From positions 8,071 to 43,036 of the forward strand of contig JAADHK010000087.1 of the NCBI GenBank assembly GCA_013151835.1: DNA of 34,966 nucleotides, read 5' to 3'. Positions 1 to 34,966 of this stretch are shown here, piece by piece. The notes beneath the pieces were generated by a model. It had not been told where the DNA came from. It saw nothing but the letters and a program-made list of their open reading frames with translations, and ran no database searches. Position 1 is the stretch's first letter. Every line of letters begins with the position of its first letter. The position numbers were made by a program, and so were the translations under genes. This stretch comes from Deltaproteobacteria bacterium. Its GTDB lineage: Bacteria; Desulfobacterota; Desulfobacteria; Desulfobacterales; Desulfosalsimonadaceae.

Positions 1-44
1 ACCCGCTACAACGCAGTAGATGGGACTTTTTACGACGCCATCAA
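1..44. repeat. Partial arm of dispersed palindromic repeat (window edge)
   Basis: Bases 1-42 are the exact reverse complement of 14680-14721 (42 of 42 by eye). They end in the family tip, which reads TGATGGCGTCGTAAAAAG on the minus strand. Only one arm is inside the window, and the window begins within it, as expected if an assembly contig broke in a multicopy repeat. No coding sequence precedes the first gene. Confidence 0.8.
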
Positions 45-89
45 ATATAATATCGACGTTAACTAATGTCCATCCAGCAAGGAGGTGCA

Positions 90-2249
90 ATGCCGCTGCA
101 AAGAATCATGAACGCGGAATCCGTTGCCGTTGTCGGGGCTTCAAGAACGGAAACCAAGCGCGGGTTTCAGGCAATACGGACATTGCTTGACGAGAAGTTC
201 GAAGGCAAAATCTATGCCGTAAACCCAAAAGAAAAGAGCGTTCTGGGTTTCCCCTGTTATGCCAGGGTATCCGATATCGATGATCCGGTGGATATTGTCC
301 TGATTACCACACCGGCAAAAACCCTTCCTGCGGTTTTAAAAGATTGCGGGGAAAAAGGCGTGGCCGGGGCCGTGATTATTGCCGGCGGATTCCGTGAACT
401 CGGAAAAAGCGGCAATGATCTTGAAAATGCCCTTCTCACTGCGGCTCAAAAATATCATGTCCGTTTCATCGGTCCCAATACCTCCGGTATGATCAATGTA
501 AAGACCAGCCTGAATCTGGTCGGCTTAGACCATGTTCCCAAAGGGGATATCGCCCTGATTTCCCAGAGCGGCAACATGGCGCTGACCCTCATCACGGAGG
601 CCAAGGTTAAAAGCCGTAAGGGGTTTTCCTATTACGTGGGCGTGGGCAATGAATCGGATATCCATTTTCACGAATACCTGGCATTTTTCAAAAATGATCC
701 GGAAACAAAAGCCGTTCTCATGTATGTCGAGGGGATGCGGGAGGGTCGCCAATTTTTGCAGGAAGCCTATAAAACAACCCTTTTAAAACCCATTATCCTT
801 CTCAAGAGCGGCCGGTCTTCCGTGGGCCAGCGGTCGGCGGGATCGCACACGGGAGCCCTTGCCGGGATTTCCGAGGTGGCGCTTACGGCCTTTCAACGGG
901 CGGGTATTATTACGGTGGATAAATCAGACGAACTCTTCCCTGTGGCAGAAACCCTGTCTAATCAGCCGGTCATCAAAAACAACCGGGTTGCCATCCTGGC
1001 TGACGGCGGCGGGCATGCCACCATTGCCGCAGACATTTTAACCGACCGGTTGGGCGTTGACATTCCTGAGCTGGACGAAAAAACAAAAGAAAAGCTTAAA
1101 AATCTGCTTCCCTTTACCGCTTCCGTATTAAATCCTGTTGATGTGGCAGGCGGTACCGATGCCGATCCTTCCTTGTTTGCAGAATGCGCCCGGATACTTT
1201 TAAAGGATTCGAATGTGGGCGGGCTTTTGATGGTCGGGCTTTTCGGGGGCTACGGCATCCGGTTTGCCGAAAGCCTCAAGTGGAAAGAAGAAGATGCGGC
1301 CCATCAATTGGGAAAGCTGGTGTTAACAAGCGGCAAACCCATTGTGGTGCACAGTCTTTACAGTTCCATAAAGCCGCACGCACTGGAACTTTTGCGGTAT
1401 TATAAAATTCCGGTTTACGATTCTCTGGATATTGCCTGCCGGTGCATGGGCGTATTGTCCATAAGAGGCCGCTATCTGGGCGAATACCATGCCAAGGTCA
1501 ATTTTGTATTCAACTGGCGGGCCAGGGAAAAACCCGAGGCCCGACAAATCATTGATACCGCAAAGGCTCAGGGCCGGCGATCCCTGCTTGAGCCCGAAGC
1601 CAAACGAATTTTCAAGCTGCATGGTGCGCCGGTAAGCGATGATCCCATTGCCACTACGGCGGATGAGGCGGTGAAGATATTTAAAAAGCTGAACTGCGAT
1701 GTGGCCTTAAAAATTGTTTCACCCGACATTCTTCACAAAAGTGACGCCGGGGGTGTCCGCCTTCACCTGACCACCGAAGAAGAGGTGCGCCGCGCCTTTA
1801 AAGACATCCTTAAAAGCGGGCACATTTATGCGCCCAAGGCTGACATCCGCGGCATCATGGTCTCTCCCATGGCGGAACTGGGCCTTGAAATTATTATCGG
1901 CACAAAAATCGACGACCAGTTCGGGCCGGTTATTATGTTCGGCATGGGGGGCGTCATGGTGGAAATCTTAAAGGATGTTGCGTTCCGCGTACTGCCCATA
2001 TCCTCGCATTCCGCCCGTAAAATGATCAATGAAATCCGGTCTGCGCCGATTTTAAACGGTTTCAGGGGCCGTCCTCCCTATGATAAAAAAGCGATTCAGC
2101 GACTGCTGACGCTTTGTTCGGAAATCGTGGAAGCTTACCCCGACATCGAGGAAATGGACCTCAACCCGGTGATTGTCTATGAAAACGGCACCCGGATTGT
2201 GGATGCCCGGATCATCCTGAAAGAAGATGGCGATTCCAACAGTTTTTAA
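90..2249 (+). CDS. ADP-forming acetyl/acyl-CoA synthetase, fused alpha-beta subunits
   Basis: About 719 residues in the order of fused ADP-forming acyl-CoA synthetases: CoA-binding Rossmann domain at the N-terminus (SVAVVGAS near residue 12), succinyl-CoA-ligase-like domain, then ATP-grasp domain from about residue 490. The phosphohistidine of the alpha part is H253 in GSHTGALAG, and the second histidine of the beta part is H549 in LHKSDAGG. The family converts acyl-CoA + ADP + Pi to acid + CoA + ATP, conserving energy at the end of fermentative or oxidative acyl-CoA routes in the cytoplasm; the acyl specificity cannot be read. I chose the ATG at 90 because AAGGAGGTG lies just before it; an in-frame ATG at 66 lacks a comparable ribosome site. 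The aminomutase-like gene follows on the same strand after about 75 bases and may be cotranscribed. A split version of the enzyme lies at 31449-33568. Confidence 0.93.
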   Translation: MPLQRIMNAESVAVVGASRTETKRGFQAIRTLLDEKFEGKIYAVNPKEKSVLGFPCYARVSDIDDPVDIVLITTPAKTLPAVLKDCGEKGVAGAVIIAGGFRELGKSGNDLENALLTAAQKYHVRFIGPNTSGMINVKTSLNLVGLDHVPKGDIALISQSGNMALTLITEAKVKSRKGFSYYVGVGNESDIHFHEYLAFFKNDPETKAVLMYVEGMREGRQFLQEAYKTTLLKPIILLKSGRSSVGQRSAGSHTGALAGISEVALTAFQRAGIITVDKSDELFPVAETLSNQPVIKNNRVAILADGGGHATIAADILTDRLGVDIPELDEKTKEKLKNLLPFTASVLNPVDVAGGTDADPSLFAECARILLKDSNVGGLLMVGLFGGYGIRFAESLKWKEEDAAHQLGKLVLTSGKPIVVHSLYSSIKPHALELLRYYKIPVYDSLDIACRCMGVLSIRGRYLGEYHAKVNFVFNWRAREKPEARQIIDTAKAQGRRSLLEPEAKRIFKLHGAPVSDDPIATTADEAVKIFKKLNCDVALKIVSPDILHKSDAGGVRLHLTTEEEVRRAFKDILKSGHIYAPKADIRGIMVSPMAELGLEIIIGTKIDDQFGPVIMFGMGGVMVEILKDVAFRVLPISSHSARKMINEIRSAPILNGFRGRPPYDKKAIQRLLTLCSEIVEAYPDIEEMDLNPVIVYENGTRIVDARIILKEDGDSNSF

Positions 2250-2326
2250 ATAATAACCCAAAACCCCTTTTCATTGTGGGGAGCCCCGAAAGTGGCGTTC
2301 ATGGATGAATGGCCAAAGAGGACAAA

Positions 2327-4129
2327 ATGACACGCACTGCACGATTGAAAAACAAAATCTTAAACATTCTGGATCAGGCGCCACCGCTAAAGGACATCCT
2401 ATGTTCGGGCGGGACGCCGGCATCCAAGCGATTAAAAATTCAGCATTTTTTAGGAGTCCGGCTGCGGGAACCCTTTGAAGAGGATTCTTCAATCCCACCC
2501 CTGGAATGGATTATCGCCCGCGACGCCATACGGGTTTTCAGAAATATTATATCCGCCAGAAGCGAGCGGATAGCGGAGTTTAGTTTTCTTAACTACCTCA
2601 ATGACCTGGTGCAGCGGGAGAATTATCGGGACATGCCTCTGCCCTCAAAAGGATTTATGGCCGAACTGGAGTACCTTTTGCGGGGCATCATGGGAACAGC
2701 CGGTATTTATAAAGAAAAATTTCCGGTTTTTCAAAAACATGAAGGCCGGCGGGCAGCGGTACTGCGCTCAAAAGACCTTTCGAAGATGATGCGGACTGCC
2801 CAAAAATTTATTGACCTCTATTCCGGCGGCCTGGACGACGATGTAATCCGGCGGCGGAGCAGGAACAAGGCCCGGATTCTGAAATATTTTAATGCCACGG
2901 ACCTGGAATGGGAAAAATGGAAATGGCACACCCGCCATATCGTTCGGGATGCCGACGCCCTGGCGGCTCTGGTACGGCTGACGGATGAAGAATATCAGGC
3001 GGTAAAACTCGCCCGGCAATACCGGATCCCTTTCGGCATCACGCCCTATTATCTTTCGCTTATGGATTATAAAACAAGTGGCAGGCGGGATGCGGCCGTG
3101 CGCGCCCAGGTGATCCCGACTCTTTCATACGTGACCCGGATGAAAGAGTTGCGCGACCGCAGGGAGCCGTCAATGGATTTCATGCTGGAGCGGGATACTT
3201 CGCCCATTGAAGGCATCACCCGGCGGTATCCCGGCATCGTTATCTTAAAACCCGTAATGACCTGCCCCCAGATATGCGTCTATTGTCAGCGGAACTGGGA
3301 AATCGAGGATGCCTGCCGACCGGATGCCGTCCTTGGAGATGCCGCCATGGACAAGGCTCTCCAGTGGATCGCGGATACGCCCGAGATCAGTGAAGTCCTT
3401 ATTACCGGAGGCGATCCCCTTCTCATGTCCAATGCGAAAATTGAGCACCTCCTTTTCAGGCTGTCGCGGATCGGCCATGTCGACCGTATACGTATCGGAA
3501 CCCGTATGCCCGTCACATTGCCCCAGCGCATTACGGATGCACTGGTGCGCGACATCAATCATTTTAATAATCCCGGCAAGCGGGAAGTGATTATTGTCAC
3601 GCATTTTGAACATCCCTACGAGATAACGCCCCAGGCCCTCAATGCCGTACAAAAATTCCGGCGTTACGGCATGAATGTTTACAATCAGCAGGTTTTTACC
3701 TTTTATAATTCACGGAAATTCGAGTCCGTGGCATTGAGAAAAAAGCTCCGGCTGATAGGCGTCACGCCTTATTACACTTTTAACACAAAAGGCAAGGAAG
3801 AAACCCGGGACTACCAGGTGCCCCTGGTCCGGCTGCTCCAGGAGCAGCAGGAAGAAGCACGCCTCATGCCCGGAACCCTGCGGACCGATGAAATCGTCTT
3901 TAACGTACCCGGTCTCGGCAAGAATTATTTGAGAGCCAGGCAGCACCATGACATTATATCCATCCTGCCCGATGGTCGGCGGGTTTACGAATTTCACCCC
4001 TGGGAAAAAAAGCTGGAGCTGACGGACACCTATGTATACACGGATGTTTCCATTTATGACTATATGCAGCGGCTCAAAGCGGTTGGCGAGAATTTGTCGA
4101 ACTATAAAACTATTTGGTATTATTATTGA
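2327..4129 (+). CDS. KamA-family radical SAM aminomutase, predicted glutamate 2,3-aminomutase-like
   Basis: About 600 residues. The lysine 2,3-aminomutase core starts near residue 190 (WEKWKWHTRHIV, then ITPYYLSL); the N-terminal 190 residues are an extension I do not recognise. The radical SAM cluster motif is C313-x3-C317-x2-C320, with the carboxylate-binding arginine equivalent R322 two residues later and GGDPL for SAM. The PLP lysine is K532 in NVPGLGK. Lysine aminomutase binds the side-chain amino group with two aspartates (D293 and D330 in the clostridial enzyme); here they align with K488 (FNTKGK) and N526 (VFNVPG), the exchange reported for glutamate 2,3-aminomutase. The predicted product is therefore beta-glutamate, a possible compatible solute. 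No ablB-type acetyltransferase is adjacent, which argues mildly against beta-lysine. The start at 2327 has AGAGGAC before it; the in-frame ATG at 2309 is an alternative. The stop codon is the first triplet of a repeat tip. Confidence 0.85.
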   Translation: MTRTARLKNKILNILDQAPPLKDILCSGGTPASKRLKIQHFLGVRLREPFEEDSSIPPLEWIIARDAIRVFRNIISARSERIAEFSFLNYLNDLVQRENYRDMPLPSKGFMAELEYLLRGIMGTAGIYKEKFPVFQKHEGRRAAVLRSKDLSKMMRTAQKFIDLYSGGLDDDVIRRRSRNKARILKYFNATDLEWEKWKWHTRHIVRDADALAALVRLTDEEYQAVKLARQYRIPFGITPYYLSLMDYKTSGRRDAAVRAQVIPTLSYVTRMKELRDRREPSMDFMLERDTSPIEGITRRYPGIVILKPVMTCPQICVYCQRNWEIEDACRPDAVLGDAAMDKALQWIADTPEISEVLITGGDPLLMSNAKIEHLLFRLSRIGHVDRIRIGTRMPVTLPQRITDALVRDINHFNNPGKREVIIVTHFEHPYEITPQALNAVQKFRRYGMNVYNQQVFTFYNSRKFESVALRKKLRLIGVTPYYTFNTKGKEETRDYQVPLVRLLQEQQEEARLMPGTLRTDEIVFNVPGLGKNYLRARQHHDIISILPDGRRVYEFHPWEKKLELTDTYVYTDVSIYDYMQRLKAVGENLSNYKTIWYYY

Positions 4130-4148
4130 TGGCTTCGTAGAAAATCGG
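4128..4148. repeat. Isolated tip of the palindromic repeat family
   Basis: GATGGCTTCGTAGAAAATCGG starts inside the stop codon of the aminomutase gene and resembles the tips at 14680 and 31429. The matching other end is not obvious before the complete element at 4210, so this may be a degenerate or nested copy. Confidence 0.5.
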
Positions 4149-4209
4149 AAATCAGGTTCATTTTATCACAAAAAGAGGTTCATTGCCCCGATTTAAACTC
4201 GGTCTTAAG

Positions 4210-4332
4210 GGCTCGTAAAAAGCTCCGTATGCAAGGCGCGCGACCAGCGAAAGGGCGAAGGCGTACTTTTCGTACGTTGAGGCCTTTCGCTGGCCGCGCA
4301 ACACCGCAGACGGATTTTTTACGAGTCCGTCA
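4210..4332. repeat. Long palindromic repeat element, copy A
   Basis: Imperfect inverted repeat of about 120 bases. The left arm begins GCTCGTAAAAAGCTCCGTA and carries GCAAGGCGCGCG; the right arm ends ACGGATTTTTTACGAGTCCG. The inner stem CCAGCGAAAGG pairs perfectly with CCTTTCGCTGG, and the loop holds a second small palindrome, CGTACTTTTCGTACG. On the minus strand the right tip begins TGACGGACTCG, and its first three bases are the stop codon of the MBL gene. It lies between two convergent genes, so it could act as a bidirectional transcription end. Confidence 0.85.
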
Positions 4333-4995
4333 AAGGTAGGATTCGATAAACCGGCGAACCTCGTCCTTACCCCGTATGATGCCGAAATGCCCCTCGCAAA
4401 GGATATCCGCGTTTAAGGCCATCATCTTTTTCAATGATCTTATGTAATCATTTTGATCCGATTTAAGCACCGGGTGGAGGGGGCCGTGGACATCCTGGCC
4501 AAATAGAACCTTTTTACCGTCTGATTCAAATTCAAAGACGACCGATCCCGGGGAATGGCCGGGCACGTGAATGGCCGTTATCACCCGGCCGTTTAAGTCT
4601 ATTTCTTCCCTGGCCGCCTCAAACTTTATGTCGACCTTAAATGGTTTAATGGTCCTTCCATACCAGGTTGCCGCAGTAGCCATATTATCTCCTGATTCCA
4701 GAAAAACCGCATCAAGCTTGTGGGCGGCAACCCTGCAATCGAGAATATCGATCAGCGCCCTGGCGCCTCCGGTATGGTCTATGTGGCAGTGAGTAATGAG
4801 CAGGTATTTGATATTTTCGCAGATGACGCCGCACTCGCGGACATTATCAAGAAGGCGGGCGGGATCGCCCCCGCATCCGGCATCGATTAAGGCGGCAGAA
4901 TCGTCCACCCGGACAAGATAAACCGCAGCGTCATCATTTGAGGTGAAATACGGCCCCCCGATCTGGAAGACTTCCGACGTGATCTTTTCGTGCAT
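4330..4995 (-). CDS. MBL-fold metallo-hydrolase
   Basis: 221 residues with a complete metallo-beta-lactamase metal-site set: H69-x-H71-x-D73-H74 in THCHIDHTGG, a histidine near residue 145 in HVPGHSPGS, an aspartate in FGQDVHG and a last histidine in CEGHFG. This is the glyoxalase II/general hydrolase branch; the substrate cannot be predicted. A purine-rich GAGGGGG precedes the ATG. It is the last gene of a minus-strand set with the PII-like protein (10-base gap) and the EIIA protein, so it may be an effector whose expression follows that regulatory pair. Its stop codon is formed by the tip of repeat copy A. Confidence 0.88.
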   Translation of the reverse strand: MHEKITSEVFQIGGPYFTSNDDAAVYLVRVDDSAALIDAGCGGDPARLLDNVRECGVICENIKYLLITHCHIDHTGGARALIDILDCRVAAHKLDAVFLESGDNMATAATWYGRTIKPFKVDIKFEAAREEIDLNGRVITAIHVPGHSPGSVVFEFESDGKKVLFGQDVHGPLHPVLKSDQNDYIRSLKKMMALNADILCEGHFGIIRGKDEVRRFIESYL

Positions 4996-5005
4996 CCGTC
5001 CCCCC

Positions 5006-5350
5006 TCAAAAATTCTTGTCCGCTCCCAGATGACCGAACCTCAATACCGGCGTAACACAATATATCCCCTGGGGCGTGCCTGAAGTTCTGCTGCAGATGC
5101 TCTCCAGCAGGGCTATAGCCCGGTCCAGGAGCAGATTGTCTTCAATGACCGCGAAGATGGTCTTGCTGTGGCGCGCGCCCCCGGAAGTCAGGCTCCTAAG
5201 ACCGGCGAATATGGGAACGTGCTGGGTGACAAGCTGGAGGGCGCCCGTTGTCTCAATAACCGTTGCGCCGGAAACGCCCAAGTCAATCCAGGCCGTAATC
5301 AGGTCGTCCAACAGGTCTTCATCGTCTATAACAACAAATAGTAAATGCAT
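5006..5350 (-). CDS. Small PII-like (ferredoxin-fold) putative regulatory protein
   Basis: About 114 residues from the ATG at 5350 (MHLLFVVIDDEDLLDD), which has GGGCGGATCA before it; an in-frame ATG at 5365 is the alternative. The pattern of a short beta strand, acidic DDEDLLDDL helix, GVSGATVIET strand and a second half with KTIFAVIEDNLLLD resembles small PII-like proteins related to the P-II nitrogen regulator fold, which bind nucleotides and report to a partner. The T-loop sequence of true GlnB/GlnK is not present. It sits 22 bases after the EIIA gene and just before the MBL hydrolase. The family call is by pattern memory only; the function is unknown. Confidence 0.6.
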   Translation of the reverse strand: MHLLFVVIDDEDLLDDLITAWIDLGVSGATVIETTGALQLVTQHVPIFAGLRSLTSGGARHSKTIFAVIEDNLLLDRAIALLESICSRTSGTPQGIYCVTPVLRFGHLGADKNF

Positions 5351-5372
5351 TGATCCGCCCGTCATCAGCCGG

Positions 5373-5843
5373 TCAGGAAAAAGCGCCGGGGTCTTCGAGG
5401 CCCCTGATGGCTTTTAAAAGTGTTTCGGCATCGGTTGCCTGCCTGGCGGTGCTTACAAAGTCCTCCTGTTTGCAAAGCCTTGCCACCCTTGCCAGCAGAC
5501 GAACATGCGAATTCGGATCGATTGCGGGAAAAATCAGGGCCAGGATTATGTCCACAAGACGGTTGTCGAGTGAATCAAAGTCGACAGGCTCAATAAGCCG
5601 GATGAAGATGATCCCGGGCACGTCTGTCTCATCGCTCGTGGCGTGCGGAAAGGCCAGGCGCTCGCCCACGCCGGTGCTCATGGTGTTTTCCCGTTCCACG
5701 AGCCCCGAAAAAATGGCGCCCCTGTTGCTTACGATCCGGCTTTTTACCGCAGCATCGGCAACCTTTAAAAGAATATCGCGCTTGTTTGCACAAGCGATAT
5801 CGAGGAATATATTTTCGGGTTTCAGATATTTGGAAAGTATCAT
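5373..5843 (-). CDS. PTS EIIA type-2 (fructose/mannitol/Ntr-type) domain protein
   Basis: 156 residues from the ATG at 5843, chosen because CCAAGAGGG lies before it; the frame stays open to a TTG at 5894. The EIIA type-2 signature is clear: STGVGERLAFPHAT with the phosphoacceptor histidine H67. Such domains take phosphate from HPr. No EIIB, EIIC, EI or HPr is in the window, so a regulatory role like that of PtsN/EIIA-Ntr is more likely than sugar transport. First gene of a three-gene minus-strand unit (EIIA, PII-like, MBL), with a promoter at 5932-5960 and a palindromic operator at 5983-5996. Confidence 0.87.
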   Translation of the reverse strand: MILSKYLKPENIFLDIACANKRDILLKVADAAVKSRIVSNRGAIFSGLVERENTMSTGVGERLAFPHATSDETDVPGIIFIRLIEPVDFDSLDNRLVDIILALIFPAIDPNSHVRLLARVARLCKQEDFVSTARQATDAETLLKAIRGLEDPGAFS

Positions 5844-5931
5844 GCGGCCCTCTTGGACGGCCATTTGATAATGGATTGATATAACGGTACGCAAGTGAAT
5901 TTATCCCTGCTTATCCGCTGAAGATGACGAT

Positions 5932-5960
5932 AGAATAGTGGATATCTTTCCGCGAGTCAA
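5932..5960 (-). promoter_or_regulatory. Sigma-70-type promoter of the EIIA/PII-like/MBL operon
   Basis: On the minus strand TTGACT (5955-5960), a 17-base spacer and TATTCT (5932-5937). The start point would be near 5925, leaving a leader of about 80 bases before the ATG at 5843. Confidence 0.6.
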
Positions 5961-5972
5961 TAGCGACGGCTT

Positions 5973-6010
5973 TGCAATGAAAAACGAACGTTCGTTCTTT
6001 TTTCATTGCA
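5973..6010. promoter_or_regulatory. TetR-type palindromic operator within a larger inverted repeat
   Basis: The 14-base perfect palindrome AACGAACGTTCGTT (5983-5996) is flanked by TGCAATGA and TCATTGCA. Such GAACGTTC-centred palindromes are typical of TetR/AcrR family operators. It lies just upstream of the promoter at 5932-5960. The same core with one change (AACGAGCGTTCGTT) occurs at 34816-34829 in front of the other MBL operon. No tetR gene is in the window. It also lies downstream of trhA, so a role in ending that transcript cannot be excluded. Confidence 0.6.
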
Positions 6011-6059
6011 TCATGCAGGCAAATTTCATAGGCTGTGAATACCGGCCGGGAATTAGTTC

Positions 6060-6716
6060 TCAATTATAGGGAAGATAGATCAATATTCCGAAAAAATGCG
6101 AGATACTTCCACAAAGGACAAAGACGTGCCAGGTTGCATGGTTGTATGGAAGGCGGTCCCATGCGTAGAAAACGATCCCCAGCGTATAGAAGAGGCCGCC
6201 GATAAATATCCACGCAAGAAGCCCTGCCGGCAGGAGATCGATCATGGGCTTTATGGCTATGATGGCGAGCCACCCCATGCCTGCGTAAAGGGCCAGGGAA
6301 AAACACTTGTGTTTGTCGAGAAAAGCGGTTTCATATATGATGCCGAAGACCGCGATTCCCCAGATCAGGCCGAACAGGGTCCATCCCCAGGCCCCGCGCA
6401 TGGCCACCAGGCACACGGGTGTATATGTCCCGGCAATGAGGAGAAAGATCGATGAATGGTCTATCATCCGGAAAAAGCGCTTTACCGCCGGGTGTGTAAA
6501 GGCGTGGTACAGGGTCGATGCCAGATAGAGGATAAAGAGGGTGGAACCGTAAATCGAAAAGCTTACAACCCGCCATGCATCTTTATAATTACCTGAATAA
6601 AAAAGAAGAATCACTATGGCCGCAATACTTAAGGCGGCGCCGATACCGTGGGAGATGCTGTTGGCGATTTCTTCGCCCAGGCTGTATTCGGGCCGGGGCT
6701 TTTCCTTGTCGGTCAT
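6060..6716 (-). CDS. trhA: TrhA/hemolysin III (PAQR) family membrane protein
   Basis: 218 residues with about seven hydrophobic segments. Family signs: N-terminal SLGEEIANSISHGIGA, LYHAF in the second conserved block, RMIDHSSIFLLIAGTYTP, and a C-terminal NHATWHVFVLCGSISHF with the conserved histidines expected to form a metal site in the membrane. Bacterial members are linked to membrane homeostasis; the hemolysin name is historical. A single gene, with AAAGGC about eight bases before the ATG. Its 3' side faces the palindrome at 5973-6010; the divergent dehydrogenase gene lies 166 bases upstream. Confidence 0.92.
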   Translation of the reverse strand: MTDKEKPRPEYSLGEEIANSISHGIGAALSIAAIVILLFYSGNYKDAWRVVSFSIYGSTLFILYLASTLYHAFTHPAVKRFFRMIDHSSIFLLIAGTYTPVCLVAMRGAWGWTLFGLIWGIAVFGIIYETAFLDKHKCFSLALYAGMGWLAIIAIKPMIDLLPAGLLAWIFIGGLFYTLGIVFYAWDRLPYNHATWHVFVLCGSISHFFGILIYLPYN

Positions 6717-6882
6717 GATTTCAAGCCTTTATTTGCCGCTGCTGTTTAGTATCCGTTTCCTCGCATAGGCCGGAAACTGTATTTGGCGATTTTTAACAGC
6801 CTTAGGGTAAGGGCGCAACATTAATTTGACGGGAGGTCATAACGCACCGCGATGATCTCCATCCATCACAGGGAGGAAACAG

Positions 6883-7788
6883 ATGAAATCGGAAGATATT
6901 AAGAAGGTATTGATCATAGGGGCCGGGACAATGGGCCGGCAGATCGGGTTTGTCTGCGCCATATCCGGTCTTGATGTCACGATGTATGATATCGGGGACA
7001 AAATGCTCGAATCCGCCGAAGCCGGAATCGCAGAGATCGCAAAAACATTTGTGGACGCCGGACGGCTTACGCGCGAACAGGCAAATGCGGTTTTAAGGCG
7101 CATGAGCTATACGACCGATGCGGTCAGGGCGGGTTCCGACGTCGATTTTGTCAGCGAATCAGTTCCCGAGGACCCCGGCCTGAAAGGAAGGGTTTTTGCG
7201 CAGTTCAATGAAATCTGCCCGGAACGCGCGGTATTTACCACAAACACCTCGACCCTGATCCCGTCCATGATCGCACAAAAGACAGGCCGGCCCGACAGGT
7301 TCGCGGCCTTTCATTTTCATGATGTTCGTTTCACCAATATCGTGGACATAATGCCGCACCCGGAGACTTCGGAAGAGACTCTGAAACTGATTAAGGAATT
7401 TGCGAAACGTATCGGCCAGAACGCAATTCTCCTTAAAAAGGAAAATTTCGGATATGTATTTAACGCCATGCTCTCCGAACTTCTTAAATCGGCCCAGACC
7501 CTTGCCGCAAACGGGGTATCCCCGGTGGAGGATATAGACCGGGCATGGATGGGCGTCATGCATACAATAAGCGGCCCTTTCGGCATAATGGACAGCATCG
7601 GCATCGATACGGTCTGGAAGATAACCGATTATTGGGCGAAACAATTAAACGACGTCCAGGCCATGGCAAACGCGGCCTTCCTGAAAAATTACGTGGACCG
7701 CGGTGATCTCGGCGTAAAGACTTGCAAGGGGTTTTATACCTATCCCGACCCGGCGTTTTCGCGTACCGGGTTTGTTGAAGGAAAATAG
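6883..7788 (+). CDS. 3-hydroxyacyl-CoA dehydrogenase family protein (divergent active site)
   Basis: 301 residues. The N-terminal Rossmann motif GAGTMG (residues 13-18) is followed by SESVPED and TNTSTL, which carries the catalytic serine near S123. The catalytic histidine is H144, but the usual HFFNP...E stretch reads HFHDVRFTNIVD: the proline is missing and the partner glutamate is replaced by D155. The conserved asparagine remains in the FGYVFNAML block, and the C-terminal domain ends with the usual GVKTCKGFYTY. The family oxidises 3-hydroxyacyl-CoA with NAD in beta-oxidation-like routes; the altered dyad suggests a special substrate or weaker activity. AGGGAGGAAACAG precedes the ATG. The DUF362 gene follows after 96 bases, with a possible promoter of its own. 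Confidence 0.88.
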   Translation: MKSEDIKKVLIIGAGTMGRQIGFVCAISGLDVTMYDIGDKMLESAEAGIAEIAKTFVDAGRLTREQANAVLRRMSYTTDAVRAGSDVDFVSESVPEDPGLKGRVFAQFNEICPERAVFTTNTSTLIPSMIAQKTGRPDRFAAFHFHDVRFTNIVDIMPHPETSEETLKLIKEFAKRIGQNAILLKKENFGYVFNAMLSELLKSAQTLAANGVSPVEDIDRAWMGVMHTISGPFGIMDSIGIDTVWKITDYWAKQLNDVQAMANAAFLKNYVDRGDLGVKTCKGFYTYPDPAFSRTGFVEGK

Positions 7789-7803
7789 ATTGCGGCAATG
7801 ATA

Positions 7804-7832
7804 TTGACTCGGGGAATGGAAAGACTTACGCT
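7804..7832 (+). promoter_or_regulatory. Possible promoter of the DUF362 gene
   Basis: TTGACT (7804-7809), 17-base spacer, TACGCT (7827-7832), about 50 bases before the ATG at 7885. It suggests the DUF362 gene can be transcribed apart from the dehydrogenase gene. Confidence 0.35.
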
Positions 7833-7884
7833 ATGCAAGGCTTGAAGACATGCATAGACGATAAACGAACAAGGAGATCTGTAA

Positions 7885-9210
7885 ATGGGAAAAAAACGCG
7901 TTGCCATCGTCAGATATGAGAAACCCTATGATTCGGTGAAAAAGGCCGTGGAAATGTCGGACGGACTCTCTGAAATGCCGTCAAACGCAAAGGTTTTTAT
8001 CAAGCCCAACATTGTATTCTGGACAAAGGCGGTCGCCTTTCCCAAGTGGGGGGTGATCACCACATCCAGGGTGATCGAGGACATGGTGGTGATCTTAAAA
8101 GAACACGGGATCGATGATATCACCATCGGCGAGGGCGTGGTGGCCGCGCCAAAGGATATTGAAACTCCGGCCCACGCGTTTGCCACCCTCGGCTACGAGA
8201 CCCTGCACAAGCGCTACGGCGTGAAATATATCAATGTCATGCAGCGGCCCTTTGAGGAGATTGATCTGGGAGACGGGATCAGCCTCAAGTTCAACACCGA
8301 TATCATGAACAGCGATTTCGTGGTGGACCTTCCGGCCATGAAATCCCATAACCAGACCGTGGTGAGCCTGGGGATCAAAAATCTCAAGGGAACGATAAAC
8401 ATCCCGTCGCGCAAGAAGTGCCACAATGCCGATATCCAAAGGGATCTCCATTACCACGTGGCCCGGCTTGCGGACGGCATGCCACCGATCTTCACGCTCA
8501 TAGACGGCATTTACTCCCTTGAGCGGGGGCCGGGATTTGACGGCAGGATGCGCAGGAGCAATATCCTGATCGCGTCTTCGGACATTATTGCCGCCGACAT
8601 GGTGGGCGCAAACGTCCTTGGATACCGGGCCGACGAGGTCCCCCACCTCGTCCACGCCGCAAAAAACCACGCAAGACCCACGGATCTTTCGGACATCGAG
8701 GTGGTGGGCGAAAAGATCGAAGATGTCGCGTCGGTGCATGAATACGATTTCGCATACTCCGACGAAAAAGACGGCAACATGCCGGCACCTCTTGCAAAAC
8801 AGGGAATCAAGGGACTTTTCTACCGCAAGTACGATACGACCATGTGCACCTATTGTTCGGGCTTAAACGGGCTCGTCCTTTCTGCGATACGGTTTGCGTG
8901 GAAGGGAGAGCCCTGGGACGGGGTCGAGATACTCACCGGAAAACGTCTGAAGCCGACGCCGGGCATGAAAAAGACGATCCTGCTGGGACGGTGCATGTAC
9001 AACGCCAATAAGGACAACCCCGACATAAACGAGATGATCGCGATAAAAGGCTGCCCGCCGAATCCGAAAGATATCGTCGATGCATTGAACAAGGCCGGAA
9101 TCGCGGCAGACCACGGGCTGTTCGATCAGGCCGACACACTGCCCGGGTTTTTCATGGACCGGTACAAGGACAAGCCTGAATTCGACGAATCGTTCTTCCG
9201 GGTGGAGTAA
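7885..9210 (+). CDS. DUF362 domain-containing protein
   Basis: 441 residues with the DUF362 pattern: KVFIKPNIV near residue 37, TIGEG, then SDFVVDLPAMKSH and LGIKNLKGTIN, and ADMVGANVLGY. Cysteines cluster in the C-terminal third (CTYC, LLGRCMYNAN, KGCPPNP), which may bind iron-sulfur or another metal; there is no clear CxxCxxC ferredoxin motif. The biochemical function of this subgroup is not established, though such genes often sit among fatty-acid and aromatic-acid genes in sulfate reducers (family knowledge). AAGGAG lies eight bases before the ATG. The last 85 bases overlap the end of the convergent phosphonopyruvate decarboxylase frame. Confidence 0.85.
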   Translation: MGKKRVAIVRYEKPYDSVKKAVEMSDGLSEMPSNAKVFIKPNIVFWTKAVAFPKWGVITTSRVIEDMVVILKEHGIDDITIGEGVVAAPKDIETPAHAFATLGYETLHKRYGVKYINVMQRPFEEIDLGDGISLKFNTDIMNSDFVVDLPAMKSHNQTVVSLGIKNLKGTINIPSRKKCHNADIQRDLHYHVARLADGMPPIFTLIDGIYSLERGPGFDGRMRRSNILIASSDIIAADMVGANVLGYRADEVPHLVHAAKNHARPTDLSDIEVVGEKIEDVASVHEYDFAYSDEKDGNMPAPLAKQGIKGLFYRKYDTTMCTYCSGLNGLVLSAIRFAWKGEPWDGVEILTGKRLKPTPGMKKTILLGRCMYNANKDNPDINEMIAIKGCPPNPKDIVDALNKAGIAADHGLFDQADTLPGFFMDRYKDKPEFDESFFRVE

Positions 9211-10343
9211 AGAAGTTTATCCCCGCCCGTGCCGACCCGTTTCATAAAATGTTCCCTGATTTCCCGGCAGGAATACTCGTCGGATATCCTGCAGCGGCCC
9301 TTGCCTTCAACGCCGTTGATTAAAATATGCACGAACGCCGGGCCCGGGGATTTTAATAAAGAGGTGAACCCGCTTTTCAAATCATCTTCATTGTCTACCC
9401 GGCAGGTGTTCAAATAGCCACACCCCCTGGCCACTGCGCATAGGTCGATACTGCCGGAGACTGTTGGCTGGCCGCCGGTTGAAGCATAACAGCCATTATC
9501 CAGAACAGCGTGTATCAACCGCGAACCGCCAGCCTCACCAACGGAGGCCATTGCCCCCAGGTGCATTAGACAACCGCCGTCGCCATCCAGGACAATGGCC
9601 TTCGAGTGATCATCAAGAGCCCTCCCGATCCCCAGGGCTACCGGGAGGGCATGCCCCATAGAGCCGAGCATGTAAAAAGGCGGATTTTTATTTCCTTCTT
9701 TTTTCCCGGACAGATTATGAAAGACCTCGCGGCTGATAAACCCGTTTGTGGTGACGAAACAAGCCTCATCACCGCATGCGCTCATGATAATGTCCACGGC
9801 CCTGCACCTGGTCATGGCGGAACACGAACCCGGGAAAAGAGGCGCTGACTTTTCCACCAGGCCCTTTTTCAGCACCAGGGCCACAGGAGAGCGGCTCTTT
9901 TTGACGAGATCAACAACCGCACCGATTTCATCCTGATAATTGCCTTGCGTTAAAACACGATAAGGGACATCAAAGGTTTTGAGTATCCGCTCCAGTTCGC
10001 CGCCCATGACATAATGTTCGGGCGCGTCGTTAATTCCAGGTTCCCCCCGCCAGGATATAAGGTAGACAGCCGGAATTTTGTATATCTGGTTTAAAGAAGT
10101 GAGACAGTTTAAGGTATTGCAAAACCCGGAGTTCTGCATGAGCACCATGGGGATTTGCCCGGTTGCAAGGTAAGACCCCGCAGCAATCCCCATGGCCACA
10201 GCCTCGTTTACCGGGTTTATGACCTCGCATGACGGGTCGTTTGAAAGCCCGGATATTACCGGTGCCAGGATTGAACAGGGCACCTCGACATAGGGGCCGA
10301 TTTCATGTTTCTTAAATTCTCTTATTAAAAGTTCCGCTTTCAT
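9126..10343 (-). CDS. Phosphonopyruvate decarboxylase (thiamine-diphosphate enzyme)
   Basis: 405 residues. The N-terminal half has the conserved glutamate region NPVNEAVAMGIAAG; the C-terminal half has the thiamine diphosphate and Mg motif GDGGCLM with LDNGCYASTGG downstream. The layout fits phosphonopyruvate decarboxylase (Ppd/AepY/Fom2), which turns phosphonopyruvate into phosphonoacetaldehyde and CO2, the step that makes PEP mutase practical. Sulfopyruvate decarboxylase is the nearest alternative, but the PEP mutase gene eight bases upstream decides for phosphonate. The homologous part seems to end near FMKRV (about residue 370); the last 35 residues run antisense into the 3' end of the DUF362 gene and look like read-through into foreign sequence. 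Last gene of the operon. Confidence 0.9.
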   Translation of the reverse strand: MKAELLIREFKKHEIGPYVEVPCSILAPVISGLSNDPSCEVINPVNEAVAMGIAAGSYLATGQIPMVLMQNSGFCNTLNCLTSLNQIYKIPAVYLISWRGEPGINDAPEHYVMGGELERILKTFDVPYRVLTQGNYQDEIGAVVDLVKKSRSPVALVLKKGLVEKSAPLFPGSCSAMTRCRAVDIIMSACGDEACFVTTNGFISREVFHNLSGKKEGNKNPPFYMLGSMGHALPVALGIGRALDDHSKAIVLDGDGGCLMHLGAMASVGEAGGSRLIHAVLDNGCYASTGGQPTVSGSIDLCAVARGCGYLNTCRVDNEDDLKSGFTSLLKSPGPAFVHILINGVEGKGRCRISDEYSCREIREHFMKRVGTGGDKLLYSTRKNDSSNSGLSLYRSMKNPGSVSA

Positions 10344-10351
10344 ATCTTTCT

Positions 10352-11962
10352 TTAAGAAAAGACCGCGCAGGCGTTTTTATAGTCCTCAAAGGTATGGATT
10401 TCCATCCACCCGCCGGTCACCTCGTAAACAAGCACCTCATGGTTTTTCTCCACCAGGCATTGAATAAAATCGGCAAACGATATTGTCTCCCCAAGGTTCG
10501 ATGCCTTATATTCATCGACAAGAAGGCGCATCCCCTTTTTCGATAAAAGGGCAAGCCCGACAAACTCGCAATCCCCTTCCTGTTCGGATATATCATCGCC
10601 TATCTTTTTTACGATATTCTTCCGGTTGGTATCGATCGTGCGGTGGCCATCCTGAAAGGGATTATCGGTGACAATAAGCTCAAGCTTCTTATTGCGGTAG
10701 CTTGTCTTTTTATAGCTACGGTCGCCCACCAGGATAATATCGGCTTCCTTTTTGAGAAGATTTTCCAACAAGCAGCAGTCGATGATGATGTCTGAATAGA
10801 GGATCAGGTTCTTATCCGCGATTTCATCAACACCCTGCATCACCGAATACATAATTCCGGTTGTTTTAAATTCCCTGTTATCCACGACTCCGGCACCGTC
10901 TATGATCACCCGAGCGGCCTGATAACCCGCAACCACGCTTACATCCTGAACGCCTGCTATATTAAGCGTCTCTATGTTTCGCTGGAGCAGGGATTTTCCG
11001 TTTATATCGAGCATGCCAACCGGCCGGTCCTCCACAAGGGAGCGCAGGGAATCGTCAACCTTATACCCTGCTGCGGGTATGATGGCCTTTACACTCCCGA
11101 GTCCGGTTTTAAGAAACTTCTTTTCGTTATGCTTCATGGCGTACATGCCCTGCAGCCGGAAGACCTCGTCCATGGAAACGATTTTATCGTCTATGCCTGA
11201 TTTCCCATGTTTTTCAATCCGGTTTAACACCGATTGCATGCTTTTAATCGCCGCCCGCAGACCGTGATTTGCGTAGATGACTATATTTATGCCGAGCGCT
11301 TCCATGTCGGCTTCATCGATATGAAAGGTAGTGGGACAGATGAGCAGCGGGGCTTTTTTGTCCCAGTCTCTGCAGAACTCGATAATCTCGTCCGGCCTAT
11401 CTGATTTGGAGTGGATGAAGATGGCGTCCGCCCCGGCATCGACGTAGGCATGCGCCCTTTTTAATGCCTCCCCATGGCCCCAGCCCGCGATTAACGCCTC
11501 GACCCGGGCAAAAACCATGAACGCATCCGTATTTCCGGCATTTTTCGCGGCCATTATCTTGCCCACGAACTCCGCAATCGGAGCCAGATCCTGCCGTCCC
11601 GAGATAAAACTGTTGACCTTGGGAAACTTCTTGTCTTCAATACACACGGCATTGACACCGGCTGCTTCAAACCTTTTTACCATATGCATGACATTGTTGG
11701 AGTTCCCAAAACCGGTGTCACAATCGGCGATCACCGGTATGGAGACTGCGTGCGCCATCTCGGATGAGGCGTTTAAAAAATCGGTCATGGTCAGGATATT
11801 GGCATCCGGCACCGCATGAGAGGTTGATATTTCAAGACCCGACGCCCAAACCCCCTCAAACCCGGCCTCTTCCACCAGTTTGGCGGTAAGCCCGTTATGC
11901 GCTCCAACGATCCTGATCAACCGGCCCTGTCCGATATGTTCTTTAAGTGTATTTCTGTTCAT
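10352..11962 (-). CDS. PEP phosphomutase fused to a PntC-like nucleotidyltransferase
   Basis: About 536 residues from the ATG at 11962 (MNRNTLKEHI), 19 bases after the stop of the radical SAM gene; the frame is open further upstream but inside that gene. Residues 1-290 form the isocitrate-lyase-like PEP mutase: GVWASGLEISTSHAVPDAN, IADCDTGFGN, and the diagnostic EDKKFPKVNS loop. PEP mutase makes the C-P bond of phosphonopyruvate. Residues from about 300 form a sugar-phosphate-type nucleotidyltransferase (AIIPAAG, MLDINGKSLLQR, YSDIIID, CEFVGLALL, GGWMEIHTFEDY) like PntC, which activates 2-aminoethylphosphonate with CTP, and the fusion type is known from phosphonate gene clusters. The signature is unusual: no GxGxR follows AAG, and the PK lysine is replaced in DRPVGML. 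The nucleotide and substrate are inferred. Confidence 0.9.
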   Translation of the reverse strand: MNRNTLKEHIGQGRLIRIVGAHNGLTAKLVEEAGFEGVWASGLEISTSHAVPDANILTMTDFLNASSEMAHAVSIPVIADCDTGFGNSNNVMHMVKRFEAAGVNAVCIEDKKFPKVNSFISGRQDLAPIAEFVGKIMAAKNAGNTDAFMVFARVEALIAGWGHGEALKRAHAYVDAGADAIFIHSKSDRPDEIIEFCRDWDKKAPLLICPTTFHIDEADMEALGINIVIYANHGLRAAIKSMQSVLNRIEKHGKSGIDDKIVSMDEVFRLQGMYAMKHNEKKFLKTGLGSVKAIIPAAGYKVDDSLRSLVEDRPVGMLDINGKSLLQRNIETLNIAGVQDVSVVAGYQAARVIIDGAGVVDNREFKTTGIMYSVMQGVDEIADKNLILYSDIIIDCCLLENLLKKEADIILVGDRSYKKTSYRNKKLELIVTDNPFQDGHRTIDTNRKNIVKKIGDDISEQEGDCEFVGLALLSKKGMRLLVDEYKASNLGETISFADFIQCLVEKNHEVLVYEVTGGWMEIHTFEDYKNACAVFS

Positions 11963-11981
11963 GGCATCAACCTGGAGCCCC

Positions 11982-13190
11982 CTATTTCTTGCCAGTGCGC
12001 CAGCATGCGGGATCGCCTTCAAAAAAGGCCTCCGGGTCCAATTTGAAAGCATCGTATTCCCCTTTATCGTTGAAGGCGGAATCATCATATGCACGGGTCC
12101 TGCATCCGTAACACTTCTCCTCGCTGCTTAAAGGGCAATTTTCCGGCGAGCATTTATTGTTTTCATGAAGTTCGGAATAGATATTCCTGAATTTCTTCAC
12201 CTTGTCCGAACTAACGATGTCTTTAAACGAATCCTTGCGTATATCGCCGAGCGCCCAATGATCCGGGGCTTCCGAGCAAGGCACCACGATTCCGTCGGCC
12301 CTCACATGCACCCCGGCAAGATGACGTGAGCAGGCCTTGTTTTCTACCCAGGGACTTTCCGCCTTCCAGTGAATGCCAAACTCCGAACCGTCTATGGCGG
12401 CCAGCCTTTCAAACAGGTCTTTAATGTCTGCCGAGTTTAAGGTCCCGCCGGATGGTTTGCCGCATAACATGATTGAATGGTTTTTCTTTGCGGTCCCATG
12501 AACATGCACCGGTATCACAAAGGGTTTGAAATTGTTTTTACGGGACCATCGGAAGACGTCGGGTACCCCGTCGTAATTCAGCTTTGTCACAACCGTATTT
12601 GTGGAAATCCGGGGCATGTCCTCGCGGCCGTAACCGACTTCCAGCAGGTTGTAAAACCCCTGCATCATTTTTTTTGAACCGCCCGGTGTATCCAAAAGCT
12701 TGTCCTGAATATCCGTGTCCATGGAATCGAGCTTGCAGCACAGGGCAATCCCCATATCAGCCAGCTTTTTAGCCTTTTTTTTGGTTATCATGGCCACATC
12801 GGTGAAGCTTACCATGTCCAGGGGCAGATTTTGCCCGGCAAATAAATCCCTGGCATAACCGACAAGGTGAAAAAATGCGCTTTCTTCCTTGCCCTTCCAA
12901 TCCGGCGGGCTCCAGACCAGGGGCTCTCCCCCCTGCATGTTGATGACTTTAACCCCGAGCCCGGCCGATTCATCAACGATATTTTTCGCTTCCGCCATTG
13001 TCAACTGATTGGTCCTTCTCGGCCCACCCTCGGCATAGCAGTATAAGCAATGAAAATTGCACTTCTGGGTAACCATAATATCAACGGATATAAGCTCGGT
13101 CCCCTGCGCCTTCAGCCTCTCGATAATATCCCTGGTCAAACCCGCCATTCCCGGAAACAGGGTTATATTTTCCGTATTTCTTTCATCCAT
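11982..13190 (-). CDS. Radical SAM/SPASM-domain enzyme of the phosphonate operon
   Basis: 402 residues from the ATG at 13190, which has AAGAGGG before it; the frame extends to a TTG at 13211. The radical SAM cluster is C44-x3-C48-x2-C51 (CNFHCLYC), with GGEPL for SAM binding. The C-terminal third has SPASM-type cysteines for auxiliary clusters: ACSRHLAG, VVPCSEAP, and KCSPENCPLSSEEKCYGC. SPASM proteins include peptide maturases and small-molecule enzymes. No precursor peptide gene is visible nearby, and there is no B12-binding domain, so a P-methylase of the PhpK type is unlikely. It sits between the transporter and the PEP mutase, only 13 and 19 bases from them, so its substrate is probably a phosphonate or the molecule that receives it. 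Exact reaction unknown. Confidence 0.85.
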   Translation of the reverse strand: MDERNTENITLFPGMAGLTRDIIERLKAQGTELISVDIMVTQKCNFHCLYCYAEGGPRRTNQLTMAEAKNIVDESAGLGVKVINMQGGEPLVWSPPDWKGKEESAFFHLVGYARDLFAGQNLPLDMVSFTDVAMITKKKAKKLADMGIALCCKLDSMDTDIQDKLLDTPGGSKKMMQGFYNLLEVGYGREDMPRISTNTVVTKLNYDGVPDVFRWSRKNNFKPFVIPVHVHGTAKKNHSIMLCGKPSGGTLNSADIKDLFERLAAIDGSEFGIHWKAESPWVENKACSRHLAGVHVRADGIVVPCSEAPDHWALGDIRKDSFKDIVSSDKVKKFRNIYSELHENNKCSPENCPLSSEEKCYGCRTRAYDDSAFNDKGEYDAFKLDPEAFFEGDPACWRTGKK

Positions 13191-13203
13191 TGTTAAAGCC
13201 CTC

Positions 13204-14079
13204 TTAACCAAAAGCGGTTATTAAAAAAATACCACAAAAAATAATTAATGAACCCACAAACCTGACCTTCCCGTATTTTTCATCAAGAAACCTGATACCA
13301 TACAACACGCCAAAAACAACACTTATCTGCCGCAAAGAGACAATATAGGCAACCTTGGAAATACGAAACGCATACAATATCAAGATATAAGAGGAAAACT
13401 CAAGTATGGCCGCAAGGGTTATCCGGTACTTGTCCCTTGCCAATATCTCAAAATACCTGCCGCGCCTTTCTTTTAAAAATAAAAAATAAATCAAAAATAA
13501 AAATCCGGAAAAAGCGAACATCAGATAAAAGAACAAAACCGGGTGCAGCATCAACACCCCCTTTTTATCGACAATAGCATAACAGGCCGAGGAGAAGGCA
13601 GTCAAAACCGCAACCACCATAACCTTAGTATCGATATTGCGAAACATTTGCTTAAAAAAAGAGAAAGACAAGGTTTTCTGATGAATGATCAGCACACCGG
13701 CCATGACGATAATAACACCAATAGCCGCCGTCAACGAAGGGATTTCCTTTAAAAAAACAAACCCCATTAAAAGCACGAATATCGGCGACGACCTCACAAT
13801 CGGGTATGTCAGGGACATGTCCGCCAATTCATAAGTCCTGCATAAAAAAACCTGATAGAAAAAATGCGCAAAAGCGGAGAGGATAACAAAAAACCATCCT
13901 GAAAGGTCAATCGAACTTACAGGATATAAGATTAATATAAAGCTGAATAATACGGTATAGATAAGATGTATATTTAAATAGAAGACAACCTTGTCGTCGC
14001 TTTTTTTTAAAAGCATATTCCAGAGGGGATGTATGATTCCCGAGAGGATTACCAGTATAAAGCTTACCTTTGTTATCAT
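13204..14079 (-). CDS. EamA/DMT-superfamily transporter of the phosphonate operon
   Basis: 291 residues, about ten hydrophobic helices in two repeats of the EamA fold (for example IIHPLWNMLLKKS near residue 15, YPIVRSSPIFVLL near 92, FSSACYAIVDKKG at the start of the second half, SLRQISVVFGVLYG near 250). DMT transporters move small metabolites or act as lipid-carrier flippases; the substrate cannot be read. The gene is richer in A and T than its neighbours, with several A/T runs, which hints at transfer. It is the first gene of the operon; a consensus -35 lies at 14160-14165. AGGA stands nine bases before the ATG. Export of a phosphonate, or flipping of a phosphonate-decorated lipid, are the likely roles by context. 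Confidence 0.85.
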   Translation of the reverse strand: MITKVSFILVILSGIIHPLWNMLLKKSDDKVVFYLNIHLIYTVLFSFILILYPVSSIDLSGWFFVILSAFAHFFYQVFLCRTYELADMSLTYPIVRSSPIFVLLMGFVFLKEIPSLTAAIGVIIVMAGVLIIHQKTLSFSFFKQMFRNIDTKVMVVAVLTAFSSACYAIVDKKGVLMLHPVLFFYLMFAFSGFLFLIYFLFLKERRGRYFEILARDKYRITLAAILEFSSYILILYAFRISKVAYIVSLRQISVVFGVLYGIRFLDEKYGKVRFVGSLIIFCGIFLITAFG

Positions 14080-14137
14080 GCCGGGTGGTCCTGTTCATAG
14101 GTGTTAACTGACCGTCTCAAAATACCCTTATAAAAAC

Positions 14138-14165
14138 ATATTGCATGAATCCACCCATGTGTCAA
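14138..14165 (-). promoter_or_regulatory. Promoter of the phosphonate operon
   Basis: On the minus strand a consensus TTGACA (14160-14165), a 16-base spacer and CAATAT (14138-14143); TATGTT at 14135-14140 with 19 bases is an alternative -10. Transcription would start near 14130, about 50 bases before the transporter ATG. Confidence 0.5.
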
Positions 14166-14384
14166 CGCGGAAAATCATTTAATATTACAATGTGTTATTC
14201 TGTGTATCGCGGCCGTTTCCGGTCTTGATTCAAGGGACTGATAAGACGGGGGTACAATATCAAAAATCACCAACCACGCCCATAGGACGTGGTATGATGA
14301 AACCCCCTCGAAGGGGGCAAAAGACATCGTTTTTCTTGTAGATCATATCTAAACGTCAGGAACATAGTCTTCCTGAAAGGCTAT

Positions 14385-14511
14385 GAACATCGAACGTTCA
14401 ACATCGAATTTTGAATAAGGTATTTTGTATATTCTATAAAGTATAAATTTAACAGAGCGAAGCGATATCATTATTCGATGTTCAACGTTGGACGTTCGAT
14501 GTTGGGCGTTC
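14385..14511. repeat. Inverted repeat with AACATCGAA units
   Basis: The left arm (14385-14409) has two direct AACATCGAA units around CGTTC. The right arm (14473-14511) carries the reverse complement TTCGATGTT twice. The best 19-base pairing has two mismatches by eye. An A+T-rich spacer of about 60 bases lies between the arms. No transposase is present. Confidence 0.7.
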
Positions 14512-14679
14512 AAAAAATGCATTATTATACAGGTATGGCATATATTTATTGTCGCCGGAACGGTAGAACCTCATGGGGTCGCACGGGCATAGCCCGTAGT
14601 TTAATTAAAAGCAATTAATTCTTTTGAGTTTTCTTGACCGACAATACCCCATCTGCTATTCATTTTAATACCCAATCTT

Positions 14680-14849
14680 GATGGCGTCGTAAAAAGTCCC
14701 ATCTACTGCGTTGTAGCGGGTCGCGAAATGCTCGGAATACTATATGTATGCCTCCGCTTTCGCGACACGCGACACCACTACGCCTTGTATATGGAACTTT
14801 CTACTTAGCCATCTTTACGGGGGTGCCTGACTTTTTACGAGATCATCAA
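14680..14849. repeat. Long palindromic repeat element, copy C
   Basis: Begins GATGGCGTCGTAAAAAGTCC and ends GACTTTTTACGAGATCATC. The inner stem GTCGCGAAA pairs with TTTCGCGAC. Its first 42 bases are identical, inverted, to the first 42 bases of the window. It lies directly upstream of pckA, which has its own ribosome site just after the element, so the pckA promoter is either inside the element or upstream of it. Confidence 0.8.
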
Positions 14850-14864
14850 TCTTAAGGAGGAAGG

Positions 14865-16484
14865 ATGAAACCGTTTTGCGAATTAAAGAAGCTGGAGTGC
14901 GGCCTGGAATATCTCGGGCTGAGGAATCTTAAAAAAGTCCACTGGAACCTCTGTTCCCCCAAACTCTACGAACTTGCGACTAAAAGAGGCGAAGGCGTCG
15001 TCTCCCATCTCGGCCCCCTGGTGATCGTCCGGCCTATCGTGTCGCCGGTCAGCACGGGCCGCGCCCCCAACGACAAGTTTATTGTAAAAGACGAAACCAC
15101 GAAAGACACGATCGACTGGGGAGACGTAAATATCGCCTATCCACCCGAAAAGTTTGACAATATTTTCGAGAGAATCAAGGCGTATCTCCAGGATCGGGAA
15201 ATCTTTGTCCAGGACGCATACGCGGGCGCGGACGAGAAATACCGTCTGGCCGTCCGGGTGATCACCGAGTATGCGTGGCAGTCGCTGTTTGCGAGAAATC
15301 TTCTGCTCCGCATACGGAACCGGAGCCTTTTGCCGGAATTTACGCCGGAGTTTACCGTCATCGCGTTGCCTAAATTTCTGGGAAACCCGGAAAAAGACGG
15401 TATTAATTCAGACACCTTCATCCTGGTCAACTTCAGCAGGAAGCTTATTCTGATCGGGGGCACCTATTACGGGGGCGAGATCAAAAAATCGGTCTTTACG
15501 GCGTTAAACTATATCCTGCCCCGGCAAAACGTACTCTCCATGCACTGCAGCGCAAATGTGGGCGCCAAAGGGGATACGGCGATCCTTTTCGGGCTTTCGG
15601 CAACCGGGAAGACGACCCTGTCGGCCGATCCGAACCGCGCCCTGATCGGGGACGACGAGCACGGATGGAGCGATGACGGCGTTTTTAATTTTGAAGGCGG
15701 ATGTTACGCCAAGGTGATCCGCCTCTCCCAGGAAGCCGAACCCGAGATTTATGAGACAACGCGAAAATTCGGGACCATACTCGAAAACGTCATTTGTGAC
15801 GAAGAAGAGCGGAATGTTGATTTAAACGACGACAGCATCACGGAAAATACCCGCGCCGCGTATCCATTGACCCATCTCGACAATATCGTGAAAAGCGGAT
15901 GCGCCGGACACCCGGAAAACATTATTTTCCTGACGGCGGATGCATTCGGCGTGCTGCCTCCCATTTCCCGGCTTTCACTCGAACAGGCCAAATACCATTT
16001 TCTGCTCGGCTATACCGCAAAGATCGGCGGAACCGAGGCGGGCATAACCGAGCCCAAGGCGACCTTCAGCACCTGCTTTGGCGCACCCTTCATGCCCCTG
16101 CACCCGAGTGAATACGCACGCCTGCTGGGCGAAAAGATCAAGCGCCACAACGTGAAATGCTGGCTCCTCAACACCGGCTGGACCGGCGGGCCTTACGGCA
16201 TTGGTTCCCGCATTTCCATCGCCTACACCCGGGCAATGCTGAACGCGGCACTCGAGGGAAAGCTGGATGACGTCCCCTATGAGCGTGATCCGATTTTCGG
16301 GCTTGATATTCCCGCCGTATGCCCCGGTGTTCCTCCGGAGGTTCTGAAGCCCAGCAACACCTGGCCTGACAAGGCTGCATACAATGACAAGGCACTGGCT
16401 CTGGCCCGGCTTTTTGTCAAAAGCTTTGAACAATACAAGGCTTTTGTATCCGACGGGGTATGCGCCGCAGGACCGGCGGTGTAG
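14865..16484 (+). CDS. pckA: Phosphoenolpyruvate carboxykinase (ATP)
   Basis: 539 residues, the normal length. It has the kinase-1a P-loop GLSATGKTTLSAD, the metal-binding LIGDDEHGW, the arginine loop GRAPNDKF near residue 65 and the conserved TPxxxxG-like C-terminal block (YTRAMLNAALEGKL). ATP-dependent PEP carboxykinase interconverts oxaloacetate + ATP and PEP + CO2 + ADP in the cytoplasm, for gluconeogenesis or anaplerosis. AAGGAGGAAGG lies immediately before the ATG, a very strong site. Repeat copy C lies upstream and a REP-like hairpin downstream. PEP is also the substrate of the PEP mutase in the neighbouring operon; this may be chance. Confidence 0.96.
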   Translation: MKPFCELKKLECGLEYLGLRNLKKVHWNLCSPKLYELATKRGEGVVSHLGPLVIVRPIVSPVSTGRAPNDKFIVKDETTKDTIDWGDVNIAYPPEKFDNIFERIKAYLQDREIFVQDAYAGADEKYRLAVRVITEYAWQSLFARNLLLRIRNRSLLPEFTPEFTVIALPKFLGNPEKDGINSDTFILVNFSRKLILIGGTYYGGEIKKSVFTALNYILPRQNVLSMHCSANVGAKGDTAILFGLSATGKTTLSADPNRALIGDDEHGWSDDGVFNFEGGCYAKVIRLSQEAEPEIYETTRKFGTILENVICDEEERNVDLNDDSITENTRAAYPLTHLDNIVKSGCAGHPENIIFLTADAFGVLPPISRLSLEQAKYHFLLGYTAKIGGTEAGITEPKATFSTCFGAPFMPLHPSEYARLLGEKIKRHNVKCWLLNTGWTGGPYGIGSRISIAYTRAMLNAALEGKLDDVPYERDPIFGLDIPAVCPGVPPEVLKPSNTWPDKAAYNDKALALARLFVKSFEQYKAFVSDGVCAAGPAV

Positions 16485-16517
16485 GGGTTTCAGCCAAGGC
16501 GTGACACAATTGCGTAG

Positions 16518-16543
16518 GTCGGATTAGCGAAGCGTAATCCGAC
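16518..16543. repeat. REP-like hairpin
   Basis: GTCGGATTA, an eight-base GCGAAGCG loop and TAATCCGAC form a perfect nine-base stem, preceded by GTAG. This motif resembles a REP sequence widespread in proteobacteria. It lies 34 bases after the pckA stop and could end that transcript, though no T-run follows. Confidence 0.7.
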
Positions 16544-16659
16544 AAACACAGCTATAGTTTATGACTCATGTCGATACGCGGGATTGGTCCGTTGGCCGGT
16601 TAGAACAAACAAATTTTTTCAAAGGGCGTAGATACCAGATAATTTCAGGATGGTATATC

Positions 16660-18711
16660 ATGGAAAAGTCAGTTCCAATTATTTGTCCGTATTGCGGTGT
16701 CGGATGTAATCTTGAAATCAGGCTCAACCAAAACGGCGAACCGGTCAAGAGCAGCGCGTCCGGCAGAAACATGGAACTGAATGGCAAGTACCTGTGTATC
16801 AAGGGACTTTCGGTCCATGAGCTGATCAACAGCAAGAGTCGCCTGTCCGCCCCCCTTGTCCGTAAAAATAAAATCCTCGCCCGCACGACCTGGGATGAGG
16901 CCATGGCATTTGCCGCCGGCCGCTTAAAACAGGTTATGGATCAACACGGACCACAGAGTATCGGGATGCTGTGCAGCGGGAAAATACTTAACGAAGACGC
17001 CTACCTTTGCCAGAAGTTCCAACGCGCCGTCATCGGAAATAACAATATCGACAATTGCGCGCGTCTCTGCCATGGTCCGTCCGAGGTGGGCCTGCGAAAG
17101 CAGCTCGGGTACGGCGCGGTCAGCACGTTTCACGAGGATTACAATACTGCGGAAACCATCGTGATGGTCGGCGCGCACACCGACGTCACACACCCGGTAA
17201 TCTGGATGTGGCTGCGCAAACGGGCGCGAAAAGGAGAGATCGCTCTCGTGCTGGCCGACCCTCGAAATACTGATCTGGTCAGGCATGCGGCCGTGCATCT
17301 GAATCCCAGGCCCGGCACTGATATATTCTGGATCAATGCCCTGGCAAAAATCATGTATACCAAAAACTGGCACGACGAGGCGTTCTGCAGAACCCAGACC
17401 ATCGCCTTTGAGGCGTACCTGAAGTCGCTTGAAAATTTTGACGTTCAAAATGCATGCTCCCGCTCCGGCGTCGATTATAATGATCTGGAAAAGGCGGCCG
17501 CACTGATTCACGGGAAAAAAACCATCTTCATATGGGGGATGGGACTGACCCAGCACGCCCATGGAACCGATAATATTTCCGCCCTTGTCAACCTGGTTCT
17601 GCTGACTGGGAATGTGGGAAAGCCCGGGTGCGGCGTTTCGCCGCTCAGGGGACAGAACAACGTGCAGGGCGCAGGTGACATGGGCGCACTGCCGAACCTC
17701 CTGCCCGGACATATGGCGGTGGCTGACGAGGCCGCCCGGATACATACCGGCGCCCTGTGGAATGCGAAACTCCCTTCAACACGGGGGTTGTCCGCACCCG
17801 AGATGATTCACGAAATTGCGTCCGGCAAAATCCGCGCCCTTTATGTCGTGGGTGAAAACCCGGCGCTTTCCGAACCCCAGTCCAGCTTTGTTTCGTGGAT
17901 GCTCCAGCGCCTGGACCTCCTGATCGTGCAGGACATTTTCATGACCGAGACCGCCAAGCTTGCCCATGTTATTTTTCCCGCCGCCATGATTGGGGAAAAG
18001 GAAGGGACGTTCACCAATGCCGCCCGGAGGATTCAGTTCACATCCGGGGGGATTGCGCCCTTAAAAGGCGTCAAACCGGACTGGCGTATTATCGCCGATA
18101 TGGCGGGTGCCTTCGGTTTTGAGTGGAACTATTCCAGCGCAAAAGACGTATGGGAAGAGGTCCGGCAACAGGCCCCGGTCTTTTCAGGCGTCACCCATGA
18201 CCGGTTGAAAGGCTCTCCCGGCCTGTTCTGGCCCTGTTATGATGAAAAACATCCCGGGACGCCGCGCCTCTATGAAGATGGGTTCGCTTTCCGGGACCGG
18301 CGGGCCCGGTTTTTTCCGGTCTCGGCGCCGGAGAATCTCATGGAAGCGACCGATACATACCCCTATGTTCTGATAACCGGCCGCCTGCTGGGACATTTTA
18401 ACACCGGTGAAATGAGTCGCCGTTCAAAGAAACTCATGAAGGGAAATCCGGAACCGTTTCTTACGATTCATGCCGATGACGCCAAAAAAGAGGGAATAGA
18501 TGACGGGGAGCTGATACGCCTGACCAGCCCTTACGGCACGCTGACGGTAAAGGCGGCGGTCGGCAGGGATGTCACTCCCGGATATCTTTTCGGACCCATT
18601 CATTTTGAAAGCGCCAACTTCAATACACTCATGAGCGCCGTTCCACACGATCCCCAGGCAAGGATGCCCGCACTAAAGATCATGCCGGTAAAAATTTCAA
18701 AATCCCTATAA
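16660..18711 (+). CDS. Formate dehydrogenase catalytic subunit, FdhF-like, cysteine type
   Basis: 683 residues from the ATG at 16660, with CAGGATGG before it; the frame is open to an ATG at 16561 without a better site. The [4Fe-4S] ligands are C9, C12, C16 and C46, followed by electron-relay K48 (CIKG). The active-site residue is C137 in RLCHGPS, where E. coli FdhF has selenocysteine, followed by the catalytic histidine. The formate-binding arginine lies in PLRGQNNVQGAGDMG. The C-terminal molybdopterin-dinucleotide-binding domain contains GRLLGHFNTGEMSRRS. It should oxidise formate or reduce CO2 using a molybdenum or tungsten bis-MGD cofactor. No electron-transfer subunit, hydrogenase or chaperone gene is adjacent, and there is no Tat signal, so it is cytoplasmic and needs a partner encoded elsewhere. 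Confidence 0.92.
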   Translation: MEKSVPIICPYCGVGCNLEIRLNQNGEPVKSSASGRNMELNGKYLCIKGLSVHELINSKSRLSAPLVRKNKILARTTWDEAMAFAAGRLKQVMDQHGPQSIGMLCSGKILNEDAYLCQKFQRAVIGNNNIDNCARLCHGPSEVGLRKQLGYGAVSTFHEDYNTAETIVMVGAHTDVTHPVIWMWLRKRARKGEIALVLADPRNTDLVRHAAVHLNPRPGTDIFWINALAKIMYTKNWHDEAFCRTQTIAFEAYLKSLENFDVQNACSRSGVDYNDLEKAAALIHGKKTIFIWGMGLTQHAHGTDNISALVNLVLLTGNVGKPGCGVSPLRGQNNVQGAGDMGALPNLLPGHMAVADEAARIHTGALWNAKLPSTRGLSAPEMIHEIASGKIRALYVVGENPALSEPQSSFVSWMLQRLDLLIVQDIFMTETAKLAHVIFPAAMIGEKEGTFTNAARRIQFTSGGIAPLKGVKPDWRIIADMAGAFGFEWNYSSAKDVWEEVRQQAPVFSGVTHDRLKGSPGLFWPCYDEKHPGTPRLYEDGFAFRDRRARFFPVSAPENLMEATDTYPYVLITGRLLGHFNTGEMSRRSKKLMKGNPEPFLTIHADDAKKEGIDDGELIRLTSPYGTLTVKAAVGRDVTPGYLFGPIHFESANFNTLMSAVPHDPQARMPALKIMPVKISKSL

Positions 18712-18747
18712 AAAAAAGGAGCCTCAGCGATTTCCTCTGAAGCTCCT
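18710..18747 (-). terminator. Rho-independent terminator after tRNA-Val
   Basis: AGGAGCTTCAG and CTGAGGCTCCT form an 11-base stem (one G-U), followed on the minus strand by a run of T (18710-18717). It ends transcripts from the tRNA side. It almost touches the formate dehydrogenase stop codon, but that strand has no T-run. Confidence 0.8.
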
Positions 18748-18756
18748 TGATATTTC

Positions 18757-18831
18757 TGGTAGGCGGTATTGGATTTGAACCAACGACTTCTACCGTGTGA
18801 AGGTAGCACTCTCCCACTGAGTTAACCGCCC
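18757..18831 (-). tRNA. tRNA-Val (anticodon CAC)
   Basis: On the minus strand GGGCGGT pairs with ACCGCCT as acceptor stem (first pair G-U), followed by ACCA, so the CCA end is encoded. The anticodon arm is CTACC-TTCACAC-GGTAG, giving CAC. The T arm is GTTGG-TTCAAAT-CCAAT. It lies 37 bases after scpB and before a terminator. Confidence 0.93.
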
Positions 18832-18868
18832 GTATGGCGCATAAAATAAGGCCCGATTCAAGACAAAG

Positions 18869-19468
18869 TCAAGTATTATTTTCCTGCGCATCCTCCTGTC
18901 GAAGATGTTGTTCCTTGTTCCGGGCTGCAATCTCTTTCCCGTTCCCGGCATTGGCCCGTTCCCCGATCTCCTCCGGTGTGGGAAGGTCTTTTAAATCCTT
19001 TAAGCCGAGTGTTTCAAGAAACTTTTTCGAACTCCCATAAACAATAGGCCGCCCGGGAATTTCACGCCGGCCCAGGATGCGGATGAGCTTTCGCTCAAGG
19101 AGTATTTTCAATGTATTTCCGGAATTCACCCCCCGGATGTGCTCGACCTCGCTGCGCAATACCGGCTGGTGGTAGGCAACTATGGCCAGCGTTTCCATGG
19201 CGGCCCGGCTGAGCCTGGCCGGGTTTGGCTGAAGAAATTTTTGTATCCATTGACTGTATTCGGGCCGGGTCCTGAACTGGTAACCGCCGGCCACGCAACA
19301 AAGTGCAAAACCGCCGGCCCTTTGCTCATAATCTTCCACCAGGGCCTCGAGCGCCTTTCTTATTTCCCGGGCATCCGCCTCGGGAGCCGCTTTTTTTACC
19401 TGATCCGGGTACAGAGGCGATTCAGCTACAAAAAGCAGGCTTTCGATGATGTTTTTCAAGTCGTTCAT
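18869..19468 (-). CDS. scpB: Segregation and condensation protein B
   Basis: 199 residues made of two winged-helix domains: IIESLLFVAESPL at the N-terminus, and SRAAMETLAIVAYHQPVLRS with IRGVNSG and GRREIPGRPIVYGSS in the second, all ScpB hallmarks. The C-terminal tail is charged and low in complexity. ScpB binds the ScpA kleisin and, with SMC, forms the condensin that organises and segregates the chromosome. Its ATG overlaps the scpA stop (ATGA), so translation is coupled. Confidence 0.95.
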   Translation of the reverse strand: MNDLKNIIESLLFVAESPLYPDQVKKAAPEADAREIRKALEALVEDYEQRAGGFALCCVAGGYQFRTRPEYSQWIQKFLQPNPARLSRAAMETLAIVAYHQPVLRSEVEHIRGVNSGNTLKILLERKLIRILGRREIPGRPIVYGSSKKFLETLGLKDLKDLPTPEEIGERANAGNGKEIAARNKEQHLRQEDAQENNT

Positions 19469-20190
19469 GCTGCTGCCTGGATTGAATAAAGACGGATGTC
19501 ACCGTTTGACCGGCCCTGGGCAATTCGGGCCATGTTCAGGCGGGCAAGCTCCAGGATGGCGAGAAATGTTACGATGATGTCTTCGCGTTTCGCCCCGGAA
19601 AACAAAAGATCCGTAAAGGTTAAAGTCCCTTTTTCCGCCAGGAGGTCTATGACCTGGGTCATTCTGTCCCTGACGGATATTTTTTCGGGAGTGATTTCGA
19701 TCCGGATATCGGGCGCCATTCGGTCAAGCAGGCCCTGGTACGCAGATACCAGCCCGAAAACATCAAGGCTTACGGGCATATCTTCAGGTGAAAAAACCCG
19801 GTGTCGGGTTTTCGAGCGCATGAAGACATCCCTGTCGAGCCAGTCCCGTTTATTCAGCAGGGCTGCCGCAGCCTTCATCCGGATATATTCCACGATCGGC
19901 CCTGTGATCTCGTTACGCGGGTCCTCTGATTCATCAGGACCATCCGACAGGCCGGGCAGGAGCATACGCGACTTGATATAGGTAAGCGTCGCGGCCATCA
20001 CGAGGAAATCCGCCGCAAAGTCGATATTCATGGCCTGCATCCACTCTATGTAAGAGAGGAACTGATCGGTGATCATGGCTATGGGGATGTCACGGATATC
20101 CACCTCGTTTTTCCGGATGAGATGAATAAGCAGATCCATGGGACCTTCAAAGACATTTTCGAGATTTACCTGGTATGCGGTATTTTGCAT
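19465..20190 (-). CDS. scpA: Segregation and condensation protein A
   Basis: 241 residues from the ATG at 20190 (MQNTAYQVNLENVFEGPMDLLIHLI). FEGPMDLLIHLIRKNEVDI is the strong N-terminal kleisin signature, followed by FLVMAATLTYIKSRMLLP; the C-terminal winged helix has TFTDLLFSGAKREDIIVTFLAILELA. ScpA bridges the SMC heads and binds ScpB. Repeat copy B lies between trpS and this gene, about 80 bases upstream, so the scp pair may have its own promoter or depend on read-through. Confidence 0.95.
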   Translation of the reverse strand: MQNTAYQVNLENVFEGPMDLLIHLIRKNEVDIRDIPIAMITDQFLSYIEWMQAMNIDFAADFLVMAATLTYIKSRMLLPGLSDGPDESEDPRNEITGPIVEYIRMKAAAALLNKRDWLDRDVFMRSKTRHRVFSPEDMPVSLDVFGLVSAYQGLLDRMAPDIRIEITPEKISVRDRMTQVIDLLAEKGTLTFTDLLFSGAKREDIIVTFLAILELARLNMARIAQGRSNGDIRLYSIQAAA

Positions 20191-20271
20191 TTTTCCCCGA
20201 ATGCATGCTGTTGGCGTCTGATTCCGAAATGTTGCGATCACTAAAACGAAAGCCTTTTACACATTCATCCA

Positions 20272-20397
20272 GACGGCTTCGTAAAAAGCGCCGTATGCAA
20301 GGCGCGCGAGCCGGGAAAGGCGGAGGCGTACTTTTTGTACGGTAGCACTTTCCCGGCGAAGCGCAACGCCGCAGACGGACTTTTTACGGAGTCGTCA
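20272..20397. repeat. Long palindromic repeat element, copy B
   Basis: The left arm begins GACGGCTTCGTAAAAAGCGC and shares CCGTATGCAAGGCGCGCGA with copy A; the right arm ends GACTTTTTACGGAGTCGTCA. The inner stem GCCGGGAAAG pairs perfectly with CTTTCCCGGC, and the loop has GCGTACTTTTTGTACGG. Its tip abuts the TAA of trpS, so on the minus strand the order is TAA then TGACGACTCCG. Confidence 0.85.
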
Positions 20398-21387
20398 TTA
20401 TCTGATCTTAATTGCGGCCCGTACCTCCTCCATGGTTTTTCGTACCACTTCCCGGGCTTTTTTCGACCCCGTTTCCATAATCTCTTCCACGAGCTTTCCA
20501 TGGTCCCTGTAGTATTCAATCTTTTCCCGGATGGGAGCCAGAAACGAAACCAGATTTTCCGCCACCTTCTTCTTGCATGCCACACAACCGATCCCGGCGG
20601 TACGGCATAGTTCATCCACTTCCGCCACCATGGATCCATCCGAGTAAAGTTTATGAAAGGTAAAAACATTGCATATGGATGGATCACCGGGGTCTGTTTT
20701 TTTCATGCGCTGGGGATCGGTGATCATGCTTGCAACCGTCTTGCGCACGGTATCCGGGGAATCACCCAGGTAAATGGCATTGCCGTAGCTCTTGCTCATC
20801 TTGCGCCGGTCAACACCTAAAACTTTGGCGGTTTCAGTCAGGATGGCTCCGGGTTCGGGAAATATCGGGGTGTAAAGATAATTGAACCGCCTGGCGATCT
20901 CCCGGGTGATCTCGATATGCGGGATCTGGTCAATGCCCACCGGCACACCGTCAGCCTTGTAGATGATTATGTCGGCGGCCTGGAGGACGGGGTAGCCCAG
21001 GAAACCGAAGGTTGAAAGATCCCGGCTCGAAAGTTGTTCTATCTGATCCTTGTAGGTGGGGTTTCTTTCAAGCCAGGGAACCGGCGTTATCATTGATAAA
21101 AGCAGGAACAACTCTGCGTGTTCCCGTATTTCGGATTGAACGAACAGCGTGCTCTTTTCCGGTGAAAGGCCGGCTGCAAGCCAGTCTATCATCATGTCAT
21201 GCGAATACCGCCGGATATTTTCCGGGTGCTCGTAATCACTGGTAAGGGCATGCCAGTCCGCAATAAAAAAGAAACAGTCATATTGATCCTGGAGCGATAT
21301 CCAGTTGCTCAACGCGCCGTGCAGGTTGCCCAGATGCAGCGCACCGGTCGGCCTCATACCGCTTACGATTCTTTTTTTCCCGCTCAT
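20398..21387 (-). CDS. trpS: Tryptophanyl-tRNA synthetase
   Basis: 329 residues, typical of bacterial TrpS. The HIGH-type motif is ALHLGN (residues 16-21) after GMRPTG, and the KMSKS motif is intact at 196-200. It attaches tryptophan to tRNA-Trp. AGGAAAGGAAAAAT precedes the ATG. It lies between the M50 protease gene (27-base gap) and repeat copy B. Confidence 0.97.
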   Translation of the reverse strand: MSGKKRIVSGMRPTGALHLGNLHGALSNWISLQDQYDCFFFIADWHALTSDYEHPENIRRYSHDMMIDWLAAGLSPEKSTLFVQSEIREHAELFLLLSMITPVPWLERNPTYKDQIEQLSSRDLSTFGFLGYPVLQAADIIIYKADGVPVGIDQIPHIEITREIARRFNYLYTPIFPEPGAILTETAKVLGVDRRKMSKSYGNAIYLGDSPDTVRKTVASMITDPQRMKKTDPGDPSICNVFTFHKLYSDGSMVAEVDELCRTAGIGCVACKKKVAENLVSFLAPIREKIEYYRDHGKLVEEIMETGSKKAREVVRKTMEEVRAAIKIR

Positions 21388-21414
21388 ATTTTTCCTTTCC
21401 TGAAATAGTTGTTC

Positions 21415-22077
21415 TTACATTCCCGTAAGAAATCGGATAACGGGCATGATAATCCACGAAAAAAGCCCGTCGATTTTATGTGTGGCAAGAAGTGCGATCA
21501 ATATAACGATTCCCGCAGGGGCCATCTTGAACAACATGTAGCGCGCCTTTTCCGGTAAAAGAGCCCCGAAAATCCGGCTGCCGTCCAGAGGCGGCAGCGG
21601 AATAAGGTTGAACATTGCCAATATGACATTGAAGATAATGCTGTAAAAAAGAAAACCGGAAAATATTTTTGCGCCCATAAAGATCATATGTGACTCAATA
21701 CCCGGCATAAGCGCACGCACTCCCCTGAAAACGAGCGCGCAAATAATGGCAAGCGCTACATTGACCACGACGCCGGCGCCCGCCACGATAATGATCTTCA
21801 AGCGATTGCCCAGAAGAAGATCCGCCCTTACAGGCACCGGCTTTGCGTATCCCAATACTACTGGTGAACCTGAAAATATGAGGATGCCGGGAAGGATGAT
21901 CGAACCAAAAAGATCCAGGTGTGAAATCGGGTTCAAAGTAAGGCGTCCGGCCAGTTTTGCCGTGGGGTCGCCCATCTTCAGGGCCGCGAATCCATGGGCA
22001 ACTTCATGGGGCACGATGGCGTAAAGGATGGCCGCAATCTGCAGCAGATAATCAAGTGTTTTGAATTCTGTTAACAT
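21415..22077 (-). CDS. Site-2-protease family (M50) membrane metalloprotease
   Basis: 220 residues with about six membrane segments. The zinc motif is HEVAH (near residue 24, in VPHEVAHGFAALKMGD), and the third ligand is the aspartate of PPLDGSR. The absence of PDZ domains marks the short subfamily, often called YwhC-like. It probably cuts membrane-embedded or membrane-adjacent segments; its substrate is unknown. Its start lies inside the last 26 bases of the CCA gene, so the two are translationally linked. Confidence 0.92.
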   Translation of the reverse strand: MLTEFKTLDYLLQIAAILYAIVPHEVAHGFAALKMGDPTAKLAGRLTLNPISHLDLFGSIILPGILIFSGSPVVLGYAKPVPVRADLLLGNRLKIIIVAGAGVVVNVALAIICALVFRGVRALMPGIESHMIFMGAKIFSGFLFYSIIFNVILAMFNLIPLPPLDGSRIFGALLPEKARYMLFKMAPAGIVILIALLATHKIDGLFSWIIMPVIRFLTGM

Positions 22078-24871
22078 AGTCTTTTATGAAATCGAGTTCC
22101 TCTTCTCTTGTTTGAATATTATCGTCCAGCTTTTCCGCCATGAGCGCTTTAAAGACATGGCTGTAAAGGGGGGAAGGCGGGATCTCCATATTTTTCAGGT
22201 CCCGACCGGAAACAGATGGGCGGACATCCTTAAGATCGGTCATGAAAAGGGATATGGCACGTTTAACCGAATCCGTTTTTGCAATCACCATCATGTAGAG
22301 GACAAGTTCGGTTTTAAACCCCTTTAAAGTATAATAGAGTGTGCTTTTGCGGATATCCTTCTTCATGAGGTATAAGGTGGACAGGGCCTGTTGCGCCGCC
22401 AGGCGGCCGTCTATGAACATCTTGACCTGTCGCGGCGGAATTTCAAAGCGTCGGCATAACTTAACGGAGGTCTCAAAATCGGTCTTTTCGAGCAGGAGCA
22501 TAAAATAAACCGCCCATTTCATCACTTTTTCGTCCAGATAGAGAAGATCGTACCATGAAAGAACTCTCTTTGCGGTCTCAAGGGTGTCTGCCATGCTCTT
22601 GTCAATGCATATCTGAGGGTCTATGACCTTGAGAAGGTCGAATTCGTTCAAGCGGGTCAAGGCCGGGATCGGATTTTCCTCGTTTAAGATATGACGGAGT
22701 TTTGAAAAAACCCGACGGCCTGAAAGCTGTTTGAAAAAATCCATTTTTACGGCGTTTTTTATCAGCCCGGCTGTGAGTTTTCCTATGGTAAAGCCGAATC
22801 TCTGCTCAAACCGGACGGCCCGAAACACCCGGGTCGGATCCTCTACAAAACTAAGGTTATGGAGAATCCGAATGGCCTTTTCCTTGATATCCCGCAGACC
22901 TCCGAAAAAATCAATCAACTCCCCGAAGTTTTCGGGGTTAAGCGTGACCGCCAGGGTGTTTACCGTAAAATCCCTGCGGAAAAGATCCAGCTTTATGGAG
23001 CTTGATTCCACGGTGGGAAGCGCTGCCGGGAATTTGTAGTATTCCATCCGGGCAGAGGCGACATCTATTTTAAACCCGTCGGGAAAGATGATGACCGAGG
23101 TGCCGAACCTGGCGTACTCATTGATTCTGAGGTCGTTTTTACGGGCGAATGCCCTGGCAAACTCAATCCCGTCTCCCTCTATGACAATATCGATGTCTTC
23201 GTTGTGGCGAAAGAGAAAAAGATCCCGCACAAAGCCTCCCACTACATAAGCCGAGAAATCGAGCTGGTTTGCAACCGTCCCTATTTGGGAAAGGAGGCTC
23301 ATTACGTGGGGAGAAAGACGTTCCGCAAGAAATTTTTTGATGTTCCTGGTCCTGGGAGAAAACACGGTGGCGCCTGGTTCATCCGGATGTGCGGACTTTT
23401 TTTGATCATTGGTAATCAGCATATTCAAAAGGTCGGTCCGTGTGATTACCCCCTTAATAACATCACCTTCCATAACCGGCAGGATCCGCTGCTTGCTCTC
23501 TATGATTTTTTTCTGGATCTCGGCAAGGTCCGCTTCGAGCGATGCGTGAGAGAACTCCGTGGTCATATATTCCTTGATCGGAATATCACCTAAATTATGA
23601 TAAAGCGCCTTTTCGATCACCTGACGTGAAATAAAACCTCTAAGCGCGGGTCCGTCGTCTTCATCGTCAATCACCAGCAATGCATTTACGTTGTACCTGG
23701 ATAAAAGTTCGCGCGCATGCATGCATGTCGTCGACACATGGGCCGTGATGGGAGGCGTGGACATGATGTCCCCAGCCCGCTGCACTGATTTCAGGTGTTT
23801 TTTGAGTATCCGGATTAGCAGGTCCCCTGTCTGGGCCAGTGTCATGTCCCGGACGGTTGCCGCTGCGGCGAATCCATGCCCCCCGCCGCCGAATTCCTGG
23901 GCGATTATACCCACATCCACCTCCGGAACACGGCTTCGGGCCGCGATGTAAATCTTGTTCTTCATCAGCGCGATGACGAAAAGCGCCTTTAAATCCTCAA
24001 TCTTGAGCATCTTCTGTGTAAGAAACGCAAGATCGTGAATATAATCATCACAGGACACGGTCGAAACAACAATATCAATGCCGTTAATATAATAGGGGAC
24101 ACCGTTTTTAATCATGTCATTTAAGAGAGCGATCTGGGTGGGTTCAAGCTCCTTTGAGATCATATCTGAAATCGTGGTCAGGCTTGCGCCCCTTGAAAGG
24201 AGAAACGCTGCGGCTGCAAAGTCCTCCGGCGTGGTTGACGGATAGGTGAATGACCCCGTGTCCTCGAAAATGCCCAAAAGCATTATCGTTGCCTCGTCCG
24301 CGCTGACCTCGATCTCCTTTTTACTTATGATATCCGTGAGTATGGTTACGGTCGCTCCGCAGCACCGGGCAATTTCGTAATCCGGCCGGATATCGCCCGC
24401 AGTCGCCGGATGATGATCGTAAATGTGGACTTCAACGCCCGGACGGTCAAGGAAATCGGCAAGGCTTCCAATCCTGTTTTTCTGGCGTGTATCCACTATA
24501 ACCAGTCGCCTGATCTCGTTTTTATCGATTTTTTTTAAATCGATCATATCAAAGAGATAGGCCATGGTGCTGATGAAAAAATTTTTCATGCTTTTTTCGT
24601 GAAAACCCGGAAAGGCCACGCGTGAGCCGGGATATAGCTTGTGCGCCGCAAGCATGGATCCGACTGCGTCGAAATCGGCGTTGATATGGGTCGTTATGAC
24701 GGTTAGTCCGTCTATTTCTTTTTCCGGAAAGGTCACGGGATTGTCCGTTCTTTTTGTGCCGGGCCGTATGCAAAAGTATGCGGGGCCGGGAGATCCAAGG
24801 GAATCATGGATGACTCTTATAACAGCCCGTATCTCTATGGAATCAGGAAAACCGGGACAGATGCAGTACAA
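22052..24871 (-). CDS. DHH-CBS-CCA multidomain tRNA nucleotidyltransferase
   Basis: Up to 939 residues. Domain order: DHH/DHHA1 phosphoesterase (HINADFDAVG near residue 62, VDTRQKNR, DHHPATA, GGGHGFAAAA), two CBS domains (DIMSTPPITAHV... and IKEYMTTEFSH...), then the class II poly(A)/CCA polymerase head (YVVGGFVRDLFL, EDIDIVIEG with the two metal aspartates, RRDFTVNTLA, EDPTRVFRAVRFEQRF) and its helical body. It adds or repairs the tRNA 3' end; in species with split activities this architecture is usually the A-adding enzyme. The start is uncertain: the frame opens with a TTG at 24871, no ATG precedes the DHH domain, and a GTG at 24736 would remove 45 poorly conserved residues. First gene of the minus-strand housekeeping run. 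Confidence 0.92.
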   Translation of the reverse strand: MYCICPGFPDSIEIRAVIRVIHDSLGSPGPAYFCIRPGTKRTDNPVTFPEKEIDGLTVITTHINADFDAVGSMLAAHKLYPGSRVAFPGFHEKSMKNFFISTMAYLFDMIDLKKIDKNEIRRLVIVDTRQKNRIGSLADFLDRPGVEVHIYDHHPATAGDIRPDYEIARCCGATVTILTDIISKKEIEVSADEATIMLLGIFEDTGSFTYPSTTPEDFAAAAFLLSRGASLTTISDMISKELEPTQIALLNDMIKNGVPYYINGIDIVVSTVSCDDYIHDLAFLTQKMLKIEDLKALFVIALMKNKIYIAARSRVPEVDVGIIAQEFGGGGHGFAAAATVRDMTLAQTGDLLIRILKKHLKSVQRAGDIMSTPPITAHVSTTCMHARELLSRYNVNALLVIDDEDDGPALRGFISRQVIEKALYHNLGDIPIKEYMTTEFSHASLEADLAEIQKKIIESKQRILPVMEGDVIKGVITRTDLLNMLITNDQKKSAHPDEPGATVFSPRTRNIKKFLAERLSPHVMSLLSQIGTVANQLDFSAYVVGGFVRDLFLFRHNEDIDIVIEGDGIEFARAFARKNDLRINEYARFGTSVIIFPDGFKIDVASARMEYYKFPAALPTVESSSIKLDLFRRDFTVNTLAVTLNPENFGELIDFFGGLRDIKEKAIRILHNLSFVEDPTRVFRAVRFEQRFGFTIGKLTAGLIKNAVKMDFFKQLSGRRVFSKLRHILNEENPIPALTRLNEFDLLKVIDPQICIDKSMADTLETAKRVLSWYDLLYLDEKVMKWAVYFMLLLEKTDFETSVKLCRRFEIPPRQVKMFIDGRLAAQQALSTLYLMKKDIRKSTLYYTLKGFKTELVLYMMVIAKTDSVKRAISLFMTDLKDVRPSVSGRDLKNMEIPPSPLYSHVFKALMAEKLDDNIQTREEELDFIKDYVNRIQNT

Positions 24872-24956
24872 CAGGCTAAAAAAATTTGTATTTTAGTCTT
24901 TATTATGATAACAATTCATTTTCAACTGTAATTTTGTATTCATGGCCGGATAATAT

Positions 24957-24984
24957 TTGACCACGGCCGTAAACATGGTAAAAT
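24957..24984 (+). promoter_or_regulatory. Promoter of the pilC gene
   Basis: TTGACC (24957-24962), 16-base spacer, TAAAAT (24979-24984). The start point would be about 65 bases before the ATG at 25057. It lies in the divergent gap between the CCA gene and pilC. Confidence 0.5.
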
Positions 24985-25056
24985 AGCGTAAATGTAAATT
25001 CGATAAATAAACACTCTTAAAATCAACACACGGATTTTTACATACAAGGAGGAACA

Positions 25057-26268
25057 ATGCCGGTTTTTCTCTGGGAAGGCAAGGGCCGGAACAACGAGGT
25101 CCGGAAAGGTGAGATGGATGCGCCCAGCGAACAGGAAGTCCGGGCGGTCCTTGCAAGGCAGCATATCAAACCCGATAAGATAAAGAAAAAGCCCCAGGAC
25201 ATTTTTGCGAACGTGGCTTTTCTTCAGCCCAAAGTCGAACAGGCTGATGTCATCATCTTCTGTCGGCAGTTTTCAACCATGATCGACGCCGGCCTGCCCA
25301 TCATCCAGTGCCTTGATATCCTCGTGAACCAGCAGGAGAACTCGACTTTTAAAAAGCTGTTAAAAGACATCAAGACGTCTGTTGAAAGCGGGCAGACCCT
25401 GGCGGAATCATTAAAAAAATACCCCAAGCAGTTTGATGAACTCTTTGTCAACATGGTTGCCGCCGGCGAGGCCGGCGGTATTTTAGACGTCATTCTCCGC
25501 AGGCTTTCCGCTTATATGGAAAAAGCCGCCAGACTAAAGGCCCAGGTCAAGGGAGCAATGACCTATCCCATCGTGACCATTGTAATTGCACTCGTGGTTA
25601 TCGCCGTTATCCTGGTCTTTGTCATCCCGGTATTCGAGGACATGTTCTCCGATTTCGGGAAGGCCCTTCCCGTTCCGACGCAGGTGATTATCGCCATGAG
25701 CCGGTTTGTTCAGAGCAAAATTCACCTGATAATCGGCGGTATCATCATTTTTATCATAGCCTATAAACGCGCCTATGCCACCAATAAAGGCCGGGAAATT
25801 ATTGATGATCTGTTTTTAAAATTCCCGGTGGTCGGGATGCTGATACGAAAAGTCGCGGTGGCCAAGTTCACCCGGACCATGGGCACCATGCTTTCAAGTG
25901 GTGTGTCCATCCTTGAGGCGCTGGATATCGTTGCAAAAACAGCCGGCAATAAAACCATTGAAAAGGCGATCTACAAGGTGCGTGCCGCCATTGCCGAAGG
26001 GCAGACCATTGCGGACCCCCTGATGGAGACCGGGGTCTTTCCGTCCATGGTCTGCCAGATGATATCAGTGGGCGAATCCACCGGAGCCCTTGACGCCATG
26101 CTCGAAAAGATCGCCGATTTTTACGAAGAAGAGGTCGATCAGGCCGTGGAAAACCTCACAGCCCTCATCGAACCATTCATGCTGGTCTTTCTCGGGGTCA
26201 CTATCGGTGGTCTGGTTATCTCCATGTATCTGCCGATATTCAAGATGGCCGGTGCGGTTTCGGGATAA
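25057..26268 (+). CDS. pilC: Type IV pilus inner-membrane platform protein PilC (GspF family)
   Basis: 403 residues, normal length. Two GspF/T2SSF domains are clear: FCRQFSTMIDAGLPIIQCLDIL (about residues 68-90), and a second copy FTRTMGTMLSSGVSILEALDIV, each followed by an AAGEAGG or SVGESTG block. Three long hydrophobic segments lie near 170, 225 and 375. PilC is the membrane platform that couples the PilB and PilT motors to pilus assembly. AAGGAGGAAC precedes the ATG. No pilB, pilT or pilin gene is adjacent; a PilS-like kinase follows after 94 bases. Confidence 0.93.
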   Translation: MPVFLWEGKGRNNEVRKGEMDAPSEQEVRAVLARQHIKPDKIKKKPQDIFANVAFLQPKVEQADVIIFCRQFSTMIDAGLPIIQCLDILVNQQENSTFKKLLKDIKTSVESGQTLAESLKKYPKQFDELFVNMVAAGEAGGILDVILRRLSAYMEKAARLKAQVKGAMTYPIVTIVIALVVIAVILVFVIPVFEDMFSDFGKALPVPTQVIIAMSRFVQSKIHLIIGGIIIFIIAYKRAYATNKGREIIDDLFLKFPVVGMLIRKVAVAKFTRTMGTMLSSGVSILEALDIVAKTAGNKTIEKAIYKVRAAIAEGQTIADPLMETGVFPSMVCQMISVGESTGALDAMLEKIADFYEEEVDQAVENLTALIEPFMLVFLGVTIGGLVISMYLPIFKMAGAVSG

Positions 26269-26362
26269 GTGCACATGGCACTTATAGTCACCCGGGCAAA
26301 GAAACCGGCGATACGCCTGTACCCCCATCCGGAACAGGCCCGTCCCCACGGCGGCAAGCCCG

Positions 26363-27673
26363 ATGAACAGCTTTAAAAGCAGATCGGATCATGACCTTTA
26401 CCGGAAACTGAAGTGGCTTACTTTTTTCCGGGGACTTTTTGCCGCCGTTCTCTTTGGATCGGTCATGCTTGTCCTGCTCAAGTCTCCGACGGATTTACTC
26501 CTGATCGCAGAGCCACTGTTATGGTTATGCATCGTCTCCCTGATCATGATTTTTCTTTCCATGGGCTACGGGATTATCCTTTCCCATGTAAAACGCCTGA
26601 CTCTTTTCGCTTATATCCAGATAGGAATCGACACGCTCTTTATTTCTTTGCTCGTCTTTTTTACCGGATGTTTTTCGAGTGTTTTTCCTTTTCTATACCT
26701 TGTTGTTATCGTGTATTCCTGCATGATCCTGTACCAGCGGGGCGGTATGATAATGTCAACATTATGCTCCATAGAGTATGGTCTGATGATCGATTTCGAG
26801 TATTACGGCCTTATCAGGCCCCCCGGGTTTGACCCCAATTTTCTGACGATTAATTACGACTGGCATTATGTTGTTTACCGCTTAATCATCACCATAGCCG
26901 CCTGCTACCTCGTGGCTTTTTTAAGCGGATTTCTTTCCGGCCAGGAACGGCGGGCAAAGCTTGAATTATGGGGAATGGAAGAGCAGGTAAAGCGTGTGGA
27001 AAAGCTTGCATCCATAGGTGAGGTTGCGGCTGGCATGGCCCATGAGATCAAGAATCCCCTGGCATCCCTTACCGGTTCCATCCAGATGCTGACAAAAAGC
27101 ATCCCCTATGATCCGGTACATGACAAGCTGATGAAAATCATCCTCAGGGAAGCCGACAGGCTCACCTCGCTTGTATCCGAGTTTCTCATGTTTGCCCGGC
27201 CGGTGGCCGTAAATCCGCTGCCGGTTACCCTCGATACATCAATATCGGAAATCCTGGACCTTTTCGCGTCTGATCCCAAATGCCGAGGGGGGATAAAAAT
27301 CATCAGAAAGTTTCACCCCGGTATTTCGATCATGATCGATCAGGAGCATTTGCGTCAGGTTGCCTGGAACCTGTTGAACAATGCATCCCAGGCCGTTGAC
27401 AAAGACGGCACCATTACAATCAGCATTTACCCTTTAAAAAAGAGCCATGCTTGTATAACGGTTTCCGATAACGGATGCGGCATTGAAAAGGAAAAACTAA
27501 ATACAATCTTTGATCCTTTTTTCTCCACCAAACAGGAAGGGACAGGCCTGGGACTTTCAATAGTACAGCAGATCGTAAGCTCATATAATGGATTTATCGA
27601 TGTTGAAAGCGAACCGGAAAAAGGAACACGGGTGACGGTCCGTTTTCCACGTGTATCTCCCAGGACTCATTGA
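26363..27673 (+). CDS. PilS-like membrane sensor histidine kinase
   Basis: 436 residues. The N-terminal 190 residues hold about six hydrophobic helices, as in PilS, with no PAS domain evident. A short linker leads to HisKA with H227 (AHEIKNPLASL), then the ATPase N box (NLLNNASQAV), G1 (DNGCGIE), F (FDPFFSTK) and G2 (GTGLGLSIVQQI). The position after pilC and the NtrB-like kinase core support a PilS role. No response regulator follows, so the PilR partner must be elsewhere. The ribosome site is weak. The best guess for regulation is cotranscription with pilC. Confidence 0.88.
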   Translation: MNSFKSRSDHDLYRKLKWLTFFRGLFAAVLFGSVMLVLLKSPTDLLLIAEPLLWLCIVSLIMIFLSMGYGIILSHVKRLTLFAYIQIGIDTLFISLLVFFTGCFSSVFPFLYLVVIVYSCMILYQRGGMIMSTLCSIEYGLMIDFEYYGLIRPPGFDPNFLTINYDWHYVVYRLIITIAACYLVAFLSGFLSGQERRAKLELWGMEEQVKRVEKLASIGEVAAGMAHEIKNPLASLTGSIQMLTKSIPYDPVHDKLMKIILREADRLTSLVSEFLMFARPVAVNPLPVTLDTSISEILDLFASDPKCRGGIKIIRKFHPGISIMIDQEHLRQVAWNLLNNASQAVDKDGTITISIYPLKKSHACITVSDNGCGIEKEKLNTIFDPFFSTKQEGTGLGLSIVQQIVSSYNGFIDVESEPEKGTRVTVRFPRVSPRTH

Positions 27674-27745
27674 AATATTACATAATTTGTGCTTGTTTTA
27701 CCGTATTTGATGTAATATCGCATTATTATTCGAAAGGATACGTAG

Positions 27746-28330
27746 ATGAAAAAGCATTTGAAATTTATTATTATAATATTTATGGCCATAAGCCTTGCCG
27801 GATGCGGTTACAACAGCCTGCAACAGCAGGAAGAAGGAGTGCTCAAGGCCTGGGCCGACGTGGAGTCGAACCTTCAGCGCAGGGCCGACCTTATCCCGAA
27901 CCTGGTCCGAACGGTCAAGGGATATGCAGCCCATGAAAAGGACACCCTGACGCAGGTCGTCGAGGCCCGGGCAAAGGCCACGCAGATAAGGCTTTCCACA
28001 AAAGATTTGAGCGATCCGGACGCCATGGCCAGACTTTCGGCGGCCCAGGGAAAACTCTCATCCGCCCTGTCAAGATTACTCGTGACAGTGGAAAAATATC
28101 CGGACCTGAAGGCCAACCAGAATTTCATGGCGCTCCAGGATCAACTCGAGGGAACGGAAAACCGGCTAAACGTTGCACGGCAGCGGTATAATGCAGCTGT
28201 GGAGCTTTTCAATTCATCCATCCGCAAGTTTCCCTACAACCTCACAAACAGCATGCTTCTTCATTTGGAAAGAAAAGCGTATTTCAAGGCCGAGGCAGGG
28301 GCCGCAGCGGTGCCGCAGGTGAAATTCTAA
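27746..28330 (+). CDS. lemA: LemA family lipoprotein
   Basis: 194 residues with a lipoprotein signal peptide: KK at the start, a hydrophobic core and the lipobox SLAGC with C20 as first mature residue. The body has the LemA hallmarks [26 protein letters not shown], then [18 protein letters not shown]. LemA proteins are alpha-helical membrane-tethered proteins of unknown detail, very often encoded with TPM-domain proteins as here. AAGGA lies eight bases before the ATG. The stop overlaps the next start (TAATG). Confidence 0.95.
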
Positions 28331-29289
28331 TGAAAAAGTCATACCTTTCAAATTGTTATAAAACAATCAGGCTTGACAAACAACACTACGGTCAAATTTA
28401 TTTTCTCGTGGCGATGCTGATTGTTTTTATCCTCCTCGCCCCGGGCCTTGCAACCGCATTAAAGGTTCCCGCCCTGAAAGACCGGGTGAATGACTATGCC
28501 GGACTCCTTTCTCCCCGGGCGACGGCGATGCTTGATTCAAAGCTTGAGAACCTGGAAAAGAGTGATTCCACCCAGGTCGTGGTGCTGATCGTACCGAGCC
28601 TTGCGGGCGATGCGCTTACGGATTTTTCCATGCGCGTGGCCGAAGCCTGGAAGATCGGGCAAAAGGATAAAGACAACGGCGCTCTCCTTTTGATTGCAAA
28701 AAAGGATCGGAAAATACGGATCGAGGTGGGCTACGGCCTGGAAGGTCGGCTCACGGACATGGTTTCGGGGCAGATCATACGCAATATAATCAGGCCGGCA
28801 TTCAGAAACGGAGACTTTGACCGGGGTGTAATAGACGGGGTTGATGCAATTACGGCCGCTGTACGTGGAGAATATAAAAACGCCGGAAACAGCCGGAGCC
28901 GGCGTATGCCCATATCGGAACCATCGGGAGGGGCTGTTTTCTCCATGGTTGTTTTTGTCTTTTTATTGCTTCAGATAGGCAGGATCAAGCGGTCTGCCGG
29001 AACGGTGGCGGGTGGTGTCCTGCTCCCCATGTTCGGCGCCATGTTTTTTCCTTTCAGCTGGATGATTCTCCTTGCATTGATTCCCATCGGGCTTGTTTCC
29101 GGCCTTGTTTTTTCAGTCATCGGAGCGGCCATGGCGGCAAGCGGCGGCATATCCAGCTCTACTTCCAGGCGCGGAGGCTATGGAGGAGGCGGCTACTGGG
29201 GCGGAGGCGGCGGATTCGGAGGTGGTTTCGGCGGATTTTCCGGTGGTGGTGGCGGATTTGGAGGCGGCGGGGCATCCGGCGGTTGGTAA
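28330..29289 (+). CDS. TPM-domain membrane protein (YgcG family) with glycine-rich tail
   Basis: 319 residues. A membrane segment or signal anchor lies near residues 23-43, followed by the TPM domain (VNDYAGLLSP, TQVVVLIVPSL, DNGALLLIAKKDRKIRIEVGYGLEG), then two more hydrophobic stretches (about 195-265) and a glycine-rich C-terminus of roughly 40 residues with repeated GGG and GFGG. TPM domains occur in photosystem repair proteins and some bind Ca2+ or have phosphatase activity; the bacterial role is not settled. Translation is coupled to lemA by a one-base overlap. Confidence 0.92.
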   Translation: MKKSYLSNCYKTIRLDKQHYGQIYFLVAMLIVFILLAPGLATALKVPALKDRVNDYAGLLSPRATAMLDSKLENLEKSDSTQVVVLIVPSLAGDALTDFSMRVAEAWKIGQKDKDNGALLLIAKKDRKIRIEVGYGLEGRLTDMVSGQIIRNIIRPAFRNGDFDRGVIDGVDAITAAVRGEYKNAGNSRSRRMPISEPSGGAVFSMVVFVFLLLQIGRIKRSAGTVAGGVLLPMFGAMFFPFSWMILLALIPIGLVSGLVFSVIGAAMAASGGISSSTSRRGGYGGGGYWGGGGGFGGGFGGFSGGGGGFGGGGASGGW

Positions 29290-29327
29290 ATAGTGCCTGA
29301 TATGCAAACGACAAGAGGAATAAAAAA

Positions 29328-29987
29328 ATGAAAAACCTGGCCCGCAAATTCCTGTCCGAACAGGACAGGACAAGGATAAAAGAGGCTGTCCATGCGGCGG
29401 AAAAAAGAACATCCGGCGAAATAGTGCCTATGGTGGTCTCCGCAAGCTACCATTATCCCATGGCCGATATCACGGGGGCCATTACCCTGTCCCTCCCCAT
29501 ATCCCTGGGAATCGCGCATTTTTTCGGGGAATCGTTCTGGGGCCTGAAAGATAATATGTTTCTCTTTATCGCGGTCTTAATCCCCCTGTTTCTGATCTTC
29601 CAGGAAATTGTCCCGTGGATCCCGATCCTTAAGCGCATCTTTGCGCCTGATTCCCAGGTAGAAGAAGAGGTCCGCGAAGCCGCGACAACCGCCTTTTTTG
29701 CAGAAGGGCTCTACAGGACCGAAAATGAAACAGGCGTGCTTATTTTCATTTCAGTATTCGAGCGCAGGGTATGGGTCCTGGCCGACCGGGGGATAAACGA
29801 GAAACTGCCCGAAGACCATTGGGAAGGGATCGTGAAGCTCATCACCGACGGCATTCGCGAAAAACGTCCGGCGGACGCCATCTGCCGGGCCGTAACCATG
29901 GTGGCGGACATGCTTGAAAAGCACTTTCCCATAAAACCCGGCGACAGGGACGAACTGCCAAACCTTATCATAGAGGACCGGGGGTAG
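29328..29987 (+). CDS. Second TPM-domain membrane protein
   Basis: 219 residues. The N-terminal LSEQDRTRIKEAVHAAEKRTSGEIVPMVV starts the TPM domain, interrupted by two membrane segments (about 45-63 and 70-88), then a second half with TGVLIFISVFERRVWVLADRGI. This split form commonly follows a YgcG-type gene in LemA operons. GAGGAATAAAAAA precedes the ATG, 38 bases after the previous stop. It probably ends the operon; the citrate synthase gene downstream has its own promoter. Confidence 0.9.
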   Translation: MKNLARKFLSEQDRTRIKEAVHAAEKRTSGEIVPMVVSASYHYPMADITGAITLSLPISLGIAHFFGESFWGLKDNMFLFIAVLIPLFLIFQEIVPWIPILKRIFAPDSQVEEEVREAATTAFFAEGLYRTENETGVLIFISVFERRVWVLADRGINEKLPEDHWEGIVKLITDGIREKRPADAICRAVTMVADMLEKHFPIKPGDRDELPNLIIEDRG

Positions 29988-30011
29988 CGCGCCAGCAACC
30001 CTAATAAATTC

Positions 30012-30040
30012 TTGACCGGGCATGAACTATAAGCTATTGT
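30012..30040 (+). promoter_or_regulatory. Promoter of the citrate synthase gene
   Basis: TTGACC (30012-30017), 17-base spacer, TATTGT (30035-30040). Transcription would start near 30047, about 88 bases before the ATG at 30135. Confidence 0.5.
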
Positions 30041-30134
30041 TTTAGATTTTTAGGGTTAATGCATAGGGCTGATGCCTGCTTTCTTCGGGCGCCCACCATA
30101 TGCTGTCAACAAAACAGGTAAAAGGAAGAGAAAG

Positions 30135-31430
30135 ATGACCGAATATGCGACAATTACCCTTGATGACGGCCGGACAATGAAATTGCCGATCGTCAAAGGG
30201 ACCGAAGGCGAAAAGGCCATCGATATCCGTGCGCTTCGGGCCGAAACCGGGTATATCACCTATGATCCCGGATTCGGCAATACAGGAAGCTGCCGGAGCC
30301 GGATCACGTTCATGGATGGTGAAAAGGGGATTCTCAGGTACCGGGGCATCCCCATAGAGGAACTGGCCCGGAGATCCTCCTTTGTGGAAACCGCTTATCT
30401 CCTTATCAACGGGGAACTTCCCACATCGGATGAGCTGATACGGACAAGTGTGAAATTGAACGACCATTCACTGGTTCACGAAGACATGAATACGTTTTAT
30501 CGAAACTTTCCAAGAGCTTCCCATCCCATGGGCATCCTTTCCGCCATGGTGAACGCCCTGAGGAGTTTTTATCCCACACTATTAAATACTGAAGAGGAGT
30601 TTGAACAAACCTTCCTGCGGCTTATTTCCAAGGTGAGAACCATGGCGGCCCTTTCGTACAAAATATCGCTCGGTCACAACGTCGAATACCCCCGGCCTGA
30701 TTACACCTATTGCACAAATTTCCTCCATATGATGTTCAACAGCCCGGTCCGGCCGTACAAGGTTCACAGGAAACTGGTCAAGGCATTGAATGTCTTCTGG
30801 ATACTTCATGCCGATCATGAGCAGAACTGCTCGACTTCCGTGGTCCGGAGCGTGGGCAGTTCCAGGGCGAATATTTATGCGTCGGTTTCGGCCGGTATTT
30901 CAGCCCTCTGGGGCCCGCTTCACGGCGGCGCGAATCAGGCAGTGATCAGCATGCTTGAAAACATAAATGAAAACGGCGCCACGATTTCACAGGTTCTCCG
31001 AAAGGCAAAATCTAAAAAAGATACTTTCCGGCTCATGGGATTCGGCCATCGGGTTTACAAAACATATGACCCCCGAGCCAAGATAATGAAAAAATACTGC
31101 GATGATGTTTTAAAAAAATTAAACATAAATGATCCACTTTTAAATATCGCAAGAAAACTTGAGGAAGCGGCATTGAGTGATTCCTATTTCGCGGATCACA
31201 ATCTCTATCCCAATGTGGATTTCTATTCCGGCATTCTTCTGCGGGCCATGGGGATTCCCACAAATATGTTTACCGTGATGTTCGCCATCGGCCGGCTCCC
31301 CGGCTGGATCGCCCAGTGGCGCGAGCACATGACCGACCCGGAGCAGAAAATCACCCGCCCCCGGCAGGTATACCTGGGATATAATAAGCGTTCCTATGTT
31401 TCCATGGAAAAAAGGGGAATAGAAGATTGA
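30135..31430 (+). CDS. gltA: Citrate synthase (type I, GltA-like)
   Basis: 431 residues from the ATG at 30135, chosen for the AAAGGAAGAGAAAG before it; the frame is open to an ATG at 30072. Catalytic residues are present: first histidine in LHADHEQN, second in GPLHGGAN, the arginine block FGHRVYKTYDPRA, and the aspartate in NVDFYSG. The N-terminal small beta domain of type I enzymes is there (YDPGFGNTGSCRSRITFMDGEKGILRYRG). It condenses acetyl-CoA and oxaloacetate to citrate. The stop codon TGA coincides with the start of a short repeat tip; the next gene is convergent with only 18 bases between the stops. Confidence 0.96.
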   Translation: MTEYATITLDDGRTMKLPIVKGTEGEKAIDIRALRAETGYITYDPGFGNTGSCRSRITFMDGEKGILRYRGIPIEELARRSSFVETAYLLINGELPTSDELIRTSVKLNDHSLVHEDMNTFYRNFPRASHPMGILSAMVNALRSFYPTLLNTEEEFEQTFLRLISKVRTMAALSYKISLGHNVEYPRPDYTYCTNFLHMMFNSPVRPYKVHRKLVKALNVFWILHADHEQNCSTSVVRSVGSSRANIYASVSAGISALWGPLHGGANQAVISMLENINENGATISQVLRKAKSKKDTFRLMGFGHRVYKTYDPRAKIMKKYCDDVLKKLNINDPLLNIARKLEEAALSDSYFADHNLYPNVDFYSGILLRAMGIPTNMFTVMFAIGRLPGWIAQWREHMTDPEQKITRPRQVYLGYNKRSYVSMEKRGIED

Positions 31431-31451
31431 TGGCGTCGTAAAAGTCCGTCA
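31428..31451. repeat. Minimal palindromic repeat element providing both stop codons
   Basis: A 24-base element that starts TGATGGCGTCGTAAAA and ends AAAAGTCCGTCA. It equals the two outer tips of the long repeat joined without the internal hairpin. Its first three bases are the citrate synthase stop and its last three, read on the minus strand, are the stop of the acyl-CoA synthetase alpha gene. Confidence 0.75.
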
Positions 31452-32909
31452 ACCTTGAGAAAGTATCTTTTTTTTCAGATCCACGTATCGCGCCATGGCG
31501 CCCAGTGCCCGCGCGGCCCTGTTCGGGCCCGGGAGTACGGGCGCGCCATGTTCGTACATTGAGCTTATAAACCGGTTTTCCCCGGTATAGTATGAAAAGC
31601 CAACAAAAGTTTTATCTGCGGAGAGTATCCTTTTTGCCAGCAGCGCGGCCTGTTCGTCGATGAACTTGTCCGATTCAACGAGGGCCGCATCCCCTGTGAT
31701 GCCGAATGCCTCCATGGCCCTGAGTACCAGCTGTCGGGGCATCATCATGTACATCAGCATGGCGTCGGTGCCTTTATCTTTTACGAGAATGTCGGGAATG
31801 TCCGCCAGATAGTCCGTGTTACGTTTAATGAATGTGAAATCAACAGGGTTGTTCACGCTTCCGGTAGACGGCAGATAGGGTGCGAGCAGAGTTTTTGTAT
31901 CCTTGCCAACGGGCGGAATCGTAAGTCCGGCACGAGCACAGGCGTCGGCCGCCACGGCCCCGGGGCCTCCGGAATGGGTCTGTATGAGGACCCGCTTTCC
32001 AGCCGGAAGCCGACAGGTTCCAAAACACCAGCAGAAATCGAACAACTCTTCCATGGATCGGGCACGAATCACACCGCTTTGGGCAAACACGCCGTCATAT
32101 ACGGCATCCGGCCCCGCAAGGGAGCCGGTATGTGAAAGCCCGGCCTTTTTCCCCGCGTCCGTTCCGCCCACATAATAGGCCACGATCGGTTTTTTTACGG
32201 ATATGGCGCGGGCGGCTTCGATAAACTCCCTTCCCCGGCGGATACTTTCTATATAAAGCCCGATCACCTTTGTATCCGGGCATGCGCCGAGGTATTCAAG
32301 ACAGTCCACGATATCTATGTCAGCCTCGTTGCCCACTGAAAACCCGGACGAAAACCCGAGTCCGTATTTTTTAAGATAGGCAAACATCTGGGTGATAAAG
32401 CTTCCGCTCTGGGACGCCATCCCGATAAAGCCCGGCTTCTGCTCATAGGAGAAATAGGTGGCATTTAATTTACCGTGGGTGTTTACCGCGCCAATGCAAT
32501 TGGGGCCGAGAAACCGGATTCCATATTTTTTTGCGATATCCTTTATCTGCTCCTGGAGTCTGGCTCCATCCTCTCCCACTTCCACAAAACCGCCTGAAAC
32601 AATGATGGCGTGGCGGATTCCCTTTTTCCCGCATGCGTCAAGCACTTCGGCCACGACCCCGGTGGGAAGAACGATTATGGCAAGCCCCGGAATATCCGGA
32701 ATCTCTTCAAGGGAGGCGTATGCGCCAAGACCCAAAACCTCTTTTTCCTTGAGGTGAACCGGATAAACAGGACCTGGAAAACCAAGGCTCAAAATCGATG
32801 CAAGAAGGCTGGTTCCCATTGCCGTATACTTGTTGGATGCGCCGAAAATAACAATGCTTTCGGGATTTACGATGCCGTAAAGCGGGGAGTCCGCAAGTTC
32901 CCTTATCAT
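31449..32909 (-). CDS. ADP-forming acyl-CoA synthetase, alpha subunit
   Basis: 486 residues. CoA-binding Rossmann domain at the N-terminus (SIVIFGASNK near residue 18), GPNCIGAVN, then the ligase domain with the phosphohistidine in LSHTGSLAG (near residue 260), and a third CoA-ligase-like domain (NPVDFTF region). It is the alpha half of a split enzyme; the beta half is the upstream gene, whose TAA overlaps this ATG (TAATG). Together they would make ATP, acid and CoA from acyl-CoA, ADP and Pi. Its divergence from the fused enzyme at 90-2249 suggests another acyl substrate. Convergent with gltA, with a stop codon set by the short repeat. Confidence 0.92.
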   Translation of the reverse strand: MIRELADSPLYGIVNPESIVIFGASNKYTAMGTSLLASILSLGFPGPVYPVHLKEKEVLGLGAYASLEEIPDIPGLAIIVLPTGVVAEVLDACGKKGIRHAIIVSGGFVEVGEDGARLQEQIKDIAKKYGIRFLGPNCIGAVNTHGKLNATYFSYEQKPGFIGMASQSGSFITQMFAYLKKYGLGFSSGFSVGNEADIDIVDCLEYLGACPDTKVIGLYIESIRRGREFIEAARAISVKKPIVAYYVGGTDAGKKAGLSHTGSLAGPDAVYDGVFAQSGVIRARSMEELFDFCWCFGTCRLPAGKRVLIQTHSGGPGAVAADACARAGLTIPPVGKDTKTLLAPYLPSTGSVNNPVDFTFIKRNTDYLADIPDILVKDKGTDAMLMYMMMPRQLVLRAMEAFGITGDAALVESDKFIDEQAALLAKRILSADKTFVGFSYYTGENRFISSMYEHGAPVLPGPNRAARALGAMARYVDLKKKILSQG

Positions 32910-33568
32910 TAGTTTTTCCCCCTTACCACAACCAGTGCATCCGCCGCGCAGATCTGACCGTCATTTTTTATTATCATAGGATTTATGTCTATTTCATAAA
33001 CCTCATCATGTTCCAGGCCGATTTGTCCCATTGCCGTAAGGCACCGGCAAAGCGACTTGCGGTCGACCGGGGCCTGGCCGCGAAAACTTTCAAGCATGGC
33101 CCTTGATGCAAGGTCATTCATCATGTCCCCAGCCTCGATTTCATCAATGGGCGCCACCCGGAAACTCGTGTCGTTTATCAGTTCTGCGGTCACGCCCCCG
33201 GCGCCCAGCATCACGCACGGTCCGAAATGGGGTTCCCGGTGAAGCCCGATCACAAGTTCCCGGATTCCGGTAACCATCTCCTGAACCAGCACCCCGTCGA
33301 TACGGGCGGAGAGATTTTCGGAAATCCGCTCAAACGCTTGATTTACCCCTGCTTCGTCACCGATATTCAAAAACACGGCGTCAGATTCCGTCTTGTGGAC
33401 AAGCGTCTTGCCGCAGGCTTTTACTGCAACCGGAAATCCGATTTCCCGGGCCGCCGCAACGGCCCCGGCCCCGGTGTGGGCGAGTATCTCTCTTGTCACG
33501 GGTATGCCGTAACCGGCAAGAAGCCGCTTGGATTCATGTTCCGAAAGGGATTTAATGTTATTCTTCAT
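32909..33568 (-). CDS. ADP-forming acyl-CoA synthetase, beta subunit (ATP-grasp)
   Basis: 219 residues: SEHESKRLLAGYGIPVTRE opens the ATP-grasp fold, KACGKTLVHKTES holds the second phosphohistidine (HKTES), and VLVQEMVTGIRELVIG, LGAGGVTAEL and YEIDINPMI complete the nucleotide and metal site. Its size is normal for a separate beta subunit. It is followed directly by the alpha gene with a one-base overlap and preceded after 14 bases by the frameshifted MBL gene. The purine-rich AAAAAGGGCG lies before the ATG. Confidence 0.93.
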   Translation of the reverse strand: MKNNIKSLSEHESKRLLAGYGIPVTREILAHTGAGAVAAAREIGFPVAVKACGKTLVHKTESDAVFLNIGDEAGVNQAFERISENLSARIDGVLVQEMVTGIRELVIGLHREPHFGPCVMLGAGGVTAELINDTSFRVAPIDEIEAGDMMNDLASRAMLESFRGQAPVDRKSLCRCLTAMGQIGLEHDEVYEIDINPMIIKNDGQICAADALVVVRGKN

Positions 33569-33582
33569 TTTATGCGCCCTTT

Positions 33583-34564
33583 TTATACGCCTTTGATGTT
33601 TGCCGGTGAAAATTGTATAATCCCGTCTTCTTCGGCCCGCACAATCCGCCCGGCATTTTCAAGGAACCTGAGATGGGACAGGGCCTCGCCCGTTGCAAAC
33701 CATTTCTGGGCCACGGGAAAAGCCTCCCATGAATCCGCCTTGATATCCCAGGTCATTTTGGACGCAACGGTATACGCGGTTTGCGGGCTTTTTTCCTCCA
33801 ATATGCTTAAGGTCTCCTCTATTCTGTCATGATGGTGGGATTTTAGCTCATCTATCCGCTCCCGGTATTGCGTAAAAAGATTTCTGTGGCCGGGTAGAAC
33901 CTTTTCGACGGGAAGGTCATAAATCTTGTCCAGGCTTGCCAGGTAATCGGCAAGCGGGTTTTCGTCATCCGACCAGCACTGGATATTCGGGGTAATATCG
34001 TATATGATCGCCCGCGATCAGAAATTTTTTATCGGGTTCATAAAGGCAGGTATGGCCCTGGGTATGGCCCGGGGTCTCGATGCACTCAAAGGAATACCGG
34101 CCGATGTCGATCCGGTCCTTATCATTTAAAATACTCATCTCCGGCACCCAGTCGGTTCCATATTTATATCCCGGGTGCTGGCTGATGGCAGTTCGCAGCG
34201 TTTCTTCAGGAAATCCGTGGATGGCGGCATAACGAATCATGGGCTCAAAGCCCTGCCAGTTTTCGATTATTTCCGCATCGGGACGATTGAAGTAAACTAT
34301 TGTATCAGGGCCGGCAAGGCTTGCCAGAAGCCCGAAATGGTCTGCATGGAGATGGGTGATAAAGATCTCTATTGTGGAAAGGTCTATATTCAGTTGGTAA
34401 AGCCCGCCGAGCAATGCCTGTTTGCATTCCTCCCTGTTTAAGCCGGTATCGATGAGCAGATTGCGGCCGTCTCCCTTTATAACGTATGAGTTGAGATATT
34501 TAAGCGGGCTTTCAGGTAACGGGACCTTGATTCTGAAAAGGTCGGGGTAGATTTCTTCCGGCAT
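33583..34564 (-). pseudogene. MBL-fold hydrolase with C-terminal winged helix, frameshifted
   Basis: Two frames together make one protein of about 326 residues. The first (34564 to about 34001) has H71-x-H73-x-D75-H76 (THLHADHFG), ETPGHTQGH and AGDH. Past 34000 that frame runs only 12 codons to a stop at 33965. The second, readable from 33999 to 33583, begins DITPNIQCWSDDENPLADY and supplies VLPGHRN with the last metal histidine, then a winged-helix-like tail (AYTVASKMTWDI...ATGEALSHLRFLENAG). The usual GDHxLxxITPNI stretch is interrupted at 34000; a five-base deletion fits, because two residues seem missing. It is the first gene of the split acyl-CoA synthetase operon; related hydrolases often act on thioesters or acyl-CoA. 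An assembly or sequencing error is a real alternative to true inactivation. Confidence 0.8.
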
Positions 34565-34586
34565 GAATTTGTCTGTCCTTTTCGCT

Positions 34587-34750
34587 TAGGGCTCGCGCAG
34601 GAATAAGTTCACAGATTTTTGGTGTTGAGGCGCCCGGCTGGCAAGGCGCGAAAGCGCAGGAATATCGGGAATATTCCGAGCTTTCGCAACGCAGCCAGGC
34701 GGGATGCATCGGCACTTAAAATGTGAAGTTTATTTTTGCGTGGGCCCTTA
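34587..34750. repeat. Long palindromic repeat element, copy D
   Basis: The left arm begins TAGGGCTCGCGCAGGAATAA and has GGCAAGGCGCGAAAGC; the right arm has GCTTTCGCAACGCAGCC and ends GCGTGGGCCCTTA. The centre is GAATAT-CGG-GAATATTCC. It keeps the GCAAGGCGCG core of copies A and B but has different tips. It lies between the promoter at 34782-34810 and the MBL gene, so it would be part of the leader RNA. Confidence 0.75.
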
Positions 34751-34781
34751 GGGTCCTATGGATTTAAAAAAACTTACCCAT

Positions 34782-34810
34782 AGCCTACTAACCGTCCCTT
34801 TTCTTGTCAA
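34782..34810 (-). promoter_or_regulatory. Promoter of the MBL/acyl-CoA synthetase operon
   Basis: On the minus strand consensus TTGACA (34805-34810), 17-base spacer, TAGGCT (34782-34787). The predicted leader is about 210 bases and contains repeat copy D. Confidence 0.5.
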
Positions 34811-34815
34811 TAAAA

Positions 34816-34829
34816 AACGAGCGTTCGTT
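34816..34829. promoter_or_regulatory. TetR-type palindromic operator (second copy)
   Basis: AACGAGCGTTCGTT differs by one base from the perfect palindrome at 5983-5996 and is likewise flanked by A/T runs and CAAT/ATTG. It lies immediately upstream of the -35 of the operon promoter. Confidence 0.55.
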
Positions 34830-34868
34830 CTATTGCATATGCGACGAATTCCCACCCAAAGATGTACG

Positions 34869-34895
34869 ATGGCTTCATAAAAAGCTTTTTATGGC
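34869..34895. repeat. Repeat tip with 18-base perfect palindrome
   Basis: GATGGCTTCATAAAAAGC starts like the repeat family tip and forms CATAAAAAG/CTTTTTATG (34876-34893). The remaining bases to the window end hold no gene that I can see. It may be a degenerate copy or the start of one cut by the window edge. Confidence 0.5.
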
Positions 34896-34966
34896 ATTTT
34901 GAACGCCACTGTATCCAAAAACAACTTTTAATGATATCAGGTTATTAAAAATCAGTTATTTGGAAG

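Follow-up and report, generated by a model that had tools for sequence, protein, structure and literature searches.

The four-gene operon and its surroundings

The window (the whole stretch of DNA analysed here, 34,966 nt) comes from Deltaproteobacteria bacterium (assembly GCA_013151835.1, contig JAADHK010000087.1, positions 8,071 to 43,036 of the forward strand). Between positions 9126 and 14079 it carries four consecutive minus-strand open reading frames in the order EamA–SPASM–PepM–Ppd. The ORF list, Pfam and NCBIfam bear out the tight operon that a preliminary description of this DNA had claimed, and none of its four genes encodes an aminotransferase or alcohol dehydrogenase, as also stated there. 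The first gene (13204–14079, minus strand) encodes a transporter of the EamA/DMT superfamily (Pfam EamA, 82 bits, two repeats). Its best named family is TIGR03340 (phn_DUF6, “phosphonate utilization associated”), an EamA-type family matched at 144.5 bits, half the unreached cut-off of 288.15, and named for phosphonate utilisation, not synthesis. The second gene (11982–13190, minus strand) encodes a radical SAM/SPASM enzyme, the candidate for processing phosphonoacetaldehyde; its start was set to the ATG at 13190, the ORF being listed from a TTG at 13211. The third (10352–11962, minus strand) encodes a fusion of a PEP mutase domain (11093–11962) with a C-terminal MobA/LicC-like nucleotidyltransferase domain (10352–11092; Pfam NTP_transf_3) that is probably catalytically dead. 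The fusion gene was taken to start at the ATG at 11962 because it matches the start in relatives; the listed GTG at 12094 overlaps the SPASM gene. The last gene (9126–10343, minus strand) encodes a single-chain, TPP-dependent phosphonopyruvate decarboxylase (Ppd) and overlaps the 3′ end of a convergent DUF362 gene by 85 bp.

Upstream of the operon lies an intergenic region (14080–14864). The consensus −35 reported in the preliminary description is present (TTGACA, 14165–14160, minus strand), but no acceptable −10 was found after it. Promoter-like sites in this region number 12 versus 8.7 ± 2.9 in shuffles, which is no excess, and consensus promoters and terminators occur at shuffle level only; thus, the operon promoter is unproven.

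The first two steps of the pathway can be assigned with some confidence. The PepM domain (PEP_mutase, 196 bits) scores 308 bits against NCBIfam PEP_mutase TIGR02320, slightly below the cut-off of 319.6, and matches PDB 5unc (E = 5.5e-97). Its EDKxxxxxNS motif is intact (EDKKFPKVNS) and is kept in all seven SPASM loci described below; the motif sets the protein apart from phosphonopyruvate hydrolase, which it also resembles. Ppd (Pfam TPP_enzyme_N/C) covers nearly the whole of the Ppyr-DeCO2ase model TIGR03297 with 308.4 bits, just under the curated cut-off of 312.5, and from homology and context we infer that it is a phosphonopyruvate decarboxylase. Given this strong homology, PepM would convert PEP to phosphonopyruvate and Ppd would convert phosphonopyruvate to phosphonoacetaldehyde.

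Linkage, conservation and origin

A scan of 84,980 genomes turned up four proteins closely related to SPASM (60–69% identity), of which two are from Chloroflexi and two from MAGs of Omnitrophota. Searches of whole genomes yielded one more in genome G104 (locus L063, 71%) and two copies in genome G089 (L064 and L065, about 43–45%). The orthologue is rare, being present in 1/395 genomes of the window’s phylum, 4/384 Omnitrophota and 1/400 Chloroflexota. A pepM–nucleotidyltransferase gene and ppd adjoin the SPASM gene in 7/7 readable loci from three phyla (the window, L005, L006, L007, L008, L063 and L065), a count that leaves aside the eighth orthologue, L064, at a contig edge. The co-occurrence raised in the preliminary description therefore holds, the orthologues being pepM-linked and not mostly elsewhere. 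Relatives characterised in an unrelated pathway would count against the proposed role, and no characterised close relative was found.

Six of the seven loci form a close group that also retains the EamA gene. Chloroflexota (L005, L007) and Omnitrophota (L008, L063) share the order EamA–SPASM–PepM–Ppd, a recurrence which shows that the arrangement is not due to chance. Locus L006 has all the operon genes, with pepM–ppd about 6 kb upstream. Between the window and the close group, identity is 66–70% for SPASM, 55–71% for EamA (whose orthologues adjoin SPASM in the five other loci), 50–67% for PepM and 51–55% for Ppd. Since SPASM shows the highest conservation in the operon, a passenger role is unlikely.

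In a maximum-likelihood tree, seven aligned orthologues of the pepM-linked type group together with 100/100 support, separate from 24 relatives with 26–32% identity; L064 is among the seven, and L008, a sequence with masked stretches, is not. The clade is small and of single origin. At the loci examined, the distant homologues (26–32%) have no pepM, and the neighbours read are mostly ketosynthase/AMP-ligase genes. Matches to a broad SPASM profile in three further genomes of the Chloroflexota order (G1236, G1234 and G1246) reach at best an alignable identity of 25%, have no pepM in the stretch read and are not orthologues.

The operon was probably acquired horizontally, as a unit, because several features point in the same direction. 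The 3HCDH–DUF362 pair next to it is conserved in relatives of the same family without the operon; the window’s SPASM, EamA and PepM have their nearest counterparts in an Omnitrophota locus; and phyla are mixed in the SPASM tree. In addition, Ppd has a tail of about 30 amino acids that is absent from the Ppd of relatives and runs into DUF362, which fits a junction.

The radical SAM/SPASM enzyme

The enzyme matches Pfam Radical_SAM and SPASM, both above cut-off, and has a CX3CX2C motif (C44/48/51) plus seven C-terminal cysteines (C287, 305, 347, 352, 360, 363 and 396). It scores far under every radical SAM cut-off in NCBIfam (best, NirJ2, 73.6 versus 500). Pfam detects no B12-binding domain, and the window’s upstream region and the SPASM–PepM gap of L063 contain only chance-like small ORFs, so that the preliminary description was right to report an enzyme lacking both a B12 domain and a precursor peptide. 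An AF2 model (pLDDT 88, pTM 0.89) has the SPASM fold, with CteB (Z 26.8), anSME (25.5) and SkfB (25.2) as the best structural matches, SuiB and ChlB also among the best, and BlsE, PqqE and viperin next (near Z 20); BtrN (4m7t) follows at Z 15.7 with 19% identity. Identity to anSME, CteB and SkfB is 16–21%. The enzyme has in common with anSME, BtrN, CteB and SkfB the radical SAM/SPASM fold and the auxiliary-cluster cysteines, but differs from them in gene context and in having no visible peptide-recognition domain.

The modelled fold does not tell the substrate. The best structural matches being mostly RiPP maturases plus anSME, the enzyme could modify a peptide or protein, as a RiPP-like maturase or activator, and be connected with the phosphonate only through attachment of the latter to that peptide or protein. 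However, the modelled stretch ahead of the radical SAM core is only about 30 residues long and partly disordered, which appears too short for a peptide-recognition domain (some maturases are without one), and the intergenic regions checked contain no convincing small ORF. Both the short N-terminus and the lack of a gene for a precursor speak against a RiPP maturase, and the protein’s scores stay well short of all peptide-maturase cut-offs; it is thus improbable that the substrate is a peptide or protein.

The fused nucleotidyltransferase domain and activation

The preliminary description took the domain fused to PepM for a working PntC. Alignment with stand-alone nucleotidyltransferases and LicC/PntC speaks against this: arginine in GxGxR, lysine in PK and aspartate in the C-terminal E-I-D motif are all replaced (AAGYKVDDSL...DRPVGML; WMEIH). 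The NTP-binding Arg and Lys and the metal-site Asp (now His or Gln) are lost in 13/13 EDK-type fusions sampled. The Glu of E-I-D is kept, and corresponds by our numbering to Glu216 of LicC, a metal-coordinating residue (PMC6697681). With Arg, Lys and Asp lost, the domain is probably not PntC-active, and its sequence would fit a scaffold or regulatory role. A restriction of this decay to the SPASM type was considered and discarded, since EDK-type fusions show it as well in clusters with an AEP transaminase or an Fe-dependent alcohol dehydrogenase (Fe-ADH).

In most relatives, activation may be supplied by a separate gene. A stand-alone nucleotidyltransferase, with the PK lysine and E-I-D motif both intact, is encoded directly upstream of EamA in five loci (L005, L006, L007, L008 and L063). 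In L006 and L063, CDP-alcohol phosphotransferase genes precede it, adjoining EamA–SPASM, and the L063 operon sits inside a surface-glycan cluster. Judging by these neighbours, the stand-alone enzyme would form a CMP ester of the product, and the CDP-alcohol phosphotransferase would join the phosphonate to a lipid or glycan. There is no such nucleotidyltransferase gene upstream of the window’s operon (14080–14864) and no orthologue of it in the window’s genome (G000), in which CMP activation would therefore occur in trans or not at all. The only other nucleotidyltransferase match in G000 is unlinked, LicC-like and intact, and adjoins CobD-like and class III aminotransferase genes.

LicB, the choline importer, is a DMT-type transporter. 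By analogy with LicA-B-C, EamA (in the place of LicB) and SPASM could work on an imported or cellular acceptor, and the phosphonate itself would be joined unmodified to an unusual acceptor made by SPASM. The grouping in L006 of a CDP-alcohol transferase, a nucleotidyltransferase, EamA and SPASM about 6 kb from pepM–ppd is in keeping with such a scheme, and Lic-type logic has been proposed for Pnt clusters (Rice et al., 2019, PMC6697681). Under this scheme, however, the phosphonate pathway would end at phosphonoacetaldehyde, which is a reactive aldehyde, the cluster encoding no other enzyme to convert it, and the scheme’s chance is slim.

Missing transaminase and alcohol dehydrogenase

In the clusters compared, the biosynthetic fates of phosphonoacetaldehyde are amination by an aminotransferase, which gives 2-aminoethylphosphonate (AEP), and reduction by an Fe-dependent dehydrogenase, which gives 2-hydroxyethylphosphonate (HEP). 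PepM-type matches were found in 21 Omnitrophota genomes; where SPASM is absent, the genes around the match were read. An AEP transaminase or a phosphonate-type Fe-ADH is encoded in 9/9 readable non-SPASM pepM + ppd loci of Omnitrophota (the transaminase in L106, L113, L117 and L119; the Fe-ADH in L108, L111, L120, L121 and L122), a count that excludes L118, cut by a contig end. In contrast, neither is present in any of the seven SPASM loci (0/7), although three of these contigs (L005, L007 and L065) are short and missing genes may lie beyond their ends. The difference gives a Fisher p of about 9e-5 if the loci are treated as independent, which phylogenetically they are not. Because SPASM loci are without either gene and non-SPASM loci have one, the comparison supports SPASM as the marker of a third branch from phosphonoacetaldehyde, a correlation among loci that are not independent.

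Genome-wide searches agree with the local picture. An AEP transaminase elsewhere in the genome would count against the proposal, and no PhnW-type one was found in G000: its best match to the PhnW model is a NifS-like protein (40.7 bits), and each of the 14 control genomes gives matches to the model as well. The search of five SPASM genomes yielded no true PhnW. The class V transaminases of G060–G063 reach 172–228 bits to the PhnW model but score higher to BhcA; the G060 gene is adjoined downstream by serA. As for reduction, four of seven SPASM genomes (G060, G061, G062 and G089) give no match to the phosphonate Fe-ADH at E 1e-20, and the three generic Fe-ADHs of G000 all score higher to other ADH families. 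No phosphonate transaminase or reductase reaches its curated cut-off in the SPASM genomes tested.

These searches bear on the possibility that an ordinary AEP or HEP pathway is completed in trans, with SPASM later modifying AEP, HEP, a CMP ester of either, or the lipid or glycan after its decoration. G000 does have generic Fe-ADHs, as well as the class III aminotransferase beside the intact LicC-like nucleotidyltransferase, and the radical SAM core resembles those of viperin, a CTP enzyme, and BlsE, from blasticidin biosynthesis. Against this stand the lack of phosphonate-type transaminases and reductases in the SPASM loci, the genome-wide results just given, and the presence of the unlinked nucleotidyltransferase also in relatives without a detected SPASM orthologue. 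Completion in trans is rather unlikely, albeit less so than a peptide substrate or an unmodified phosphonate.

A possible third fate of phosphonoacetaldehyde

The best overall explanation (probability about 0.5) is that the operon was acquired horizontally and that SPASM replaces the aminotransferase or Fe-ADH at the phosphonoacetaldehyde step. The enzyme would perform radical chemistry on phosphonoacetaldehyde or a close derivative; most economically, one may guess that an auxiliary cluster assists a two-electron oxidation or bond formation on a small molecule, as in anSME and BtrN, and that this yields a non-aminated phosphonate. EamA would then carry the product or its carrier over the membrane, its cargo being a guess. 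The narrower proposal of a third branch, in which SPASM converts phosphonoacetaldehyde directly into a new lipid- or glycan-decorating phosphonate in anaerobes of at least three phyla, is tentative and falls a little short of even odds. The product of the operon is probably a phosphonate of a type still undescribed, because a conserved radical enzyme occupies the step for which known pathways employ an aminotransferase or an alcohol dehydrogenase. The preliminary description had SPASM make an unusual phosphonate or join it to an acceptor, and this survives in part: the pepM linkage and the lack of AEP transaminase and Fe-ADH favour it, whereas the fused domain is probably not a competent PntC.

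Fom3 of the fosfomycin pathway is a B12 radical SAM enzyme that acts on cytidylylated HEP, with a B12 domain and without a SPASM domain. Radical SAM tailoring of a phosphonate would thus be common to both systems, although the window’s enzyme has SPASM and no B12 domain. The HEP branch (PepM–Ppd–Fe-ADH, as in Omnitrophota L108, L111 and L120–L122) has the same first two enzymes, with SPASM here in place of Fe-ADH. Pnt clusters with Ppm–nucleotidyltransferase fusions (PMC6697681) are alike in their PepM–PF12804 fusion, Ppd, surface-glycan neighbours and LicC/PntC-like stand-alone nucleotidyltransferase (here only in the relatives), but in the present operon the AEP transaminase is absent, SPASM and EamA appear instead, and the fused nucleotidyltransferase is degenerate. 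The word “radical” is absent from the main text of that paper. In line with the preliminary description, which named no described pathway with the EamA–SPASM–PepM–Ppd set, the search of the open literature (most subscription journals lie outside it) gave no account of a pepM + SPASM gene set and nothing on EamA with aminoethylphosphonate, and the titles and abstracts on radical SAM enzymes and phosphonoacetaldehyde mention no such set.

If the proposal is correct, a radical SAM step adds a third fate to phosphonoacetaldehyde and predicts unknown C–P compounds in the candidate hosts, bacteria that are for the most part uncultured and probably anaerobic. The genes involved are few and form a self-contained set. 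Degeneration of the fused domain also matters for the published tally of PepM fusions, where these are taken as evidence of nucleotidyl activation.

Nucleotidyltransferase domains fused to PepM

Key catalytic residues are gone from the C-terminal nucleotidyltransferase domain in all 13 sampled fusions to an EDK-type PepM, the PEP mutase carrying the EDKxxxxxNS motif (window, 10352-11092; SPASM-containing loci of relatives, L005-L008, L063 and L065; Omnitrophota loci without SPASM, L106-L111). This loss extends to fusions from clusters with an AEP transaminase (AEP-type) and from those with an Fe-ADH (HEP-type). In a published survey, PepM–nucleotidyltransferase fusions of this kind were scored as nucleotidyl activation (PMC6697681). 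The window's genome also encodes an intact LicC-like nucleotidyltransferase at an unlinked locus on another contig, followed by CobD-like and class III aminotransferase genes (L155:8927-12311); orthologues of this nucleotidyltransferase are present in several relatives.

PepM-like fusions at L112-L117 and L119 have EDN or EDx...CS where the EDK-type has EDK...NS (as determined for six of these loci; the sequence from L119 is truncated at the motif), and their nucleotidyltransferase domain retains the PK Lys. Their activity possibly differs from that of the EDK-type.

Neighboring genes and related clusters

The AEP-type cluster L106 carries, close to pepM, genes for two further enzymes (L106:12646-15161), one a B12 radical SAM protein and the other a PhyH dioxygenase; this suggests additional phosphonate tailoring. 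The phosphonate/surface-glycan cluster of G104, a relative's genome, includes genes for a sulfatase-superfamily protein (L063:2354-4579) and a short pyruvate-kinase-like protein (L063:4569-5558). A sister SPASM family (L066-L082), found in Omnitrophota and the window's phylum, mostly adjoins genes for a PaaK-like AMP ligase, a ketosynthase and additional radical SAM proteins. In the window, the Ppd reading frame overlaps the 3' end of a convergent DUF362 gene by 85 bp (9126-9210), and Ppd carries a tail of about 30 aa that its relatives lack.
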